DNA of 64,000 nucleotides from Candidatus Dormiibacterota bacterium (GTDB lineage Bacteria > Vulcanimicrobiota > Vulcanimicrobiia > Vulcanimicrobiales > Vulcanimicrobiaceae), in assembly GCA_035532835.1 (NCBI GenBank), contig DATKQG010000023.1, positions 62,001-126,000 on the forward strand. The letters are read 5' to 3'. The translations under genes and the position numbers were made by a program. Positions within the stretch are counted from its first letter, which is position 1, and the number at the start of each line of letters is the position of its first letter. The notes under the pieces are model-generated. The model did no database searches, was not told where the DNA came from, and saw only the letters and a list, made by a program, of their open reading frames with translations. Below, piece after piece: positions 1 through 64,000 of the stretch.

Positions 1-1
1 G

Positions 2-307
2 ACCGACGGTATGCGTCTGGTATATCACGTAGGCGCTCGCGCTTTGTTCGGAGAGTCGGCATTCTCGCCGCCGGTCCATCCGCGCGCCATCGTGCACCTC
101 GAGCGCGGGCAACCCGGCGGGCTCGTCCAGCTCTCGACCGCCCGGTACGTTTGCTCGATGTCGTCGTGCTTTTATCTGGAGCGTTCTACCCCGGCTGCGA
201 CGATGCAGGTCCTCACCGACCTGATGAACGTTTCCGTATATCGCCTGCGAATCGATGCACCGGGAGCGGCGGCCGATACCATCGTCGAACTCCTTGACGC
301 GCTATGA
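2..307 (+). CDS. HPr-kinase-like P-loop protein, C-terminal part (partial)
   Basis: The frame is open from the first bases of the window, so this is the end of a gene that begins upstream rather than a complete small gene. About 98 residues follow the first in-frame ATG. The tail reads like the C-terminus of the next gene: a short strand after a Pro-Arg-Ala (PRAIVHLERG, compare LRAIFLLDGR next door), a 'PLS/PLA' segment, then a helix ending in YRLRI (compare YKLVV). I infer a paralogue of the downstream HprK-like kinase in tandem with it. No P-loop is visible because that part lies outside the window. Its stop overlaps the next start as ATGA, so the two are probably co-translated. Confidence 0.55.
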   Translation, partial: TDGMRLVYHVGARALFGESAFSPPVHPRAIVHLERGQPGGLVQLSTARYVCSMSSCFYLERSTPAATMQVLTDLMNVSVYRLRIDAPGAAADTIVELLDAL

Positions 308-1221
308 TCGTCGATGCCGGAAGGCTCATCCGCCTTGAAGCGGCCGTCGTCACGTCGTCTCCGATGGAGTCATTGCACCTCGATTTCGGAGCCGGCATGC
401 GCTTGCGCGTCTCATTCGAGGACGCGCGCGCGGCCGCGTATTTTGCCGAGCGCTATTACCACATGATCGTGGCCGAGGGCGACGTATCGTTCGCGCTCGA
501 TGTCGTCCAGGGTCGGGATGGAACCCAGCTCTTCAGGGTAACGCCCGGTGCGACGTATGCGTGGCGGCACGGCGCGATCGGGCCCGAGGACGTAGCATTC
601 CTCGCCGATGCCGTGGCAACCACAAGCGCATTCACGCGTATGCCCGGCACGCTCACGCTCCATGCAGCGGCCATCCGGGCCGGGGATGATGCGTTCGCGA
701 TCGTCGGCGATTCGAACACCGGTAAGACCACCACCGCCGTGACGTGCGCGCTCTCGGGATTCCAGGTCTATTCGGATGAGTTCTGCATCGTCTCAAACGG
801 CAGCGTGCGCCCGTTCCCGCGCTGTCTCTCGTTGCGGCCCGGCGGAATGGCGGTGCTGCACCGTCTTCGAGCCGTGCCGGCAACGCTACGCGAAGAGCTC
901 CGTCTCCATGAAGGCGGCTGGACGAACGTTCGCTTCGATCCTCTCTTCGGCGGAGTCCCCGCCGACGAAAGAGCGCCGTTACGCGCGATTTTTCTGCTCG
1001 ACGGGCGAGCCGAGCACCCCTCGATCGAGCCTCTCGCGCCGGCCGCGCTGCTTCCGGTGGCGGCACGCTATGCGAAGAGCGCGAGCCCGCCATTGGAACG
1101 GCTAGCCGAGGTACTCCTTCTTCTGCGTTCGCTTGCGTGCTACAAATTGGTCGTCGGCGATCCGAACGAAACGGTGAGCGCGATCGCGCAGGCCGTCGGG
1201 CGAAACGTGGCAGCGGCATGA
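304..1221 (+). CDS. HPr serine kinase-like P-loop protein
   Basis: A 305-residue protein with the layout of the HprK-related kinases found in exopolysaccharide and lasso-peptide clusters. It has a divergent N-terminal region, LHAAAI before the nucleotide site, a Walker A motif GDSNTGKTTT near residue 138, and YSDEF about 20 residues later as a Walker-B-like acidic pair. Family members phosphorylate serine on small proteins or on RiPP precursors; the substrate here is unknown. It overlaps the genes on both sides by ATGA, giving a translationally coupled three-gene string. The C-terminus resembles the preceding partial gene, suggesting tandem duplication. The kinase-fold assignment is good. The role is inferred from context only. 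Confidence 0.7.
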   Translation: MIVDAGRLIRLEAAVVTSSPMESLHLDFGAGMRLRVSFEDARAAAYFAERYYHMIVAEGDVSFALDVVQGRDGTQLFRVTPGATYAWRHGAIGPEDVAFLADAVATTSAFTRMPGTLTLHAAAIRAGDDAFAIVGDSNTGKTTTAVTCALSGFQVYSDEFCIVSNGSVRPFPRCLSLRPGGMAVLHRLRAVPATLREELRLHEGGWTNVRFDPLFGGVPADERAPLRAIFLLDGRAEHPSIEPLAPAALLPVAARYAKSASPPLERLAEVLLLLRSLACYKLVVGDPNETVSAIAQAVGRNVAAA

Positions 1222-2654
1222 GTCAACGCATACGCGTGCGCATGACCGGGCGGAGTATGCTTCCAACGCTTCACCAACCGATGGTGCTTGAAGTCGGTCC
1301 GCTGGAACGCACGCGCATCGGCGACGTGCTCGTATTCGACGACGGCAGGCGCCTAGTGGCCCATCGCCTCGTCTCCGTACGTTCCGGCCACCTCGTCACG
1401 GCCGGCGACGCCCAGCCGGAACGATTGGAAAGCATCCCCCCCGAGAACGTGCTGGGACGCGTTACGCGCGTCTTTGCGGGGCCCGAACTCGACGCCCCCG
1501 CTCTGTATTGGCGGGGATCGCCGCTGATCGGGCGCGCGCTCGTCTGGACGCGAGTTCCTCGCGCTCTCTGGCGCGCCGCCTCGCGCGCGCTGCCGACGCG
1601 TCGCCCACGACGCTTCGCCGCACTCGCCGCTGCCGCGCACGCAGCCCTTGCGAAGGATCGCGACGGCCTACAACGCGCGCTGCGACGCGACGGCCCGCTC
1701 GTTCTCGACGAAGCGCGGCGGCGGCGCCTGCGACCGTTTATCGCTGAAGCTATGCAGCTGGTATCCGGCACCGGCGACCGCGAGCCGATCTGCATCGTAG
1801 CCGACTTTCAGGCCCGGCGCATCGGCGATCGCGTGCGGACCGTGCTTGGCGAACTCGCAAGCGCCGGCATCGAAGCCGTTCCACTGAAGGGGGCGCATCG
1901 GTCGCTCTACGAACCCGAGCTGGCGCGCACGCACCCGTCCAGCGACGTGGATATCCTCGTGGGCGCGGCGGATCTCGCTCGCGCGTGCGAAACATTGCGC
2001 GTGTGCGGATACGTCGAGCGCGGAGGAGTCAACGACTACCGCTCGCACCATCATGCGGTCCCGTACGCGAGCACGGACAATATCGCCGTCGAATTGCACG
2101 TGGCCCTCGCACCCTCGACGCTCCTTGCGGAGCGCCACAATGCGGACACGTTGGCGTCTCATGTCCTGCGCGACGGCGAGCGGCTGCGTTTCGACGATGT
2201 CGCCACCCTGCTGCACTTGTCGCTCCACCAAGTCGGCGACTTCAGCTTCCGGGATACCGTGCTCTGCGCGCACGCGCTCGCTCGCGAACCCGGGCTTATC
2301 GATCGCCTGCCGACACGTTCGTTCCGCGTCCGCGCACTCGCGCGTTACGCAGCCGGCTTGGCCGGCCTTCCCGGTTCGCGGCGTCCCTTCGAACGGATCT
2401 ATGGCGAATGGCTGGAGCGTCGCGAGGACCTGCCCACGTGGCTGCGCGAGCGGAGCGCGGCGATCGACGCGCTGATCGCCCTTGCGGCCGGCGACATCGC
2501 CGATGCCCACCGTGCTCTTGCCTTTGGGACCGGCACTTCGCCGACCCGGTACGTAGGGCGGCTCGGCGCCGCTGCGCGCATCCTGTCACGCTTGGCGCTT
2601 GCGCCCGTGGTCGCGGCCTTCGCGCTTCTGCTGCCGCCGTTTCGCGCGGCTTAA
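1218..2654 (+). CDS. S26 signal-peptidase-like domain fused to nucleotidyltransferase (NTP_transf_5-like)
   Basis: A 478-residue two-domain protein. Residues ~1-95 look like an S24/S26 peptidase: MTGRSMLPTL carries the nucleophile-type serine, GDVLVF follows, and AHRLVSV has histidine where bacterial signal peptidase I has lysine, as in the SipW/eukaryotic type. No clear membrane anchor is seen. Residues ~190-400 match the nucleotidyltransferase family of lasso-type clusters: VPLKGAHRSLYEP, then SSDVDILV with the acidic pair. The start is the ATG overlapping the previous stop (ATGA); a longer in-frame extension upstream would run through the kinase gene and is rejected. The stop overlaps the convergent PqqD-like gene as TTAA. 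Whether the peptidase domain is active, and on what, is unknown. Confidence 0.7.
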   Translation: MSQRIRVRMTGRSMLPTLHQPMVLEVGPLERTRIGDVLVFDDGRRLVAHRLVSVRSGHLVTAGDAQPERLESIPPENVLGRVTRVFAGPELDAPALYWRGSPLIGRALVWTRVPRALWRAASRALPTRRPRRFAALAAAAHAALAKDRDGLQRALRRDGPLVLDEARRRRLRPFIAEAMQLVSGTGDREPICIVADFQARRIGDRVRTVLGELASAGIEAVPLKGAHRSLYEPELARTHPSSDVDILVGAADLARACETLRVCGYVERGGVNDYRSHHHAVPYASTDNIAVELHVALAPSTLLAERHNADTLASHVLRDGERLRFDDVATLLHLSLHQVGDFSFRDTVLCAHALAREPGLIDRLPTRSFRVRALARYAAGLAGLPGSRRPFERIYGEWLERREDLPTWLRERSAAIDALIALAAGDIADAHRALAFGTGTSPTRYVGRLGAAARILSRLALAPVVAAFALLLPPFRAA

Positions 2655-2911
2655 GGCTCGATCAGCTGTAGCGAAGCAAACGTACCCAGGATCCGCACCA
2701 CGTCGTTCCGAGCTCGCAGCAGAAGCGCGGCGTCTCCGTTGACGAGCTCGCGTGCGATCGCTTCCTCCGAATGCCGGCCATCGCAGAGCCGCAAGACGGC
2801 GGCGGCGCTCCGATTGAGAACGTGAATTCGCTGGGATCCGGTATCGTGCACGACGGTTTCATCCCGCACGTCGCGCACGTCGAGCGTCGATACCGCTTGT
2901 GGACCGGTCAT
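2651..2911 (-). CDS. PqqD-family (RRE-like) protein
   Basis: An 86-residue protein with the PqqD pattern: DETVVHDTGSQRIHVLNRSA, then a helix with LCDGRHSEEAIARELV, then a helical C-terminus. PqqD/RRE domains bind the leader of a ribosomal peptide precursor and present it to modifying enzymes. The ATG chosen has a strong AGGAGG about 8 nt upstream; an upstream extension of the frame reads through the exporter permease and is not credible. It lies directly behind the ABC exporter genes on the same strand and converges on the kinase/nucleotidyltransferase string. No precursor peptide was identified, so RiPP involvement is inference. Confidence 0.75.
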   Translation of the reverse strand: MTGPQAVSTLDVRDVRDETVVHDTGSQRIHVLNRSAAAVLRLCDGRHSEEAIARELVNGDAALLLRARNDVVRILGTFASLQLIEP

Positions 2912-2925
2912 AGATAGTGCCTCCT

Positions 2926-3723
2926 TTAGTAGTGCGCTAACGACCCGTTCCGCCGCTCGCGCTCGAGCGCGCGTACGAACACGAGGAGTGAAAGTGGAAT
3001 CAATATCGCACTTGCCAATGCCAGCCACACGATATCGAAACGCACGCTTCCCAAGGTGGCACCGGCCAGGGCCGCTCGCACGGCTTGGAGCCCGTGGGTG
3101 ATGGGGAGCAGCCACGAAACCCACTGCAGCGGCTTTGGAAGGAGCGTCGTTGGGAAGAGCACGCCGCTGAGCAGCGACGATGCCCCACCGACGAAGAAAT
3201 TAGCCGGGCCTATCTGCTTGTAACGCAGCGTCGCCGCCGCGCTGAGAATGCCCAAAGGTAACGTCGACGTAACGATCAACGCCAAGCATACGAGCGCAAC
3301 GGAAACGTTCGCATGCCCAATATTGAGCCCAAAAAGCAAGGTCCCCAGCAGCAGATACCACGCAACTTGAAGGACCGTAAAGACGAGCGGCCACGCCATC
3401 GATGAGAAGATCAACGTCGCGCCGCTCGTCACGGAGGTGAGGATCGCTTCGAGCGTCCCCAGCACTTGATCGTTACGGATCGCTCGCTCGACACTCTGCA
3501 TCGACGTCTGCATCACGGAGAAGAACGCGAGGTTCACCACCGCGTATTCAAAGTACGAGCCACGGCTGTGGAGCCCGAGCGCCATCGAGTTCGGGACCAA
3601 TTTTGAGATGCACCACGTGCTGAACACCGCGATGACGATGCTCACCCATTGCATCGCGAAGTTGAGCGGATAAGCGATCGTCAGGCGGATATCGCGGACG
3701 AAAAAAGCCCAACATCGGCTCAT
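2926..3723 (-). CDS. ABC-2 type transporter permease
   Basis: 265 residues with about six hydrophobic segments and the ABC-2 permease layout: a short cytoplasmic N-terminus, a paired amphipathic coupling region (RAIRNDQVLGTLEAILTS), and a late motif GVLFPTTLLPKPLQWVSWLL typical of the last periplasmic loop of ABC-2 exporters. The start overlaps the stop of the ATPase gene (ATGA), so the exporter is made as a coupled pair. The cargo is not evident. Drug/antibiotic or polysaccharide/teichoic export and export of a modified peptide are all possible; the PqqD neighbour favours a peptide product. The 14-nt gap to the PqqD-like gene holds that gene's ribosome-binding site. Confidence 0.85.
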   Translation of the reverse strand: MSRCWAFFVRDIRLTIAYPLNFAMQWVSIVIAVFSTWCISKLVPNSMALGLHSRGSYFEYAVVNLAFFSVMQTSMQSVERAIRNDQVLGTLEAILTSVTSGATLIFSSMAWPLVFTVLQVAWYLLLGTLLFGLNIGHANVSVALVCLALIVTSTLPLGILSAAATLRYKQIGPANFFVGGASSLLSGVLFPTTLLPKPLQWVSWLLPITHGLQAVRAALAGATLGSVRFDIVWLALASAILIPLSLLVFVRALERERRNGSLAHY

Positions 3724-4694
3724 GAGCGCTCGCTCCGGGTCATGGCCGAGAACGCGGCGCCTCGCGATTGCGAGAGCGATTCTACGCTGCGCACGCCGAC
3801 GCCGGCTTCTACGAGGGTGCGTAAAATGGGGTTGAGACCGGCCCCTTGGGCGAGCGTTACCTCGAGTTCCGCGTCGGCGGCATCCTTTGCTGAACTCCTA
3901 CAGTCGAGAACTCCGTCGCACGCCGTCAACGCCGTCAACAGCCGCGCGTCGTAGGACGTTAAGCGAATGCGGACGCGGGATGCCGATGCGATCGCCGCCT
4001 GGAGCTGCTCCGGGGTCTCGCCCCCTTGGATGTGCCCATCGCGGATGACGCCGATCCGATCGCACGTGCTCCACGCCTCTTCCAGGGAGTTCGTTGCGAT
4101 GACGATCGTCTTTCCCGCAGCATGGCAGAGCTCATCGCGTACCAAGCTGCGCATCTCCATCGCGTGCGCGGGATCTACCGCGCGGGTCGGCTCGTCGAGG
4201 ATCAGAATCGGGGCGTCTCCGAGCAACGCACGCGCCATCACCAGACGGTGTCGCATGCCGGTCGAATAGGTCGCATAATGACGATCGATGCTCTCCGCGA
4301 GATCGACCCGATCGACGACGGTGTCGATGCGGATTGCGAGGGCGCGCCCTCGCAATCCAGCCAGGTTCCCGAAAAACTCCAGGTTCTGCCGGCCGCTCAA
4401 ACGATAGTAAAAGGATCGATCGTCCGCAAGCGCTACGCCGATGAGCCGGCGAACGCGCTGCGGCTCGCGGCGTGCGTCGATCCCGTCGATCAGTATTTCG
4501 CCGTGGCTTGGTATCGTTAGGGTTGCCAACATCTTAAGAAGGGTCGTTTTCCCCGCGCCGTTCGCCCCGACGATGCCGAACACGGTCGCTCGTTGCACGG
4601 TAAACGTCGCCGATTTTATAATGTTGCTGCGTTTGCCGGCAAAGGTTTTTCCGACCTTGCGTACGACGATCGCGTCGGTTTCCACAACAGCCAT
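3720..4694 (-). CDS. ABC transporter ATP-binding protein
   Basis: 324 residues. Walker A GANGAGKTTL lies near residue 43, the signature region reads YSTGMRHRL (a variant of LSGGQ, usual in DrrA/CcmA-like exporters), and Walker B ILILDEPT follows. A C-terminal extension of ~90 residues with VRIRLTSYD and VRSVESLSQSRG resembles the accessory domain of DrrA/NatA-type ATPases. It energises the ABC-2 permease encoded immediately downstream with a 4-nt overlap. The gene is transcribed divergently from the glycan operon, with ~170 bp between them that must contain both promoters. Confidence 0.9.
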   Translation of the reverse strand: MAVVETDAIVVRKVGKTFAGKRSNIIKSATFTVQRATVFGIVGANGAGKTTLLKMLATLTIPSHGEILIDGIDARREPQRVRRLIGVALADDRSFYYRLSGRQNLEFFGNLAGLRGRALAIRIDTVVDRVDLAESIDRHYATYSTGMRHRLVMARALLGDAPILILDEPTRAVDPAHAMEMRSLVRDELCHAAGKTIVIATNSLEEAWSTCDRIGVIRDGHIQGGETPEQLQAAIASASRVRIRLTSYDARLLTALTACDGVLDCRSSAKDAADAELEVTLAQGAGLNPILRTLVEAGVGVRSVESLSQSRGAAFSAMTRSERS

Positions 4695-4868
4695 ACTACC
4701 GGACGACGCGGCCGCGACCTAGATGTAACCGGCTCCGCCCGGGTGGGGCCGAAAGCCACCCCTCCCCTCGTAAAATGCCGAAATGCCCGCTCTGCGTAGG
4801 CACTCTTCTCGCGGTTTTTGCCCCGATCTACCCATGCGCCCGAAATCGCGCTTGCTTACAATAATGCC

Positions 4869-5819
4869 ATGGGGAATCGGTTGAGCGTTGTCGTTCCGAT
4901 CTACAATGAGGCGGAGCATCTCGACGCGCACATAACGTCGATCGACGACTACCTGGCTGCATTCTGCGGCGGGCAGCGTTCGTATGAAATTCTCGCGGTC
5001 GACGACGGCAGCAACGACGGGACGCCCGATGTCTTGCGTCGTGCGCGGCAAGCCTGCTCTTCCCTGGAGATCGTCACGCATCCGGTTAACCGGGGGCTCG
5101 ATGCCGCGCTGGCGACCGGGTTCGCGGCAGCTTCGGGGGACGTTATCGTCACTTTCGATGCCGATCTCACCTATACGCCGGCCACGATCGGAGCGCTCGT
5201 CGACGCCCTCGAAAGCCATGGGGCTGCCGTCGCCGTCGCCTCGGCATATGCGCAAGCCGGCCGTTCGATCGGCGTCCCCCGGCTGCGATCGTTCTTGAGC
5301 CGGAACGCCAACCGCTATCTTTCTCTGGCGGTTCGGGGACGCTTCGCCACGCTCACTTGCATGGTACGCGCGTATAGAGCCGATGTGCTGCGCAGCCTGT
5401 ACGCACCCGGTATTGTCCATGAGGGAACCTTCGGTCTGCTCTTCGCCGCGCTTAAAAATGGGGCGAACGTCGTCGAAGTTCCGGCGGTGCTCGACTGGTC
5501 CGCGCAACCGGATGCCCGCGCGCAGCGGATGCGTCCGCTGCGCATAGCGCGCCATATCGCGCGCGTGTTAGAGGCCGGGATCAAGGCCCGGCCGTCCTTG
5601 CTTTTCGCGATCCCGGGCCTCATTCCGGGACTGCTTCCTGTGGTTGTCGGCGTCGCGCTCCTGGCCCGAACGCCACCGCAAACGCTCGCACTCGTCACCG
5701 CAATAACACTGGTGGTCCAATACGGCAGCCTGCTCATCCTCACGGCTCAATTAGGCGACTTCGCATTCAAACGCCGCTCAACCACGTCACGCTTACGGAG
5801 AACTTCATGCACACGATGA
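4869..5819 (+). CDS. Family 2 glycosyltransferase (DPM1/undecaprenyl-phosphate type) with C-terminal membrane helices
   Basis: 316 residues. The N-terminal GT-A domain has LSVVVPIYNEAEHL, VDDGSNDGT and the nucleotide-sugar DAD motif in TFDADLTYTP. Two C-terminal hydrophobic segments (around FAIPGLIPGLLPVVVGVALL and VTAITLVVQYGSLLILTAQL) anchor it. Such enzymes usually transfer a sugar to a polyprenyl phosphate. The ATG at MGNRL is preferred because the fold starts immediately; an upstream in-frame ATG adds 17 residues unlike the family. It is the first gene of a long plus-strand glycan operon and overlaps the aminotransferase gene by 13 nt. Confidence 0.85.
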   Translation: MGNRLSVVVPIYNEAEHLDAHITSIDDYLAAFCGGQRSYEILAVDDGSNDGTPDVLRRARQACSSLEIVTHPVNRGLDAALATGFAAASGDVIVTFDADLTYTPATIGALVDALESHGAAVAVASAYAQAGRSIGVPRLRSFLSRNANRYLSLAVRGRFATLTCMVRAYRADVLRSLYAPGIVHEGTFGLLFAALKNGANVVEVPAVLDWSAQPDARAQRMRPLRIARHIARVLEAGIKARPSLLFAIPGLIPGLLPVVVGVALLARTPPQTLALVTAITLVVQYGSLLILTAQLGDFAFKRRSTTSRLRRTSCTR

Positions 5820-7051
5820 TCCCAGCACCAGCAATCACATCCCTCGCGTTGCCCAACGACCAGGATGCCTCCGGCAGATCGTTTGGGCCCGAAGAGCGCG
5901 AAGCCTTAGACCAGGTTCTCGCGTCGGGCACCTTGACGAGCACGAAAGGAACCTTCGTAGCGCGTCTGGAGAAAGACTTCGCTCGCAGAATCGGGGCAAA
6001 ACATGCGTTTGCGTGCGCGTCCGGAAGCGCGGCCATACACGTCGCCATCGCCGCCCTCGATTTAGAGCCGGGCGACGAAGTTGTCACCACTCCCATCACC
6101 GACATGGGGGCGCTCTCTCCAATTTTGTACCAGGCGGCGATCCCCGTCTTCGCCGATGTCGACCCGCTCACGTGCAATGTGACCGCCGGGACGATTGAGG
6201 CGGCGATTTCGGAGCGCACGCGGGCCATCATCGTGACGCATCTCTTCGGGAACCCCTGTGAGATGGAGGCGATCGTCGCGCTCGCACAAGAACGTGGCAT
6301 CCCGCTCATCGAAGACTGCGCGCAAGCCTATGGGACGACCTATGCGAAGCGTCATGTCGGCACGTTTGGAACGATCGGCTGCTTTAGCCTCCAGCAGGGC
6401 AAGCACATCACGTGCGGCGAGGGCGGCATCGTGGTAACCGACGACGACGACGTCGCACGGCGTATGTACCTCTTCATCAATAAAGCATGGGGCTACGGCG
6501 ATCCGAATCCCGACCATTATTTCCTGGCGCTTAATTATCGCTTATCCGAGTTGCAGGGAGCCGTGGCATACGCCCAGATGCAGAAGCTCGATCGCAACAT
6601 CGCGGTGCGCCGCGAGCGTGCGGCAGAGCTGACCGAACGACTCCGGCTCGTGCCCGGCATCGGGACCCCGGTCGTGCCGGCGGCAGGCGTTCATACCTAC
6701 TGGAAATACGCGATCCGCATCGACGAGAAAGTCTATCCCGGCGGGCCGCCCGCATTCGCAAAACTCCTTCGCGACTCCAACGTAACCTCGGCACCGCGCT
6801 ATATCCAAAAGCCGTCGTTCATGTGTGAAGTCTTCCAAAAACGCCGCACCTTCGGAAAGAGCGAATTCCCGTTTTCGATCGCTCGAGCGGAGGCGGTGGA
6901 CTATCGTATCGAGCGCTTCCCGGGAACGATCGAAGGGCTCGCCCACGTTCTGGTGCTGCCGATCAACGAGCGTTATACCCAGGAGCACGTGCGTTATGTA
7001 GCCGATGCGGTTGCGAGCACCGCACAGGAACTCACGGTTCAACGTGGCTAA
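5807..7051 (+). CDS. DegT/DnrJ/EryC1/StrS aminotransferase
   Basis: 414 residues, the usual length or slightly longer. It shows ASGSAAIHVAIAAL near the start of the large domain, EDCAQAYG for the PLP-ring aspartate region, and SLQQGKHITCGEGG, where the lysine before GEGG is the expected Schiff-base residue. Family members convert a keto-sugar nucleotide to the amino-sugar using glutamate. With the following dehydrogenase and acyltransferase it forms the trio known from WbpE/WbpB/WbpD-type pathways for acetamido sugars. A GGAG about 8 nt upstream supports the start. Confidence 0.88.
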   Translation: MHTMIPAPAITSLALPNDQDASGRSFGPEEREALDQVLASGTLTSTKGTFVARLEKDFARRIGAKHAFACASGSAAIHVAIAALDLEPGDEVVTTPITDMGALSPILYQAAIPVFADVDPLTCNVTAGTIEAAISERTRAIIVTHLFGNPCEMEAIVALAQERGIPLIEDCAQAYGTTYAKRHVGTFGTIGCFSLQQGKHITCGEGGIVVTDDDDVARRMYLFINKAWGYGDPNPDHYFLALNYRLSELQGAVAYAQMQKLDRNIAVRRERAAELTERLRLVPGIGTPVVPAAGVHTYWKYAIRIDEKVYPGGPPAFAKLLRDSNVTSAPRYIQKPSFMCEVFQKRRTFGKSEFPFSIARAEAVDYRIERFPGTIEGLAHVLVLPINERYTQEHVRYVADAVASTAQELTVQRG

Positions 7052-8078
7052 GAGCGATCGCATCAGATTGGCGCTCGTCGGGGCGGGGGCGATCGGCGCC
7101 ACCCACGTCGAAGCCGCAAAAACGTCCGACTGCCTCGACATCGTCGCGGTTTGCGACGAGCGTCCAACTGCGGCTGCGGAGTTCGAGACGCGATACGGGG
7201 CGCGCGCGTACAGTTCGGTTCCTGCCTTGATCGCCACGGAGGAACTCGACGGCGTCATCGTGGCGACCCCGCCCAACACGCATCGTCTAATCGCGGAGTT
7301 TGCCGCTTCTCGCGGCTTACACGTCCTCTGCGAAAAACCGCTAGCGCTCGACGCAACCTCCGCGCGTGCCATGTTTTCCGCTGCTCAGGATCGCGGCGTC
7401 ATCCTCAGCATGGCCTCGAAGTTCCGCTTTGTCGACGACATCAGAACTGCTCGACAACTCATAAGCGATGGACGACTCGGCGAGCTTCTGCTCGTCGAGA
7501 ACGCCTTTACGTCATCCCTCGACATGGGCTCCCGGTGGAACAGCAACCCCGAGATTTCGGGGGGCGGCGTGATCGTGGACAACGGCACGCATGCCCTGGA
7601 CATGTTTCGCTATCTCTTGGGACCGATCCACGAAGTACGCGCGCAAGAACTACGACGCTACCAAAACCTCGCCGTCGAGGATACGGCGACCCTCATGGTA
7701 CGCACGCGAAGCGGTGCATTGGCCACCAGCGACCTTTCGTGGAGCATCGACAAAGCTCTCGGGCACTTCTTGCGCATTCACGGCTCGGAGGCAACGCTCG
7801 AGATCGGATGGGCTCAGAGCCGCATGCGACTGAAATCCGATCCGCAGTGGCGCGCGATCGGCGCGGGCTATAAGAAGCTCGAATCCTTCACAAAACTGCA
7901 GCGTAATTTCGCTCAGGCGATCCGCGGCTCAGAACCGGTCGAAGTTTCGCCGGCGGACGCGATTGCATCGGTTGAAGCCGTGGAATCCGCATACGCGTCG
8001 CTTGCCAGCGGTTCGTGGGTTGCCGTGGGTTCCTCACCGCGTCGGGTGGAAGCGCTACGCGCTGCGGTGGCGCAATGA
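7044..8078 (+). CDS. Gfo/Idh/MocA family NAD(P)-dependent oxidoreductase
   Basis: 344 residues from a GTG that overlaps the previous stop by 8 nt. The Rossmann motif LALVGAGAIGATHV is at the start, ATPPNTH follows, and CEKPLA carries the catalytic lysine of the family. The C-terminal half has GGGVIVDNGTHALDMFRYLLG, the usual GGG..D.G.H..D substrate region. It probably oxidises a nucleotide-linked sugar in the pathway served by the neighbouring aminotransferase, as WbpB does with WbpE. An ATG 13 codons further upstream lies inside the aminotransferase gene and adds no recognisable sequence. Confidence 0.88.
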   Translation: MAKSDRIRLALVGAGAIGATHVEAAKTSDCLDIVAVCDERPTAAAEFETRYGARAYSSVPALIATEELDGVIVATPPNTHRLIAEFAASRGLHVLCEKPLALDATSARAMFSAAQDRGVILSMASKFRFVDDIRTARQLISDGRLGELLLVENAFTSSLDMGSRWNSNPEISGGGVIVDNGTHALDMFRYLLGPIHEVRAQELRRYQNLAVEDTATLMVRTRSGALATSDLSWSIDKALGHFLRIHGSEATLEIGWAQSRMRLKSDPQWRAIGAGYKKLESFTKLQRNFAQAIRGSEPVEVSPADAIASVEAVESAYASLASGSWVAVGSSPRRVEALRAAVAQ

Positions 8079-8707
8079 GCGTCGCAACGCTACCGAGCGT
8101 TCGCATTCACCCCACCGCCATCATCGAGGAGGATGTGCGGATCGGGGAGGGTACGGCGATTTGGAACGGCGCCCACATCCGCCACGGCACGACCCTGGGC
8201 CAAGAGTGCATCGTCGGAGAGAACACCTACATCGCCTACGACGTGCGCATCGGCAACCGTTGCAAACTCAATGCGATGGTCTACGTGTGCACCGCCGTGA
8301 CGCTCGAGGACGGCGTCATGATCAGCGCGGGAACGGTGTTTACCAACGATCGCTTTCCGCGCGCAACGACGGCGGATCTTCAGTCCTTGCGATCGAGCGA
8401 CCCCGACGAGGCCACACTCCCGACGCTGGTACGCGATGGTGCGACCATCGGCGCCGGGTGTACGATCGGCAACGACTTGACGGTCGGACGGTTTGCAATG
8501 GTCGGCATGGGATCGCTCGTCACCAAGAGCGTCCCGGATTTTCACCTCGTCCTGGGTAGCCCGGCGCGTTCTGTCGGGGTGGTGTGCCGTTGCGGCGAAG
8601 TTCTCTGCCGCTTCGGCAAGGAGCCGGCCGACTGCCATGCCGACGTCACCTGTACGTCGTGCGCGCGCAAGTACGCGGTTCGTCGCGGCACGGTCGTCGA
8701 ACGCTGA
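8075..8707 (+). CDS. Left-handed beta-helix acyltransferase (WbpD/WlbB-like) with C-terminal zinc-ribbon-like tail
   Basis: 210 residues. Hexapeptide repeats run from about residue 12 to 170 (VRIHPTAII, VRIGEGTAIWN, TTLGQECIVGENTYIAYDV, ATIGAGCTIGNDLTVG, FAMVGMGSLVTKSVP), the acyl-CoA-dependent trimer fold. A C-terminal segment has CRCG, then CTSC about 27 residues later, a likely small zinc site also seen in WbpD/WlbB-like enzymes. The probable reaction is N-acetylation of the amino-sugar nucleotide made by the two upstream genes. Both ends are coupled: ATGA with the dehydrogenase, TGATG with the FAD enzyme. Confidence 0.85.
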   Translation: MSVATLPSVRIHPTAIIEEDVRIGEGTAIWNGAHIRHGTTLGQECIVGENTYIAYDVRIGNRCKLNAMVYVCTAVTLEDGVMISAGTVFTNDRFPRATTADLQSLRSSDPDEATLPTLVRDGATIGAGCTIGNDLTVGRFAMVGMGSLVTKSVPDFHLVLGSPARSVGVVCRCGEVLCRFGKEPADCHADVTCTSCARKYAVRRGTVVER

Positions 8708-10047
8708 TGTCGCAGCGCGTCGCAGTCGTAGGTGGCGGGATGCTGGGCATGACGCTGGCCCTGCGTTTGGCTCGCGAAGGCCGCTCGGTCACCATTTTCG
8801 AGCGCTCGCCCAGCGTCGGCGGCCTTGCCGCTCCTTGGGAGATCGGCGGCACCACGTGGGACCGCTACTACCACGTCATCCTGCGTTCCGACGTGCGGCT
8901 CTTGGCGCTGCTCGACGAACTCGATCTTACGTCGGCATTACGTTGGAAAAGCGTCGGAAGCGCGTTCTTTATCGATGGCCGGATTCATCCGTTTTCAACC
9001 CTCGCCGACTTCGTGGCATTTCCGGCCGTGGGACCGGTCGACAAAGTACGACTGGGCCTAGGCATCCTGAAGGCAACGCGCGAGCGCGACCTCGAACATC
9101 TCGATGCGATCACGGCAGAGGAGTGGCTTCGCAAGGTATTCGGTGCGAAGCTCTACGAGCGTTTGTGGCAGCCGCTCCTGCGAGCAAAACTCGGTGACGC
9201 CTACGCGCAGGCCTCCGCGTCGTTTATCCACGCAACGATCGCGCGGTTGTTCGGCGCCAGAAAGAACTCCCAGCAACGCGAGGAATTCGGCTACGTTGAA
9301 GGCGGTTACGCAACGATCGTCGATCGCCTCACCAAGCGTCTCGCCGAGGCCGGCGTCCGGTTTAAGACCGGTGTCGATGTCACCGCGATCCGCAGGTCGG
9401 GCGCCGGCCTGGCGATAGCGTACGATTCCGCTTCAGAGACCTTCGACCGCGTTGTCGTAACGGTGCCGACCCCGATTGCCGCGCGTATCTGCGACGCACT
9501 TCCGCCGGACGAACTGCTGCGCTTACGCTCGATCCGTTACCATGGTATCGTCTGCGCATCCCTCTTGCTCGACCGGCCGCTAGGCAACGCCTACATCACC
9601 AACATCGCCGATTCGCGCATTCCGTTTACCGGCGCGATCGAGATGACGGCACTCGTCGATCGCGACACGCTCGGCGGACACTCGCTCGTATACCTCCCGC
9701 GCTACGTCGATGCTCGATCGCCGTTCTATCTGATGAACGATGCATCGATTCAGGAGTCCTTCGTGCTCGGTCTTCAACGCATGCATCGAACGTTCGATCC
9801 GTCGCAGATCCGAGCGCTACGCATATCCCGAGCCCCGTACGTCTTCGCCCTACCCGAGGTCGGCTCGGCGCGCCGCGTTCTGCCCATGCGGACCTCGGTT
9901 CCAGGCCTCTTTCTTGCGAACTCAAGCCAAATTCTGAGCGGGACGCTCAACGTGAACGAGACGATCGGCATCGCGATGCAGGCCGCGGACGCGGTCGCCG
10001 GGTGCCCCACCGGCCAAGCGGAGGCGCGCTATGAAGCCGTATGCTAG
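8707..10047 (+). CDS. FAD-dependent oxidoreductase (protoporphyrinogen oxidase/UGM-like)
   Basis: 446 residues. It starts with the dinucleotide-binding motif VAVVGGGMLGMTLALRL, the ribose-binding acidic residue in IFERS, and GGLAAPW. A C-terminal FAD-contacting region reads VPGLFLANSSQI...NETIGIAMQAA. This subgroup of amine-oxidase/UDP-galactopyranose-mutase-like flavoproteins recurs in exopolysaccharide operons; its substrate is generally not known. The start overlaps the previous stop by one base (TGATG). A longer frame upstream lies within the acyltransferase and is not used. It overlaps the deacetylase gene by 17 nt. Confidence 0.8.
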   Translation: MSQRVAVVGGGMLGMTLALRLAREGRSVTIFERSPSVGGLAAPWEIGGTTWDRYYHVILRSDVRLLALLDELDLTSALRWKSVGSAFFIDGRIHPFSTLADFVAFPAVGPVDKVRLGLGILKATRERDLEHLDAITAEEWLRKVFGAKLYERLWQPLLRAKLGDAYAQASASFIHATIARLFGARKNSQQREEFGYVEGGYATIVDRLTKRLAEAGVRFKTGVDVTAIRRSGAGLAIAYDSASETFDRVVVTVPTPIAARICDALPPDELLRLRSIRYHGIVCASLLLDRPLGNAYITNIADSRIPFTGAIEMTALVDRDTLGGHSLVYLPRYVDARSPFYLMNDASIQESFVLGLQRMHRTFDPSQIRALRISRAPYVFALPEVGSARRVLPMRTSVPGLFLANSSQILSGTLNVNETIGIAMQAADAVAGCPTGQAEARYEAVC

Positions 10048-11011
10048 CCTCTCGCTCGACCTCGACAACGCGTGGTCGTATCTCAAAATTCACGGCGGGA
10101 CCAGTTGGCAGACGTTCCCTTCGTATCTCGATCGCGTCGTTCCGCGCGTGCTGGACTTTCTCGCGCAGCGCGATCTCACCATTACGGTGTTCGTCGTCGG
10201 CCAAGACGCGGCGCTCGAGAAGAATCGCGAGAGCCTCGCGTCGATTGCGCGGGCTGGGCACGAGATCGGGAATCATTCGTTCGATCACGAGCCGTGGATC
10301 GCGCACGCCGAGTATCGGGCGGTACGCGACGAGCTCGACCGGGCTCACGCCGCGATTGCCGATGCCACCGGCCGCGAACCTCGTGGATTTCGCGGACCGG
10401 GGTTCGCAACGTCACAGACGTTACTGGACGCCTTGGTGGACGGCCGGTACGTCTATGACGCGTCCCACCTGCCCACATTTATCGGGCCGCTCTCTCGATG
10501 GTATTACTTTCGCCACGCGGATCTTTCGCCCGAAGAACGGCAGGAGCGCCACTCGCTGTTCGGCCATTTTACCGATGGTTTCAAGCGCAACGCCGCTCAC
10601 CTGGTTCGCACGTCACGCGGAGCGATCGCCGAGATTCCGGTCACGACCATGCCGGTTGTCCGGACGCCGATCCATTGCAGCTACCTGCTCTATCTCGATG
10701 CCGTCTCGCCGCGCCTAGCCGACGCGTATTTCGCCTTTGCCCTGAACTTGTGCCGGATCTCCGGGGTCGAGCCGTCGCTCCTGCTCCATCCACTCGATTT
10801 CATGGGAAGCGACGACGGCTTGGACGATTTGCGCTTCTTCCCGGGAATGAGCACGCCTGCGGATCGCAAAATCGAAACCGTTTCACGCTTCATAGCGTTG
10901 TATCGACGCCGTTTTCGCGTCGGCACCATGATCGACCACGCGGAGCGCGTACTCCAATCTGCAGGCCTGGCGACCAATGATGCAGGCGTTTCGATCGGCA
11001 ACGTGGTTTGA
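10031..11011 (+). CDS. Polysaccharide deacetylase (NodB-like)
   Basis: 326 residues. Motif 1 is SLDLDNAW (replacing TFDDG), motif 2 is HEIGNHSFDH with both metal histidines, and motif 3 is RGPGF. These are the defining elements of carbohydrate esterase family 4, which removes N-acetyl groups from glycan chains or lipid-linked intermediates. No signal peptide is visible, so it may act on a cytoplasmic or membrane-face intermediate. SLLLHPLDF near residue 256 supplies the late His motif. It overlaps the next gene as TTGA, with TTG as that gene's start. Confidence 0.85.
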   Translation: MKPYASLSLDLDNAWSYLKIHGGTSWQTFPSYLDRVVPRVLDFLAQRDLTITVFVVGQDAALEKNRESLASIARAGHEIGNHSFDHEPWIAHAEYRAVRDELDRAHAAIADATGREPRGFRGPGFATSQTLLDALVDGRYVYDASHLPTFIGPLSRWYYFRHADLSPEERQERHSLFGHFTDGFKRNAAHLVRTSRGAIAEIPVTTMPVVRTPIHCSYLLYLDAVSPRLADAYFAFALNLCRISGVEPSLLLHPLDFMGSDDGLDDLRFFPGMSTPADRKIETVSRFIALYRRRFRVGTMIDHAERVLQSAGLATNDAGVSIGNVV

Positions 11012-12114
11012 GCCCTCTACCGCGCAGCGTCGTCTACGGCGTGCTGCTGGTTCTTCTTACCTCGATGTTCGTCGGTCGCGTCACGCAGACGAAACCGAAT
11101 TGGTCCTTCGACGGATACACGTATGCCATTATGATGCAGATGGACGCCGGGGTTCCCTATGCGCGGGCGCGGCACGTATCCCAGCGCTTTTACGCCGACA
11201 AGCCTCCGGCAACCAATAGCGAGACCGCTCCGTATCTGAAGACCGCATATCCACAATATTGGCAGCTCTTCGCCCCGCGACTGCTCTATCCGCGCATCGC
11301 CTCTTGGCTTTGGCCTCACTACGGCATGCAAGCGCTGCTGCTGGTATCGGAGGCATCGCTCGTTGGATGCGTGCTGCTGCTCTTTCTCTTGCTGCTGGAA
11401 TATACCGGGCCGGAAGCAGCGGCGCTTCTGGCCTTCGGCTTTGCCCTGGTCCCGGAAGTGCAGTTGCTCGCGAGCGGAGCCCTCACCGACATGCTGGCCA
11501 CGTTCTTTTGGCTCGGAACGTTATGGTCGATGCTTCGTTTCGCGAAGTCCGGAAGCGTACCGTGGTTGCTTGGATACGCAACATTCGCGACGCTGATGTC
11601 GCTCACGCGCCCGATCGCCTATATCCCGCTCGCTTGCGCGGCCGTATTACTGTTGGCGGGCCTGCGACAACACCGTGCTCGATTCGTGGCGGCCGCGATC
11701 AAACTCGGCGCGATCGCATTCGCGCTCTGCGTCTTGCTGGTCGTCCTCGGAGCTCGGTCCGGTAGCCCCAGCATGATCGGCATCATGCAAGGACTGCGCG
11801 CCGGCAGCCATTACCTCAATCACGGGCCGTTTGCGATGTGGTATGCCGCGCGCGTCGTTGCGGTCCTAGCGACGTTCGCCGCCGCAGCGCTCGCGCTGCT
11901 CGCTCCGGTCGTTGCCGTTCCTGCGCTTTGGCAACGCCGAATGGATGCTGACGGCGCCCTCTGTGTCGGCGCAATGCTTTCGTCGCTCGTCACGGCACTC
12001 GTCGATCCGATCGTCGGTGACGCGACGCGCGTCATCTTGGTGCCGTTACTGCCGATCCTCTGCATCGGCCTCGCGATGGCTGTCGGTGAGGGACGCGTTC
12101 GTGCTGCGGCGTAA
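11008..12114 (+). CDS. Multi-spanning membrane glycosyltransferase, GT39/GT-C type
   Basis: 368 residues with about 9-10 hydrophobic segments. After the first segment an extracytoplasmic loop carries WSFDGYTYAIMMQMDAG, placed where GT-C enzymes have their catalytic acidic residue, then the PPATNSETAPYLKTAYPQYW region. TRPIAYIPLACAAVLLL in the middle is typical of ArnT/GT39-like proteins. It probably transfers a sugar from a polyprenyl-phosphate donor on the outer face of the membrane, matching the GT2 enzyme at the head of the operon. The start is TTG, coupled to the deacetylase stop. Confidence 0.7.
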   Translation: MSPLPRSVVYGVLLVLLTSMFVGRVTQTKPNWSFDGYTYAIMMQMDAGVPYARARHVSQRFYADKPPATNSETAPYLKTAYPQYWQLFAPRLLYPRIASWLWPHYGMQALLLVSEASLVGCVLLLFLLLLEYTGPEAAALLAFGFALVPEVQLLASGALTDMLATFFWLGTLWSMLRFAKSGSVPWLLGYATFATLMSLTRPIAYIPLACAAVLLLAGLRQHRARFVAAAIKLGAIAFALCVLLVVLGARSGSPSMIGIMQGLRAGSHYLNHGPFAMWYAARVVAVLATFAAAALALLAPVVAVPALWQRRMDADGALCVGAMLSSLVTALVDPIVGDATRVILVPLLPILCIGLAMAVGEGRVRAAA

Positions 12115-13531
12115 CGGCCTCGCAACGATTGCGGTGGGTTTTTTGGGCGCGATCGCCTTGTTCGCGGCCTTTGCACTGCGGCCGTATCCGGCCACCGATT
12201 TCGGCATTTTCTACTGTGCCGGCCAAGCTGTTTCCGCTCACGCCGACCCGTATCGCGTAGAGCCGCTGCGAACGTGCGAACGAAGCGTCTGGGAGACCGG
12301 CTACCTCGAAGGCTACGCCGAGCCGGCCGCATCGCCCGGTTATGTCTTACCGATGTTTACGCTCCTCTCGCGGCTCCCGTTTGCGACGGCGAAGCTGCTC
12401 TGGCTGTTACTCCTGTGTGCGGCGTTCGGCAGCGCGGTCGTTTTGCTGACGAAACTCTCCGGATTGCGCCCGCTCGCCGTGTTCGCGCTCTGCATCGTGC
12501 CGGTGGGGCTGCTGAACGTTCGTCCGGGACAGATCGGCGGCATACTGCTCGCATGCGTTGCTGCAACGGCGTTCCTGCTGCGCACCGGCCGCGAGCGGTG
12601 GGCCGTCGTGCCCGCGCTCCTGGCGATGATCGAGCCGCACGTCGGCTTGCCCGTTGTGGTGAGCCTCGCGGTCTTCGCGCCGCGCGCGCGATGGCTGCTG
12701 GGCATCGGCATCGCAGGCCTGGCGGCCCTCCATTTCGCCGTCCTTGGCATATCGACCGGCATCGAATACGCTCGCGACCTCCTGCCCGCAATGGCGCACG
12801 CCGAACTGCTCGCGGCGGATCAATACGGAATGTCGTGGCTGTTGCATCAAGGCGGCCTCCCATCAAGCCTCGCATTGCCGATCGCAACGGTGCTCTACAT
12901 CGTCGCCATCGCGCTCGGGCTGGCTGCCGCCGCACGCGCGTGGAAACGTACCGGCGATGCCGCGTTGTGCGTAGCGATTCCGGTAAGCGTCGCGCTGCTG
13001 GCAACGCCGTTTCTGCACGATATCGAATTCTGCGTCGCACTCGTCGCGCCGCTGGCGGCGCTGGGGGCGACGGGCGGCGGGGTGCGTTGGCTTTGGCTCG
13101 CGGCAATCGTTGCGGTACCCTGGTATGCCTGCATCGGTGATAGCGTGCTGGGGGCTGCCTCGGTCGTAACGATCGCCCTCTTCGCGTTCTTTGCCGTGCG
13201 TCGCCCGTTGCTGCATAGCGCCGCGGCGGCGCTTGGAACGGCAGCCGGCTGCGCTATGGTGCTGCTCGCCTTACGCATACTTCCGCTGCATGCGGGCGCG
13301 ACCTTCGATCATGTCACGGTCGGCTCGCACGCGATCTCTGCGGCGAGCTGGGGTGCATTCTTGCGAGCCCATACGCTCTTGATCGCGTCGGGACCGCGCG
13401 TGCTCGTACCAAAGGCCGTTGCATGGGGAGCGCTTCTCGTCGGCGTGCTACTCGTCGTGCGTGAAAAGCCCGACAGGCTGGAAGTCCACCACATGTCGAT
13501 CCGATCGGAGGCGCCCCATGCACACGCGTAA
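12101..13531 (+). CDS. Multi-spanning membrane glycosyltransferase, GT87/DUF2029-like
   Basis: 476 residues from the GTG preferred here, which has GAGGGA 8 nt upstream and overlaps the previous gene by 14 nt. The pattern is that of DUF2029/GT87: DFGIFYCAGQAV in the first outer loop, SPGYVLPMFTLLSRLPF, and LNVRPGQIGGILL in the middle (the family's N..GQ.. motif). About ten membrane segments follow. Likely a polyprenyl-phosphate-sugar-dependent transferase completing the glycan made by this operon. Its last 14 bases overlap the start of the DsrE-like gene, whose Shine-Dalgarno sequence lies inside it. Confidence 0.7.
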   Translation: MLRRNGLATIAVGFLGAIALFAAFALRPYPATDFGIFYCAGQAVSAHADPYRVEPLRTCERSVWETGYLEGYAEPAASPGYVLPMFTLLSRLPFATAKLLWLLLLCAAFGSAVVLLTKLSGLRPLAVFALCIVPVGLLNVRPGQIGGILLACVAATAFLLRTGRERWAVVPALLAMIEPHVGLPVVVSLAVFAPRARWLLGIGIAGLAALHFAVLGISTGIEYARDLLPAMAHAELLAADQYGMSWLLHQGGLPSSLALPIATVLYIVAIALGLAAAARAWKRTGDAALCVAIPVSVALLATPFLHDIEFCVALVAPLAALGATGGGVRWLWLAAIVAVPWYACIGDSVLGAASVVTIALFAFFAVRRPLLHSAAAALGTAAGCAMVLLALRILPLHAGATFDHVTVGSHAISAASWGAFLRAHTLLIASGPRVLVPKAVAWGALLVGVLLVVREKPDRLEVHHMSIRSEAPHAHA

Positions 13532-14204
13532 ACATTTTCTGGCGGTCGCATCGCTGGCGGCGCTCGCGCCGCAGATCGCTGCCGCCGCACCACCTCCGCA
13601 ATCCGCAGCCGATCTCCACGAGGTGCTCCCAAAGCTGAAGTTCGACGTAGCCACGTTCGACGCGACGCTTTCGAAAGCGGCGGCGCATCGACACCTCTTC
13701 AGTGCGGTACCGCTCGATGGCGGAACGATCTTCGTCGCGATCCGGAACACGCTGGACGCCTATCGCGACTTCTTAGATGTCGGCTACGAGCAGATTCTGC
13801 CGGTCGCCGTACTCTACCACGGCGTTTCGATTGCGCTCGGATTCAACGACGCGGCCTGGAACGAGCTCTTCCTTCCGGCGATGGCGTCCTACCCGCCTGC
13901 CGTTCGTGCCGCATTCGCCGCGGCACGCCGCGGGGGCGGCAACCCCTATCTGCACGCGAAGCAAGCGCACGATTGGTCGCTCGGATCGCTGGTCGCCGAC
14001 TGCGGGCTGCGGACGTATATTTGCAACAACGCGATGCGCAGCTTCGCAACATCCGCGGCAAAGACGCTGCATACGACGCCGAGCGCAGTATATGCGCAGT
14101 TAACGGCAAACTTAGCGACCAACGCGATGGTCGTGCCGGCCGGCGTGTGGGCGATCCACGCACTTCAAGAGCGACACTTCACCCTGCTCGAAACGTCGGT
14201 CTGA
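13518..14204 (+). CDS. Secreted DsrE/DsrF-like protein
   Basis: 228 residues. An N-terminal signal peptide runs HTRKHFLAVASLAALAPQ to the AAAA region. The mature part has features of exported DsrE-like proteins: VAIRNTLDAYRDF, PVAVLYHGVSIALGFNDAAW, YICNNAM with a single cysteine at the position used by the family, and VVPAGVWAIHALQER near the end. DsrE-like domains bind or transfer sulfur species, but this secreted subgroup has no settled function. GGAGG sits 7 nt before the ATG. It may simply ride at the end of the glycan operon; nothing ties it to glycan synthesis. Confidence 0.7.
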   Translation: MHTRKHFLAVASLAALAPQIAAAAPPPQSAADLHEVLPKLKFDVATFDATLSKAAAHRHLFSAVPLDGGTIFVAIRNTLDAYRDFLDVGYEQILPVAVLYHGVSIALGFNDAAWNELFLPAMASYPPAVRAAFAAARRGGGNPYLHAKQAHDWSLGSLVADCGLRTYICNNAMRSFATSAAKTLHTTPSAVYAQLTANLATNAMVVPAGVWAIHALQERHFTLLETSV

Positions 14205-14248
14205 ACGCGCATCGAACCGTGCCCTAAGTTAAGATCGCATCACACCGC

Positions 14249-14276
14249 TTGACGCATTGGGGGCCAAGCTGTTAAT
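14249..14276 (+). promoter_or_regulatory. Candidate sigma-70 promoter of the thr leader-thrCB unit
   Basis: TTGACG (14249-14254) and GTTAAT (14271-14276) are separated by 16 nt. Transcription would start about 10 nt before the leader-peptide ATG, leaving a very short 5' end with GGAAG as its ribosome-binding site. Assigned by eye. Confidence 0.5.
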
Positions 14277-14288
14277 CTCGGAAGCACC

Positions 14289-14378
14289 ATGATGCTGTTT
14301 GCGTCCTCCGTGACGACGACGACCACGACGACTACCACCACTACGACTGGTGGGCGGTTCGGTGTTGGGTTGACGTAA
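14289..14378 (+). CDS. Threonine-operon leader peptide (12 consecutive Thr codons)
   Basis: A 29-codon reading frame: MMLFASSV, then twelve Thr codons in a row (14313-14348, mixed ACG, ACC and ACT), then GGRFGVGLT and TAA, so 13 Thr codons in all. GGAAG lies 5 nt before the first ATG. The frame ends 26 nt before a strong intrinsic terminator, and thrC begins 24 nt after the stem. This is the arrangement of ribosome-mediated attenuation: scarce charged Thr-tRNA stalls the ribosome on the Thr run and prevents terminator formation. Unlike the E. coli thr leader there are no Ile codons. Such a codon run directly ahead of thrC is very unlikely by chance. Confidence 0.88.
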   Translation: MMLFASSVTTTTTTTTTTTTGGRFGVGLT

Positions 14379-14404
14379 GAGCAGAGCAAGGTAAGCACTC
14401 GTAC

Positions 14405-14442
14405 GAGCCCCGCGCCGAATGGCGCGGGGCTCTTTGCATTTT
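14405..14442 (+). terminator. Attenuator terminator of the thrCB operon
   Basis: A perfect 12-bp stem: GAGCCCCGCGCC (14405-14416), tetraloop GAAT, GGCGCGGGGCTC (14421-14432), followed by TTTGCATTTT. It sits between the Thr leader peptide and thrC. A competing pairing is possible between GGTGTTGGG (14361-14369, the Gly-Val-Gly codons) and the 5' arm. CCACC in the Thr run can pair with GGTGG (14349-14353). These alternatives would make the terminator depend on ribosome position. Confidence 0.85.
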
Positions 14443-14459
14443 CTAGCCGGAGCACGACG

Positions 14460-15488
14460 ATGGAACGACGACTCGACCCCCTCGGATACAAACGCATCCT
14501 GCGCGAACGGCGCGCCTCGTACGAACCGCTCTTCGCGAGCGGCGTGTGGCGTTATCGCGAACTCTTGCCGCCGATCGACCCGGCGTCGATCGTCTCGCTC
14601 GCCGAAGGCAATATGCCGCTCTACGATGCGCCGAGCGGCGCTTCGTACGCGGGCGTCGATCGCCTCGCGTACCTGCATCTGGGCATGAACCCGACCGGCT
14701 CGTTCAAGGACCTCGGCATGACCGTCGCCGTCTCTGCCGCCAAAGCCGCCGGGATGCGCGGCGTCGTCGCCGCGAGTACCGGCAACACCGCCTCGTCGAT
14801 GGCCGCTTACGCGGCGCGCGCCGGACTGGAAGCACATGCGCTCGTACCTCGCGGCCGCGTAACGCAGGCCAAACTCGCGCAAATGCTCGAATACGGCGCG
14901 CGCATCGTAGAAGTGGAGGGATCGTTCGACGACGCTTTCGCGCAGCTTGATCGCATAGCCGACGGCGCGTTGCAGATCGTCAACTCCACCAACCCGTTCC
15001 GCCTCGAAGGCCAAAAGTGCGCCGCCTTCTCCATCCTCGAACAGCGCGGCTGGCACGTCCCCGATTGGGTCGTGCTTCCGGGCGGGAATCTCGGCAACAT
15101 CAGCGCGATCGGACGCGGCTTTCGCGAAGCGCTGGAATTGCGTTTGATCGATCGCCTGCCGCGCCTGGCGCTCGTTCGCGCCGACGCCGGCACCCAGACG
15201 CGCGCAACCGCCATCGCCGTCGGCAACCCGCAGTCGCGAGAGAAAGCGTCGCGAGAGTTGCGCGAGAGCGACGGCATCGAATTGGTCGCGAGTGACGAGG
15301 CGATCTTCGCGGCAAAGGCGCAGATCGGTCGCGAGGGGATCGGCTGCGAGCCCGCTTCCGCCGCATCGCTTGCGGGGTTGCGCATCCTGCGCGAGCAAGG
15401 CCGGGTCGCGCCCGACGCCGACGTCGTCGCCGTTCTCACCGGGCACGTGCTCAAGGACGTCGGCGCGGTGCAGCATGCCGCGGTTTGA
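14460..15488 (+). CDS. thrC: Threonine synthase
   Basis: 342 residues, a short PLP-dependent threonine synthase. It converts O-phospho-L-homoserine to threonine. NPTGSFKDLGM holds the PLP lysine, ASTGNTASSMAAYAARAG the phosphate-contact region, and LPGGNLGNISAIG the glycine loop binding PLP phosphate. SLAEGNMPLYDAP near residue 45 is the usual start of the catalytic core. GGAG lies about 7 nt before the ATG. It is the first enzyme gene after the Thr leader and attenuator, and it overlaps thrB by 14 nt. Confidence 0.95.
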   Translation: MERRLDPLGYKRILRERRASYEPLFASGVWRYRELLPPIDPASIVSLAEGNMPLYDAPSGASYAGVDRLAYLHLGMNPTGSFKDLGMTVAVSAAKAAGMRGVVAASTGNTASSMAAYAARAGLEAHALVPRGRVTQAKLAQMLEYGARIVEVEGSFDDAFAQLDRIADGALQIVNSTNPFRLEGQKCAAFSILEQRGWHVPDWVVLPGGNLGNISAIGRGFREALELRLIDRLPRLALVRADAGTQTRATAIAVGNPQSREKASRELRESDGIELVASDEAIFAAKAQIGREGIGCEPASAASLAGLRILREQGRVAPDADVVAVLTGHVLKDVGAVQHAAV

Positions 15489-16377
15489 CGCCTTTTCGCT
15501 GAGCGTCCCCGCGACGAGCGCGAACCTCGGGCCCGGTTTCGATGCCGTCGGCCTCGCGCTCGGTCTGCGCATTCGCGCGCAGGCCGCACCGGCGCGCCGC
15601 TTTGCGCTCGATTTCGTCGAGGGGCCGAACGCTCCCACGCACGACGGCTATCGCGATGCGATGCTTACCGCCATGCTGCGCGTCGTCCCGGAGCTGCCGC
15701 GCGCGCGCATCGTCGTCGACAACGCGATTCCGCTGGGTAAGGGCCTGGGTTCGAGCGCCGCGGCCGCGGTACTCGGTATCGCGATCGCCGCGCGCGCCGG
15801 TGGGATCGCACTCTCGCGCAACGACATCGCGCAGCACGTGTGTGCGATCGAAGGGCACCCCGACAACGCTTTGCCTGCCGTCTTTGGCGGGGCCGTTATC
15901 GCTGCGTCCGGCGATGCGCGGTCGTTCGTGCGCGTACGCACGATGGGCGCGTTGCGCGCGGTGCTTCTGGTGCCCGACTGCGCGCTCTCCACCGAGCAGG
16001 CTCGCGCGCTGCTGCCCGAGCGCTACGATCGCTGCGACGTCGTCTTCACCGCTCAGCGCGCCGCCCTGCTCGGCGCGGCGCTTGCGTCGGGCGAATGGGG
16101 CGCGCTCCGCGAGGCGATGCGCGATCGCCTCCATCAACCGTACCGCGCACCGCACATTCCCGGGCTCGCGCAAGCGCTCGATATCCGCTCGCGCTCGCTG
16201 CTCGGCGTCGCGCTCTCGGGCGCGGGCCCGAGCGTCATCGCGATGCTGCGCCGCGGCGCCGCCTGGGAAGGCATCGCCGCCCGCATCGCCGGTTGCTTCG
16301 AGGCAGCGGGCGTGGCCGTGCAGACGCTGCCCCTCGCGCTCGGCGCGCGGGGCCTCGCATACGGCCCCGGGGCTTGA
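15475..16377 (+). CDS. thrB: Homoserine kinase
   Basis: 300 residues, GHMP-kinase family. It phosphorylates homoserine to O-phosphohomoserine, the substrate of the upstream thrC product. VPATSANLGPGFDAVG is the N-terminal signature, PLGKGLGSSAAAAVLG the ATP-binding GHMP motif, and VALSGAGPSVIAML the C-terminal motif 3. The ATG overlaps the end of thrC; an earlier in-frame start would lie deep in thrC. The stop codon TGA is itself part of the candidate -35 hexamer for the next transcription unit. Confidence 0.94.
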   Translation: MPRFDAFSLSVPATSANLGPGFDAVGLALGLRIRAQAAPARRFALDFVEGPNAPTHDGYRDAMLTAMLRVVPELPRARIVVDNAIPLGKGLGSSAAAAVLGIAIAARAGGIALSRNDIAQHVCAIEGHPDNALPAVFGGAVIAASGDARSFVRVRTMGALRAVLLVPDCALSTEQARALLPERYDRCDVVFTAQRAALLGAALASGEWGALREAMRDRLHQPYRAPHIPGLAQALDIRSRSLLGVALSGAGPSVIAMLRRGAAWEGIAARIAGCFEAAGVAVQTLPLALGARGLAYGPGA

Positions 16378-16403
16378 CGCGATGTTTTCGCCCGTGGTAA
16401 GGT
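16374..16403 (+). promoter_or_regulatory. Candidate promoter of the hom-metY-metX unit
   Basis: TTGACG (16374-16379) overlaps the thrB stop. TAAGGT (16398-16403) lies 18 nt further on and is preceded by TGG, giving an extended -10 (TGnTAAGGT). The -35 hexamer is identical to that of the thr leader promoter. Transcription would start only a few bases before the leader-peptide ATG. Assigned by eye. Confidence 0.4.
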
Positions 16404-16410
16404 CGCTCCA

Positions 16411-16488
16411 ATGTTTACCCGCCCGACCACCATGATTTGTCCCATGTGCGGCATGCAAGAAGCATGCGGCGGGGATCGTCGTGCGTAG
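16411..16488 (+). CDS. Leader peptide rich in Met, Cys and Thr ahead of hom-metYX
   Basis: A 25-codon frame whose first 20 residues are MFTRPTTMICPMCGMQEACG, ending in TAG. It holds 4 Met, 3 Cys and 3 Thr codons. AAGG is 8 nt upstream of the ATG. It is followed by a 16-bp terminator and then by hom, metY and metX, whose end products are methionine and threonine precursors. CCCGCC (16418-16423) can pair with GGCGGG (16468-16473), and GGCGGGG (16468-16474) can instead pair with CCCCTCGCC in the terminator 5' arm with one bulged base. A ribosome stalled on Thr6-Thr7-Met8 would cover the first arm and favour antitermination. The coding claim rests on context and composition, not homology. Confidence 0.6.
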   Translation: MFTRPTTMICPMCGMQEACGGDRRA

Positions 16489-16523
16489 CGAACGGTAAGC
16501 AACACCAACAACCGAAAGCTTCT

Positions 16524-16566
16524 CACAACGCCCCTCGCCGATCAGGCGAGGGGCGTTGTGTTTTTT
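16524..16566 (+). terminator. Intrinsic terminator between leader peptide and hom
   Basis: A perfect 16-bp stem (CACAACGCCCCTCGCC at 16524-16539, loop GATCA, GGCGAGGGGCGTTGTG at 16545-16560) followed by six T. It could be the plain end of thrCB or the attenuator for hom. The preceding promoter and Met/Cys/Thr leader favour an attenuator. Confidence 0.92.
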
Positions 16567-16601
16567 CCTCGCTTTCCCATCTCATCAGGAGGCATAGAGG
16601 A

Positions 16602-17762
16602 ATGGAATTGAGCGTAGGCATCGGCCTACTCGGATGCGGAACGGTCGGCAGCAGCGTTGCCGAACGGCTCGTGCGCGAGCGCGATGCGATCGAGCGGCGC
16701 AGCGGCGTCCGTTTCCACCTGCGCGGCATCGCAATTCGCGACGAGGATAAGCTGCGTCCCGCCGGCGTCGAGACGCGGCTCTTCACCCGCGACGCTCGCG
16801 CCCTGGTCGAAGATCCGCACGTCGATCTCGTGATCGAGTGCATCGGCGGTACCGCCGACGCTGCCGACTTCGTCGAACGCGCCCTCGATCGCGGTCGCCA
16901 CGTGATTAGCGCCAACAAGGATCTCATCGCCACGCAAGGCCCCCGTTTACACGCGCTCGCCGCGCTGCGCGGCGTCGCCCTGCGCTACGAAGCCGCCGCC
17001 TGCGGCGCCATTCCGATCGTACGCACCCTTGCCGATGCGCTCGCGGGCGACGAGGTTCGCTCGCTGTGCGGCGTCGTCAACGGAACCTGCACGTATATTC
17101 TCTGCGCGATGGAAGAGGGCGCGAGTTACGACGAAGCACTGGCGGCCGCGCAAGCGGCAGGCTACGCCGAGGCCGATCCCGCCAACGACGTCGACGGTGT
17201 CGATGCCGCGCACAAACTCGCCCTTCTCGTGCAACTCGCGTTTGGCCTCGCGGTCATCTCGCCGCGCATCCGCCGCACTGGCATTGCCGGCATCGTCAAA
17301 CGCGATATCGCCCGCGCCAAGATGCTCGGCTATCGGCTGCGCCTGGTTGCAGCCGCGGTGCGCGTCGCCGACGGCGTGCATGCCGAGGTCGCGCCGGTCC
17401 TCGTGCGCGAGGATCATGCGTTCGCCAACCTGCGCGGGCCGGAGAACATCGTGCGCATCGTCTCGCGCGATGCGGGCGAACTCGTGCTACGCGGCGCGGG
17501 CGCGGGCGGTCCGGCTACCGCCTCGGCGATTCTGGGCGATCTGGTCGGCACGTTGCGCGCCGTCGGGGAGCGCCACGATTTGCTGCACCGCACGAGCGCG
17601 CGCGATTTCGCGCCCGCCATCGACGTGGCCCCGCTCTTCGAGCGCCTGCCGCGCCATTCAGAACTCCCGCGCTACGCGCGTTGGGATGAATCACTCCTAG
17701 AAGCTCCGGCCTCGCAAGCCTCGCTTGCGTTCGCATGGCCGGGAGAGGATGCACTTCCATGA
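16602..17762 (+). CDS. hom: Homoserine dehydrogenase (without ACT domain)
   Basis: 386 residues. It reduces aspartate semialdehyde to homoserine, the branch point to Thr and Met. [17 protein letters not shown] is the NAD(P) site, [10 protein letters not shown] the strand before the catalytic domain, and [11 protein letters not shown] plus [18 protein letters not shown] the dimerisation and catalytic segments. After ~residue 345 it ends in [19 protein letters not shown] without the C-terminal ACT regulatory domain of the longer enzymes, so Thr feedback at protein level may be missing. GGAGG lies upstream of the ATG. ATGA overlap with metY. Confidence 0.94.
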
Positions 17763-19054
17763 GCACGACCCTAGAGAACGCTGCGGCTCCGCAGCACTTC
17801 GACACCATTGCCATCCACGGCGGCCATTCGGGCGATCCGTCCACCAAAGCGCGCGCGGTGCCGATCTATCAAACCACCTCGTATCTCTTCGACTCAACCG
17901 AGCACGCGGGCAAGCTCTTCGCGCTTGAAGAGTTCGGCAACATCTACACCCGTATCAATAATCCCACGACCGATGTGCTCGAGCAACGTATCGCCGCGCT
18001 CGAAGGCGGCGCTGCGGCCCTCGCGGTCGCGAGCGGCCAAGCTGCGGTCGTCTATGCGATTCTCAACCTCGCCAAAGTCGGCGATCACATCGTCAGCTCC
18101 ACCTCGCTCTACGGTGGAACGTATAATGTATTTGCGCACACCCTCAAACGCTTCGGCATCGAGACGAGCCTGGTCGATTTTAACGATCCGTTCGCGGTCG
18201 AAGCCGCGATCAAGCCCAACACCAAGGCAATCTTCGCGGAGACCATCGGCAACCCGAAGATCGACGTACTCGATATCGAAACGTACGCGGATCTCGCGCA
18301 CCGTCACGGCCTGCCGCTCATCGTCGATAATACGCTGGCCACGCCGTACCTGCTGCGACCGATCGACTTCGGCGCCGATATCGTCGTGCACTCGGCGACC
18401 AAGTTCATCGGCGGCCACGGCACCGCGATCGGCGGCGTGATCGTCGACGGCGGCACGTTCGATTGGGCCGCAAGCGGCCGCTTTCCGGAATTCACGGAAC
18501 CGGATCCGTCGTATCATGGGCTGCAGTATTGGCAAGCCTTCGGCAACATCGCGTATATTCTCAAGGCTCGCGTGCAATTGCTGCGGGATATCGGCGCCGC
18601 GATCTCGCCGTTTAATGCGTGGCTGTTGCTGCAAGGCCTCGAGACGCTCGGCATCCGCATCGAACGCCACAGCCACAACGCGCTCGCGGTAGCCGAGTTT
18701 CTGGCAGCACATCCGCGCGTCGAATCGGTTTCGTATCCCGGCCTCAAGAGCGACCCGGCGTACGAGCGCGCGCAACAATACCTTCCGAAGGGCGCGAGCG
18801 CGATTCTCACGTTCCGCGTCAATGGCGACGCAACCGATGCCAAACGCATCATCGATAAGCTCAAGCTCTTCTCGCTGCTGGCGAACGTCGGCGATGCCAA
18901 GTCCCTGGTAATCCACCCGGCCAGCACCACGCATCAGCAACTCTCGCCGAGCGAGCAGCGCGCGAGCGGCGTTGAGGAATCCACCATTCGCCTCTCGGTC
19001 GGCATCGAAGATAGCCGGGACATCATCGCGGACCTCGAACAAGCCCTCGCGTGA
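17759..19054 (+). CDS. metY: O-acetylhomoserine sulfhydrylase/aminocarboxypropyltransferase
   Basis: 431 residues, the normal length for MetY. It makes homocysteine from O-acetylhomoserine and sulfide with [24 protein letters not shown] is the N-terminal family signature in shortened form (YTRINNPT), and [14 protein letters not shown] holds the PLP lysine. [20 protein letters not shown] closes the protein. It is sandwiched between hom and metX with 4-nt overlaps on both sides, so homoserine supply, acetylation and sulfhydrylation are made together. Confidence 0.94.
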
Positions 19055-20061
19055 CCACTTCCTCCGGCGCTACGTCGATCGACGAACGCACGATCGCTAT
19101 CGGCTCGCTTCAACTCGACGGCGGAACCACGCTTCCGTCCGTCGAGCAGCGCGTGACGATCTATGGTACGCCCAACGCCGGCGCATCGAACGTCGTCCTG
19201 GTTCCGCACGCGCTCACCGGCTCCAGCCGCGCCGCCGATTGGTGGCCCGGCATCGTCGGCGAGGGAGCCCTGTACGATCCGCAACGATGGTGCGTCGTCG
19301 GCATCAACGCCCTCGGGAGCTGCTACGGCTCGACCGGCCCGGGCAACCGCGCCGATTTTCCGCGCATCACCGTTCGCGACATCGTCCGGGCACAGCGAGC
19401 GACGTTGTCGCAACTCGGCATCGAGCACCTCGCCGTCGTCATCGGCGGTTCCCTCGGCGGCATGCAAGCCTTGCAATGGGCGATCGACGCGCCCGAACGC
19501 GTGGAGCAGGCGGTCGTCGTCGGCGCACACGATCACCACTCCGCCATGGGCATCGCTCTCAACGCCATTCAACGCGAGTGTCTAGCGCTCGATCCCGTTC
19601 GAGGCTTACGCATCGCGCGCAAGCTCGCGATGCTCACGTATAAATCCGAAGCACTGCTCAACGAGCGCCACGGACGCAAGCCGGACCGCAACGATCCCTC
19701 GCGTTTCGATATAGAAGGCTATCTCGAACTGCAGGCCGACCGCTTCACCTCGCGCATGGACGCCGCAAGCTACGCAACCCTCACGCATGCCATGGACAGT
19801 TTCGACGTACGGCTCGACGACTCGTCGTCGTATGGCGGCAACGGCCACGTGGCCGACACATCGGCGTTGCCGAAGATCACCTTCGTCGGCATATCATCCG
19901 ACTGGCTCTTCCGCCCGCAGGACGTTCGCGACGCCGCCGCCCGCCTCGCACGGCGCGGCTACCCGGCGCGCTATACCGAGCTCGACAGCCCGCACGGCCA
20001 CGACGCCTTCCTCGCCGAACCGCACGCCCTATCGGCCCAGTTACACGCTGCGATCGGTTAG
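19051..20061 (+). CDS. metX: Homoserine O-acetyltransferase
   Basis: 336 residues of the alpha/beta-hydrolase fold. [10 protein letters not shown] is the oxyanion-side motif, [13 protein letters not shown] holds the nucleophile serine, ISSDWLFRP the aspartate, and DSPHGHDAF the histidine. [12 protein letters not shown] is the family-specific loop. It activates homoserine for MetY. The start is GTG in a GTGA overlap with metY. Its stop codon overlaps that of the convergent DUF5916-type gene, so no dedicated terminator separates the two convergent units. Confidence 0.93.
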
Positions 20062-22178
20062 GTGCCCTTCTCCGCGCCGGCGTAGAAAATCCATTTGAAG
20101 TAGACCGCGGGCGTGGTGACCAAGGCGTTGGGGTCGCCGTAGACGAGATAGAACTCGTTATGTCCGCGCAGGTAGTGGAACGCGGCGCTGAGATTGTCAG
20201 CGAAGATCGGCGTGAAGACTGGGGGCGCGAACGCATACGGCAGGTTCACACCATTGATGCGTCGCGCGCCGACCGCGAGCGATGCGTCCGGCGAAAACTG
20301 CCAGTTGACGCTCGCGCTATTGAGCCATTGCCGGAACGACGGTTCGGCTGCGTCCTGCGAGGCGTACATGTTCTCGTTGAGGTTGAGCGAGAGGCTCACC
20401 TTGCGACGCAGCGGCAGCGTATCGTTGAATTGCCAACTCGTCGCTCGCCCGTGGTAATAAGCGCCGGTGCTGTATGCAAGGCCGAGCGGGAAGTTCGAGT
20501 TTTGGTTATACCCGATGAAGGCGCCGTTGCCGTCCGAGAACGGGAGATACTGGGCCGCCGAGGTTAGGACAAAGGTGGATTGCTGGAAGACGTGCAGCGT
20601 CCACAGGTTCTTGAGATCGAAATTCACCTGATAACCGGCGTTGCTCTGTGCCGGCTGCGAAAGATGGTTGATGTATCGACTATCGTTTGCGCTGACCGAG
20701 ATGTCTTGGAGCGGAGAACGTCGCGAAAAGTGCAGCGTACGTTCCGCGTAGGCGATATAACCGCCGATATCGCTCTGCTGGACGTAGCCGTCCGCCGGGC
20801 TGTACTGCGCCCCGACATATTGACGGGCGGCCACGAAGACCGTATTCGCGTCTTTATACCCCGTGCCGATCTCGCCGTAGCGCGCCTGGGCCGGGTCGCT
20901 CACGAACGTCCCGGTTTCGCGCGCGTAGTTCGCGTAGAGAAACATGTGGCTACGTTGATCGAGGTAGCCGGCATTGAGCGATGTGGTCGAGTCGGTAAAC
21001 CCGGGGGTGTTTACCGAGATGCGCTGCGCGTCCAGGGAAACGTCGTTCCGAGCGGTAGCGTGCGAAAAATCGATCGCACCGGCAGCATCGGTGCGTTGCG
21101 ATCCGACGGCGTCGAATCCGGAGAAGGTCAGCGGTCCCTGCGTGCCTTCCAGGCCGTACCCCTCGCGAAAAGTGGGGATCGAAGGCGTGTAGATCGATTC
21201 CGGACAGTTCGTACATCCAAACGTCGCATTAAATGCATTTCCAACTTGCGTAAAAAACGGGCGCACCTCTTGGTATTGGCGCGGAAATGCCGTGGGCGAG
21301 ATGGTCTGCTGATCGGTTTCAACGTTGGAATAGTCGGGGTGGAAAGATCCGACGAACGATGCCGTGGGGGTGACCGGGATCGCCATGTCGAGGCCCATTT
21401 GCGAGGTCGCGCCGCCCGCCGCAGACGAACGCGCAACGCCGAGCGCGTAGGGTTGAAAGCGTGCGGCGGGACGCCCGGGAGCGGTCGCACCCTTCGCGAG
21501 GTGCGCGCCGACCCCCGTGAGCGTGCCGAAGAACGTCGCGTCGCTCGTCGATGTTGCGAGCGCGCTATGAGACCAGACGTCGTAGCTGTCGGAGGCGAGA
21601 TTGAACCGCACGAACTGCACGCTCCAGTGCTTGGATCCGTTGGAACGAACGATCGCGAACGGGATGTGCATGGTGACCGTGTATCCCGGCGATGCGATAT
21701 CGCCGGCAGCGGTCCAGGACGGCGTGTACGCCGTATTTTCGGAGGATGTCTGCGTGCGTGCACCCTTGGCGTTCGCGTAGAACGCATAGCTGAAGCCCTG
21801 CGTACCCTGAGGAGAAATGAAGACGCCGACGTTATCGTCGTTGAGCACGGCCGCGCCGTTCGTAAGGGTCGCAGCCTTAACCCTTTGCCGTTGCGTCGAG
21901 ACGAAAGCGATATCGAGGCCGGTGGGGTCTTGGGCAACGTAGACGCCGGTGGGTTGCTCCGCATGCCGATGATTGGTGAAGTCGTAGCCGAGCCGTAGGG
22001 GTGCGGCCCCCTTCCACGATGCATCGATCCGGCCGTCCATGGAGGGTTCGCGCGCTAACATGGGGAGCGCGAGCGACGGCGCATATGCCGCAAGAGCCGG
22101 CTGTTGTGACGCCACGAAGAGTAGCAGCAAGGTCCATACCGCGATACCGAAACGCATGCCTATACTACGGGAGTGCAT
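20058..22178 (-). CDS. Outer-membrane barrel-type protein with CBM9-like N-terminal domain (DUF5916-like)
   Basis: 706 residues with a signal peptide (MRFGIAVWTLLLLFVASQQ to ALAAY). Residues ~35-210 resemble the CBM9-like beta-sandwich: MDGRIDASWKGAAPL, then FTNHRHAEQPTGVYVAQ, FISPQGTQGFSYAFYANAKG and the PFAIVRSNGSKHWSVQF stretch. The rest alternates short polar turns with amphipathic strands, as in a porin-like barrel, and has an extracellular-looking CTNC. The layout is that of the DUF5916 family, whose function is unknown. It suggests an outer membrane. ATG at MHSRS is taken; the later Met (MRFG) would make a more compact signal peptide. Confidence 0.75.
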   Translation of the reverse strand: MHSRSIGMRFGIAVWTLLLLFVASQQPALAAYAPSLALPMLAREPSMDGRIDASWKGAAPLRLGYDFTNHRHAEQPTGVYVAQDPTGLDIAFVSTQRQRVKAATLTNGAAVLNDDNVGVFISPQGTQGFSYAFYANAKGARTQTSSENTAYTPSWTAAGDIASPGYTVTMHIPFAIVRSNGSKHWSVQFVRFNLASDSYDVWSHSALATSTSDATFFGTLTGVGAHLAKGATAPGRPAARFQPYALGVARSSAAGGATSQMGLDMAIPVTPTASFVGSFHPDYSNVETDQQTISPTAFPRQYQEVRPFFTQVGNAFNATFGCTNCPESIYTPSIPTFREGYGLEGTQGPLTFSGFDAVGSQRTDAAGAIDFSHATARNDVSLDAQRISVNTPGFTDSTTSLNAGYLDQRSHMFLYANYARETGTFVSDPAQARYGEIGTGYKDANTVFVAARQYVGAQYSPADGYVQQSDIGGYIAYAERTLHFSRRSPLQDISVSANDSRYINHLSQPAQSNAGYQVNFDLKNLWTLHVFQQSTFVLTSAAQYLPFSDGNGAFIGYNQNSNFPLGLAYSTGAYYHGRATSWQFNDTLPLRRKVSLSLNLNENMYASQDAAEPSFRQWLNSASVNWQFSPDASLAVGARRINGVNLPYAFAPPVFTPIFADNLSAAFHYLRGHNEFYLVYGDPNALVTTPAVYFKWIFYAGAEKGT

Positions 22179-22256
22179 CGGCTATGTTTCGTTCCAGGAG
22201 GGCTATCTTTGTTGGTCTTTTTTGTGCTTTCCGCTCAAGCGTTTATGCAACGCGAC

Positions 22257-22517
22257 TCACCTTTCAATCTTCTCAACCTCCCTCGAACCCGCATGTTGTT
22301 TTCGCCAAGCGACCCACCTTTCAATCCATTGATCGATCTTCACTTGGGAAGCGGGCCAAAAAATTAGCGCCCAAATCAAAACCAATAGAGGCACATACGG
22401 CAAACGAAATCCGGCAGGTTCGGGCCAAAAAAGATTGCTCAGGCATACGGCGGCCGCGCTCGCGATACCAATATAGCGCAACCAATGCCGGCGGCCTCTT
22501 CGGAATTTCTCAACCAC
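22257..22517 (-). CDS. Small hypothetical membrane protein
   Basis: An 86-codon frame beginning with GTG. It has a basic N-terminus (VEKFRRGRRHWLRY), then two hydrophobic stretches (IGIASAAAVCLSNLFW and PYVPLLVLIWALIFWPAS) and a charged C-terminus. The topology is plausible for a two-helix membrane protein. I recognise no family. It sits in a locally less GC-rich stretch between the DUF5916-type gene and the IS607 element. The rest of this 446-bp interval shows no other gene, and part of it may be the transposon end. The start lacks a clear ribosome-binding site, so it may be spurious. Confidence 0.35.
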   Translation of the reverse strand: MVEKFRRGRRHWLRYIGIASAAAVCLSNLFWPEPAGFRLPYVPLLVLIWALIFWPASQVKIDQWIERWVAWRKQHAGSREVEKIER

Positions 22518-22559
22518 AGCGTAAGCCGCTCAAGAGCCACCTTACGGCGCTAACGAGGG

Positions 22560-22700
22560 ACGAAATCCCGAAAGCGTCGACACGAAACACCGTTGTAATT
22601 TGCATAGGCAAATCTTCCATGCTTCTACGCCGCCGGTTTCACGAGGCGGATAGCCGCCTCGCGAGCGCCTTCGGCTCCGCAGGCTGACCCGGCCCAACTC
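22560..22700 (-). ncRNA. Candidate omega RNA/right end of the IS607 element
   Basis: TnpB nucleases use a guide RNA made from the 3' end of tnpB and the adjoining transposon end. Here that stretch contains a perfect 8-bp hairpin CGAGGCGG-ATAG-CCGCCTCG (22642-22661) inside the last tnpB codons and a second hairpin ATTTGC-ATAG-GCAAAT (22598-22613) just beyond the stop. The boundaries, and the guide start at the element edge, cannot be set without comparing copies. Confidence 0.3.
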
Positions 22701-23827
22701 TCCGGGTATCGTGCGAGATTGCGGGCCGCATTCACATCGCGGTCATGGGCCGTGCCGCACGATAAACACACCCAGCTTCGCTCGCCGAGCGTCAGATGCT
22801 CATTCTTCACCTCGCACATCGAGCACAGTTTTGATGACGGGTACCAACGATCGGCAACAATGAGCGAAGCTCCAGACATCTTCACCTTATACTCAAGTTG
22901 TCGTCGAAACTCGAAGAATCCGATGTCCGCAATAGCGAGAGAGAGTTTCCGATTGGCGAGCATTCCCCGCACGTTGAGGTCTTCGATCACGATGATACCA
23001 AAACGCTGCACGAGGTCGGTCGTGAGTTTATGCAGCGCGTCTGCTCGGATATGGGCAATGCGTGCGTGAAGCCGCGCGAGCGTGGTTTTTGCTTTAGCGC
23101 GATTGCACGAACCCTTAACCTTCCGATGAAGAGCACGATTGAGTCGCTTGAGTTTGCCGAGGAGCCTCCGTAGCGGTTTCGGCGATTCAATCGGCGTCGA
23201 ACCATCCGAAAGCGTTGCGAGGTGAGCGATTCCAAGATCAATGCCAACGATCCCGCGCGCCGTTCCCTCCGCCGGAATATCCCCGACATCAACGATGAAT
23301 ACGCAGTACCACGCATCAGCCTGCCGTGAGATCGTCGCCGAGAGAATCGAGCCCGCGAAGCGCACCTCTTCGCGCATCCGCACCCACCCGATGCGGGAGA
23401 GCTTCACGCATTTGCCATCCACGCAAACGGCGTTCGGACGCGTCTTGTCGGTGCCGTTGTCGACGCGAAACGCCTCGTGTCGGCCTTTTTTCTTAAAGCG
23501 CGGCCTACGAATCCGTTGAGCTTTGAGCTGACCACGTTTGAACCTTGCGCAATCATCAAAGAAGTTCTTGTATGCTACACCGAGATGCTTGATCGCGTGT
23601 TGTACGACCGTCTTTGGGACCTCGTACATCCAGGGGAACTCGCTCGCCTTGCGTGCATTGAGCGATTTACGCAACGACGCTTCGGTTGGAGTGCCTCCGG
23701 CACGATACTCGCGCTGCCACTCCGCAAGCGCCCAATTATACGCAAAGCGAGCCGTTCCGCAGGCTCGGCGAAAGGTGCCTTCTTGTGCTGCCGTTGGTAC
23801 CAGGCGAATCCTGTGCGAGACGATCAT
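22625..23827 (-). CDS. tnpB: TnpB, RNA-guided RuvC-like nuclease of an IS607 element
   Basis: 400 residues, full length. N-terminal helix-turn region RIRLVPTAAQEGTFRRACGT is typical of OrfB. The three RuvC acidic residues are present: GIVGIDLGIAHLATL (Asp), IIVIEDLNVRGM (Glu) and DRDVNAARNLA (Asp). Between the last two, the zinc ribbon has CSMC and CLSC. TnpB cleaves DNA at the excision site using a guide RNA from the transposon end and helps retain the element; it is the ancestor type of Cas12. All key residues are intact. It overlaps tnpA as ATGA. Confidence 0.93.
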   Translation of the reverse strand: MIVSHRIRLVPTAAQEGTFRRACGTARFAYNWALAEWQREYRAGGTPTEASLRKSLNARKASEFPWMYEVPKTVVQHAIKHLGVAYKNFFDDCARFKRGQLKAQRIRRPRFKKKGRHEAFRVDNGTDKTRPNAVCVDGKCVKLSRIGWVRMREEVRFAGSILSATISRQADAWYCVFIVDVGDIPAEGTARGIVGIDLGIAHLATLSDGSTPIESPKPLRRLLGKLKRLNRALHRKVKGSCNRAKAKTTLARLHARIAHIRADALHKLTTDLVQRFGIIVIEDLNVRGMLANRKLSLAIADIGFFEFRRQLEYKVKMSGASLIVADRWYPSSKLCSMCEVKNEHLTLGERSWVCLSCGTAHDRDVNAARNLARYPESWAGSACGAEGAREAAIRLVKPAA

Positions 23828-24399
23828 TCAGGGGCTACCCGAGCCAATGCGCGCTCAATGCTGATCGCCCGATTGCGAGCCGAACGACGCCCGTACAACC
23901 GCGCGCAAAAACTCGTCAAAATCGCGATCATATCCTGCACCAGATCATCGTTCCTCTCGCCGGAATCCACCACAATGAGACGGCGCCCCGATGCGGCAAG
24001 CGCAGCTTCCAAATACTCCGAACCGAAACGAGCGAAGCGATCACGATGTTCGACCACGATTGCGCTAATACGCGCATCTGAAAGGAGCCGCAAGAGTTTA
24101 CGACGCTTACCGTTGAGCCCCGATCCGACTTCGGCAACCGCTTCAACGACATGGAGGTCGTGCGAGGCTGCGTAGGTTGCGAGTCGCGCAAGCTGCCGGT
24201 CGAGATCGTTGCGCTGATCGTGGCTGCTAACGCGAGCATAGAGCGCAATTGCCGAGGGTTTCTCGTCGATTGGGGCATCGACCAAGATCGTGCCGCCCGC
24301 AAGTTGCTTCCAAGGGACCGGCATCGCATCGTTCTTTACCCACCGCCAAGCGGTGGTATAGGAGATGCCTTGTCGCCTGGCCCAATCAGCGAGTTTCAC
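23824..24399 (-). CDS. tnpA: IS607 transposase TnpA (serine recombinase)
   Basis: 191 residues from the GTG chosen because it gives MKLADWARRQGISYTTAWRW, the normal N-terminus of IS607 TnpA with its MerR-like helix-turn-helix; a GTG three codons earlier adds nothing. The resolvase domain starts at IALYARVSSHDQRNDLDRQ with the catalytic serine in RVSS. Later elements are VEAVAEVGSGLNGKR and VVEHRDRFARFG, both typical of the family. IS607 TnpA carries out excision and insertion with little target specificity. Confidence 0.93.
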   Translation of the reverse strand: MKLADWARRQGISYTTAWRWVKNDAMPVPWKQLAGGTILVDAPIDEKPSAIALYARVSSHDQRNDLDRQLARLATYAASHDLHVVEAVAEVGSGLNGKRRKLLRLLSDARISAIVVEHRDRFARFGSEYLEAALAASGRRLIVVDSGERNDDLVQDMIAILTSFCARLYGRRSARNRAISIERALARVAPE

Positions 24400-24586
24400 A
24401 AATAACACTTACCATACGAACGTACGTTTGGCAATATATGCCTATCGATCGAGTAACAGCTCGTAGCCCCTTTCGACGATCGGGAATAAACGCGGATATC
24501 GAATGTGCCGCGAATTTTCGACCCAGGCGGAAGCCCTGCCTCCATCGCCCTGCCCCGCGAACCTCGCTCGCGAGCGACATGCGGAC

Positions 24587-25174
24587 TCAGGTTATAGATT
24601 CCCGCTCCTCGAGTTTTGCGAGGATGTCCGCGGTGGTGCCCACCTCGCCGATACGTGGGAAGATGCGTTCGATCGAGTTCTGGTGCGCTTCGGGGCGCGT
24701 GTCGGCCATTGCGTCCGCAGCAAAGGCGATATTGTAGCCATGCTCCCATGCGTTGCGAGCCGTCGATTCGACGCCGATGCTGGTGGAGATGCCGCACAGC
24801 ACGATCCCGGTAACGCCGCGACGGCGCAGTTGTAAATCGAGGTCCGTCCCGTAAAAGGCTCCCCATTGGCGCTTGGTCACCTGGATATCGCTCGGGGCAA
24901 GAGCCAGTTCATCGACGAACTCCGCGAATTCCGGCGTCGGTTTGGCCCCGGACGACGGCTCGTCGGTGCGCGTCTTGACCGCATCGCTGCGATCCGCCGC
25001 AACCGTCACGTGGACCAGCACTACGGGCAATCCGGCCGCGCGAAACGCCGCCGCGAGCCGAGCTGCGTTGGCCACGACGCCGGCCGAATCCGGATGCGTC
25101 GGCCTGGCGACGATACCGCGCTGCAGATCGATCGCCACAAGCGCGGTCTTCGGGTCGAGTTTGGTGATGGGCAT
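24587..25174 (-). CDS. Isochorismatase-family cysteine hydrolase
   Basis: 195 residues. ALVAIDLQ has the catalytic Asp16, TKRQWGAFYGT the lysine, and LCGISTSIGVESTARNA the cysteine nucleophile (about residue 127) with the preceding cis-peptide region. The fold is shared by nicotinamidases, isochorismatases and N-carbamoyl hydrolases, and the sequence does not decide between them. AAGGAG lies about 11 nt before the ATG. It is on the same strand as the GNAT-purN gene and follows it by 15 nt, so it probably belongs to the purM-purN transcription unit. Confidence 0.85.
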   Translation of the reverse strand: MPITKLDPKTALVAIDLQRGIVARPTHPDSAGVVANAARLAAAFRAAGLPVVLVHVTVAADRSDAVKTRTDEPSSGAKPTPEFAEFVDELALAPSDIQVTKRQWGAFYGTDLDLQLRRRGVTGIVLCGISTSIGVESTARNAWEHGYNIAFAADAMADTRPEAHQNSIERIFPRIGEVGTTADILAKLEERESIT

Positions 25175-25189
25175 GTCTTCCTTATCTCC

Positions 25190-26308
25190 TTACCGTTCGT
25201 AGATCCAGCGCATGATACCGCGCGGCACGAGGTCGTGCTCCAACGTATGCAAGCGCTCCAACACCTGGGCTTCCGATAAGCCTTCGATGTACAGCGGCAT
25301 ACGCACCAAAATCGGCCCGCTATCGGCCTGCGGCGTCACAACGTGCACGCTCACGCCGCTCCACGCGCTTCCCGCCGCGATCGCATCGCGCACCGCACGT
25401 GCACCGCGATACGCCGGGATGTACGACCCATCGGCAAGCCCTACCTCGTCACGCGTTGCATCGAACGGCAGGTACGCCGGATGCACGTTGATCGTATCCG
25501 GAAATGCGTCCAGAAATGAGGGGGCCAGCAGATGCATCCATCCGAGCAGCAACAGCAACTGCGGCCGTTCGTTCCCGATTGCCTCGAGTAAGCGTGCGTC
25601 GTACGCAGCCCGGGACTCGTTCGCTCGATCCCTGGCGACCACGCGGGCCGGAATTTTCGCCACACGCGCGCGCTCGATCGCAAACGCATCGGCCGTGTTG
25701 CAAACCAGCGCCGCGATTTCCAGCGGGAGCGTACCCGCACGCACCCGCTCGAGCACGGCTTGGAAGTTCGTCCCGCTACCCGACGCCATCACGATGGTGC
25801 GAATGCGCTCCTCACCACCGTCGCGAAGCGTGAAACGTTCGACGACCCGTGCGCCCACGCGCTCGACATAGTAGCGTTGCAAGCGCTCGTCACCCACCGC
25901 TGGAATGAGCGCGCGCCGATATCCGCGCGTGCGCAAGCTACAGAGAGCGGCTTGCAGCAGCGCGCCTCCGAGCGGTCCGCCGCGCTCGCTCGCATTCACG
26001 CCGAATGGCCCAAAAATGCCGACACCGGGTTCGGTGGCGACACAGCGTAGCCATCGATACCGCAGCCCCTCCGGCGCATACGTTGCGAATCCCACGGCGC
26101 GGCCATCGCGCAGCGCCGCCACGGTGCTCCCGGCGTAGGCTTCGCCGCTCCACGCGCCGCCGAACGTTTCATCGATCCACGCCAGGGTCGCATCCGCGGC
26201 GCCTCGCCGTTCATCGAACGTGCAACCCGAGCCGACGATGGCCGCAATCGCGTGCTCCTGCGCCGTCGCATCGAAACGTTCGTCCAGATCGACGATTAAG
26301 TTCACCAT
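25190..26308 (-). CDS. purN: GNAT-like domain fused to phosphoribosylglycinamide formyltransferase
   Basis: 372 residues, about twice the length of PurN. Residues ~1-168 look like a GNAT acyltransferase: AVGFATYAPEG strand, WLRCVATEPGVGIFGPFGV, GGALLQAALCSLRTRGYRRA for the acetyl-CoA region, and YYVERVGARVVERF at the end. Residues ~172-372 are PurN: MASGSGTNFQAVLERV, CNTADAFAIERA, TINVHPAYLP with the catalytic Asn-His, and SVHVVTPQADSGPIL with the Asp. PurN formylates GAR with 10-formyl-THF in step 3 of purine synthesis. The partner domain is unusual. The ATG at MVNLIV is preferred over a TTG three codons earlier. It follows purM by 15 nt. Confidence 0.88.
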   Translation of the reverse strand: MVNLIVDLDERFDATAQEHAIAAIVGSGCTFDERRGAADATLAWIDETFGGAWSGEAYAGSTVAALRDGRAVGFATYAPEGLRYRWLRCVATEPGVGIFGPFGVNASERGGPLGGALLQAALCSLRTRGYRRALIPAVGDERLQRYYVERVGARVVERFTLRDGGEERIRTIVMASGSGTNFQAVLERVRAGTLPLEIAALVCNTADAFAIERARVAKIPARVVARDRANESRAAYDARLLEAIGNERPQLLLLLGWMHLLAPSFLDAFPDTINVHPAYLPFDATRDEVGLADGSYIPAYRGARAVRDAIAAGSAWSGVSVHVVTPQADSGPILVRMPLYIEGLSEAQVLERLHTLEHDLVPRGIMRWIYER

Positions 26309-26323
26309 CGCTCGCAAGGGCGG

Positions 26324-27358
26324 CTATACGCGCGCTTCGTGCACGACCACGGATGGCTCGTCGCCACGCCGCGCTTCGATCCAGCCGGCGACGAACGCAC
26401 CCGGTGCAGCCGCCACGGCCTTCGCCGCATCGGCGAGCGGGACGACCAGCGTGTAGCCGACGCCCATGTTGAGCGTGCGATAACGCTCCTCGTGCGAAAG
26501 TTCGGCTCGTTTCACCAACTCTTGCATGATCGGCGGTACGCTCCAGCGCGTCTGCTCGAAGATCGCTTTCACGTTACTCGGCAGGGTGCGCGGCACGTTC
26601 TCGAGCAAGCCGCCGCCGGTGATGTGCGACATCGTCTTCACGTGCGCGACCGTTTGGATCGCGCGCACCGCATTGTAATACGACGGATGTTCGGCCAACA
26701 GCGCGTCGCCGTACGTCGTGCCGTCGAACGGCACGCCCCACTCTTCGCGTGCGATGAATTTGCGAGCGAGCGAGTAGCCGTTGGTATGCAATCCCACCGC
26801 CGGTAGCGCGACGATCGCATCGCCGGCTTCCACCGTTTCCGGTTTGGGGAGCGCCGCGATCTCAACGGTGCCGACGATCGTTCCGGCCAAATCGAAATGC
26901 CCCGGCGCGTAGAGGCCCGGCATCTCCGCCGTCTCTCCGCCTAACAGCGCGCACATGTGCGCGCGGCATGCGCCGGCGCACCCCGCGACCACCGCGGCGG
27001 CGACCGCCGGATCGAGTTTCCCGACCGCGAGATAATCGAGGAAAAACAGCGGCGTGGCATTCACTACCAAAATATCGTTGACGCAGTGATTCACCAGGTC
27101 GCGGCCGACGCCGTCGTAGCGCTCCAATTCGGCCGCAATAAGAATCTTCGTCCCGACCCCGTCGGCCGAGGCGACCAGGGCCCGATCGCCGCCCCCGGGC
27201 ATGCGCATGACGCCGCCAAAGCCGCCGATCGCGTCCATCTGGTCGGGATGACGCCACGCGCCGAGGACGCCCTTATACCGGGCAACGGCTTCGTTACCCG
27301 CGGCGATATCGACGCCCGCCTTCGCGTATGCATCCAGGTTCCGACTTTGGTCGCTCAC
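26324..27358 (-). CDS. purM: Phosphoribosylformylglycinamidine cyclo-ligase (AIR synthetase)
   Basis: 344 residues from the GTG chosen here, matching the usual ~345. That GTG has GGGAGG 4-5 nt upstream; an ATG 22 codons earlier lacks a ribosome-binding site and adds a Cys-rich stretch foreign to the family. DAYAKAGVDIAAGNEAV is the normal N-terminus. SADGVGTKILIA, DLVNHCVNDILVVNATPLFF and GGETAEMPGLY are the nucleotide and substrate segments, and HITGGGLLENVPR is the C-terminal signature. It closes the imidazole ring at step 5. Confidence 0.95.
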   Translation of the reverse strand: MSDQSRNLDAYAKAGVDIAAGNEAVARYKGVLGAWRHPDQMDAIGGFGGVMRMPGGGDRALVASADGVGTKILIAAELERYDGVGRDLVNHCVNDILVVNATPLFFLDYLAVGKLDPAVAAAVVAGCAGACRAHMCALLGGETAEMPGLYAPGHFDLAGTIVGTVEIAALPKPETVEAGDAIVALPAVGLHTNGYSLARKFIAREEWGVPFDGTTYGDALLAEHPSYYNAVRAIQTVAHVKTMSHITGGGLLENVPRTLPSNVKAIFEQTRWSVPPIMQELVKRAELSHEERYRTLNMGVGYTLVVPLADAAKAVAAAPGAFVAGWIEARRGDEPSVVVHEARV

Positions 27359-27463
27359 TATGCCTCCCGCGCAGGGCCGTCCAGGCGCCGCGCACGAACA
27401 ATCATCGAAGACGTTCTTCGCCATCTTCGTGGCGCTCTAGTTCACCCAAGCGAAAGGCTGACC

Positions 27464-28993
27464 ATGCAAATCCGTACCGCTCAAGATGCGCCGGGCACCG
27501 TGCGCACCGGAGCACTCGTCGTCCCGGTCTTCTCCGATGGAGAACTCACCGGGCCGGCCAAGGCCATCGATACCGCGCTCGGCGGCGCCATCGCAGACGT
27601 GCTGGCGTCCGGCGAAATCAAAGGCAAGCTCTGCGAACTCGCGCTCATTCATGCCAAAGGCCAACCGTTCCAACGCGTGCTCGTCGTAGGCCTGGGCGAG
27701 TCGGCCAAGTTCGAGCCGTATATGCTCGCACGCTATGCGGGCGCAGCCGTTCGCTATCTTGGGCGCCGCAACGTCGAGCAGATCGCCGTGGCGCTGCCGC
27801 CGCAAGCCGCGGCGAACGCCGTCGCCTGCGCGTCGTTCGCGGCGGAGGGCGCGATCTCGGGCTCGTTCGAAACCACGAGCTATCAAGAGAAGCCCGATAA
27901 GCGCATGGCCGTCACGTCGACGACGCTGCTCTCGCACGGCCTCGATCAAGCTGCGGTTAAAACCGGTGCGAACCGCGGAACCATCGTCGGTGACGCGGTC
28001 AACCTCGCGCGTCGCCTTGCGTTAACTCCAGCGAACGATATGACCCCGACCCACCTTGCGGATGAAGCCGCCAAAGTTGCGAAGGAAGTCGGCGTAGAGA
28101 TCGACGTGCTCGACGAAGCGCGCGCTCGCGCCGAGAAAATGGGCTCGTTCCTCTCGGTCGCACAGGGCAGCGCACAACCTCCGAAGTTCATCGTTATGAC
28201 GTACAAGGGCGACCCGTCGAGCAAAGAGCTGCTCGCGCTGGTCGGCAAGGGCATCACGTTCGATACGGGCGGCATCTCGCTCAAACCACCGGATCGCATG
28301 GAAGAGATGAAATACGATATGTCCGGCGGCGCGGGAACCATCGCGGCGATGTACGCGATCGGCAAGCTCAAGCCGAAGCTCAACGTCGTGGCGATCGTTC
28401 CCGCAACGGAAAATATGCCGGGCGGCAAAGCGACCAAACCCGGCGACATCGTCACCGCGATGAACGGCAAGACGATCGAAGTCATCAACACCGACGCTGA
28501 AGGACGCTTGGTCCTGTGCGATGCGCTCTGTTACGCGCAAAAACTCGGCGCAACCAAGATCGTCGATACCGCAACGCTAACCGGAGCCTGCGTCATCGCG
28601 CTCGGCCACGCTGCGAGCGCGGTCGTCGGCAACAACGACGCGTTCATCGACCAGTTCGTCGCGCTCTCCAAGCCGACCGGCGAACGCTATTGGCCGATGC
28701 CGCTCTACGACGACTACACCTCCGCGATGAAGAGCGACATCGCCGATCTGAAAAACACCGGTGGCCGCCCGGCGGGCACGCTCACCGCAGGCGCATTCCT
28801 CAAGGCGTTCGTTGACGAAAAGACGCCCTGGCTGCATCTCGATATCGCAGGCACCGCCTATCTCGACAACGAGTCGGCATGGCAAGCCAAGGGGCCGACC
28901 GGCACGCCGGTGCGCGCCTTCGTTTCGCTCGTCGAAACGCTCGCTGGTTCACCTATCGTCCACGCCAACGGCGCCACGAAGGCCGGCGTCTAG
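27464..28993 (+). CDS. pepA: Leucyl aminopeptidase (M17)
   Basis: 509 residues. The catalytic domain follows a ~170-residue N-terminal macro-like domain. GKGITFDTGGISLKP and MKYDMSGGAGTIAAM carry the lysine and aspartates that bind the two metals; NTDAEGRLVLCDAL is the M17 signature. It removes N-terminal residues from peptides in the cytoplasm. AAAGG lies upstream of the ATG. It is transcribed divergently from purM with ~105 bp between the two starts. A stem-loop terminator follows 25 bp after the stop. Confidence 0.95.
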   Translation: MQIRTAQDAPGTVRTGALVVPVFSDGELTGPAKAIDTALGGAIADVLASGEIKGKLCELALIHAKGQPFQRVLVVGLGESAKFEPYMLARYAGAAVRYLGRRNVEQIAVALPPQAAANAVACASFAAEGAISGSFETTSYQEKPDKRMAVTSTTLLSHGLDQAAVKTGANRGTIVGDAVNLARRLALTPANDMTPTHLADEAAKVAKEVGVEIDVLDEARARAEKMGSFLSVAQGSAQPPKFIVMTYKGDPSSKELLALVGKGITFDTGGISLKPPDRMEEMKYDMSGGAGTIAAMYAIGKLKPKLNVVAIVPATENMPGGKATKPGDIVTAMNGKTIEVINTDAEGRLVLCDALCYAQKLGATKIVDTATLTGACVIALGHAASAVVGNNDAFIDQFVALSKPTGERYWPMPLYDDYTSAMKSDIADLKNTGGRPAGTLTAGAFLKAFVDEKTPWLHLDIAGTAYLDNESAWQAKGPTGTPVRAFVSLVETLAGSPIVHANGATKAGV

Positions 28994-29017
28994 AGGCTCC
29001 TTACTCGCATAAACGCA

Positions 29018-29059
29018 AACGACGGCCTCGGATCGTCGCATCCGAGGCCGTCGTTGTTT
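29018..29059 (+). terminator. Intrinsic terminator after pepA
   Basis: A perfect 15-bp stem: AACGACGGCCTCGGA (29018-29032), an 8-nt loop, and TCCGAGGCCGTCGTT (29041-29055), then GTTTT. It lies between the convergent pepA and a lipoprotein gene and may serve both strands. Confidence 0.88.
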
Positions 29060-29078
29060 TACACGTTGCGCGGCGCAA

Positions 29079-29453
29079 CTACAGCGCGAGCGTAATGCTC
29101 CCGACGCCGCCCCAACCGCTCGTGCACGTTGACTGTTGCTGGAGTTGCGAGGGGGACGGTTGATACGTCCAGGTCCAACAGTACGTTGCACCCGGCGTCA
29201 AGCTGCTAAACGTCGTTTGACCGCTCGCGTTTGTCGTTTGCGTCGCGATCACGCCGGTCGGCGTGATGTTCGGTGAATTCCCGGAAACGCCGGTCGAGAG
29301 CACGACCGATTGGTTCGCGACCGGTGCGCCGCTCTTGGTCGTAATGATGAGTACCGATGTCACCGATGGCGGCGTCGAACTTCCACCACCGACTCCACCG
29401 CCGCATGCGGAAAGGGCGAGCGTGACGCAGAGGATCGCGAATAGCTGCTTCAT
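29079..29453 (-). CDS. Small lipoprotein with Ig-like (carboxypeptidase-regulatory) domain
   Basis: 124 residues. MKQLFAILCVTLALSACGGG is a lipoprotein signal with lipobox LSAC. After a Gly/Ser/Pro linker the mature part has a repeated-strand pattern, KSGAPVANQSVVLSTG then TTNASGQTTFSSLTPGATYC, typical of transthyretin-like or Big-type domains. It ends with a Cys pair that could form a disulfide. It is likely anchored to a membrane on the periplasmic or outer face. The function is unknown. It is a single gene, convergent with pepA. Confidence 0.7.
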   Translation of the reverse strand: MKQLFAILCVTLALSACGGGVGGGSSTPPSVTSVLIITTKSGAPVANQSVVLSTGVSGNSPNITPTGVIATQTTNASGQTTFSSLTPGATYCWTWTYQPSPSQLQQQSTCTSGWGGVGSITLAL

Positions 29454-29508
29454 TGACGAAGCCTTCGCAATGCCTCGCGCCCCATCCTCGCCCGGCGCGG
29501 TAGCGGCG

Positions 29509-29736
29509 CTAGCGCAATTCGCGTTTCGCGCGGTCCACTTCAGCCTGCGTACGGTGCTGGATCTCGCTGGCCGCGGAGACCAGTCGCTCCATGGGGGTCA
29601 TGCTATTCCCAGCCACTTCGCGACGCGTCTTTTCGGCGTTGGCTGCGGAGCGATGCATCGCCTCATCGGCACCGTCGCGGACATCGGCTACGGTCTTCTT
29701 GGCTTGGTCGATCGCTGAATCAAGTGCGTTCTTCAT
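29509..29736 (-). CDS. Small amphipathic helical protein
   Basis: 75 residues, nearly all predicted helix and strongly charged: MKNALDSAIDQAKKTVADVR, then RSAANAEKTRREVAGN, then RTQAEVDRAKRELR. Alanine/charge heptad-like spacing suggests a coiled coil or a membrane-surface/stress protein, like the small CsbD- or apolipoprotein-like bacterial proteins. I recognise no specific family. The preceding sequence has AGGGTC as a weak ribosome-binding site. It is divergent from panB, and the composition looks like real coding sequence. Confidence 0.6.
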   Translation of the reverse strand: MKNALDSAIDQAKKTVADVRDGADEAMHRSAANAEKTRREVAGNSMTPMERLVSAASEIQHRTQAEVDRAKRELR

Positions 29737-29808
29737 ACCAAGACCCTATACCCGATTGGGGACGCTCGAAACGGACGAGGGCGGCCTTGCGCAGAAGGCG
29801 GTAAGGCC

Positions 29809-30642
29809 ATGTCACAGCAGAATGCCGCCAAAGGCGAAGACCGCCCATACGAGCCCGCCAAGGGCCCCGCTCTCCGCCGGATTACGGCGGGCGCGATCCT
29901 GCGGCGCAAGGGCAAAGCGCCATTTCCGATGATCACCGCCTACGATGCGCCGTTCGCGCGCTTCGCCGAGGAGGCCGGTATCGATTTCATCTTGGTCGGC
30001 GATTCGCTCGGGAACGTCGTCCTTGGGTACGACGAAACCACGCCGGTAACGCTCGAGCAGATGTTGCATCATACTGCGGCAGCCGTTCGCGGAACGTCGC
30101 GAGCGCACATCGTCGGCGATATGCCCTTCGGTTCGTATCAGGTTAGCGACGAGGATGCGCTGCGCAGCGCCATTCGTCTGGTGAAAGAGGGCGGCGCGTG
30201 CTCCGTTAAACTCGAGGGCGGGAAGCATGAGTCGCAGCGCATTCGCGCGATCACCGCGGCGGGTATCCCGGTCATCGGACACATCGGCGTTACGCCGCAA
30301 ACCGCGGGCTTAGGCCCAGGATACAAGGTGCGAACCAATCGCGAGCGCCTGCTCGAAGATGCGCTCGCCGTGCAAGATGCCGGCGCATACGCGATCGTGC
30401 TCGAGGTCGTCGATCCCGAAATCGCCCGCGAGATTACGGAAACGCTGCGCATCATCACCATCGGCATCGGCGCCGGCCCGCATTGCGATTCGCAGGTGCT
30501 CGTCTTGCACGACGCCCTGGGCATGTACCCGAAGTCGCCGAGCTTCGCGAAGCGTTTTGGGGAACTCGGCCAGGCCGCCGTCGCCGCGCTGCAATCGTAC
30601 GCGGAAGACGTCCGCTCGGCCGCATTTCCGCCGGAACCATAA
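29809..30642 (+). CDS. panB: 3-methyl-2-oxobutanoate hydroxymethyltransferase
   Basis: 277 residues. It makes ketopantoate from 2-oxoisovalerate and methylene-THF, the first step to pantothenate/CoA. MITAYDAPFARFAEEAGID and ILVGDSLGNVVLGYDET are the N-terminal family motifs with the Mg-binding aspartate, GDMPFGSYQ follows, VKLEGGKH carries substrate residues, and IGIGAGPHCDSQVLVLHD is the C-terminal motif. The first ~20 residues are an extra polar tail. AAGG is just upstream of the ATG. panC and panD are not in the window. Confidence 0.95.
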   Translation: MSQQNAAKGEDRPYEPAKGPALRRITAGAILRRKGKAPFPMITAYDAPFARFAEEAGIDFILVGDSLGNVVLGYDETTPVTLEQMLHHTAAAVRGTSRAHIVGDMPFGSYQVSDEDALRSAIRLVKEGGACSVKLEGGKHESQRIRAITAAGIPVIGHIGVTPQTAGLGPGYKVRTNRERLLEDALAVQDAGAYAIVLEVVDPEIAREITETLRIITIGIGAGPHCDSQVLVLHDALGMYPKSPSFAKRFGELGQAAVAALQSYAEDVRSAAFPPEP

Positions 30643-30664
30643 CGGCCGCGCGAACGCGCCGGCG

Positions 30665-31573
30665 TTACACTCGCTGTGAAGCCTGCTCGGCGATTTCCTC
30701 GATGTGGCGCGCATCCGTCCCGCAACAGCCACCCAAAACCGTCAGCCCAAACTCGTGCGCGCACGCCCATAGATCGCGTGCGAATACCTGCGGCTCGGCT
30801 TGCTCCAACCGTGCGCCCTCTTCGAGTTCCTGCGGCGGCAACGGCGAGCCGTTGGCCTTCAGGCCGACGACGCGATGCGCGAGATCCGGCGCGGCGCGAA
30901 AGAGTGCGGCGAGCGCCGTTGCGGCGTTGGTCGGATAGATGCAGCCCAGCATATAGTGCCACGGCCGTCGGCTTGGATCGGCATCGAGGCGTTCGATAGC
31001 GGTTGCCAACGGCGTACCGTCCATCATCGTTCCATCCGGGCGTATCATCGGCGCGACCGCGAACGGCAGCCGCGTCTGCGCCATTGCCGCGCAGGCGCCG
31101 AGCAACGCATCGCAACTCGGAAACGTCGCCGCGTACAAAATATCGACGCCTGCATCCGCCAGCGCCACCGCCTGCTCGCGATGGTACGCTTCCGCTTCGA
31201 CGGCTCCGAGCGCATGGGTGGGGTCGTAACCATCGGTCGCCGGGCCGATCACGCCGGCCACGATCGCGCGTGCGCCGGTTTGGGCGATCACGTCGCGAAT
31301 GAGCGCGACGGCTTCGCGATTGTACCGCGTAACGTCGGTAGTCCAGTTTTGGCTCGCGCGCCAGGTCGGCGTGCCGAGCTGGATCGGCAGATCGAACCGC
31401 GCGGCGATCTCCGCGTAGCTGCGATAGATCTGCGTGAGGATCGCGCGCCCCTGCGCGTCGTCCAGCAATTCGAACGAGCAAAAGTCGCGCAACGAGCGAT
31501 GAAACTCATAGATGATGCGCGTCTCGATGCCGCCGTCGGTGAGCACCAACGGCTCTCTATAGAGGGTGATCAA
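30665..31573 (-). CDS. Homocysteine S-methyltransferase family protein
   Basis: 302 residues, TIM-barrel of the Hcy-binding family. LTDGGIETRIIYEF is the N-terminal motif, GPATDGY the mid-barrel loop, and LGCIYPTNA with a later GGCCGTDARHI supplies the three zinc-ligand cysteines. It probably methylates homocysteine or a related thiol using S-methylmethionine or SAM; the exact donor is not decided. It could complete the Met route whose earlier steps are encoded at 16.6-20 kb. The start is TTG, overlapping the purF stop as TTGA, so it is co-translated with purF. Confidence 0.88.
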   Translation of the reverse strand: MITLYREPLVLTDGGIETRIIYEFHRSLRDFCSFELLDDAQGRAILTQIYRSYAEIAARFDLPIQLGTPTWRASQNWTTDVTRYNREAVALIRDVIAQTGARAIVAGVIGPATDGYDPTHALGAVEAEAYHREQAVALADAGVDILYAATFPSCDALLGACAAMAQTRLPFAVAPMIRPDGTMMDGTPLATAIERLDADPSRRPWHYMLGCIYPTNAATALAALFRAAPDLAHRVVGLKANGSPLPPQELEEGARLEQAEPQVFARDLWACAHEFGLTVLGGCCGTDARHIEEIAEQASQRV

Positions 31574-32940
31574 CCAACGAGTTCGCGGGTTTCATGCGCG
31601 GCCGGCGCATTCGGATAGGTGCCGGTCAAGCAGCCCAGGCACATTTCGCCGTGCTCGCGTCCGGTCGAAGCCACCAACCCGGACAAGCTGAGGTAGCCGA
31701 GCGAATCGGCGCCCGTCTTCTCGCGAATCTGTTCGATCGTATAATTCGCGGCAATCAACTCGTCGTACGTCGCCATATCGACGCCGAGGTAACAGGGGTG
31801 TTTGATCGGCGGCGAGGTGATGCGCAGATGCACTTCTTTCGCACCCGACTCGCGCAGCAGCGCTACGATGCGGGGCGTTGTCGTACCGCGCACGATCGAA
31901 TCGTCCACCACGATCACGCGTTGTCCGCGCAGGTTCTCCACGACGGGATTGAACTTCAACTGCACGCCTCGCGAGCGCATCTTCTGATCCGGACTGATGA
32001 ACGTTCGCCCGATGTAGCGGTTTTTGATGAGCCCTTCAACGTACGGCAGATCGGCCTCCGCCGCGTAACCGATGCCGCCGGGGACGGCCGAATCCGGCAC
32101 CGCCATCACCACATCCGCTTCTACCGGATGCTCCTTGGCGAGTTGCCGGCCCATCGCGTAGCGCGCCATGTAAATCGAGCGACCGTTCAGCGTCGAGTCC
32201 GGCCGCGCGAAATAGATGTATTCGAACATGCACAGCGCCGGTTTTGCCGTCTGGTTGGGGCCGCGATGCGATTCCATCCCGGCCGCGGTAATGCGAATCA
32301 CTTCGCCCGCTTCGATCTCGCGCACGTACTGCGCGCCGACCGTGGCAAGCGCGCACGATTCCGACGCGACGACGTAGCCGCCGTCTCCGTACGTTCCCAA
32401 GCAGAGCGGACGCACGCCCCACGGATCGCGAAACGCATACAACTCATCTTTGGTGATGAGGACGACCGAGTACGCGCCTTGCGCAACGCCGAGAACGTGT
32501 TGGATGCGCTCGAGCATCGATCCCGGCGCCTCGACTAAGACCTTGGCCATCACTTCGGAGTCGGAGCTGGCGAGCAAGGTGGTGGTCGGTGCGAGCGACT
32601 CGCGCAAATCGTCGGTGTTGGTGAGGTTGCCGTTGTGCACGAATGCGAAATCGCCGATCTCGGTTCGCTCGAGCAGCGGCTGGGCGTTGACGACCATCGA
32701 AGAACCGGTCGTCGAGTACCGGGTATGGCCGACGGCGATATGTCCCGAGAGCGCCCCGAGGCTCTCCTCGTCGAAGATCGCGCCGATCAGGCCCATCTCC
32801 TTATGCGAGCGAATCGTCCCGCCGTCGGCGGCGGCGATGCCGGCCGACTCTTGCCCGCGGTGCTGTAACGCGTACAACGCAAAGTAGGCAAGACGCGCGG
32901 CCTCACGGCCCGGCGCATAGACTCCCGATATCCCGCACAT
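31570..32940 (-). CDS. purF: Amidophosphoribosyltransferase
   Basis: 456 residues. It catalyses the first committed step of purine synthesis, PRPP to phosphoribosylamine. Cys2 (MCGISGVY) is the glutaminase nucleophile, LQHRGQESAGIA follows, and VIVVDDSIVRGTTTPR is the PRPP loop. Cysteines in CMFEYIYF, HPCYLG and CLGCLTGTYP match the 4Fe-4S ligands of the Bacillus-type enzyme, so an oxygen-sensitive cluster is likely. It stands apart from the main pur run, coupled to the homocysteine methyltransferase gene. Confidence 0.95.
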   Translation of the reverse strand: MCGISGVYAPGREAARLAYFALYALQHRGQESAGIAAADGGTIRSHKEMGLIGAIFDEESLGALSGHIAVGHTRYSTTGSSMVVNAQPLLERTEIGDFAFVHNGNLTNTDDLRESLAPTTTLLASSDSEVMAKVLVEAPGSMLERIQHVLGVAQGAYSVVLITKDELYAFRDPWGVRPLCLGTYGDGGYVVASESCALATVGAQYVREIEAGEVIRITAAGMESHRGPNQTAKPALCMFEYIYFARPDSTLNGRSIYMARYAMGRQLAKEHPVEADVVMAVPDSAVPGGIGYAAEADLPYVEGLIKNRYIGRTFISPDQKMRSRGVQLKFNPVVENLRGQRVIVVDDSIVRGTTTPRIVALLRESGAKEVHLRITSPPIKHPCYLGVDMATYDELIAANYTIEQIREKTGADSLGYLSLSGLVASTGREHGEMCLGCLTGTYPNAPAAHETRELVG

Positions 32941-32986
32941 GCTGTAGCTCTGATTCTAACAGGTGGCAGCCTCTTCCGGCCTGCCT

Positions 32987-33640
32987 TTAGTCGTTCGAGC
33001 GTCTCCCCCCGAAAATCTGGAGCAGAGCGAGAAAAATATTGATGATATCCAGGTAGATGCTTACGGCCATCATGACGGGCGAAACGCCGTCTCCGCCGGC
33101 GCGAATCCGGGCAAAATCGATCAACACGAAGCCCGTAAAGATCACCAGCGTAATCCACGAGTACACCGTCGGGGAAACGAAATGCAAGAAGATGCCGACG
33201 ATGCCCACCAGCACCAGGCCGAGCAGCGCGATCATGAATATGCCCTGGAAGCGCCGTAAATCCAGGCCGGTCGCATAGACGATCGCGGCCAGGGCGAACA
33301 TGCCAAGGCCCGTCGTGAGCGCCGCGTTAAACACGATGCTCGGGCCGCCGGCGAGATTCAGGTAATGCTCGATCGTCGGCGAGATGCCGACGCCTTCGAG
33401 AAATGCGAAGACGTAAAACAGCAGCAGGGCGAGCCCCGGGTTGCTTTGCACCGCAGACATGACGAAGAGCAGAATGAGCCCCCCGATCAGCGCGAACAGC
33501 CCTATCCCGAACGGCACGGTCGGGAAGAGTATCACGGAGAGCGCGGTAACGCACAGGCCGACCGCCGTGATGCCCAAGACCTGAGCTAGAAGCGATTGGG
33601 TGGCCGCGCGGGCGACCGGTTGTTGCATCTGATAAGCCAT
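32987..33640 (-). CDS. BAX inhibitor-1/YccA-family membrane protein
   Basis: 217 residues from the ATG at MAYQMQQP; an upstream in-frame extension is unlike the family. Seven hydrophobic segments are visible, with the family motifs in the middle (YVFAFLEGVGISPTIE) and the end (SIYLDIINIFLALLQIFGG). The aspartates of the C-terminal half (LIDFARI, YLDIINIF) match the pH-sensor pair of BsYetJ-type calcium-leak proteins. It probably affects membrane ion homeostasis or protease control as YccA does. It is encoded upstream of purF on the same strand, with 46 bp between. Confidence 0.88.
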   Translation of the reverse strand: MAYQMQQPVARAATQSLLAQVLGITAVGLCVTALSVILFPTVPFGIGLFALIGGLILLFVMSAVQSNPGLALLLFYVFAFLEGVGISPTIEHYLNLAGGPSIVFNAALTTGLGMFALAAIVYATGLDLRRFQGIFMIALLGLVLVGIVGIFLHFVSPTVYSWITLVIFTGFVLIDFARIRAGGDGVSPVMMAVSIYLDIINIFLALLQIFGGRRSND

Positions 33641-33717
33641 CGTACTCTCTGATAACCTCCGTTGCGGCTCGAAGTTACACTCGCGGCGGCCGAGCCCTTG
33701 CACCGAACACCTGTTCG

Positions 33718-34617
33718 ATGTATGCTCCCAAGATGCGCGGCGTCACCGTTATCGAGCAGGAAGCCAAATCGATCGTCAATGCGGTCAAGGGCATGCCGTT
33801 CGCTTGGTCGATCAATCCCTACCGCGGGTGCTTCCACCAGTGCCGTTTTTGCTACGCCCGCCGCACGCATACGTATCTAGAAGAGGACGGCGAGGGCTCC
33901 TGGGGCAGCCGGCTCTACGTGAAGACCAATGCCCCCGCCCTCGCCCGGCGCGAACTGGCTAAACGCAGTTGGAAGCACGAGCAAGTCGCGATTGGGACGG
34001 TGACCGACCCCTACCAACCGCTCGAAGGCCGCTATCGCCTGACCCGAGGCGTCCTCGAAGCGCTGCGCGATTACGAAACGCCCGCCGCCATCATCACGCG
34101 TTCGCCACTGGTCGTGCGCGATATCGACGTGCTCCAGTCGATGGCGGGGCGTGCCGGCGTCAGCGTATCGATCAGCATCGCGACGCTTGACGAGCGCCTC
34201 TCGCGAGAGATCGAACCCACCGTCGCTCCGCCCAAACAGCGCTTGCGCGCGGTACGCATGCTGGCCGATGCAGGCATCCCGGTGAACGTCGCGTTAGCGC
34301 CGGTCTTGCCGCGGATCACCGATGCCCCCGCATCGCTCGAAGCGGTGATATCAGCAGCCCGAGAAGCCGGGGCGCAACGCGTCTGGCACAACACGCTCTA
34401 CCTGCACGAAGTCACGCGCGAGGCCTTCTTCAGCTATCTGCGCGAGCATCGGCCCGAACTACTCGCCGAATACGCCGATCTCTATCGCGGCAAGTACGCC
34501 CCGCGTGCGATCTCCGATGAAATCAGCGAACGCGTGAGCGCGCTGCTGGCGCGCTTTCCATCGCGCACCGTACCGCGCATCGTTTCGCAAGCACCGTTGC
34601 AACTCTCGCTAATCTAG
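33718..34617 (+). CDS. Radical SAM protein (Rv2578c/SplB-like)
   Basis: 299 residues. INPYRGCFHQCRFCYARRTH carries the CxxxCxxC triad for the 4Fe-4S cluster. The following pattern (GTVTDPYQPLEGRYRLTRGV, IITRSPLVVRDIDVL, SVSIATLDERLSREIEP) is that of the Rv2578c-type radical SAM family related to spore photoproduct lyase. The substrate is not known. Two ATGs are close together (MYAPK and MRGVTV); the first is taken. It converges with the clcA-like gene, with only 3 bp between stops. Confidence 0.88.
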   Translation: MYAPKMRGVTVIEQEAKSIVNAVKGMPFAWSINPYRGCFHQCRFCYARRTHTYLEEDGEGSWGSRLYVKTNAPALARRELAKRSWKHEQVAIGTVTDPYQPLEGRYRLTRGVLEALRDYETPAAIITRSPLVVRDIDVLQSMAGRAGVSVSISIATLDERLSREIEPTVAPPKQRLRAVRMLADAGIPVNVALAPVLPRITDAPASLEAVISAAREAGAQRVWHNTLYLHEVTREAFFSYLREHRPELLAEYADLYRGKYAPRAISDEISERVSALLARFPSRTVPRIVSQAPLQLSLI

Positions 34618-34620
34618 GCG

Positions 34621-36354
34621 TCACACGTCAACGAAACTACGATAGGCCAACAACAGATCGCGGCGCGTGACGATGCCGATTAGTTTTGCGCCCTCGTCGC
34701 CTAGAATCGGGAGCAGGGGAGTCTCCATGTCGGCCATCAGCGTGGCCGCGCGTTCGAGCGTATCCGATGCCACCAACGATTCGACATCGCGCTGCAAGAT
34801 CGAACGCACGGGCATATCGCCTTGCCCGGATGCAATCGCCTGCGCGATGCCGGTGGTCGTGACGATCCCGACGAAACGCTCGCCGTCGCAGACCGGCATC
34901 GCGAGCTCGCCCGGATCGGCGTCGCGATCGAGCAGAGCCCGAATCGGTTCATCCACCTGGCCGACGACGGGCGCCGCCCGCACCACGCTCGATACCGGGA
35001 CCTTCGCGAAAAACCGAGGATTACGCACCCGCTGCCAATTGATGCCGCGACGAATCAGTTTGCGTTCGTATACCGTCGAGCCGAGCAACCGCCGGCCCAG
35101 CAGCGTCGCGATCACAACCGCAACCATCAACGGCAGAATAATCGTGTAGTCGCTCGACATCTCGAACACGATCATAATCGCGGTGATCGGTGCCTCGGCA
35201 GCTGCGGAAAAGACCGCGGCCATTCCGACCAAGCCGTATGCTGCCGCGGGGCCCGTCCACGACGGAAATGCCTGATGGATGATCCGGCCGAACCCGTCGC
35301 CCAGAAACGCGCCGGTAAAGAGCGAGGGCGCGAATACTCCGCCGGAGCCGCCCGATCCCAGTGTCAACGACGTAGCGATCGGTTTGAGCGCGGCTAACGT
35401 AAAGGCGTGGAGCGCCGGCACGTGTTCGTAGAAAACTTGTTGGATGCTATCGTATCCCACCCCGAAGATCTGGGGGAACCAGATGCCGATCGCCCCGACT
35501 CCGGCGAACCCGATCGCGCCTTTGCTCCACTGCGGCAATTGAACGCGATCGAACACGTCCTCGACAAAGTACAACACGTTGACGAACCCGGTCGCCCACA
35601 TCGCGGCAATCAAACCGAGAATCGCGTAGAACACCAACTCCCACGGCGATACCAGCGCGAATGCAGCGGCGCTAAACGATGGATGATTGCCCAAAAACGC
35701 GCGCCCGATGACGGCCGACACGACCGATGCAACCACAATCGCAGCAAACGAACGCGGCGCGAATTCGCCGAGAATCACCTCGGACGCGAAGAACACGCCG
35801 CCGATTGGCGCGTTGAAGGTCGCGGATATGCCTGCCGCGGCGCCGCATGCGACCAAGGTGCGCACGATCGGCGCGGGCGCGCGCACGATTTGACCGAGAA
35901 CCGACCCCAGTGTCGAACCAATCTGCACGATCGGTCCCTCCCGCCCGCAACTGCCGCCAAATCCAATCGAAGCTGCCGATGCGATCGATTTGATAGCAAT
36001 GATCCGGGGACGCATCACGCCGCCGCGTAGCGCCACCGCCTCCATCACTTCCGGGACGCCGTGTCCGCGCGCCTCCGGCGCGAAGCGCGCGGCCACGAAT
36101 GCTGCGATCGTCCCGCCGATCGCCAACTGCACGACGATGCCGACCGGCCCGATGTGCGCGTGTAAAAACGGCCCGATCTCTCCAAAAGCCAAGGCTCCGG
36201 CAGCCGCGATCATCCAGCGAAAGGCTATCGCGCCGAATCCGCCTCCCAAGCCGATCAGCGTCGCCGCAGCGATCATGAACGCGCTCTGCGACAGGGTAAA
36301 GCGCCCGAGCTTCATAGCGTAGGTGTTGTTGCGCGATTCGAACGTGATTAACAT
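34621..36354 (-). CDS. CLC-family chloride channel/transporter with C-terminal CBS pair
   Basis: 577 residues. About 10-12 membrane helices span residues ~15-430, followed by two CBS domains. GSCGREGPIVQIGS is the selectivity-filter and gating-glutamate motif. NAPIGGVFFASEVILGEF aligns with the E. coli helix that holds the proton-glutamate; here the second Glu of EE is Val, which may mean uncoupled or differently coupled transport (tentative). GSGGSGGVFAPSLF is the third signature. CBS domains usually sense adenine nucleotides. It follows csoR by 12 bp, so it is probably under CsoR control. An ATG 13 codons in is an alternative start. Confidence 0.9.
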   Translation of the reverse strand: MLITFESRNNTYAMKLGRFTLSQSAFMIAAATLIGLGGGFGAIAFRWMIAAAGALAFGEIGPFLHAHIGPVGIVVQLAIGGTIAAFVAARFAPEARGHGVPEVMEAVALRGGVMRPRIIAIKSIASAASIGFGGSCGREGPIVQIGSTLGSVLGQIVRAPAPIVRTLVACGAAAGISATFNAPIGGVFFASEVILGEFAPRSFAAIVVASVVSAVIGRAFLGNHPSFSAAAFALVSPWELVFYAILGLIAAMWATGFVNVLYFVEDVFDRVQLPQWSKGAIGFAGVGAIGIWFPQIFGVGYDSIQQVFYEHVPALHAFTLAALKPIATSLTLGSGGSGGVFAPSLFTGAFLGDGFGRIIHQAFPSWTGPAAAYGLVGMAAVFSAAAEAPITAIMIVFEMSSDYTIILPLMVAVVIATLLGRRLLGSTVYERKLIRRGINWQRVRNPRFFAKVPVSSVVRAAPVVGQVDEPIRALLDRDADPGELAMPVCDGERFVGIVTTTGIAQAIASGQGDMPVRSILQRDVESLVASDTLERAATLMADMETPLLPILGDEGAKLIGIVTRRDLLLAYRSFVDV

Positions 36355-36366
36355 CGACCGTCCCGC

Positions 36367-36669
36367 TCAGACGACATTCTTATCGTATTCGAGCGTCTCC
36401 ATCAGCTCGAGAACCGCAGGTTCCTCATCGCCGGTCCGCATCGCTTCTACGAAGCAATGTTGCAGATGATGGCGCAGTTCGATCCTTCCGACCCGATCGA
36501 GCGCGGACCGAACGGCGGAGAGCTGCCGGAGCACCTCTAAGCAGTACGCGTCCTGATCGACCATGCCTACGATCGCATCGAGATGCCCACGTGCCGTTTT
36601 TAGGCGACGCACGAGATCGGCCTTGACCTCGGGATCCAGAGCAACGACGGCCGTACGATGGTCGGGCAT
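36367..36669 (-). CDS. csoR: CsoR-type copper-sensing transcriptional repressor
   Basis: 100 residues, all-helical DUF156 protein. Cys43, His68 and Cys72 have exactly the 25- and 4-residue spacing of the Cu(I)-binding triad (C36-H61-C65 in M. tuberculosis CsoR), with RLKTARGHLDAIVGMV as the N-terminal helix signature. Cu(I) binding releases it from G/C-tract operators. Such an operator lies 10 bp upstream of its own start. The only co-transcribed gene visible is the CLC channel, not a copper ATPase, which is unusual. The gene starts 46 bp after the purD stop. Confidence 0.92.
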   Translation of the reverse strand: MPDHRTAVVALDPEVKADLVRRLKTARGHLDAIVGMVDQDAYCLEVLRQLSAVRSALDRVGRIELRHHLQHCFVEAMRTGDEEPAVLELMETLEYDKNVV

Positions 36670-36678
36670 ACGCTATCC

Positions 36679-36703
36679 ATACCCCGGGGGAGGGGGTTAC
36701 CCC
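36679..36703. promoter_or_regulatory. Candidate CsoR operator upstream of csoR-clcA
   Basis: ACCCC (36681-36685) and GGGGT (36693-36697) form an inverted repeat around a G-rich centre GGGGGAG, flanked by AT and TACCCC. The A/T-bounded C4-5 and G4-5 tracts are the form of known CsoR sites. It lies in the 46-bp gap before csoR, where it would cover the promoter. Confidence 0.65.
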
Positions 36704-36715
36704 TGTCGTTCGCCG

Positions 36716-37978
36716 CTAATGCCCAATGTCGGTGCGATAGGTCAGGTCCTTGGATCCCAGGCGTTTGGCCAGGACGCCGACCGCTTCGTATGCGTGCTCG
36801 CGCGCTTCGGGAAGATCGTCCCCAACCGCCGTGACCGTCAGGACCCGGCCGCCCGCCGCCATCACGCGGCCGTTGGCGGCCTGCGTGGAACCCCAAAAAG
36901 CCTGGCTTCCCCCCGGTAGCGAAATATCCGGGTCGAGGCCCGCGATCGGCGTGCTGATCCGCGGGTACTCGCTGGTCGCGAGCACCACGCCGACGCACGA
37001 TTGGCCGCCGACGCTCGCCAGCGAGAGATCCATCGCACCGTCCGCGGCCGATTTTAAAAGCGCGGCGAAATCGCCCGAGATGCGCGGCATCAAGACTTGC
37101 GTCTCCGGGTCGCCGAAGCGCGCGTTGAACTCGATGACGAACGGTCCGCTCTTCGTCCACATGATGCCGCAATAGAGGACGCCCACATACTCCTCGCCTT
37201 CGGCGAGAAGCCCGCGGAGCACCGGCGCGAGAATACGTTCGCGCACTTGGTCGAACATATCGTCGGGAAAACCGAGCGGCGGCGAATACGCGCCCATGCC
37301 TCCGGTGTTGGGCCCCGTGTCTCCGTCGCCCGCGCGCTTGTAATCGCAGGCTGCGGCGATCGGCAGCATCGCGCGGCCGTCGGCAAGCGCAAAGACGCTG
37401 ACTTCGCGCCCTTCGAGTTTGGCTTCCAAGAGCACGTCGTTACCGCCGCCCGGCACCTTATTGCCGCCATACCAATCGCCGAGCACCGCGCGCGCCGATG
37501 CGACGTCGTCGCAGACGACCACGCCTTTTCCGGCGGCGAGCCCGTCGGCTTTGATGACGACGCCGCCCTTCCAATTCTCAAGCGCTTTGAGCGCGCCGTC
37601 GAGCGAGTGGACGATCGCGGCACGAGCGGTCGGCACGCCGTGCCGTTCCATGAAACGTTTGGCGAACGTCTTGCTCGATTCGAGGCGGCCGCCCGAACGA
37701 TTCGGCCCGAAAACGGCGATCTTCGCTTCGCGCAAGCGGTCGCCGACGCCGGCGGCGATCGCCGTCTCCGGGCCAAGCACGACCAGATCGATACGCTCCC
37801 GGATGCAGCGCTCCACGATCGCCTTGCCGTCGGTCGGAGCGATATTCCAATTCTCGCCGCGCGTCGACGTCCCGGCATTTCCGGGCGCCGCAAAAAGCGC
37901 CTCGCACGATGGCGATTGCGCGATGCGCCACGATAGCGCATCCTCGCGCGCGCCGTTACCAACAATGAGTATTCGCAT
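36716..37978 (-). CDS. purD: Phosphoribosylamine-glycine ligase
   Basis: 420 residues, ATP-grasp. It joins glycine to phosphoribosylamine (step 2). RILIVGNGAREDALSWRI is the N-terminal motif, FGPNRSGGRLESSKTFAK the segment before the ATP-grasp domain, and VVIKADGLAAGKGVVV the nucleotide lysines. RFGDPETQVLMPRI carries the metal-binding residues, and VLTVTAVGDDLPEAREHAYEAV closes it. It follows guaA on the same strand with a 32-bp gap holding only a short 5-bp hairpin, so the pair may be co-transcribed. Confidence 0.96.
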   Translation of the reverse strand: MRILIVGNGAREDALSWRIAQSPSCEALFAAPGNAGTSTRGENWNIAPTDGKAIVERCIRERIDLVVLGPETAIAAGVGDRLREAKIAVFGPNRSGGRLESSKTFAKRFMERHGVPTARAAIVHSLDGALKALENWKGGVVIKADGLAAGKGVVVCDDVASARAVLGDWYGGNKVPGGGNDVLLEAKLEGREVSVFALADGRAMLPIAAACDYKRAGDGDTGPNTGGMGAYSPPLGFPDDMFDQVRERILAPVLRGLLAEGEEYVGVLYCGIMWTKSGPFVIEFNARFGDPETQVLMPRISGDFAALLKSAADGAMDLSLASVGGQSCVGVVLATSEYPRISTPIAGLDPDISLPGGSQAFWGSTQAANGRVMAAGGRVLTVTAVGDDLPEAREHAYEAVGVLAKRLGSKDLTYRTDIGH

Positions 37979-38010
37979 GGCTATTCAATTTTCTACCGGC
38001 TAGACCGGTG

Positions 38011-39552
38011 TTATTCCCACTCAACCGTGGATGGAGGTTTGGAAGTGATATCGTATGCGACGCGATTGACGCCGCGGACCTCATTGACGATGCGCGTCGA
38101 GATGCGTTCCAGCAAGTCGTGCGGCAAGCGCGCCCAGTCGGCCGTCATGCCGTCTTCGCTGGTGATCGCGCGCACCGCGACCAGATTGGCATAGGTACGG
38201 CCGTCGCCCATCACGCCGACGCTCTTGACCGGCGTAAGCACGGCGAAGTACTGCCATGGATGCGGTTCGAGCGTCGCGCCGTCGATCTCGGCCCGCACGA
38301 TCGCATCCGCTTCGCGCACTACTTCGAGCCGTTCGGGCGTGATATCGCCGATGATGCGTACGGCTAGGCCCGGGCCCGGGAACGGCTGCCGCGCGACGAT
38401 ATGCTCGGGCAAACCGAGCACGCGCCCGAGCGCGCGCACTTCGTCCTTAAACAACGCGCGCAACGGCTCGATCAGCGCGAAGTCCATGTGTTCGGGCAAA
38501 CCGCCGACGTTGTGATGCGATTTGATCTTGTGCCCGGCTTTGCTATCGGGCGTTTTCGATTCGATCACGTCCGGGTAGAGCGTTCCCTGTACCAAATACT
38601 TCACGCCCGGAATCTTCGCCGCTTCTTCTTCGAAGACGCGAATAAATTCGTGGCCGATGATGATGCGCTTTTGCTCGGGGTCTTCGACGCCCGCGAGTTT
38701 GCTCAGAAAGCGTTCCTTCGCATCGACGACGACCACGTTGAGATGCAACACGTCGCGAAACGCGGCCGTCACTTCGGGCGCTTCGTTTTTGCGCAAGAGT
38801 CCGTGATCGACGAAGATGCAGGTAAGCTGCTCGCCGATCGCACGAGCCACCAACGTGGCCGCTACCGCGGAGTCGACGCCGCCCGAAAGCGCGCAGATCA
38901 CGCGATCGGTGCCGACGCGCTCGCGAATCTGCGCGATCGCTCCATCGACGAAATTCTCCATCTTCCAGTCGGCGGAGAGCGCCGCGATGTCGTGCAGAAA
39001 ATTCCGCAACATCTGCGTGCCGAACTGCGTGTGGACGACTTCCGGGTGGAATTGCACGCCGTAGAGTTTGCGCCGGGCATCGCCCATCGCGGCCACGTTG
39101 CAACGCGGCGTGCGAGCCAGCTCCGCGAACCCGTTCGGAAGCTTGACCACGGAATCGCCATGCGACATCCACACTCGCGATTGCGCCGGAACGCCGGCAA
39201 AGAGCGGCGAATCCGCGCGCTCGACGTCCAGCATCGCCGGTCCGTATTCCGCGTGGTCGAGTTTGACGAGTTCGGCACCGAAGTGTCGCGCCAGCAATTG
39301 CATGCCGTAGCAGATCCCGAAGATCGGAAGCCCGCTGCTCAGGATCTCGGCGTCGATATCGGGGGCGCCTTCAACCAGCGTGCTCTCCGGCCCACCCGAA
39401 AGGATGAACGCGACCGGACTGCGCTCCGCGAGCGTAGCCCACGGCGTATCGAACGGAACGATTTCGCAATACACGCCGAGTTCGCGCGTGCGACGGGCGA
39501 TCAGCTGGCTGTACTGCGCGCCAAAATCAAGAATAAACAGCGTAGGGGGCAT
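38011..39552 (-). CDS. guaA: GMP synthase (glutamine-hydrolysing)
   Basis: 513 residues. The N-terminal class-I amidotransferase has [13 protein letters not shown] with the nucleophile Cys and GVQFHPEV with the His. The PP-loop ATP pyrophosphatase has [20 protein letters not shown], and the C-terminal dimerisation domain ends [23 protein letters not shown]. It converts XMP to GMP. The ATG at MPPTLF is preferred, since an upstream ATG adds 8 residues absent from the family. guaB is not in the window. Confidence 0.96.
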
Positions 39553-39605
39553 CGGGGCAACCCCATTCCACCCCACGCCCCCGGCTTCTTCTAGGGACGC
39601 GCCCC

Positions 39606-39794
39606 TTAGGCCGCCGGAGATCGTCGCACGACGATGACGTCAAAGAAGCCATGCGCGACCGTTTCGCCCCGTTCGTCGACTAAGGCGACGTCGGCCCGGC
39701 ACTCCGTGCACCCCGTCTCGCGGGTCAGGGCGTCGGAATGATTCGCGAGCCCCGTGAAAGCGACAAACGTCAGCGGAGTGTAAAGATTCTTGGG
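39606..39794 (-). other. Open 62-codon stretch in frame behind tpx, no normal start codon (remnant or read-through)
   Basis: Immediately after the tpx TAA, the same frame stays open for 62 codons and has protein-like composition. Readable parts are NLYTPLTFVAFTGLANHSDA, TGCTECRADVALVDERGE and [18 protein letters not shown]. No ATG, GTG or TTG occurs in it; only CTG could start it. The ending looks like the last strands of a hot-dog-fold or similar small domain, but I cannot assign a family. It could be the decayed end of a gene, a non-canonical start gene or a read-through extension of Tpx. It occupies most of the tpx-guaA gap. Confidence 0.3.
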
Positions 39795-40328
39795 TTACTT
39801 AGCAGTTGCTTGGGCTGCGGCGATGGCCGCATCGTAGTTCGGCTCGTCGGTGACCTCGCTCACCACCTCGAAGTAGCGGATCTTCTTATCCGCCCCGATG
39901 ACGACGGTCGCCCGAGCCAGGATGCCGAGCTCCTTGATGAGCAACCCGTAGTTCTGCCCGAAGCTGTGATCGCGATAATCCGAAAGCATGCCGAGCGTAA
40001 TATCGCCTTGCGCGCCGCACCAGCGGCCCTGCGCGAACGGCAAATCCATGCTTACCACGTACGCCTTCACTCCGGCCGGTAATTCACCGATGCGCGTATT
40101 GAATTTCTTCGACTCGAGCGAGCAGACGCTCGTATCGAGCGACGGCACGACGATCAGCATCGCCGCTCCACCGTCGAGCACGGCCTCAAGATTCTTGACC
40201 GAGAGATCGCCGGCCGTCAGCGTGAACTCCGGTGCCGCATCGCCTGCTTTGAGCGCCGGTCCGAGCAATGCCATGGGATTGCCTTTGAACGTCACCGCAC
40301 CGGGCCGTTCGTTGAGTATCGAAACCAC
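39795..40328 (-). CDS. tpx: Thiol peroxidase (Tpx-type peroxiredoxin)
   Basis: 177 residues from a GTG with GGAGG 7 nt upstream. VTFKGNPMALLGPALKAGD is the N-terminal Tpx signature, PSLDTSVCSLESKKFN holds the peroxidatic cysteine, and DLPFAQGRWCGAQGDIT the resolving cysteine. It reduces hydroperoxides using thioredoxin. It is divergent from the methyltransferase gene, with ~60 bp between the starts. An upstream reading of the frame is Arg/Gly-rich and overlaps that gene, so it is rejected. Confidence 0.94.
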   Translation of the reverse strand: MVSILNERPGAVTFKGNPMALLGPALKAGDAAPEFTLTAGDLSVKNLEAVLDGGAAMLIVVPSLDTSVCSLESKKFNTRIGELPAGVKAYVVSMDLPFAQGRWCGAQGDITLGMLSDYRDHSFGQNYGLLIKELGILARATVVIGADKKIRYFEVVSEVTDEPNYDAAIAAAQATAK

Positions 40329-40390
40329 GTGGATACCTCCGGGCGTGCGCATTCGCAGGCGGCGCATCGATTCCCGCGAACGGCGGACGC

Positions 40391-41011
40391 ATGCACGACC
40401 ACCACCATCACCACCCCCACGGCGACCGCGATGGAGCAAAGCAACCGGAGATATTCTCGCACGAACGTGCGGCAATGCTCGACGACCCCGCGCGGGAAGC
40501 GTGGTTGCCGACGCCCGCGCTTCTACAGATTCTGGATGCACCGCAAGGTTCGCGCGTTCTCGACTTCGGCTCGGGTACGGGCCGCTACGCGATACCGCTT
40601 GCAGAGCTACGCCCCGACCTACAGGTCGTCGCCTACGACGTTCAGCCCGAGATGGTCGCGACCGTACGTACGCGTGCGCTCGAGCGCGGCGTCCAAACCT
40701 TGAAGGCGACGCACGACGCAGCCGAACTCGCCCCGCATTCGTTCGGTCGCGCGCTCGTGGTCAACGTCTTGCACGAAATCGGCGATATCGACGTCCGGCG
40801 TATCGCATCGCTCGTGCAGCCCGGCGGCATCGCGCTCTTCGTCGATTGGGACGGCGGCGTAACGCGCGACGTGGGCCCGCCCAACGACCACGTCCACACC
40901 AAAGCCGAAGCCACCGCCCGCCTCGAACGCTTAGGCTTCACCGACGTGCACGACGCCGGCACGCCACAGATGCCCAACCACTACGTGCTAAGCGCGAAAC
41001 CCGCTATGTAA
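40391..41011 (+). CDS. Class I SAM-dependent methyltransferase with His-rich N-terminus
   Basis: 206 residues. RVLDFGSGTGRYAIPLAEL is the SAM-binding motif I, VVAYDVQPEMVATVR motif II, and RALVVNVLHEI the post-I acidic strand region. The N-terminus is HDHHHHHPHGDRD, a probable metal-binding tail of the kind seen in metal-handling proteins. The remainder (LVQPGGIALFVDWDGG, ARLERLGFTDVHDAG) is the usual small-molecule methyltransferase ending. The substrate is unknown. The ends of this gene and the convergent purP1 overlap by 8 bp. Confidence 0.8.
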   Translation: MHDHHHHHPHGDRDGAKQPEIFSHERAAMLDDPAREAWLPTPALLQILDAPQGSRVLDFGSGTGRYAIPLAELRPDLQVVAYDVQPEMVATVRTRALERGVQTLKATHDAAELAPHSFGRALVVNVLHEIGDIDVRRIASLVQPGGIALFVDWDGGVTRDVGPPNDHVHTKAEATARLERLGFTDVHDAGTPQMPNHYVLSAKPAM

Positions 41012-42140
41012 GCACGTCGTCGAGGCGCCCTGAATCGCGGGCCATGACGAGCTCCATCGCTATGCGCTCGCCGACCGAGACGTCGCGGCCCCAGCGGTAG
41101 GCGGAGTAGGGCGTGTAGCGCGTGCCGGGCGATCCCGGGATGCGCAGCGAGACGTCGTAGCAGACGAAATCCTTCGGCGGCCCCGCCACGATAATGCACT
41201 GCAATGCGAACGGGCCGATCACGCCGGGCGCGAGCGCCTCGCGAGCTGCTGCGACGAACCGCTCGCCCATGTCGTAGGCTTTCTCCAGCGTCGATTCGGT
41301 CAGCGTCGCCGCGATGTGGCCGGCCTCTTCCAGTCGCATCGGCACGTTACGCAATGCATCGAATACCGCGGGCGGTACGTTCTTGAAGCCTTCCAAATTC
41401 GTCTGGCGGCGCGTATCGGTACCGGAGAGTTCCAATTCGCCCAGCACCGGCGAGTAGAAGAAATTCAAATTGACGGACGGGCCGAGCGCGTACTCCTCGA
41501 TCACCGCGTTTGCAAGCCCCGCTTCGGTGAGCATGCCGCTCGCGATCAACTCGCCGCTAACCTTGCGGTACTCTTGCGGGGACGACACCAGAAAGAACGC
41601 GCGTTCGAAACTGACCTTCGCGTGCGGTGCTTTCACCATCACGAGCCGATCGATCTCATCGGGTGAGCGGAACTGTAACGGATAACGGATCCCGGCTCGC
41701 TCGAGCAACGAATACTGATTGCCCGCTTCGTCGCGCTCTTCGGCGCGCAGCAGGTAGCGATTGCCGAAGAACGGCACGCGCATGCGACGTTCGATGTCGT
41801 CGTATCCGAATTTTTGATGGAGATAGACTTCGAACGATCGATTCGCAAGAAAGATCGCGTTCTGCGCGATCAGGCGCTCCTGCACGTCGTCGTTCAGGAT
41901 GTCGGTAAAGGCGTCGAGCTCGATCGTCGCGTCCACGCAACCGCGCGGCACGGGCGTCTCGCGCCTGCGATAGTGCTCGGTATAGGTTCGCTCGCGCCCC
42001 TTAGCGGTGAGTACGAGGTTCCGCAAGCCTTGAGCGCGCGCGCCGTACGCCACCTCGAGCGCTGAATGGCTGCCGATCGAGCAGAGCGTGAGGTTGTTGC
42101 GGTCGTAGGCGGATAGGACGCGGGCTACGTCTTCGTTCAC
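41004..42140 (-). CDS. purP: PurP-family formate-dependent FAICAR synthetase, paralogue 1
   Basis: 378 residues of the ATP-grasp PurP family (DUF1246/DUF1297), best known from archaea. It has TLCSIGSHSALEVAYGARAQ at the N-terminus, RRMRVPFFGNRYLLRAEE, YPLQFRSPDEIDRLVMVKAP, VIEEYALGPSVNLNFFYSP, LSGTDTRRQTNLEGF and GVIGPFALQCI. PurP ligates formate to AICAR with ATP, replacing the folate-dependent PurH transformylase. This copy is more divergent than the second one: for example the usual glycine-rich ATP loop after VMVKAP reads HAKVSFERAFF rather than GARGGRGY. It may therefore have a changed role. It follows cydB by 30 bp. Confidence 0.85.
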   Translation of the reverse strand: MNEDVARVLSAYDRNNLTLCSIGSHSALEVAYGARAQGLRNLVLTAKGRERTYTEHYRRRETPVPRGCVDATIELDAFTDILNDDVQERLIAQNAIFLANRSFEVYLHQKFGYDDIERRMRVPFFGNRYLLRAEERDEAGNQYSLLERAGIRYPLQFRSPDEIDRLVMVKAPHAKVSFERAFFLVSSPQEYRKVSGELIASGMLTEAGLANAVIEEYALGPSVNLNFFYSPVLGELELSGTDTRRQTNLEGFKNVPPAVFDALRNVPMRLEEAGHIAATLTESTLEKAYDMGERFVAAAREALAPGVIGPFALQCIIVAGPPKDFVCYDVSLRIPGSPGTRYTPYSAYRWGRDVSVGERIAMELVMARDSGRLDDVLT

Positions 42141-42170
42141 CTCGCGCAGGTTAGACGCGAACGACCGCCG

Positions 42171-43163
42171 CTACTCCCCGGCCCGCATTTTGGGCAGCAT
42201 CTTCCCAAGCACGAACGTCGCATAGAGGATCACGATCGCTATCCCGACGATGGTGACGACCAGCGCCGAGATCAGCGCCACCGGGGACGGGGCCGTCGCG
42301 TAAATCGACAGCCCGCCGTGGCCCGCCGGATACGACGGCAGCAGATACGGAAACATCGTCCACGCCGCGGTAGCGACCAAACTCGCAATGAAGACCGACG
42401 ATGCCGCAAAGGCTCGGCGCGGCGCCTTCGCGCGCGCGAAGAACCAGCATGCGGCCAGCGCGGCAAGCGACACGATCGGCATGAGCAACAACCCGCTCGC
42501 GCCACCGGGCATCCCGCGAACGAGGAACGTCATGCCCGACACCACCACGTACAGCACGAGCACCGGCCACCAGAGGCGGTGCGCAAGGGTCTCCCCTCGC
42601 GCCGAGATCGGCCCGCGCGCCGCCCAACCCAGCCACGTCGCGCCGTGCATGCTCAGCGTCGCGATCGCAAAGACGCCGACCAGCAGCGCGTAGGGGTTGA
42701 GGAGATACGTAAAGGTGCCTTGGAAATAGCCGTTCGCATCGAGCGGCAAGCCGCGCACCAAATTCCCCAGCGCCACACCGAACACCACGATCAGCAGCAC
42801 GCTCGAGACGGTGAATGCCACGTCCCAAAAAGAATGCCAGAGTTCGCTTTGCAGATGCCCGCGCAGCTCCATCGCGATGCCGCGAAACATCAGCAGCCAT
42901 AGCACCACCATCAGCGGCAGATAGAATCCCGAGAACGACGACGCATACGCCTCGGGGAAAAGCGCAAAGAGCGCCCCGCCGGCGGCGATCAGCCACACTT
43001 CGTTGCCGTTCCAAAACGGCCCGATCGACGCCATCGCGGCCGCACGTTCTTCATCGGATTTCGCGACGAAGGGCGCGATCGCCGCAACGCCCAAATCGTA
43101 TCCATCCAGCATCACGTACGCCGTGAGCATGAATGCGATCACCACAAATGCTACGACGTTCAT
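42171..43163 (-). CDS. cydB: Cytochrome bd oxidase subunit II
   Basis: 330 residues with about eight to nine hydrophobic helices. MLDGYDLGVAAIAPFV and GPFWNGNEVWLIAAGGALFA are the N-terminal signatures, including the W-N-G-N-E motif. FRGIAMELRGH follows. With CydA it forms the quinol:O2 oxidoreductase of high oxygen affinity. The start overlaps the cydA stop (ATGA). A CydX-like third subunit is not obvious downstream. Confidence 0.93.
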   Translation of the reverse strand: MNVVAFVVIAFMLTAYVMLDGYDLGVAAIAPFVAKSDEERAAAMASIGPFWNGNEVWLIAAGGALFALFPEAYASSFSGFYLPLMVVLWLLMFRGIAMELRGHLQSELWHSFWDVAFTVSSVLLIVVFGVALGNLVRGLPLDANGYFQGTFTYLLNPYALLVGVFAIATLSMHGATWLGWAARGPISARGETLAHRLWWPVLVLYVVVSGMTFLVRGMPGGASGLLLMPIVSLAALAACWFFARAKAPRRAFAASSVFIASLVATAAWTMFPYLLPSYPAGHGGLSIYATAPSPVALISALVVTIVGIAIVILYATFVLGKMLPKMRAGE

Positions 43164-44515
43164 GACACCCCCGCGACGCTATGGACGGGGCCTTCGCTCT
43201 CGTGCGCGGGGCCCAAGCCGATCTCGCGCAGCACGAGTACTAGGAACAGCACGCCCAAAATAAAGTACATTCCGGCAAATCCGATCAGCGTAAAAAGCGT
43301 TTCTCCGGCATTAACGTTGGCCGAGCTCGCTTGCGCGGTTTTCATGATGCCGTAGACGATCCAAGGCTGCCGGCCAACCTCGGTCGTCACCCAGCCGGCT
43401 TCGTTCGCGATATACGGAAACGGCATGACCAGCATCAACAGCCACAGCATCCAACGGCTGCGAAAGATGTGCCGGCGCCACAATAGCAGCAACACCGCGA
43501 TACCGGCCAGCGCAACGAAGATCGTCCCCAGCCCTACCATGATGTGATACGCGTAGTACGTGAGTTCCACGGGCGGCCACAGCTCGGCCGCATACGCGTT
43601 GAGGCCATCGACGTTCGCGCTGAAGTTTCCATACGCGAGAAAACTCAGCACGTCCGGGACGATGATGGGATCGATCAGCCGCCGTTGGTGCACGTCCGGC
43701 ATCCCGATGATCGCAAGCGGCGCGCCGTGCGTGGTTTGGAACAAACCCTCCATCGCAGCCAGTTTGACCGGCTGGTAGCGCGTCACGTCGGCACTATTGC
43801 GATCGCCGGTCGGGAAAATAGTCATCATGGCAAAGATCAGCGCGACGATCGAGCCCGCCCGCACGAACTCGCGTCCGTAGCTTTCGTCGCGTCGCGCCAG
43901 CAGATAGTACGCGCCGATCCCCGCGACGATGAATCCTCCGGCGACCATCGCGCCGCACATCACGTGTAAGAATTGCCACACCGCATATCCGGAGGAGAGC
44001 ACCGCCCACAGGTCCGTCATCTCCATCCGCCCATTCGCAGCCACCGCATAGCCGACGGGATGCTGCATCCACGCATCGGTGGCCGTGATGAAGTAGCCGG
44101 AAAGCCACGCGCCAAACCAGACGCACACCGACGAAGCAGCGAAAAGCTTGGGTGATACGACACGCTTGCCGTACAGCAAGATCCCCAGAAATACCGACTC
44201 GAGGAAGAACGCATACACGCCCTCCATCGCCAGCGGCTGCCCGATCACGCCGCCCGTGCGCTGGGAGAAGGCGGCCCAATTGGTTCCAAACTGGAACTCC
44301 ATCGGTATGCCGCTCACGACGCCGATGGCAAAATTCACTGCGAAGATCTTCGTCCAGAAACGAGCCGCACGAGCGGCATCTTCATCGTTGTTGCGTAGGG
44401 ACTTGATCGTGTACCAGGCGACGAACGGTGCCAGCCCCATCGTCCCGATCGGGAACAGGTAGTGGAACATGATCGTAAATGCAAATTGCAGGCGATCCGC
44501 GACGACAACGTCCAT
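43160..44515 (-). CDS. cydA: Cytochrome bd oxidase subunit I
   Basis: 451 residues. RLQFAFTIMFHYLFPIGTMG carries the N-terminal haem-ligand histidine region. EFQFGTNWAAFSQRTGGVIG and GWVTTEVGRQPWIVYGIMKT are the family signatures; the latter lies at the end of a short Q-loop, so this is the S-type. It ties quinol oxidation to O2 reduction and suggests growth at low oxygen or under nitrosative stress. The 145 bp upstream to the next gene hold the presumed promoter, with no further gene seen. Confidence 0.95.
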   Translation of the reverse strand: MDVVVADRLQFAFTIMFHYLFPIGTMGLAPFVAWYTIKSLRNNDEDAARAARFWTKIFAVNFAIGVVSGIPMEFQFGTNWAAFSQRTGGVIGQPLAMEGVYAFFLESVFLGILLYGKRVVSPKLFAASSVCVWFGAWLSGYFITATDAWMQHPVGYAVAANGRMEMTDLWAVLSSGYAVWQFLHVMCGAMVAGGFIVAGIGAYYLLARRDESYGREFVRAGSIVALIFAMMTIFPTGDRNSADVTRYQPVKLAAMEGLFQTTHGAPLAIIGMPDVHQRRLIDPIIVPDVLSFLAYGNFSANVDGLNAYAAELWPPVELTYYAYHIMVGLGTIFVALAGIAVLLLLWRRHIFRSRWMLWLLMLVMPFPYIANEAGWVTTEVGRQPWIVYGIMKTAQASSANVNAGETLFTLIGFAGMYFILGVLFLVLVLREIGLGPAHESEGPVHSVAGVS

Positions 44516-44660
44516 AGCGAGCCCTCCAGAATGGTTCTACGCCAACTCTAAGCCTTCGACCCCCGCAGTGCTCCGCCGTAGTTCGTACGTTTCGCCGCGC
44601 CACCGTCACCAGCCAAGATGGCGACTATCTGCGACACCGTGCGTGGCGCTCCGCCCAAGC

Positions 44661-45818
44661 CTAGTCCGGGGATTGAGCCGGGGCTAGGAGTTTGCGGGCT
44701 TGGGGGGTGTCTTGGTATTCGACGGTGAGAATCGAGCGCAGGTGCGCGGCGGCGGCGAGCGCCTGCGGCGTGGTCATGCGTTCGAGCGTGGTATAGCCTT
44801 CGAGCAGCATCTCCGGGATCGCGCGATCGCGCGGGTAAACTTTATGCATGTCGTCGATGGCGTGGGCGACCAGCACCGCTTCGCCGCTCTCGCGATTGCC
44901 GTACTTGTAGTCGAGCATGAAGTTGATGTGTTTGAGCTGGTTACGCATGCCGAGAATCGAGAAACCCATGCGTCCGAAGTATTCGTCGGCCGGAGCGAGC
45001 GTCGTGAGATATTTGCTGTGCGGCATCGCCGTCACGCTGCCGATCACGCGTAGCGTCCCGATGCTCTTGAGACGTGCCTGAATCGTCTTGCCGTTCGCGG
45101 TATCGCCCGCCGTATAGCCGGCCACGCCCGCCGCGGCGGATTGCGCCGCCGTCAGTAAGTCGTTTCCGTAGGTCGTCGGCAGATGCGCGAGCGGAAAGTT
45201 CGGTTGCGCGGTGCGTTCGAAGGCCAGCGAGCGCCACTGCGGATCGTGCGTGAGGATCCAGCCGCGCCAATCGGCCTCCGCTTGCTGCAGCATGGCGGTG
45301 GTATCGCCGGGGTAACTCTCCACGTTCGCGCTCGCGTCTTCATCCGCATATTGCACGAGCCGCTCCGGGTCGTCGACCGCATTCGAGCGTTCGAGTAGCG
45401 ACCGCGCCTGCGAAAGGAGTTTTGGGTCGCTCTCATTCTTCAGCACCCAGTTCGCTGCCTCGCGCACGTACCAGTTCGCCGCGTCGTGATTGGTGAGCGG
45501 ATTGTAATGGACCCCGCTGCCTACCTGAACGGTCAGCGCGGCGAGCTCGCCGTACGCCGGATCGTTCGGCCGCTGCAACGAGTAGGCGCGCCCGGCATTC
45601 ACGATCGTTGAAAAATACAGCTCCTGGGATTCGAAATTCCAGCCGTCGGCGGCACCTCGATCGTAGGCGCTCTTCATCGTCTGGTAGAGCGCCTGCGGAT
45701 CGGCTTCTAGAGCCGCTCGCGCGGGCGCGAAGGCCCCGAATGCGACCAGGGTCGCCAACGCGCAGAAGGCGACCGCTCGCACCCAGCGAGGCATGGGGTT
45801 AGAAGACGCTTGTATCAT
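44661..45818 (-). CDS. Secreted protein of unknown function
   Basis: 385 residues with a signal peptide (PRWVRAVAFCALATLVAF to ARAALE). The mature part is mostly helical, with Trp/Tyr-rich repeats reminiscent of tetratricopeptide-like packing (ALYQTMKSAYDRGAADGW, NHDAANWYVREAANWVLKN, ARSLLERSNAVDDPERLVQ). I recognise no family or catalytic motif. The longer start overlaps purP2 by 20 nt; the Met eight codons in would leave a 4-bp gap and a tighter signal peptide. It ends the minus-strand pur run but need not be functionally related. Confidence 0.6.
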   Translation of the reverse strand: MIQASSNPMPRWVRAVAFCALATLVAFGAFAPARAALEADPQALYQTMKSAYDRGAADGWNFESQELYFSTIVNAGRAYSLQRPNDPAYGELAALTVQVGSGVHYNPLTNHDAANWYVREAANWVLKNESDPKLLSQARSLLERSNAVDDPERLVQYADEDASANVESYPGDTTAMLQQAEADWRGWILTHDPQWRSLAFERTAQPNFPLAHLPTTYGNDLLTAAQSAAAGVAGYTAGDTANGKTIQARLKSIGTLRVIGSVTAMPHSKYLTTLAPADEYFGRMGFSILGMRNQLKHINFMLDYKYGNRESGEAVLVAHAIDDMHKVYPRDRAIPEMLLEGYTTLERMTTPQALAAAAHLRSILTVEYQDTPQARKLLAPAQSPD

Positions 45819-46821
45819 CGAGAACTAAACGCAGATTATTGGTCAAAAGTGCGTTTTTAAGTTCCCGCGCGATCCGCCGCCCGGTCGACATCGGCTCCGA
45901 GTAGTTGAGGTACGAATACGGCGACCCGTCGATGAAGAGATTCGTCCCGGCCACGATGCGTGCCGAAATCTCCATCACGTAAAACTGGATATCCGGCGTG
46001 ATGATCGTTTCGATACAGAACGCGCCGAACAGCCCCTTGGGGCCGCAGATTTCCTTCGATACGCGCACCACGTCCTCGCCCATGCGCAGCGCCTCGGCCA
46101 GCATCGATTCGCGCAGGCTCACCGGCTGATTGCCGACGACCACGTATGAAGGACTGACGTTCATGCCTTCTTGCGCGTTGGCCGGAATGCGGCCGAGTGA
46201 ATCGACGTTGGTTTCGTAGCGCCGGTCCATCGACATGATCTCGAGTTTGTTTTCGAGCGGCGAATAAAAATAGTGGATGTAGAGCGGCACGCCGATGATG
46301 TATTCTTGAATCGTGTACGCTTTTTTGAGGTCGCCGGCACGTTTCTCGAAATCGCGCGCATCGCGGATGAACATATAGCCCATGCCGCCGCCGGCCCCGT
46401 ACAGTTTCACGATCACCGGGCGGTCGATCTCGGCGCCGCTCTTGAATTGTCGCGGCATCTTGATATTCGCGCGGGTGAGCCAATCGCGCTGCAATTCACG
46501 GCTCGACTCCCAATCCAGCACCGCTTTGTTGCCGAAATAAGGGATCGTCATCCGCTTGTGATCTTCGAGCGAGAGGTACGCGACGAACGAGCCGTGCGGG
46601 ACGATGATCGACTTGCGTTTCTCCAATTCGCCGACCAGCCCCGGAAACTCCGAGTAGCTGTCGACACCGATCACTTCGTCGATAAACGCAAAGGACCGAT
46701 AGAGGCGCTCGGTGTCGCGATTCGCGATCGCGAGCGTACGAAACCCCTCGTCGTGCCCACCCTTGAGGATCTGCAGCGCCGAATGAGAGCCCAGGGTCGC
46801 AATCGTATAGGGTCGGTTCAT
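45799..46821 (-). CDS. purP: PurP-family formate-dependent FAICAR synthetase, paralogue 2
   Basis: 340 residues, very close to archaeal PurP in length and motifs: YTIATLGSHSALQILKGG, KSIIVPHGSFVAYLSLEDH, MTIPYFGNKAVLDWESSREL, VIVKLYGAGGGMGYMFI for the ATP loop, IQEYIIGVPLYIHYFYSPL, IMSMDRRYETNVD, MNVSPSYVVVGNQPVSLRES and VMEISARIVAGTN for the metal site. It probably formylates AICAR with formate and ATP. GAGGA lies upstream of the ATG, which overlaps the PurS-like gene's stop. Its place inside the pur run supports a purine role. No purH is seen in the window. Confidence 0.93.
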   Translation of the reverse strand: MNRPYTIATLGSHSALQILKGGHDEGFRTLAIANRDTERLYRSFAFIDEVIGVDSYSEFPGLVGELEKRKSIIVPHGSFVAYLSLEDHKRMTIPYFGNKAVLDWESSRELQRDWLTRANIKMPRQFKSGAEIDRPVIVKLYGAGGGMGYMFIRDARDFEKRAGDLKKAYTIQEYIIGVPLYIHYFYSPLENKLEIMSMDRRYETNVDSLGRIPANAQEGMNVSPSYVVVGNQPVSLRESMLAEALRMGEDVVRVSKEICGPKGLFGAFCIETIITPDIQFYVMEISARIVAGTNLFIDGSPYSYLNYSEPMSTGRRIARELKNALLTNNLRLVLDDTSVF

Positions 46822-47240
46822 CGTTCCTCTTCGTTCTTCGGAAAATGCGCGCGTTCGATCGCGGGATTGCATAAAAGTCGCTCGGCGGCCGCCGCGAGCG
46901 TGGCACGATCGACGGGGCGATCGCCGGCGCCGAATAGGCGCCAGCCGACGTAGCGATCGGCATCCACCCAGCGAGCGCCGATCTCCTCGATCCACACCTC
47001 ACCGCTGCGAGGCGCGTTGGCGTCGAGCACGCGCAGCCGATGTTTGTTCGGATTGAAAACGCTCTCGTTACGCGTCACGCGCGCTGCAAGTTCGTCCTCC
47101 GGGGCGGGGGCTTGAAAGACGTAGATCGCGGAGCGCTCGACGCGAGCCAACGGTATGCCCAGGCGCTCGAGCGCGGTTAGCGCGGTATACGCCTCGTTGT
47201 CGGGAATCTTCAAACCGACCGCCACGGTGCGTTTGCTCAC
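46818..47240 (-). CDS. purS: Elongated PurS-like protein
   Basis: 140 residues, against ~80 for normal PurS. The first part (VAVGLKIPDNEAYTALTALE, RLGIPLARVERSAIYVF) resembles PurS beta1-alpha1-beta2, and the end (AAAERLLCNPAIERAHF) resembles the PurS C-terminal LLANPVIEDY helix. About 55 extra residues between them contain VFNPNKHRLRVLD and WIEEIGARWVD. It sits directly after purQ (GTGA/ATGA-type overlap) and before purP2, exactly where PurS is expected in a PurS/PurQ/PurL complex. I infer PurS function with an insertion; homology is weak and should be treated with caution. Confidence 0.6.
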   Translation of the reverse strand: MSKRTVAVGLKIPDNEAYTALTALERLGIPLARVERSAIYVFQAPAPEDELAARVTRNESVFNPNKHRLRVLDANAPRSGEVWIEEIGARWVDADRYVGWRLFGAGDRPVDRATLAAAAERLLCNPAIERAHFPKNEEER

Positions 47241-48004
47241 GAGCGTTGCACCCCCGCGACGAAGCTGGCAAAGAGCGGCGCGCCGCCCGAAGCGGCGAGC
47301 ATATTACGTCCTTCGCGACGATCGGGGTGATTGAAGTTCCAGGCATCGCGCTCGGGGTGCGGCATGATCGCCAGAACGTTCCCCTCGCGGTTCAACAAGC
47401 CCGCGCAACCCAGCGCCGACCCGTTCGGCGTCGCCGCGGGATCGGTGGAGCCGTCGGCGCGAGCGTAGACGAAGGCCAGGTGCGCGCCGCGTTCGATTTC
47501 GCGCAGATGCATCTGGCTTGCAGCCAAGCGTCCTTGCCCGTGCGCCGCCCACGCGGGGAGCAGCGCTCCTTCCGCGAGCGCCGCAGTAATCGGCGAGCGT
47601 GAGGGCGCGATAGCGAGCTTCACGTAGACGTGCGTGCACACGAATTTTCGCGAGGCGTTATGCGTGAACGCTGCGGTGGGCCGGCGAGCGGCGCCGGTCC
47701 CGGGCACGAGGCCGGCTTCCAGCAAGATCTGCGCGCCGTTGCAGACGCCCAGCACGAGCTTGCCACGTTGGGCACCCTCGATCACGTAATCCATCATCGG
47801 GTCGTGGGCCGGAATCGCCCCGGCTCGAATGCGATCTTCGTATGCAAATCCGCCCGGCAGCACGTATGCATCGTATCCGGCGAGGCTCTGAGCGCGGCTC
47901 CAATGGACGAGTTCCGCCTCGCCGCCGCAATCGCGCAGCAGCGCGAGCGTTTCGGTCTCCGAATTCGTACCTGGAAAGACCAAGACGGCGATCCGGCGGC
48001 CCAT
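47237..48004 (-). CDS. purQ: Phosphoribosylformylglycinamidine synthase subunit PurQ (glutaminase)
   Basis: 255 residues. RIAVLVFPGTNSETETLALL is the N-terminus, LPGGFAYEDRIRAGAIPA the family loop, LGVCNGAQILLEAGL the nucleophile cysteine, and IMPHPERD the His-Glu of the triad. It supplies ammonia to PurL. The ATG overlaps the purL stop by one base (TAATG); earlier in-frame sequence belongs to purL. The PurS-like gene follows with overlap, so the three subunits are made together. Confidence 0.95.
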   Translation of the reverse strand: MGRRIAVLVFPGTNSETETLALLRDCGGEAELVHWSRAQSLAGYDAYVLPGGFAYEDRIRAGAIPAHDPMMDYVIEGAQRGKLVLGVCNGAQILLEAGLVPGTGAARRPTAAFTHNASRKFVCTHVYVKLAIAPSRSPITAALAEGALLPAWAAHGQGRLAASQMHLREIERGAHLAFVYARADGSTDPAATPNGSALGCAGLLNREGNVLAIMPHPERDAWNFNHPDRREGRNMLAASGGAPLFASFVAGVQRS

Positions 48005-50262
48005 TAGACGTACACCTGCGCGAGCGACTGCGACCAAATACCGTGCAACCAATGCAGATCGAACGCCTGCGGGCCAATCGCCACCACCGGCCGATCGATC
48101 GTCACGCCGATTTCGTGCACGCCTGCCACGCCGTCCGCCAGCGCTTCAAAGGCTTCGATGTCGGCGCCCGCCACTTCAACCACGTGCCCGCCCGCTTCCC
48201 CGAATAAAGCCTCGATGTCGCCTACGCCGCCGTGCGTCCATTGGAACGGATCGTCGAGTTGTACGCCGATAGCCGCGCGGCCGCGGCCGAGCGCTCCAAA
48301 CGCCATTTCGCAGAGCGTGACCGCCAAACCGCCGTCGGAAATATCGTGCGCGCTGCGCAGCAGCCCCGCTTTAGCCGCTCGCAACAGCAACTCGTGATGT
48401 GCGAGCGCCTCATCGTAATCGATCGAAGGCAGGCCGGGTTCGCTCTCGCCGAGCACGTCGATGAGGACCGAACCGCCGAGCGCGCGTTGCGGCGTTCCCA
48501 ACAGATACAGCACCGAACCCGAGCGCTTGAACGGCAGCGTAACGATCTGCGCGACATCGTCGACCGCGCCGACGCAAGCGATGATCGGTGACGCCGGGAT
48601 CGCGTTCCCATTCTTGGATTCGTTATACAAGCTGACGTTGCCCGAAACGAACGGCGTTGCAAAGGCGCGCGATGCAATGCCCAAGCCGTCGATCGCGGCT
48701 ACCAGTTCGCTATAGTGATCGATCTTGCGGGGGTTGCCGAAGTTCAAGCAGTCGGTCAAGCCGATCGGGCGTGCGCCGACCGCCACCACATTGCGCACGG
48801 CTTCATACACCGCATGTTGCGCGGCGAGATGCGGATCGAGCTTGCTCATGCGCGGGTTCCCATCGACGCTAAGCGCCATGGCGAACGGGGCGCCCGGCAC
48901 CGGCGCGATCACGCCCGCATCGGCTTCGCCGCGAGCCAGAACCGTGCGGCCGCGTACGACGCCATCGTAGCGACGGTAGAGCGGCTCGCGCGAACATACG
49001 TCGTGGTGCGCCAGTACCCGCTCGAGCAATTCGTCCAGTTGCACGCCGGTTTCGAACGCGCGGCCGGGCGGCGGCGGGGCCGCTTCGAGCCGTTCGTACG
49101 GCAACTCATCGCGGATCGATCCCGTCAAGAAATCGATCGGGACGTCCATAACGGTCCGGTCGCCATCGCGCAACACGTACTGCTGCCGCGCCGTTACCGT
49201 ACCGATGGCCGCCGCCCGCGCGTTCCGCGCGATCTGCGGTAACGTGTACTCGTCGTTATAGATGCGCAGCACCTCGGGCGTCAGTTCCGGCGGCAGCACC
49301 CAGAGCAATCGCTCCTGCGTTTCGCCCACGGCGATCACCTCGGGCGGCAACCCGTCGAGGGCGACGTTCACCGAGCGCAGTTGAATATCGGCCCCAAATC
49401 CGCCGCTCGAACAAATCTCCGCCGAGCAGCCCATGATGCCTCCGGCACCTAAATCTTTGAAGCCGACCGTGACGCCGCGCTCGCGGAGCATTTCGAAAAC
49501 GCGATAGCTCGCGCGCATCAGCACGTTTTTCAAGAAGGGATCCGGAACTTGCACCGCACCCTTATTGGCATCTTCATCCGCCGCGTCGAGCGTTACGGAT
49601 GAGAATGATGCGCCGCCGAAGCCGCTCGCATCGGTCGCCTTTCCGACCAGCACGATATCCCAGCCGTCGGCGTTCGGCGGCGCGAACGAATGGATGATCT
49701 CGGACTCTTTTACCAAACCGATCGCGACCACGTTCACCAAGCAATTGTCGTCGAAGCGTTCGTCGAAGTACACGTCGCCGGCGATGTTCGGGACCCCGAT
49801 CGCGTTGCCGTAGGCGCTGATGCCGTCGACGACGCCCTGCGCGACATACCGTTGATGCGAGAGCGGATCGTCGATGCGACCGAATCGCAGCGGGTCCGCA
49901 ACGGCGATCACCTCGGCGCCCATGCAGACGATGTCGCGCACGATGCCGCCGATGCCCGTGGCCGCGCCCTCGAACGGCACGACCTGCGAGGGATGGTTGT
50001 GCGATTCGTGCGCGATGACGATGCCGTAGCGTTCGCCGTTCCATTCGCCTAAATGCAGGATGCCGGAATCCTCGCCCGGCCCCAACACGACCGCTTCACC
50101 TTTGGTGGGCAGCGCCTTGAGGAGATGCCGGCTCGATTTATAGCTGCAATGCTCGCTCCATTGCGCGTCGAACGCGTGCAACTCGGTCTGCGAGGGCTCG
50201 CGTCCTAGCCGCTCGGCAATCGAGCGCAATTCGTCGTCGCGTAGCGCGAGGCTTTTAGGCAA
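48004..50262 (-). CDS. purL: Phosphoribosylformylglycinamidine synthase subunit PurL
   Basis: 752 residues, the small PurL that needs PurS and PurQ. QWSEHCSYKSSRHLLK is the N-terminal motif, GIVIAHESHNHPSQVVPFEG the catalytic-histidine region, GGIVRDIVCMGA and GVPNIAGDVYFDERF follow, and the C-terminal half repeats the fold (DCLNFGNPRKIDHYSELVA, AHDISDGGLAVTLCEMAF). It makes FGAM at step 4. The start is TTG with GGAG about 7 nt upstream, overlapping the end of the purC fusion gene. Confidence 0.95.
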   Translation of the reverse strand: MPKSLALRDDELRSIAERLGREPSQTELHAFDAQWSEHCSYKSSRHLLKALPTKGEAVVLGPGEDSGILHLGEWNGERYGIVIAHESHNHPSQVVPFEGAATGIGGIVRDIVCMGAEVIAVADPLRFGRIDDPLSHQRYVAQGVVDGISAYGNAIGVPNIAGDVYFDERFDDNCLVNVVAIGLVKESEIIHSFAPPNADGWDIVLVGKATDASGFGGASFSSVTLDAADEDANKGAVQVPDPFLKNVLMRASYRVFEMLRERGVTVGFKDLGAGGIMGCSAEICSSGGFGADIQLRSVNVALDGLPPEVIAVGETQERLLWVLPPELTPEVLRIYNDEYTLPQIARNARAAAIGTVTARQQYVLRDGDRTVMDVPIDFLTGSIRDELPYERLEAAPPPPGRAFETGVQLDELLERVLAHHDVCSREPLYRRYDGVVRGRTVLARGEADAGVIAPVPGAPFAMALSVDGNPRMSKLDPHLAAQHAVYEAVRNVVAVGARPIGLTDCLNFGNPRKIDHYSELVAAIDGLGIASRAFATPFVSGNVSLYNESKNGNAIPASPIIACVGAVDDVAQIVTLPFKRSGSVLYLLGTPQRALGGSVLIDVLGESEPGLPSIDYDEALAHHELLLRAAKAGLLRSAHDISDGGLAVTLCEMAFGALGRGRAAIGVQLDDPFQWTHGGVGDIEALFGEAGGHVVEVAGADIEAFEALADGVAGVHEIGVTIDRPVVAIGPQAFDLHWLHGIWSQSLAQVYV

Positions 50263-51454
50263 GCGCGACTCCGGGGGGCAGCGATCCCTGCTGCTGCATC
50301 AGCGCATCGGCATGCAAGACCGCCGACCGCGCATTCGCCTGCATCAAGATCGTGCGTCCGTACAGCACCGTATCTTCGAGCGCGAGAAGTTTTGCGCACT
50401 GCAGGGCGACATCGGTGGGATCCTGGCTGCCGTCGAACACCGGAGACGACGATGCCGAATCGAGCATGGCGTGCAGCGCGCCGCCTTCGCCGACCGCCAC
50501 GAAAAACAGCCGCGCGAACGTGGCTTCGAGCTGCTGCACCAGTTGCAGGACGAAGCCCGGTGTTTTTGCGGCGCTCGCGACGTGACGGAGCGTCGGTAAG
50601 CCCAACTGCCCGAGCGCTTGAGCGACCGCGCTTGCGTGCTCGACATTCTCTGCGCCGTCGGCGATCACGGCGGCCATACCCGGCCGCATCACCGGGAAGG
50701 TTCCCACCAGATCGGCGACTTGTTCGTAGGCCGCCTTCACCCGAGCGAGTGCCTCGTCGTCGACGGTGGCGAGGTTGCGATAGATCTGCTTGTCGAGCAT
50801 CAACTCTTCGCGCCCCTGGGGCCAAATGCGCCACGAGTCGTTGTCGATCACGTCCGCAATCGCCAGTTGCCCCATGCCTTCGCCGCCGGTCATCCGCCCG
50901 AATTCGATTTTGAGATCGACGAGCAGCACGTCGCGTTTGCGCCAGGCGTGCGAGAGAATCTCGAAGGTCAACCGCGCCATCTCCGTCATCGCACCGAGTT
51001 CTTGCGGCGTTGCGATGTTGCGCGCCACGATCTCGTCGGGGGTGATCATCGGATCGTGGTTCGCATCGTCCTTCAGGAAAAATTCGGTGATACGCGGGGC
51101 CAAGAGCGCGCCGCGCTGGATCCCCGCGTTGCGCTTGGCAAACGAACCCGCCGCTACGCCGCGCACCACCACTTCGAGCGGAATCATGTTGCAACGACGC
51201 ACGAGCATCTCGTTGTTGTCGTCGTCCTCGCCGCCGTTGAGATAATGCGTCGGTAAGCCGCACAGGTTGAGCAGGCGAAAGACGCGCGCGGTGGTCTGGG
51301 CCGCGAGGCGCCCCTTGCCGGGAATCTCGTTGCGCCGGACACCGTCGCCCGCCGATATTTGATCCGTTTGTGCGACCACGAGTTGATCCGGCTGCCCCGG
51401 AAACTCGTATAGTACTTTGGTCTTGCCGCGTGCGATCTCGATGCCTTTATTCAT
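50255..51454 (-). CDS. purC: SAICAR synthetase fused to a degenerate PurE-like domain
   Basis: 399 residues. Residues ~1-245 are PurC: IARGKTKVLYEFPG, ISAGDGVRRNEIPGKGRLAA, MIPLEVVVRGVAAGSFAKR, VDLKIEFG and VIDNDSWRIWP. Residues ~255-395 follow the PurE fold, as in animal PAICS: MAAVIADGAENVEHASAVAQ, LRHVASAAKTPGFVLQLV, LFFVAVGEGGALHAML. The PurE hallmarks are altered: GS.SD is DGAENVEH, and the catalytic His in SAHR/SAHK is replaced by Ala (SAAKTP). The second domain may thus be inactive or specialised. No separate purE or purK was seen. It lies 14 bp after purB. Confidence 0.9.
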   Translation of the reverse strand: MNKGIEIARGKTKVLYEFPGQPDQLVVAQTDQISAGDGVRRNEIPGKGRLAAQTTARVFRLLNLCGLPTHYLNGGEDDDNNEMLVRRCNMIPLEVVVRGVAAGSFAKRNAGIQRGALLAPRITEFFLKDDANHDPMITPDEIVARNIATPQELGAMTEMARLTFEILSHAWRKRDVLLVDLKIEFGRMTGGEGMGQLAIADVIDNDSWRIWPQGREELMLDKQIYRNLATVDDEALARVKAAYEQVADLVGTFPVMRPGMAAVIADGAENVEHASAVAQALGQLGLPTLRHVASAAKTPGFVLQLVQQLEATFARLFFVAVGEGGALHAMLDSASSSPVFDGSQDPTDVALQCAKLLALEDTVLYGRTILMQANARSAVLHADALMQQQGSLPPGVALA

Positions 51455-51468
51455 ATCTGTGCTCTTCT

Positions 51469-52890
51469 CTACGCTTCGCTTTCAACGAGGAGTTGTTTGG
51501 GAAAGGCCGCGGTAGCATCGATGCGATCGGCGAGCGCTCGCGCGCGCTGCGGTGCGGTGCCGATGTGCCCGATCGGGTCGAGCAAGCGGCGGATCTGCGC
51601 CGGATCGACCAACGCCGTGAGCGCCGCGTCGCCCGAGAGCGTCTGCGCGAGCGGGTTATCCTCGCCGCGCGAAAGCGCGCTCCATGCCTCCATGGCGGCG
51701 CTGCGGATCGATTCGTGCAGCGCCTGCCGGTCGCCACCCGCACGCACGGCCTCCATCATGATCGATTCGGTGCCCGCAAACGGCCCGTACGTGCGCAAGT
51801 TATGGGCGATGCGGCGTTCGTCCACCCGCAGGCCATCGACAACCTTGCGCGCGAGCGAGATGATTTCGTCCGTGCACAGCAGCGCTTCGGGAAGAATCGT
51901 ACGGCGATTCGCGCTGTCGTCCAGGGTCCGCTCGAGGTAGTTGGTGGCGGCGTTCTGCCACGCGACATCGCTGTACCCGACGAGCAATCGCGCGAGCGAA
52001 TCGATGCGCTCGCACATGATGGGATTGCGTTTGAACGGCATCGCCGAGCTGCCGACCTGGGATTTTCCGAACGGTTCGAAGACTTCGCCAAACTCGGGCG
52101 AGCTTAAAATACGGATATCCGCGGCAAACTTCGAGAGCGACGCGCCGACGCCGGCGAGCGCGCTCAGCAACAGATAGTCGAGCTTCCGCGTGTACGTCTG
52201 CGTGGCAATGTCGCGCGCTTGCAAGCCGAAGCGTTCGAGCACGTAGGCTTCGAACTCGCCCGACTTGCCGTTGTGATCGAGCAGGTGCTCGTACGAGGCG
52301 GCCGTGCCGACGGCTCCGCGCAACCCCTTGGTCGTGAGCTGGTCGAAAACGAACCGCAGATTGGTATCGTCGATCAGCAGATCTTGCGCGTAGACCGCAA
52401 GGCGGTAGCCCAGCGTCGTCGGTTCGGCCGGCTGCAGGTGCGTAAACGCCATGCAGACCACGTCGCCGTACTCGCGCACCCGCCCGGCAAGGCTCCCCAT
52501 CAACGCCCGCAAGCTTTCGCCGACGGCCGCCAGCGCCACGCGCAGGCGATAGGTTTCCACCGTGTCCTCGATATCCATCGAGGTCGCGCCCAAATGCAGC
52601 TTCCCGCCGCCGATCTTGGCCTGCGAAGCGAAGACGCGAATCTCGGCCATCAGATCGTGATGGATCTCGCGTTCGATCTCCAGCGCCGCTTCGATATCGA
52701 TCTCTCCGGCGTGCGCGCGCAAATCGTCCACTTCCGCCTGTGAAACGAGTCCGACGCGCTGTTGCGCCTGGGCGAGCGCGACCCACACCGCGCGCCACAA
52801 TCGACGCCGCTCTTCTTCAGAGAAAAGCGCGCGAAGTTCGGCGCGGCCGTACCTCCAGGAGAACGGCGATGCATACGTACGGTAATCCAT
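51469..52890 (-). CDS. purB: Adenylosuccinate lyase
   Basis: 473 residues from the ATG at MDYRTYASPFSWRYG, where family similarity begins; no good Shine-Dalgarno sequence is visible and the start is tentative. LHLGATSMDIEDT is the N-terminal active-site region with His, FTHLQPAEPTTLGYRL follows, and GSSAMPFKRNPIMCERI is the fumarase-superfamily signature with the catalytic serine. It acts twice, on SAICAR and on adenylosuccinate. It is followed closely by the purC fusion gene. Confidence 0.94.
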   Translation of the reverse strand: MDYRTYASPFSWRYGRAELRALFSEEERRRLWRAVWVALAQAQQRVGLVSQAEVDDLRAHAGEIDIEAALEIEREIHHDLMAEIRVFASQAKIGGGKLHLGATSMDIEDTVETYRLRVALAAVGESLRALMGSLAGRVREYGDVVCMAFTHLQPAEPTTLGYRLAVYAQDLLIDDTNLRFVFDQLTTKGLRGAVGTAASYEHLLDHNGKSGEFEAYVLERFGLQARDIATQTYTRKLDYLLLSALAGVGASLSKFAADIRILSSPEFGEVFEPFGKSQVGSSAMPFKRNPIMCERIDSLARLLVGYSDVAWQNAATNYLERTLDDSANRRTILPEALLCTDEIISLARKVVDGLRVDERRIAHNLRTYGPFAGTESIMMEAVRAGGDRQALHESIRSAAMEAWSALSRGEDNPLAQTLSGDAALTALVDPAQIRRLLDPIGHIGTAPQRARALADRIDATAAFPKQLLVESEA

Positions 52891-52937
52891 GGGTTGCAGC
52901 GGTTCGTTCGCCTCGCCGAGCAGGGCCGCCTCGTCGG

Positions 52938-53933
52938 CTAAGGTCGCACCGGGCGCGCCATCCGGGCCAACTCCACCGAGATCCGCTCGACCAGCGTGCG
53001 GTGATCCTCGGGGTCGTTCCCGGCCTGTCCGGTAACGATGGCTTCCACCCCGCGTACCGCGCGTTCGTAGGCGATGCGCGCTCGCCGCTCGCCGACCCGG
53101 GCAGCGAGCGGCCGCAACGTCCGCTCGCGCCACTTTGCGCGGGCCGGCAGCTCGCCGCCCGGCCGGGCCATCTCCCACAGATAGCTGCACTCGGTCGCCA
53201 GCGCCGAGAGCAGCGGGATCGCCGCCCCGCGCGGATCGCCGGCGAAGAGCTCGTGCGCGATCCCCAACGCCTCGGCGGTCTTGCCTTCGACCAGGGCGCT
53301 CGCATATTTGTAGGCCTTGGGGTCCTCGTTCGAGAGTGACTCTCGCTCGAGGTCCTTAAAAGTGATCTTCTTCCCGCCCAGCGCGAGCTTTTGGAGATCG
53401 TTCCGAACCGACGCGAGGTCGGCCTCGCCGTTCGCCAGCACGCCGATGACCCGCGGCTCGGCGGTCGCGCCGAGCGCTTCGAGCGTCTCGGTAATGAAGC
53501 GCGTGCGGACCTCGGGCGCGGCGGTGGTATCGATACGCAAGGCCGCTCGCCCCGCCAGCGCGCCGAAGGGCTGCGGCCGTTGCGAACGCGGCGCCAGCAA
53601 ATCGAGGATGATCAGCGTGTTGCCGTCGGGGACCGCCTGCGCCGCGTCCCAGAGATCGCGCCGCGGCTGCGCCTTGAGCGCCTGCGCATCGGTGACGACG
53701 ACGACGCGCCGATCCGCCAGGAACGGCATCGCTTGGACCGCCTCGCGCACGCGCCCGGCGTCGCTCCATTCGGCCGCACTCACGCGCTCCAAATTGAGCG
53801 AACGCAGATCTTCCGGCAGTAACCGGTCGACGAGCACGTCGAGCGCGCGCTCGGCCAGGGCGCGCTCGGTGCCCTCGACGATCGCCAGCTTCCCGATCGC
53901 CGGTTGCTTGTCGATGAACTCGTAGAATTTCAC
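52938..53933 (-). CDS. holA: DNA polymerase III subunit delta
   Basis: 331 residues starting at a GTG that overlaps the mtnA stop (GTGA). The domain order is that of the clamp-loader delta subunit: AIVEGTERALAERALDVL early, MPFLADRRVVVVTDAQAL, NTLIILDLLAPRS, then a helical collar with ALVEGKTAEALGIAHELFAG and PLLSALATECSYLWEMARPG. Delta opens the sliding clamp. It lacks a functional P-loop, as expected for delta. Its position among purine genes looks incidental. A long upstream reading frame is Arg-rich and lies inside mtnA, so it is rejected. Confidence 0.88.
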   Translation of the reverse strand: MKFYEFIDKQPAIGKLAIVEGTERALAERALDVLVDRLLPEDLRSLNLERVSAAEWSDAGRVREAVQAMPFLADRRVVVVTDAQALKAQPRRDLWDAAQAVPDGNTLIILDLLAPRSQRPQPFGALAGRAALRIDTTAAPEVRTRFITETLEALGATAEPRVIGVLANGEADLASVRNDLQKLALGGKKITFKDLERESLSNEDPKAYKYASALVEGKTAEALGIAHELFAGDPRGAAIPLLSALATECSYLWEMARPGGELPARAKWRERTLRPLAARVGERRARIAYERAVRGVEAIVTGQAGNDPEDHRTLVERISVELARMARPVRP

Positions 53934-54958
53934 TGCAGATCCAGCAACGCCGCAAAGCTCGCGCGCCCCGCGAGCGCCGGAATCGTCTCTTGATACGGCG
54001 AGCGCAACACGCCGTACTCGGTAACGATCGCGGTGATCAAATGCCCGGGCGTTACGTCGAATGCCGGATTGTAGACGCGCGCATCTTGCGTCGCGGCAAC
54101 CGCGCTGCCAAAGCCCGTCACCTCTGCCGCCGCGCGTTCCTCGATCGGAATATCCGCGCCGGTGGCTATCGAGAAGTCGATGGTCGAACGTGGCGCCGCG
54201 ACGTAGAACGGAATGCCGTGGTGAGCGGCGAGGATCGCCAAGCCGTAGGTGCCGATCTTGTTCGCGGTATCGCCGTTGCATGCGATCCGGTCCGCGCCGA
54301 CGATTACCAGATCTATCGCCTTGCGCTGCATCGCGATTGCGGCCGCGCTATCGACCTGCAACGTTGCATCGACGCCCGCTTGTTTTAGCTCGAAATACGT
54401 CAGCCGCGATCCTTGTAAGAGCGGGCGCGTTTCGTCCACGAACACGTGCGGGCGCTTCCCTTCGCGGTGCGCTGCGATAATGACGCCAAGCGCCGTTCCG
54501 CCCCCCGCAGTGGCAATCGGCCCGGTGTTACAGTGCGTCAGAATCTTCGCGTCCTTCGGAATGACATCGCTCCCGGCTTGCGCGATCGCCGCATCGATCG
54601 CGACCTGTTCGCGATGAATGACGCGCGCGTGCTCGAGCGCATCGGGGGCCTCCAGGACGCGATCGACCGCCCACATCAAATTTACGGCCGTCGGGCGCGC
54701 ATCGCGAATGCGCCGCGCGGCGAGCGCGAACGCATCGTCGTCGGCGATCGTCCGCCGCAGCAACGCAACGCCGTAGGCACCGAAGACGCCGATCGCCGGC
54801 GCACCTCGCACCGCGAGCGTCTTGATCGCGGCTTCGATCTGCTCGACGGTGCTCGCGCGCTCGTACACGATGTCGTGCGGGAGGCGCCGTTGGTCCAGAT
54901 AGACGACCGCGTCGCCATCCCAGCGGACGGCGACCAGTTCATCCTGCGAGTTCTGCAT
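53930..54958 (-). CDS. mtnA: S-methyl-5-thioribose-1-phosphate isomerase
   Basis: 342 residues. LAVRGAPAIGVFGAYGVAL near residue 50, RPTAVNLMWAVDRVL, KILTHCNTGPIATAGGGTAL with the catalytic Cys, and VIVGADRIACNGDTANKIGT with the catalytic Asp are the family motifs. It isomerises MTR-1-P to MTRu-1-P in methionine salvage. The ATG at MQNSQDE is used because the fold starts there. Other mtn genes are not in the window. It overlaps holA. Confidence 0.94.
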   Translation of the reverse strand: MQNSQDELVAVRWDGDAVVYLDQRRLPHDIVYERASTVEQIEAAIKTLAVRGAPAIGVFGAYGVALLRRTIADDDAFALAARRIRDARPTAVNLMWAVDRVLEAPDALEHARVIHREQVAIDAAIAQAGSDVIPKDAKILTHCNTGPIATAGGGTALGVIIAAHREGKRPHVFVDETRPLLQGSRLTYFELKQAGVDATLQVDSAAAIAMQRKAIDLVIVGADRIACNGDTANKIGTYGLAILAAHHGIPFYVAAPRSTIDFSIATGADIPIEERAAAEVTGFGSAVAATQDARVYNPAFDVTPGHLITAIVTEYGVLRSPYQETIPALAGRASFAALLDLQ

Positions 54959-54986
54959 CGTTCGCGCTGTTCGCGCGACGGCGCGC

Positions 54987-55277
54987 TTACACCCCGGCCG
55001 GTACCTGCGCGGTAAAGCAGCTGCGGCAGTAAACGGGGCGGTCGCCGCGCGGGCGGAACGGAAGCGTGGTGCTTTGATTGCAGGCGGCGCAGACCGCTTC
55101 GAAGGACGGTCGCGTGCTCGACGGGCCGTCGCTCCCGGTCGCACGCCGGCTCTGGCGGCAGTCGCGACACCGTTGCGGCTCGTTCGCGAAGCCTTTCTCG
55201 GCAAAAAACTGCTGCTCGCGCACCGAAAAAACGAACGGGCGCGCGCAGTCTTTGCAGGTAAGCGTCTTGTCTTCCAC
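54987..55277 (-). CDS. Small double zinc-ribbon protein
   Basis: 96 residues from a GTG with GGAGG 9 nt upstream. The N-terminal half, TLTCKDCARPFVFSVREQQF, then EPQRCRDCRQSRR, is the common probable zinc-binding domain with two CxxC pairs. The C-terminal half has a second set, VCAACNQSTTLPF then PVYCRSCF. Proteins of this type are widespread and uncharacterised, possibly nucleic-acid- or protein-binding. It precedes mtnA by 28 bp on the same strand and is likely the first gene of the long minus-strand run. Confidence 0.78.
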   Translation of the reverse strand: MEDKTLTCKDCARPFVFSVREQQFFAEKGFANEPQRCRDCRQSRRATGSDGPSSTRPSFEAVCAACNQSTTLPFRPRGDRPVYCRSCFTAQVPAGV

Positions 55278-55367
55278 GGGTCTCAACCTCCACGGTTCAC
55301 AGAAAATCAAGGCCGAATCAGTGCGACTTTCGTCGAGCGATCCCTGCGTTGCTTGCCTGGTGCAGAA

Positions 55368-55393
55368 GCAAAAGAGAGGCAGGTCGCCCTGCC
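55368..55393 (-). terminator. Intrinsic terminator after the sedolisin gene
   Basis: On the minus strand GGCAGG, loop GCGA, CCTGCC is followed by TCTCTTTT. The 6-bp GC stem is short but well placed 31 bp after the stop codon. Confidence 0.55.
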
Positions 55394-55423
55394 CCCCTTT
55401 CCTGGATAGGGACCGCCGGGCTC

Positions 55424-56716
55424 CTAGAAGCCTCCCGTACCGTTGGGCGTACCGCTTCCAGTCGGACCGTCGTAACCGATCTCCGCGGTGCATAGATACG
55501 TCCCACCGCAGCTTCCATTACTGCCGCTGGTGACATCGTAGAGTGCCGAGGTATGGCTGTACGGATACGAACCGGCGACCACCGTGCTCGCATTCCCGGC
55601 GAGCGCGTACACCGACGCAAGCGTTGGCGACGAGACACTCGTTCCGCCAAACACGAGCCATCCGCTTACGCCCCGATATGCGTAGCTATCGTAGACCGAG
55701 ACGCCGGTGTTCGGATCGGCATCGGAGGAGACATCTCCCACGACGCGGTTGCTACAGACCCCTGGATTGTTGGTCACAGTGGCGGTCGAGGTCTGCCACG
55801 AGGGCTGCGGATCGTACTTGCTGCACCCGCTACCCGTGCCTTCGGTGCTGCTGGTGTTCCAAACGCTCTCGATCCAACCGCGCGAAACGGAGGTGTCACG
55901 CGTGAGCGTCGTACCGCCGGCTGCAGTGACATACTGCGAAGCGGCCGGATACTCCACACCGTAACCGCCATCGCCGGCGCTTGCCGTGATCGCAACTCCC
56001 GGATGATTGTAGTACGACGTGTCGTACGAAGTATCGCTCGAGCTTTCGCCGCCGCCGTAACTGTTGCTGATCTCCGTCGCTCCGAGTTGCGCCGCCGTGT
56101 TCACCGCGGTTCCCAGATTGGTCAGCGTAGCCGAAGACGCCTCGACGAGGAGGATGTGGCAGTTCGGGCAGATCGCCGAAGCCATATCAAGATCTAGCGA
56201 TTCTTCTTGCGCCCAGCCGCCGTCGTTCTTAGGCAGGCTCGTCCCGCCGCTCTGGTTGACGATGCGTAAGCACCCCGTTGATGTGGTACAGGCCGGAAGG
56301 CCGAACGTCGACCGATAGACCGCCAAGTCTGAGGCGGCGTTCGGGTCGTTGTAGGCATCCACGATACCGATCGTTTGACCGGCGCCGTTATTCGCCGAGG
56401 CCGTCACGAGATTGTACGCGGACTGTAAGTCCGCCGGATGGTAGCCCGCCGGATTGGTCGCATTAGAGGTTACGCCGTCGCGTAAGAGCGCGTGGCAACT
56501 GGCAAATCCGGGAGCCGGAGCGCCGCAGACGGCGTGATAAGGCCCCGCCGGCGGAAGCGTACCGTGGGCGGAAGCCGTAGCCCCCGGTCGTCCAAGGGAT
56601 GAAGACGCAGCTGGTACGCCGGATATCGATGGGATTGACGAGCCGGAGTTCCCCGAACACGCGGCTAGCGCCGTAGCGCACAAAGCTGCCAACCCGATCA
56701 GCAGTCGTGATTTCAT
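55424..56716 (-). CDS. Sedolisin (S53) serine-carboxyl peptidase-like lipoprotein
   Basis: 430 residues. LIGLAALCATALAACSGNSG is a lipoprotein signal with lipobox LAAC. The peptidase domain begins at PADLQSAYNL. GGWAQEESLDLDMASAICP holds the Glu and Asp of the triad, TASAGDGGYGVEYPAAS the oxyanion Asp region, and FGGTSVSSPTLASVYALAG the nucleophile Ser. It ends IGYDGPTGSGTPNGTGGF, the usual family ending. The activation prodomain is very short (~60 residues) compared with most sedolisins. It is probably an acid-acting protease held at the cell surface, and a single gene. Confidence 0.88.
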   Translation of the reverse strand: MKSRLLIGLAALCATALAACSGNSGSSIPSISGVPAASSSLGRPGATASAHGTLPPAGPYHAVCGAPAPGFASCHALLRDGVTSNATNPAGYHPADLQSAYNLVTASANNGAGQTIGIVDAYNDPNAASDLAVYRSTFGLPACTTSTGCLRIVNQSGGTSLPKNDGGWAQEESLDLDMASAICPNCHILLVEASSATLTNLGTAVNTAAQLGATEISNSYGGGESSSDTSYDTSYYNHPGVAITASAGDGGYGVEYPAASQYVTAAGGTTLTRDTSVSRGWIESVWNTSSTEGTGSGCSKYDPQPSWQTSTATVTNNPGVCSNRVVGDVSSDADPNTGVSVYDSYAYRGVSGWLVFGGTSVSSPTLASVYALAGNASTVVAGSYPYSHTSALYDVTSGSNGSCGGTYLCTAEIGYDGPTGSGTPNGTGGF

Positions 56717-56842
56717 CTAAACTCCTCTGCAAAAGTGCAGCACGCAGGCCCTCCAGCCCGCCGAAAGTGAGATGCAGCCGCTTTACGCTAACGTGACGAT
56801 ACTTCCTTGACAAAATCTGACAACGCCAAACATCGCTCCAAC

Positions 56843-58306
56843 TTACGGGAGCTCGACGAAGACGTCCGCCCCGTCGATCAACACCGTATAGGTGGCGAGC
56901 GGCTCGGCCGCGGGCCCGCGCAAGACGGCGCCCGTCCGCGGGTCGAATTTCGCTCCGTGGAGCGGGCAGACGATGGCGTTATCCGCCATGTGCCCGTCGC
57001 CCAAATCGCCCCCGGCGTGGGTGCAGACTCCCGCGCATGCCCACAGCGCCCCGTACGCGCGGCAGAGCACGATGTCGTTCCCGTCGAGCGTGAGCTGTAA
57101 CGGATGTTCGGCGGGCACGTCGCCGATGCCGCATGCGCGGATCCGCCGCGTCGCGTGCGAGCTGAAGCGCTCCGTAATGTCGGTCGCGGCCGCATCGACC
57201 TGCTCGCGCAGCACCGCGACCGCCGAACTGCGATCGCCGGCGATCGCTTTCTGCGCGAGCGACTGATCCAGCCGCACCTTCGAAGCCGCAACCAAGACGT
57301 GATGCTCGGCGGCTTGGATCTCGATTTCGTTCATCAGCATGAGCGCGGAGTACACCGGTTGCGGCCATCCCGCAGGGTCGGCGCCGTAAGCCGAAAACAG
57401 CCCCTCGACCGCGCGCTCGCGCTCCCACTGCATGCGGTGATGGTCGGCATTTTGCGTGCCCGAAAAACCGCCGTGCGCGCCCGTCGCGATCATCGTCGGC
57501 CGCAATACGTCGAGATAGAACGCGATCGGAAATTCGCTCGCATACCATTGCGCCGCCGCCAGGCCGCGCACGAACGTGCCGGCTTGCGTCAACGCCTGCG
57601 CGATGCGATCGGCAGCATCGGCGGGTTTGGCCGCGAGCGTCTGCTGTACGGCAACGTATGCTTCGCGCGCGTGCATGGAACAGAGCGCAAAGAGATCGTG
57701 GCCGGTTCGCCACCGTAGCAAGCCTCGGCCTCGTTCGTCCAGGCCGGAGAATGGATCGCTCGAAACGGCGAACGTACGCAAGTGGCTTTGCGGCGCGGCG
57801 GCCGTTGCATCGTTTCCGCGCAGCGCCAGCATCGCAGCGCACGCGTGTAACAGCGCGCCGATCTCGTCGCGTCCGATCAACGCCTGCGCGCAATCGGGGA
57901 ATGCGCGCGCCCACACGGCCAACATGCCGGCCAGGAACGTTTGCGCGCTCATCGCGGCCGTTCGCTGCACGCCGAAATACCGGTCGTAGATGACATAGTT
58001 GTCGAGATCGTCGGCGCTGGGCGGGTGCGGCGACGCGGCCAGAAACGCCGCGTTTTCAACGGCGCGCGCCGCAGCCGTCTCCATAACGAGCGGCGGTGCA
58101 TCCATCATGCCTGCAAGCGCAGCGCCCAGCGCCGTCATCGCCTCCCGCATCGCAGGCGCCGTGGAGACGCCGCTTTCGACGAGTTCCGCTACGCCGCGAA
58201 CCGCAGCCGACGCCGCGCCGACATCGATCGACGCGTCCCGCTGCGGCAACACCGACCCCACCGGGGCCATCATCGCCCCGGCAGCAACACCATCTGCGCT
58301 CTGCAT
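56843..58306 (-). CDS. Rieske [2Fe-2S] domain fused to a large helical domain of unknown function
   Basis: 487 residues from the ATG at MQSADG; a TTG 17 codons earlier is possible. Residues ~390-487 are a Rieske domain: CRAYGALWACAGVCTHAGGD gives C-x-H and VCPLHGAKFDPRTGAV gives C-x-x-H. The first ~370 residues are helical with conserved-looking polar patches (WRTGHDLFALCSMHAREAY, AAQWYASEFPIAFYLDVLRP, GGFSGTQNADHHRMQWERER). That His-rich layout recalls haem dioxygenase-like all-helical folds, but I cannot assign it. A redox enzyme with in-built electron entry is plausible. It follows ribH by ~135 bp, with no shared function evident. Confidence 0.7.
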   Translation of the reverse strand: MQSADGVAAGAMMAPVGSVLPQRDASIDVGAASAAVRGVAELVESGVSTAPAMREAMTALGAALAGMMDAPPLVMETAAARAVENAAFLAASPHPPSADDLDNYVIYDRYFGVQRTAAMSAQTFLAGMLAVWARAFPDCAQALIGRDEIGALLHACAAMLALRGNDATAAAPQSHLRTFAVSSDPFSGLDERGRGLLRWRTGHDLFALCSMHAREAYVAVQQTLAAKPADAADRIAQALTQAGTFVRGLAAAQWYASEFPIAFYLDVLRPTMIATGAHGGFSGTQNADHHRMQWERERAVEGLFSAYGADPAGWPQPVYSALMLMNEIEIQAAEHHVLVAASKVRLDQSLAQKAIAGDRSSAVAVLREQVDAAATDITERFSSHATRRIRACGIGDVPAEHPLQLTLDGNDIVLCRAYGALWACAGVCTHAGGDLGDGHMADNAIVCPLHGAKFDPRTGAVLRGPAAEPLATYTVLIDGADVFVELP

Positions 58307-58442
58307 GGAATCGGCTCTACGCCGCACCCGCGCCGCAATCCCGTTGCAACATTCCAAAAGACGCCGCTATACGAACACATCCGTCGACACGTTAAACGCA
58401 GCCGATAGCTTTTTGATATGGGTCAAGCACCCAGTTCGTTCG

Positions 58443-58928
58443 CTAGCGGGTTGGCGACGGCATGACTTGCGGGAGCACTACCAGGGTGGCGGCGGCGATC
58501 GCGGCTTCGTAGCCTTTATCGCCGCGGGCGGGATCGGCGCGTTCTTCGGCTTGCGCGAGATTCTCGGTGGTAAGCACGCCGAAACCGATCGGGATGCCGG
58601 TTGCGAGTTGCACGTCCATGATGCCGCGCGCGCATTCGCCCGCGACGAAATCGAAGTGCGGCGTATCGCCGCGAATCACGACGCCGAGGGCGACGATACC
58701 GTCGAAGCGTTCGGTATCGATGAGATTCCGGCACGCGAGCGGCAGCTCGAAACATCCCGGCACGTCGTAGCGATAGATATCGCTATCGGCCACGCCGCAA
58801 TCGCGCAGCGCGCGCCGTGCGCCGTCGATGAGGTTGTCGGTAAGATCGCGATAGAATCTCGCCGCGACGATCGCGAAGCGACGGCGCATGCAGTCCGACG
58901 CGGCCCCGCGTTCGCCTTCGGTCTTCAC
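58443..58928 (-). CDS. ribH: 6,7-dimethyl-8-ribityllumazine synthase
   Basis: 161 residues. FAIVAARFYRDLTDNLIDGA is the N-terminal strand-helix, DVPGCFELPLACRNLI the substrate loop, VALGVVIRGDTPHFDFVAGE the phosphate and catalytic-His region, and IPIGFGVLTTENLAQAEERA the C-terminal signature. It condenses the RibB product with the pyrimidine from RibD. The start is GTG overlapping the ribBA stop (GTGA), so it is made with RibBA. Confidence 0.95.
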   Translation of the reverse strand: MKTEGERGAASDCMRRRFAIVAARFYRDLTDNLIDGARRALRDCGVADSDIYRYDVPGCFELPLACRNLIDTERFDGIVALGVVIRGDTPHFDFVAGECARGIMDVQLATGIPIGFGVLTTENLAQAEERADPARGDKGYEAAIAAATLVVLPQVMPSPTR

Positions 58929-60334
58929 GAAGCGACCGTATCGCCGAACATGTGGCCGAGCTTGGCGCGTTTGGTCGCGATGTAGCGTTTGTTGTACTGC
59001 GTCGGCTTGGTCTCCATCGCCACGCGCCCGGTAATCTTGAGCCCGTACCCCTCGAGGCCGAAGATTTTACGCGGGTTGTTCGTGATCAGGCGCAGCTCTT
59101 TGAGGCCGAGATCCGCGAGTATCTGCGAGCCGATGCCGTAGTCGCGCTTGTCGATCGGGAGGCCGAGGGCGAGGTTGGCCTCCACCGTATCGGCACCTTT
59201 GTCTTGCAGCGCATATGCGCGAAGCTTGTCGGCCAGGCCGATGCCCCGCCCTTCCTGGCGCAGATACAGAAACACGCCGCGCCCTTCGGCGGCGATCAGC
59301 GCCATCGCGCCGTCGCGCTGGGCCGCGCAGTCGCAGCGAATCGAGTGCAGGGCGTCGCCGGTCAAACATTCGGAGTGCACGCGCACGAGAACGTCTTTAC
59401 CGTCGCTGATGTCGCCCATCACGAGCGCGACGTGCGTGTTTCCGTCGATCGTCGTTTCGTAGGCGATGCCGGTCCAATTCCCCATCGTGGTGGGGAGATC
59501 GAATTCGGCGATCCGCTTGATGAGTTTTTCGTTCTGCATGCGATATGCAATCAAATCCTTTACGGTAATGAGCCGAAGGTTATGCTTGTCAGCAAATACT
59601 CGTAACCCGTCCAAGCGCTCCATCGTTCCGTCGTCCGCCATGATCTCACATATGACGCCGGAGGGGTCGAGCCCGGCAAGCCGTGCCAGATCGACCGATG
59701 CCTCGGTCTGGCCTGCCCGTACCAGCACTCCGCCATCGCGCGCCCGCAGCGGAAAGGTGTGGCCGGGCCGCAGCAGATCGGCCGGTTTGGCGTTCGGATC
59801 GAGCAGCACTTTGATCGTCGCGGCCCGGTCCTGCGCGGAGATTCCGGTGGTCGTCACCGTGCGGCCCTCGACCGAGACGGTGAAAGCCGTTTCGTGTACG
59901 GCGGTATTGTCGCGCACCATGGGGGGAATCTGTAATTCTTCCAGCCGTCGCCCGAGCATCGGCACGCAAATCAGGCCGCCGGCTTCCTTGCGCATGAAGT
60001 TGATCGCCTCCGGCGTGACCATCTGCGCGGCCATGACCAGGTCGCCTTCGTTCTCGCGGTCCTCGTCGTCCAGCACCACCACCATCTTGCCGGCCCGAAT
60101 ATCCGCGATCGCATCCTCGATGCTGTCGAACGGGCTCTTGCGCGCGGCAGGCTGGGGCGCGATGTCCGGGAGCACCGTCGAGAGCCGCGCGAGCGTTTTG
60201 TACGACGGCTCCCGACGCCCGGCTCGTAACAAGGAAATCGCCGATTCCGTCAGTCCGGAGGCCTCCGCCAAGGCCGCAGCCGAGAGGCCAGCCCCATCCA
60301 TGGCCCGATTCAATTGCTCCGCAAAGTCACTCAT
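58925..60334 (-). CDS. ribBA: XRE-type HTH domain fused to RibBA (DHBP synthase/GTP cyclohydrolase II)
   Basis: 469 residues in three domains. Residues ~1-60 form a Cro/C1-type helix-turn-helix: LNRAMDGAGLSAAALAEASG, LTESAISLLRAGRREPS, YKTLARLSTVL. Residues ~70-275 are RibB (DDEDRENEGDLVMAAQ with the metal Glu, RPGHTFPLRARDGGVL). Residues ~276-469 are RibA (HSECLTGDALHSIRCDCAAQ zinc site, LRQEGRGIGLADK). Together they supply both precursors for riboflavin. The HTH is an unusual addition and suggests autoregulation: a perfect dyad overlaps the -35 of this gene. The predicted transcription start coincides with the ATG and no Shine-Dalgarno is seen, so the mRNA is probably leaderless. Confidence 0.93.
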   Translation of the reverse strand: MSDFAEQLNRAMDGAGLSAAALAEASGLTESAISLLRAGRREPSYKTLARLSTVLPDIAPQPAARKSPFDSIEDAIADIRAGKMVVVLDDEDRENEGDLVMAAQMVTPEAINFMRKEAGGLICVPMLGRRLEELQIPPMVRDNTAVHETAFTVSVEGRTVTTTGISAQDRAATIKVLLDPNAKPADLLRPGHTFPLRARDGGVLVRAGQTEASVDLARLAGLDPSGVICEIMADDGTMERLDGLRVFADKHNLRLITVKDLIAYRMQNEKLIKRIAEFDLPTTMGNWTGIAYETTIDGNTHVALVMGDISDGKDVLVRVHSECLTGDALHSIRCDCAAQRDGAMALIAAEGRGVFLYLRQEGRGIGLADKLRAYALQDKGADTVEANLALGLPIDKRDYGIGSQILADLGLKELRLITNNPRKIFGLEGYGLKITGRVAMETKPTQYNKRYIATKRAKLGHMFGDTVAS

Positions 60335-60340
60335 AGCCCC

Positions 60341-60371
60341 ACGCTACGCCAGCATCTTGACACTTGTCAAG
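60341..60371 (-). promoter_or_regulatory. Candidate ribBA promoter with palindromic operator
   Basis: On the minus strand CTTGACA-AG-TGTCAAG (60356-60371) is a perfect 7-bp inverted repeat with 2-nt spacer. It contains the -35 TTGACA, whose -10 TAGCGT lies 18 nt further on (60341-60346). The start point would fall at or next to the ribBA ATG. The dyad is the expected size for an XRE-type dimer, and the encoded protein carries such a domain. Confidence 0.6.
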
Positions 60372-60443
60372 GCTCGAAGCCGCAAGGGGGCGCCACGCGG
60401 TGTCTTGCGCGCAAAGCCGACATGTGAGCGAATGCGACCGCAT

Positions 60444-60472
60444 AAAAAAGAGCGGCCGGCCCGCGACCGCTC
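60444..60472 (-). terminator. Intrinsic terminator after the cupin gene
   Basis: On the minus strand GAGCGGTC, loop GCGGGCC, GGCCGCTC (8-bp stem with one G-T pair) is followed by six T. It separates the cupin gene from the ribBA promoter. Confidence 0.8.
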
Positions 60473-60501
60473 GCTCTAGGGATGTCCCTTATGTGACGAG
60501 T

Positions 60502-60933
60502 CTAAGGCTTCGAGCAAGGAACGCGCGGGCGCTTATCCATGTTGGTGTACGGCTGCTTGGCCGAACCGACCTTAAAACTGAGCAGTTCGAGCCCGTCCAT
60601 CTTGGTCAGGTTTGCAATCGTATGGGGAGCGTTGGCGGGAATCACGATAGCCGAACCGGCGCGAACCGTCTTTGCGGCCTGCCCTTTTACGGTGACGGTG
60701 GCCGTACCACGCTCGACGACGAGATACTCTCTGGCGCTATGCGAGTGCAACCGCGCGGTATATCCCGGCACCATCGTGAGGTCGGAGATGAATACTTGAT
60801 CGCCGTCCTTATCGCCCGGAACCGGAGCCGGCAAAAGAACGTCATGGCAAACGAAACTCAACGTGCCGGCCGACGCGAGGGTTGGAAACGCAAGAATACC
60901 TGCGGCTATAAAGAGCGCTGCAATAGTTTTCAT
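60502..60933 (-). CDS. Secreted single-domain cupin
   Basis: 143 residues with a signal peptide (MKTIAALFIAAGILAFPTLA, cleavage near SAGTL). The cupin core shows ARLHSHSAREYLVVERGTAT (metal-site His-x-His and Glu) and IPANAPHTIANL (third His). Two cysteines outside the core (FVCHD, VPCSKP) could form a disulfide in the mature protein. Cupins of this type may bind small ligands or be small oxygenases; the role is unknown. It is a single gene with its own terminator. Confidence 0.8.
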   Translation of the reverse strand: MKTIAALFIAAGILAFPTLASAGTLSFVCHDVLLPAPVPGDKDGDQVFISDLTMVPGYTARLHSHSAREYLVVERGTATVTVKGQAAKTVRAGSAIVIPANAPHTIANLTKMDGLELLSFKVGSAKQPYTNMDKRPRVPCSKP

Positions 60934-61010
60934 AAAAGAACCTCTTTCCGCCGCAACGCTTCCGTAGCGCGCGCCTGACCCCTATCTTGCACGCGACGGT
61001 TCTCTCAATC

Positions 61011-61460
61011 TTAATAGTTCAGCGCGCCGAGCAACGCTTCGCGCAACGGTTCCGGGAGCGGCCTGCTCTTCTTCGTGGTGCGGTCCATGCATGCGGCGGT
61101 GAGGACGAATTGGGCTCCCGCTTCGCCGGTGCGCTCGTTGAAGACCACGCTTCTCCAGCGCACGCTCGAGGCGCCGACGTGCTCCAGGTGGGTGCGAATG
61201 CGCAACCAATCGTCCATCAGCGCCGGAGCATGGTACTGCGCTTCGGCTTTCACCCGAGGCAACCAGAAATCCAGTTCATCGAAAACGGTATTGTATGGAA
61301 ACCCGAGCTCGCGGAACATGTCCATCTCGGCCAACTCCGCGAAGCGCCAGTATGCGGCGAAATACAGGATGCCGGCAATATCGACATCGGCCCACTGCAC
61401 GCGCAGCCGCGATTCAAACGTGCGCGTACCGGGCGCCAACATTTCGCGAAACGCGGGCAT
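61011..61460 (-). CDS. Acyl-CoA thioesterase, 4-hydroxybenzoyl-CoA thioesterase/YbgC-like
   Basis: 149 residues, hot-dog fold. FESRLRVQWADVDIAGILYF carries the catalytic Asp of the 4HBT family (WxDxDxxGxxxxxxY), with AELAEMDMFRELG as the central helix. WRSVVFNERTGEAGAQFVL and CMDRTTKKSRPLPEPLREAL complete the fold. The substrate is unknown. The ATG overlaps the ribE stop (ATGA) and has GGGAGG 8 nt upstream, so it is the third gene of the ribD-ribE unit. A longer frame upstream lies in ribE and is rejected. Confidence 0.85.
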   Translation of the reverse strand: MPAFREMLAPGTRTFESRLRVQWADVDIAGILYFAAYWRFAELAEMDMFRELGFPYNTVFDELDFWLPRVKAEAQYHAPALMDDWLRIRTHLEHVGASSVRWRSVVFNERTGEAGAQFVLTAACMDRTTKKSRPLPEPLREALLGALNY

Positions 61461-62077
61461 CAGCGCGCCTCCCCGGGGCCGGCCAAGGCGCAAGCCGCGG
61501 CATACGCGTAGCGCGCGAGCGGATCGACTTCGAGATTCACCTTCGATCCGACCGGCCGCGCGCCGAGCGTCGTGCGCGCGAGCGTCTCGGGGATCAGCGC
61601 GATTTCGAACCACCCGTCGTCGACCGCCGCAACGGTGAGGCTGATGCCGTCCACGGCAATAAATGCTTTCTGCGCAATCATCGGCGCAAGTTCCGGCGGC
61701 CGCTCGATGCGCATGCGCTCGCCCTGCCCTTCCGCGCTGCGCCCGATCACGCGCGCGGGTGCGTCGACGTGGCCGTAGACGAAGTGCCCACCCATCCGGT
61801 CGCCCATCCGCAACGAATATTCAAGATTCACGCTCTCGCCGATACTGCGATCGCCCAGATTCGTCCGGGCGATCGTTTCGGGTACCACGTCGAACCATAC
61901 CACATCGCCTTCGATGCGCGTCGCGGTCAAGCACGTGCCGTTCACCGCAATCGAATCCTTCGGTTCCGGCTTCTCGGCCGCGATGCCCTCGCAGCGCACC
62001 GCCAAGCTCATACCGCCGCTGGGCGGCCGATCCATCGTTACGATGGCCCCGCGATACGCGATCAGTCCACTAAACAT
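61460..62077 (-). CDS. ribE: Riboflavin synthase, alpha chain
   Basis: 205 residues, two similar beta-barrel halves. MFSGLIAYRG is the usual start; KDSIAVNGTCLTATRIEGD and KAFIAVDGISLTVAAVDDGW are the duplicated substrate motifs; GDRMGGHFVYGHVDAPA links them. It dismutates two lumazine molecules to riboflavin. GGAGG is 5-6 nt before the ATG, which lies 8 nt inside the end of ribD. An upstream in-frame ATG falls within ribD and is not used. Confidence 0.94.
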   Translation of the reverse strand: MFSGLIAYRGAIVTMDRPPSGGMSLAVRCEGIAAEKPEPKDSIAVNGTCLTATRIEGDVVWFDVVPETIARTNLGDRSIGESVNLEYSLRMGDRMGGHFVYGHVDAPARVIGRSAEGQGERMRIERPPELAPMIAQKAFIAVDGISLTVAAVDDGWFEIALIPETLARTTLGARPVGSKVNLEVDPLARYAYAAACALAGPGEAR

Positions 62078-63194
62078 CCGTGCCTCCAGAGTGTGCGGGG
62101 CCAAGCGTGCCCGAAATAACGACATCGTCACCGACGCGCTCTACGCTATCGATCGCCAAGCGTTGACGTAAGGATGCAAGATCGGCACCCGCTAATACGG
62201 GCACGGCGGTATCGGTCCGCAGCAATACCGGCGCAATCGCCCAATAGAGCCGGTCGACCAATCCCGCGGCGATCAAGCGTCCCCCGATGGTTGGGCCGCC
62301 CTCGCAGAGCACGCTTTGAATGCCGCGTCGCGCGAGCGCGCGCATCGCTTCGGGCAGATCGAGTTGCGTCGAGGTCGCGTCGCCGACGAACAGCACGTCC
62401 GCATCTCTGCGCAGATTCTCGAAGCGTCCGCGCGCGCCGGCCGGTGCGAGCACGAGCGTCGGCGCGTAATCGGCCACGTGTGCGATCGCGCGCGACGTCT
62501 CTGAAACGGTATCGTTTTCGCACGCAACCACGCGCACGTAATCGCGCAAACGATGGTGCGCCGGCCGTACGGTCAATTGCGGGTCGTCCACTCGAACCGT
62601 CCCCGCACCGACCATCACCGCATCGTAGGCGATGCGCAACTCGCGCACGTAGAGACGTTCTGCTTCGCACGTCAACCACTCTTGCACCCCCGGCTGCGAG
62701 GTGATGTAACCGTCGAGCGACATCGCCATCTTGAGCGCCAGATAGGGCCGATCGCGATCGACCGCGCGTGCGAACCGTTCGATCAGCGCGCGCGCCGTCG
62801 CATCATTCGCAACGTCGACTTGGACGCCGCGCGCGCGCAAGGTCGCCACGCCTCCGCCGTTGGTCTTAGGATTTGGATCGAGCGTGCCGACGACGACGCG
62901 CGCCACGCCCGCATCGGCGAGCGCCTGCGAGCACGCGGGCGTGCGCCCAATGTGATTGCACGGCTCGAGCGAAACGTACACGGTCGCACCGCGCGCATCT
63001 TCAGCTTGCGCTAGAGCCACGACTTCGGCGTGCGCGAGCCCGGCCCGATGGTGATAACCCTCGCCGATAATCGCGCCCTCGCGCACGATCACCGCCCCCA
63101 CCTGCGGATTGGGGGACGTGTTGCCGGTGCCGCGCGCGGCCAATTCGTAGGAGCGTTCGAGAAAGAGGCGATCGAGCGCGCTCAGGGTCTCCAT
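62070..63194 (-). CDS. ribD: Bifunctional riboflavin deaminase/reductase
   Basis: 374 residues. The deaminase domain has GNTSPNPQVGAVIV, AGLAHAEVVAL (zinc His and catalytic Glu) and SLEPCNHIGRTPACSQAL (two zinc Cys). The reductase domain has RPYLALKMAMSLDGYI, DAVMVGAGTVRVDDPQLTVR and VLCEGGPTIGGRLIAAGLVD. It carries out steps 2-3 of riboflavin synthesis. It leads the ribD-ribE-thioesterase unit. The 120 bp upstream show no FMN-riboswitch core, only a 7-bp hairpin (AAGACGA/TCGTCTT, about 63266-63291) that may end the upstream unit. Confidence 0.95.
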   Translation of the reverse strand: METLSALDRLFLERSYELAARGTGNTSPNPQVGAVIVREGAIIGEGYHHRAGLAHAEVVALAQAEDARGATVYVSLEPCNHIGRTPACSQALADAGVARVVVGTLDPNPKTNGGGVATLRARGVQVDVANDATARALIERFARAVDRDRPYLALKMAMSLDGYITSQPGVQEWLTCEAERLYVRELRIAYDAVMVGAGTVRVDDPQLTVRPAHHRLRDYVRVVACENDTVSETSRAIAHVADYAPTLVLAPAGARGRFENLRRDADVLFVGDATSTQLDLPEAMRALARRGIQSVLCEGGPTIGGRLIAAGLVDRLYWAIAPVLLRTDTAVPVLAGADLASLRQRLAIDSVERVGDDVVISGTLGPAHSGGTDV

Positions 63195-63314
63195 GCTGCG
63201 TCTCTTCTACGCCAAGGCGACAGAGACCGCCGCAGAGGCTCACTCGGCGCCCAACCTAAGCGAAAAGACGACCCGGTGAGATCGTCTTCTCGATTTGCTT
63301 GGCAGCGGCATGAA

Positions 63315-63437
63315 TTAATCTTCACGTTCCATGCGCTCGCGAACGAGCTTAAACGCGTACTCTTCCGGCGCAACGGCTATAAGAAAATCCTCGAATAGCC
63401 TCTTGAAATATGCTTTCATCGCCAAGTGCGCTTTCAC
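63315..63437 (-). CDS. Small hypothetical helical protein (40 residues)
   Basis: A 40-codon frame starting with GTG 4 nt after the stop of the upstream membrane-protein gene. It reads VKAHLAMKAYFKRLFEDFLI then AVAPEEYAFKLVRERMERED, an amphipathic, strongly charged helical peptide with credible codon use. The tight spacing suggests translational coupling. I recognise no family. An in-frame ATG six codons later is an alternative start. Confidence 0.5.
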   Translation of the reverse strand: MKAHLAMKAYFKRLFEDFLIAVAPEEYAFKLVRERMERED

Positions 63438-63441
63438 AACA

Positions 63442-63891
63442 TCACTTTAGCATCGTTTCTTGCAGTACTACAAGTAGGGGCGGGATTACGCCCAACCCGA
63501 CCAGGATGAGCCACGAGTTCCAGGCCAGTCTGAGAGCTGACCGTTTGCTCGCTAGCGACCACTCGTTATGAGCGAAATGCTCACCAAGGGCATTGATCGC
63601 CATTTGAAGCGCGGCCTCGCCTCCACCCCGCACTAAAAACTCTACCTCGCCACGGCTACGAGAAGCCGCGACCGATCTCCGTACTCCTCGTAACGTTATG
63701 AATATCGGGAGCACCATGGCCGCCGCAACCAGCCCATCGCCCCTTATGATCGTAAACACTCCACCTGCCGCAACGGCTAACGCGACCACTCCGTAGAGTA
63801 GGCCGTCGGCGTTTCCAAGCAGCACGACGATTTCACCCGATGCCTGTGCGAGGGAGTCGTGCTGCTTCCAGAGGCGCTCCTCTACGTCCAT
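63442..63891 (-). CDS. Hypothetical membrane protein
   Basis: 149 residues. It has a charged N-terminal helix (MDVEERLWKQHDSLAQASGE), two adjacent hydrophobic segments (GLLYGVVALAVAAGGVFTII and GLVAAAMVLPIFITLRGV), a polar middle with many Arg/Ser, and a C-terminal hydrophobic segment (LAWNSWLILVGLGVIPPLLVVL). Topology suggests a three-helix inner-membrane protein. I recognise no family. It follows the comF-like gene by 6 bp and may be in one unit with it and the 40-codon gene. Confidence 0.6.
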   Translation of the reverse strand: MDVEERLWKQHDSLAQASGEIVVLLGNADGLLYGVVALAVAAGGVFTIIRGDGLVAAAMVLPIFITLRGVRRSVAASRSRGEVEFLVRGGGEAALQMAINALGEHFAHNEWSLASKRSALRLAWNSWLILVGLGVIPPLLVVLQETMLK

Positions 63892-63897
63892 CTTAAC

Positions 63898-64000
63898 CTA
63901 AGCCAATGCGACCACGACCGCTGCAACGACGCGTGCGCCGGCTATGCGCAACTCGTGGGCGCAGTCTTCGAGGGTGCTTCCCGTCGTGCAGACATCGTCG
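63898..64000 (-). CDS. comF: ComF-family phosphoribosyltransferase-like protein, C-terminal end (partial)
   Basis: The last 33 codons of a gene that continues beyond the window. DDVCTTGSTLEDCAHELRIA is the PRPP-binding loop (DD-x-x-TTG-S/A-T), and the sequence ends GARVVAAVVVALA. This is the usual end of ComF/GntX-type proteins, linked to DNA uptake in competence. Only the C-terminal motif can be judged. Confidence 0.8.
   Translation of the reverse strand, partial: DDVCTTGSTLEDCAHELRIAGARVVAAVVVALA

Follow-up and report, generated by a model that had tools for sequence, protein, structure and literature searches.

The thrC-thrB genes of the bacterium analysed here, a member of Candidatus Eremiobacterota (source genome G000), are very probably controlled by a classical ribosome-mediated transcription attenuator that responds to threonine. 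Our reading is built on the anatomy of the locus, its conservation and predicted RNA folds, from which we infer the transcription start site, the stalling of the ribosome and the response to threonine. Within the window (the whole 64-kb stretch of G000 that was analysed), the element lies on the forward strand directly ahead of thrC (threonine synthase, 14460–15488; TIGR00260, 225.6 bits, cut-off 167.1) and thrB (homoserine kinase, 15484–16377; TIGR00191, 196.4 bits, cut-off 168.25), both of which were assigned above curated NCBIfam cut-offs.

Anatomy of the threonine leader

A leader ORF of 29 codons (MMLFASSVTTTTTTTTTTTTGGRFGVGLT, 14289–14378) encodes the peptide MMLFASSV-T12-GGRFGVGLT and ends at a stop codon at 14376. 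Its regulatory codons, 12 consecutive Thr codons at 14313–14348, match the threonine branch encoded by the genes that follow, and Ile is absent. A search for (ACN)7 in the 2.89-Mb genome returned six matches, all overlapping registers of this one run, with none elsewhere in the genome and none on its other strand. The leader uses the Thr codons ACG, ACC and ACT; ACT makes up 3 of its 13 Thr codons versus 3 of 78 in the five downstream genes, a small sample. Between the leader ORF and thrC, as expected of an attenuator, lies an intrinsic terminator (14405–14432) with a perfect 12-bp stem, GAGCCCCGCGCC-GAAT-GGCGCGGGGCTC, GAAT forming the loop, and a T-rich tail that extends to ~14442. It was the strongest among four terminator-like sites found in 2 kb of scanned sequence.

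Upstream of the leader, a –35 element (TTGACG, 14249–14254) and a –10 element (TAATCT, 14273–14278) are separated by an 18-nt spacer. This promoter is missed by a strict consensus scan and was found when both strands were scanned mechanically for TTGAC, TAnnnT 16–20 nt further on, a short ORF after another 5–13 nt, and a terminator. The scan recovered exactly two places in the 64-kb window, the Thr leader and a Met/Cys leader at 16374–16560 (discussed below), and returned zero matches in two control sequences. In eight of eight sequences inspected, TTGAC is kept ~40 nt and the TAnnnT element ~9–10 nt 5' of the leader ATG, so that only a few bases would precede the ORF at the 5' end of the RNA. 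Transcription is thus expected to start ~1–4 nt before the ATG, making the ORF near-leaderless. The sequence-only reading had described a 29-codon, Ile-free leader with twelve Thr codons between a plausible promoter and a perfect 12-bp terminator directly ahead of thrC-thrB, and each of these elements is borne out.

Predicted RNA switch

Three pairing segments follow from this anatomy. The segment ACCACCAC within the Thr codons (14334–14341; region 1) is invariant in eight genomes, and its CACC can pair with GGTG in region 2, the 5' strand of the antiterminator (CGGTGTTGGGTT, 14360–14371). The inner helix and 3' strand of the antiterminator (14374–14417) end in the terminator 5' arm (region 3) and fold in all eight sequences. 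The antiterminator motif CGGTGTnGGGTT, which pairs with the terminator 5' arm, is identical bar one base in eight of eight aligned genomes, while much of its surroundings differs. G000, G001 and G092 read it in frame 2 (FGVGL), and G010, G030, G033, G095 and G096 in frame 0 (RCRV); preservation of the motif across this change of frame directly indicates selection on the RNA and not the peptide. The frame-shifted antiterminator offers a clean demonstration of that distinction.

Since alignment A5 misaligned the inner helix, the antiterminator was judged by single-sequence folds, which speak to the conserved fold and make no claim of statistical covariation. In eight such folds, the antiterminator hairpin ranged from –21.6 to –27.3 kcal/mol versus –21.9 to –28.6 kcal/mol for the terminator. 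Compared with shuffled sequences, the antiterminator energy was marginal in G000 (5.7% of shuffles were as good) and stood out in the other seven genomes (0–2%).

To represent the nascent RNA, we ended the transcript at the terminator 5' arm and masked ~32 nt (an assumed footprint) as the ribosome. With Thr codon 1, 4, 6, 9 or 12 in the A site, the predicted probability of the antiterminator was 0.97–1.0; it fell to 0.0 with the ribosome at the stop codon and was 0.20 with no ribosome. A stalled ribosome is therefore predicted to permit the antiterminator, and one at the stop codon to block it through the shared 5' arm. For the complete transcript at equilibrium, the terminator won in every case, indicating that the decision must be kinetic (by trapping), as in known attenuators. 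These calculations agree with earlier proposals that ribosome position could choose the fold and that GGTGTTGGG pairs with the terminator 5' arm. A further proposed pairing, CCACC with GGTGG in the Gly-Gly codons, is confined to the genus of G000, as it depends on an insertion seen only in G000 and G001; the pairing conserved in eight genomes is CACC:GGTG, between the Thr codons and CGGTGT of the motif.

In the mechanism that we propose, RNA polymerase would start just 5' of the leader ATG and a ribosome would load onto the near-leaderless RNA to translate the Thr leader. A shortage of charged Thr-tRNA would stall the ribosome in the Thr run, where it would block region 1 and leave CGGTGTTGGGTT (region 2) free to capture the nascent terminator 5' arm (region 3), and thrC-thrB would be transcribed. 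With ample Thr-tRNA, the ribosome would reach the stop codon and cover region 2, allowing the terminator (3:4) to form. Where no ribosome is present, the 1:2 pairing would compete with the antiterminator.

Conservation among relatives

Nine genomes of the family (G000, G001, G010, G030, G033, G060, G092, G095 and G096) carry a Thr leader and terminator directly 5' of thrC, G010 having fewer Thr codons than the others. G001 belongs to the same genus as G000 (record DAHUXY010000234.1, Candidatus Eremiobacterota bacterium, locus L068), and the leader peptides of other relatives include MISMFVSTTTTTTTTTTVVRCRVDVG (G030) and MTIFGLAATTTTTTTTLRAFGVGLM (G092). Comparison of the regions upstream of thrC, a check named in the sequence-only reading, found that relatives keep the Thr-rich ORF, the antiterminator and the terminator, whose stem carries compensatory changes (exchanges between A-U and G-C at two pairs). 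Both the codon run and the alternative structures are thus conserved. In a sister family of the same order (G037–G039), the leader upstream of thrC mixes Thr with Ile (IITTTTTITRGFGLWAGAALQ), and in genus g8, where thrC is located elsewhere, a Thr/Ile/Met leader (MSALCVMMTTTITTTTTLGEGRSGSTSA) lies 5' of hom. The Thr-only run that had been contrasted with enterobacterial leaders is present here but is a lineage-specific feature, since the leaders of other genera and of the sister family are mixed runs, either Thr/Ile or Thr/Met.

When 149 genomes of the phylum were searched with an RNA model of the Thr leader, 19 gave a match at E ≤ 1e-6, and only one of these lies outside the family; since two of the 19 (G014 and G024) carry Ile/Leu/Val leaders 5' of ilvB, the 19 matches do not equal the number of Thr leaders. 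In many family members with thrC elsewhere, no leader stands directly ahead of thrC. Among 80 thrC loci from genome contigs, many of them from Acidobacteriota, the scan that we used found no such leader outside Eremiobacterota; a Thr/Met-rich short ORF 5' of thrC in an Anaerolineae locus (L090) was rejected because it proved to be an acidic C-terminal tail read out of frame. Separately, one locus (L222/L165, G048:C48:4821-4946) carries a Thr/Ile-rich short ORF, MITATMPTTITTIIE, and a terminator with no recognised amino-acid gene downstream.

Alternative explanations

Because an upstream ORF (13419–14204) on the same strand ends 200 nt before the hairpin at 14405–14432, the hairpin might merely terminate that gene, the Thr-codon ORF being incidental. 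However, a promoter, a Thr-rich ORF and an antiterminator, conserved in several genera, all lie between that gene and the hairpin, and a Thr run unique in the genome is hard to reconcile with an incidental ORF; we regard this explanation as very improbable. Only slightly less improbable is that the leader is translated and the ribosome stalls, with control exerted through thrC translation or Rho in place of the intrinsic terminator. Terminators are absent from some leader peptides of Actinobacteria, which may work in another way (PMC1262725), yet every leader copy compared in this family is followed by a strong terminator, and the competing antiterminator is conserved.

A riboswitch that senses a metabolite or tRNA, or a T-box, would share the terminator/antiterminator layout, and nothing more in our data recommends it. 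An Rfam scan of the whole window returned no family at its cut-off, T-boxes and known riboswitches included; the two best weak matches were leader-peptide attenuators, and outside the switch itself the conserved part is the codon run. A sensor of this kind in place of the ribosome is the least probable reading that we considered.

Comparison with known attenuators

By its anatomy, the element is a conserved threonine attenuator that would work like that of E. coli. It shares with the thr attenuator of E. coli and other gammaproteobacteria (thrL, RF00506) a short Thr-rich leader ORF, competing terminator and antiterminator, and an operon of the threonine branch. The E. coli thr leader mixes Thr and Ile codons, whereas the run described here is Thr-only and its ORF near-leaderless; the present element also belongs to another phylum, has thrC as its first gene and lies in a cluster that lacks aspartate kinase. 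The Rfam Thr_leader model (RF00506) scored 26.1 bits against a gathering cut-off of 55, and Leu_leader (RF00512) scored slightly better (26.8 bits), so these scores do not establish homology and leave analogy equally likely; the sequence is too short to tell whether the element shares an ancestor with that of E. coli.

Most descriptions of leader-peptide attenuation come from Proteobacteria and Actinobacteria, plus one case in Bacilli (PMC2965389, PMC3766115); in 2010, leader peptides were known only from the first two groups and the Bacilli case of that paper itself (PMC2965389). A gammaproteobacterial origin, with very few transfers, has been suggested for the amino-acid attenuators in Rfam (PMC3766115). 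Leaderless leader peptides are known from Streptomyces lividans (trpL, ilvL and leuL; PMC8079986) and from ilvB of Corynebacterium diphtheriae (PMC5784534), and in these, as expected here, the ORF begins at the transcription start or right beside it. S. lividans candidates also include thrL 5' of thrS and metL 5' of metNIQ, neither with a clear intrinsic terminator (PMC8079986), so that a leader containing Met/Cys codons has been proposed there too, while an earlier survey of Actinobacteria reported no RNA element for threonine or methionine operons (PMC1262725). In contrast to the actinobacterial targets (thrS and a transporter), thrC-thrB and hom-metY-metX are each preceded here by a leader and a terminator, and the Thr element also has a conserved antiterminator. 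In the literature searched, which took in only a minority of subscription papers, we found no link between Eremiobacterota and leader-peptide attenuation.

A putative Met/Cys attenuator next to the threonine element

The second place recovered by the mechanical scan lies between thrB and hom on the forward strand. Its promoter (TTGAC ... TAAGGT, 16374–16403) overlaps the thrB stop codon and is followed by a leader ORF with Met/Cys codons (MFTRPTTMICPMCGMQEACGGDRRA, 16411–16488), a strong terminator (16524–16560) and, at 16602–20061, hom, metY and metX, which encode homoserine dehydrogenase and methionine-branch genes (metY and metX being assigned by best family matches). The Met/Cys and Thr attenuators stand in tandem in seven of the seven loci that cover both (G000, G001, G010, G030, G033, G092 and G095). 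Relatives encode Met/Cys leaders such as MFATTTAMMCSMCRMQMRTAWVVMESTV and similar peptides, and the Met codons fall within a conserved hairpin that carries some compensatory changes.

An RNA model of this leader (R2), which matches its counterparts in relatives, also matched in many further genomes. Among 22 further loci at E ≤ 2e-8, the gene directly downstream was hom in 18 and metY in four; hom, metY and ilvB in relatives were assigned by tblastn. Weaker matches preceded, in G002, a cystathionine-gamma-synthase-like gene and, in G060, an ABC-transporter binding-protein-like gene. At locus L227, a Met/Cys leader, MSNLHIMCHMCPVPAPDRRRLASRISK, with a terminator lies 5' of an ABC-transporter binding-protein-like gene, possibly for a sulfur source. 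The wider attenuator set, and the neighbouring Met/Cys element in particular, is more unusual than the threonine attenuator, and we found no full leader-peptide attenuator for methionine biosynthesis in the literature searched. The Met/Cys leader points to codon reading as a further way of controlling methionine biosynthesis, beside the SAM riboswitches or repressors usually described.

Other leaders and a shared design

Targeted searches of the source genome, which yield a partial list, revealed further leaders; trpE was assigned by a family scan, and the other genes are named here and in relatives from sequence reading. An Ile/Leu/Val-rich leader, MFAHNLVLVVVILISRSATDRYGLATA, with a terminator lies outside the window, 5' of an ilvB-like (acetolactate synthase-like) gene (L208, G000:C23:15590-15733). 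On the reverse strand at L228, Trp-rich leaders precede trpE (MIVRLAAWYRWHWLLGVQR, with a hairpin) and a DAHP-synthase-like gene (MTTTQTARWWWHLTAEIAGEARVLLSWSE). With leaders for these pathways in the same genome, attenuation looks general there; leuA of the source genome has a terminator and no evident leader. In relatives, leaders occur 5' of leuA-like (LLLLALAL, G030), ilvC-like (G116) and aroA-like genes (e.g., FWYRSYYGY in G116; also G112, G008 and G117). The Ilv, Leu, Trp and aromatic leaders are mostly near-leaderless ORFs.

We lean towards the view that one family of Eremiobacterota has many amino-acid pathways under a single attenuator design, composed of a near-leaderless ORF, an antiterminator conserved as RNA and an exchangeable codon cassette, and including a Met/Cys attenuator 5' of hom-metY-metX or metY in tandem with the Thr one. 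If this is true, the two homoserine branches would be sensed separately within one gene cluster. The regulatory codons predict the amino acid to which each operon answers. A conserved attenuator set in a distant, uncultured phylum also suggests that the mechanism is either much older, or much easier to evolve, than assumed. One leader type may have arisen from another through swapping of codon runs.

Two further observations concern these other leaders. In genus g8, aromatic leaders such as MRASFWYRSYYGYTEPVSVELGVA lie 5' of aroA-like genes (L212, L213, L218 and L219). At L166 and L167, ilvB leaders align with the entire length of the Thr-leader RNA model (E ~1e-7), and the antiterminator region of L167 resembles CGGTGTAGGGTTG.

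Follow-up and report, generated by a model that had tools for sequence, protein, structure and literature searches.

The locus analyzed here raises the question of why an acetyltransferase of the GNAT type is found in one polypeptide with the purine synthesis enzyme PurN. It lies in a stretch of 64,000 nucleotides from contig DATKQG010000023.1 (hereafter called the window), and a sequence-only reading had proposed a GNAT-like acyltransferase fused to PurN at 25190-26308 without giving a strand. Pfam matches and a structural model bear out this proposal, and the gene reads on the minus strand, with stops being present in plus-strand frame 1 of the same interval. The features of the locus are the following:

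25190..26308, minus strand: GNAT-PurN fusion gene, 372 amino acids, from the ATG at 26308 to the stop at 25190
25820..26308, minus strand: predicted N-terminal GNAT domain, residues 1-163 (PF00583, model, PDB neighbors, conservation, alignment to GlmA)
25193..25804, minus strand: PurN domain, residues 169-372 (PF00551, matches to PurN structures in the PDB, N274/H276/D329 triad)
26324..27424, minus strand: purM, coding for AIR synthase (AIRS and AIRS_C matches, adjacency across relatives)
24587..25174, minus strand: gene for an isochorismatase-fold hydrolase, downstream of the fusion gene (PF00857)

The purM gene is located directly upstream of the fusion gene, with 15 nt between its stop and the fusion ATG. 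An alternative TTG start is present at 26317, giving an open frame of 375 residues (25190..26317), and the ATG at 26308 lies near the start point of the stand-alone homologues. Production of a separate PurN from an internal start was considered and rejected, as the in-frame Met174 is located within the first PurN strand (residues 169-175) and is often a Leu in relatives. Several further genes were recorded in the vicinity. The region 22625-24408 (minus strand) codes for a TnpB (OrfB_IS605) whose TNB domain is Cas12f1-like, and for a small serine resolvase whose frame shares 4 bases with it. The two represent a mobile element, presumably of the IS607 type, and the fusion gene is about 0.8 kb away. 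The purF gene (31570-32940, minus strand) is found about 4 kb from purM, and its end is overlapped by 4 bases by the frame of a homocysteine S-methyltransferase gene (30665-31573, minus strand). No match for methionyl-tRNA formyltransferase (Fmt) besides PurN itself was found in the genome of the window (G000). Because Fmt is present in the genus mate G001 and scores above the family cut-off in 48 of 60 genomes, its absence is probably due to an assembly gap, and we set it aside as an oddity linked to the fusion.

The C-terminal part of the protein matches Formyl_trans_N (PF00551) with 110.6 bits at a cut-off of 26.1, and GAR transformylases occupy the top 22 rows of a Foldseek search with the whole model. 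The residues N274, H276 and D329, which we take to be the catalytic Asn/His/Asp triad by comparison with E. coli PurN, are each invariant in all 81 scored rows of the alignment. The NCBIfam model for PurN, TIGR00639, was matched with 133.4 bits, which is below its threshold of 150.1, an annotation rule rather than a biochemical feature. This lower score results from an insert of about 17 residues after the NVHPAYLP segment (relative to PDB 3av3), which splits the family match into two stretches. Because the stand-alone PurN proteins of the sister family and the class align to the PurN of the window over spans of nearly equal length, they must contain the insert as well, so that its presence is independent of the fusion. 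We therefore call the domain PurN for its fold, its triad and its linkage to purM, despite the sub-threshold score.

Residues 1-163 are predicted to fold as a GNAT acetyltransferase. In a Pfam scan of the 375-residue frame, Acetyltransf_1 (PF00583) was matched at residues 61-155 with 24.8 bits vs. a cut-off of 20.7, and AlphaFold2 modeling from five sequences yielded a mean pLDDT of 80.5 and a pTM of 0.70 for the whole protein, and values of 86.6 and 0.85 for the GNAT half alone. The domain search and structure prediction suggested by the sequence-only reading thus agree, and its reservation that the N-terminal part might not be a GNAT was answered by the opposite result, as the best structural neighbors in the PDB are GNATs. 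The closest is GlmA (5kf2) with a Z score of 13.8 and an rmsd of 4.2 over 152 aligned residues, followed by RmNag (4zm6) with a Z score of 13.3 and the next other protein with 12.2; by Foldseek alone, 4zm6 ranks first for this half. Sequence-profile matches of the domain are weak, the E values being 3e-4 for mycothiol synthase and 4e-4 for GlmA. The same reading had described a full acetyl-CoA-type domain preceding PurN with little linker, which fits the model: the final strand of the GNAT runs up to residue 160 and that of PurN begins with its first strand at 169, leaving a linker of less than 10 residues.

As signature residues of the GNAT domain we used R109 and G114 of the CoA loop, Y147, P101, W53 and E56, with W53 and E56 being picked by conservation alone. 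They are kept in most of the 82 fused rows of the alignment (W53 and E56 in 76 each, P101 in 81, R109 and G114 in 79 each, and Y147 in 77), and each occurs in at least 13 of the 14 stand-alone rows. All six are retained together in 71 of the 82 fused rows. In the acetyl-CoA loop, whose motif in GNATs we take to be R/Q-x-x-G-x-G/A, the third position (112) is Gly in just 48 of the 82 fused rows and Pro in the protein of the window. Specific for the fused clade are an insert of three residues in the loop ahead of Y147 and the residues D46 and S54.

The fusion is kept throughout one family, which settles another point that the initial reading had listed for checking. In the family of the window (Candidatus Eremiobacterota), 90 of 99 genomes including its own contain a match to the fusion protein and nine do not; of the matching genomes, G128 carries PurN only and G082 a weak match only. 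Partial matches caused by contig ends were observed in several genomes, e.g., G072, G077, G078, G086 and G087. We read 88 fused frames, of which 82 are distinct, with L023, L120 and L121 being cut at contig ends. One of the frames comes from the single-contig genome G008. A sequencing error or an artificial join of two genes in the assembly, also raised initially, is therefore ruled out by the 82 distinct fused frames, and with nothing found in its favor, we regard the probability of such an artefact as practically nil. Among the five named records, four are metagenome genomes of Candidatus Eremiobacterota, and the remaining one, a Lachnospiraceae genome, matches PurN weakly. No relevant literature on such a fusion was recognized within one open-access library.

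Within the phylum, to which the survey was confined, the relatives show a different arrangement. The sister family and the class are represented by 18 genomes, in all of which the match to PurN leaves out the GNAT, and 14 of them contain a separate GNAT gene on another contig; no GNAT was found in the remaining four (G042, G046, G052 and G054). No genome read from the family of the window contains GNAT and PurN as separate genes, G076 and G078 being broken by contig ends. In a GNAT tree of 102 rows, all 82 fused domains are located on one side of a branch (support 99/90) and 20 stand-alone copies on the other; this tree has no outside root, so the designation as one clade depends on the stand-alone copies being ancestral. 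The gap between purM and the PurN match amounts to 18-144 nt in the nine loci with a stand-alone PurN that we fetched from the sister family and the class, and to 476-920 nt in the fused loci which reach purM, mostly about 500 nt, the size of the GNAT, with 826-920 nt in L016, L017, L018 and L036. Nine fused loci, each on a short piece of 1.3-1.8 kb, end before purM. In other families of the phylum, no purM match was found in the stretch at five stand-alone PurN loci (L062, L067 and L126-L128). The adjacency of purM and purN is thus older than the fusion in the class, and the GNAT was inserted between them. The distribution is most simply explained by one fusion event at the base of the family. 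We conclude that the fusion is real and old, and that it is a new architecture built of known parts.

Both halves of the protein are under equal purifying selection. The dN/dS ratios of 19 of 20 chosen close pairs, calculated after Nei-Gojobori, have a median of 0.14 for the GNAT and 0.14 for the PurN domain, with ranges of 0.06-0.58 and 0.06-0.22, respectively; the pair with the value of 0.58 has a dS of only 0.05. At least one signature residue is missing in 11 of the 82 fused rows: five in G022, three each in G006 and G103, two each in G023, G007, G014 and G027, and one each in G032, G017 and G126, while L120 (G127) lacks two positions by truncation at a contig end alone. The PurN triads are intact in the rows with eroded GNAT domains. 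In G128, no GNAT is present at purN, only 4 nt separate the purM stop from the first possible purN start, and this genome, which is 73% complete, gave no further match to the GNAT. The PurN of G128 nests within the fused clade beside G124 (86/95), inside a clade supported by 100/98, and we read this as a clean loss of the GNAT with PurN being kept. The GNAT is thus usually intact, but because it has decayed in a few species and has been lost cleanly in one, PurN does not need it.

These 11 rows and the loss in G128 would also be expected if the fusion had been accidental and nearly neutral, with the GNAT retaining its old amino-sugar job uncoupled from purN and being attached to it simply through an in-frame insertion. 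We consider this unlikely, given that fused frames occur in 82 of 99 family genomes, that the dN/dS of the GNAT equals that of PurN in the pairs tested, and that the two domains were not met as separate genes in the family genomes read. The persistence of the domain in G022 and G023 despite lost signature residues, the variation at position 112 and the very short linker would alternatively suit a GNAT without catalytic activity that serves PurN as an acetyl-CoA sensor or as a structural or oligomerization module. Such a role appears highly improbable to us, because Y147, W53 and E56 are conserved in the fused proteins as in the stand-alone ones, and a pure sensor or scaffold would have no obvious need for these residues.

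Clues to the reaction of the GNAT come from its relatives. While the GNAT of the window gave no match when used as a query against a plasmid collection, the stand-alone Eremiobacterota GNAT L041 matched 151 plasmid records, 127 of them from Rhizobium and all at less than 60% identity. We fetched seven of these plasmid regions, of which three carry no annotation; in all four annotated regions the GNAT gene is directly followed by a gene for a β-N-acetylhexosaminidase or a GH3 enzyme, and ABC or MFS transporters are encoded nearby (selected genes were checked against Pfam). The rhizobial group shows 35-36% identity to the domain of the window, and a rhizobial GNAT query recovers the fused domain in the genome of the window at 1.2e-7. 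With fused and stand-alone copies combined, this query has matches in 75 of 148 phylum genomes. According to PMC4680927, bacterial glucosamine N-acetyltransferases acetylate non-acetylated sugars ahead of their cleavage by N-acetylglucosaminidase, and the rhizobial neighborhoods fit this statement. Together with the predicted fold, this suggests that the ancestor of the GNAT was an amino-sugar N-acetyltransferase.

In the class, the neighborhoods of the stand-alone copies name no single pathway. In the sister family, the GNAT gene overlaps an SBP_bac_5 gene (L044, checked against Pfam), and in the class it adjoins an MFS gene in L038 (checked against Pfam), L039 and L040; we count these neighbors in favor of the amino-sugar lineage. 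Otherwise the neighbors identified by Pfam in the class vary between peptidase S13, AstE/AspA-like, GH125, ETF-QO and cation efflux proteins, with SecDF and AroA being recognized by eye. We also noted a conserved frame of 148-194 residues behind the stand-alone GNAT at seven loci of the class, ahead of the AstE/AspA-like and GH125 genes (L041 6625-7077, L049 5233-5679, L038, L039, L040, L046 and L047); the copy of L041 has no Pfam match. In another family of the phylum, L122, L123, L125 and L129 contain frames of 283-372 amino acids with a C-terminal GNAT of the same group, in which IPWVGP-FY replaces IPAVG. These are possibly tandem GNATs like GlmA.

A GH3 match was found in the window's genome on another contig (C104) without linkage to the fusion gene, and GH20 had no match in this genome but turned up in 9 of 60 relatives. 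GH3 is absent from 5 of the 99 family genomes. Of these, G022 has lost five signature residues, none are missing in G034 and G092, all four readable ones are retained in G127, and the GNAT of G086 falls outside the alignment; GH3 is present in G023, which has lost two residues, and in G128, which has lost the GNAT. Across the 99 family genomes, there is no consistent pattern between the presence of GH3 and the integrity of the GNAT. Since the GH3 and GH20 results are negative, an amino-sugar role is inferred from the fold and the distant neighborhoods. It counts against this reading that the links to hexosaminidases are seen in distant relatives and not at the fusion locus, that the identity to the rhizobial group is only 35-36%, that the GNAT of the window had no direct plasmid match, and that position 112 of the CoA loop varies.

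The fused GNAT might alternatively act on the purine pathway itself by acetylating GAR, 5-phosphoribosylamine (PRA) or a pathway protein, thus providing an acetyl-CoA-dependent valve on purine synthesis. The sequence-only reading had suggested a role of this sort, namely modification of a purine intermediate or a protein, or a regulatory input from acetyl-CoA. Acetylation of a purine intermediate or control of PurN by acetyl-CoA is possible: the fusion to PurN and the position between purM and purN are maintained across the family, the nearest folds act on sugar amines, and the insert before Y147, D46 and S54 are changes near the active site that are specific for the fused proteins. GAR and PRA are sugar amines. 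An obligatory role of the GNAT in purine synthesis is nevertheless argued against by the occurrence of PurN alone in relatives, the clean loss of the whole domain in G128 and the loss of signature residues in several species, and no residue or structure points to binding of GAR by the GNAT. We therefore regard a valve of this kind as rather improbable. Its most specific form, in which a single polypeptide would choose between formylation and N-acetylation of the same intermediate at high acetyl-CoA levels, or would acetylate a pathway protein, is even a little less probable in our view. If true, an acetylation valve would tie carbon status to nucleotide synthesis.

We favor, at slightly better than even confidence, a single chain that carries two separable enzymes and has them expressed together, with the GNAT being of the amino-sugar type with a shifted acceptor. 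The sequences support that a separate GNAT gene settled between purM and purN and was joined in frame with the 5' end of purN. The C-terminal half would convert GAR and 10-formyl-tetrahydrofolate to formyl-GAR like PurN elsewhere, and the N-terminal half would independently acetylate the amine of a small sugar-like molecule, with acetyl-CoA as the donor. It would have this role from a glucosaminide N-acetyltransferase lineage, with a shift of the acceptor. The main effect of the fusion would then be the fixed co-expression with the purM-purN unit and not a shared reaction. An acetyltransferase has here become part of one protein with an enzyme from a near-universal pathway, and the combination was apparently fixed a single time and retained family-wide. 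The locus also offers a natural experiment, since the same GNAT occurs unfused in the sister family and the class, is eroded in a few species and is lost in one. Because fused, unfused, eroded and lost versions exist, the function of this acetyltransferase group and any link of amino-sugar or acetyl-CoA metabolism to purine synthesis are testable by comparison.

Compared to known systems, the C-terminal half corresponds to ordinary PurN (PF00551, TIGR00639; e.g., PDB 3av3 and 1cde) in its fold, the N/H/D triad and the place right after purM, and the protein of the window differs by the additional N-terminal GNAT and the insert of about 17 residues. The best structural match of the GNAT over the whole domain is the C-terminal GNAT of the Clostridium acetobutylicum protein of 5kf1, 5kf2 and 5kga, which we take to be GlmA (glucosamine/glucosaminide N-acetyltransferase). 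Common to both are the GP-G strand and a Tyr, and the R-x-x-G-x-G loop of GlmA has a counterpart with R109 and G114 but with Pro at position 112. Tyr297 of GlmA, presumably the catalytic residue and mutated in 5kgh, corresponds to Y147, which 77 of the 82 fused rows and 13 of the 14 stand-alone rows retain. However, GlmA is a tandem GNAT, whereas that of the window is a single domain with 18% identity, and Asp287 and Trp288 of GlmA are replaced by Pro136 and Ala137. In the 82 fused rows, position 136 is occupied by Pro (65), Ala (11), Gly (5) or Thr (1), and the position of Trp288 is mostly Ala. Asp287, which was mutated in 5kga, aligns with Asp834 of RmNag, a sugar-pocket residue according to PMC4680927. 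Because Asp287 is replaced, the acceptor may be a molecule other than glucosamine itself. From the replacements at the GlmA site and the changes specific for the fused proteins, we infer an ancestor of the amino-sugar type with an altered acceptor and have not filed the domain as GlmA.

The C-terminal region of RmNag (4zm6; PMC4680927) contains a GNAT of the same kind that is likewise fused to a metabolic enzyme, but its partner is a GH3 β-N-acetylglucosaminidase instead of PurN, and its Asp834 is not kept in the GNAT of the window. The plasmid-encoded GNATs of Rhizobium, Shinella and Roseateles (e.g., NZ_CP030764.1) share the W-x-x-E, FGP-GV and VG..FY motifs with the fused domain, but are encoded by stand-alone genes in clusters with a hexosaminidase and ABC or MFS transporters. 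Finally, PurN is also fused to other polypeptides in the eukaryotic trifunctional GARS-AIRS-GART enzymes; the partners there are enzymes of the purine pathway, whereas the partner found here is an acetyltransferase.
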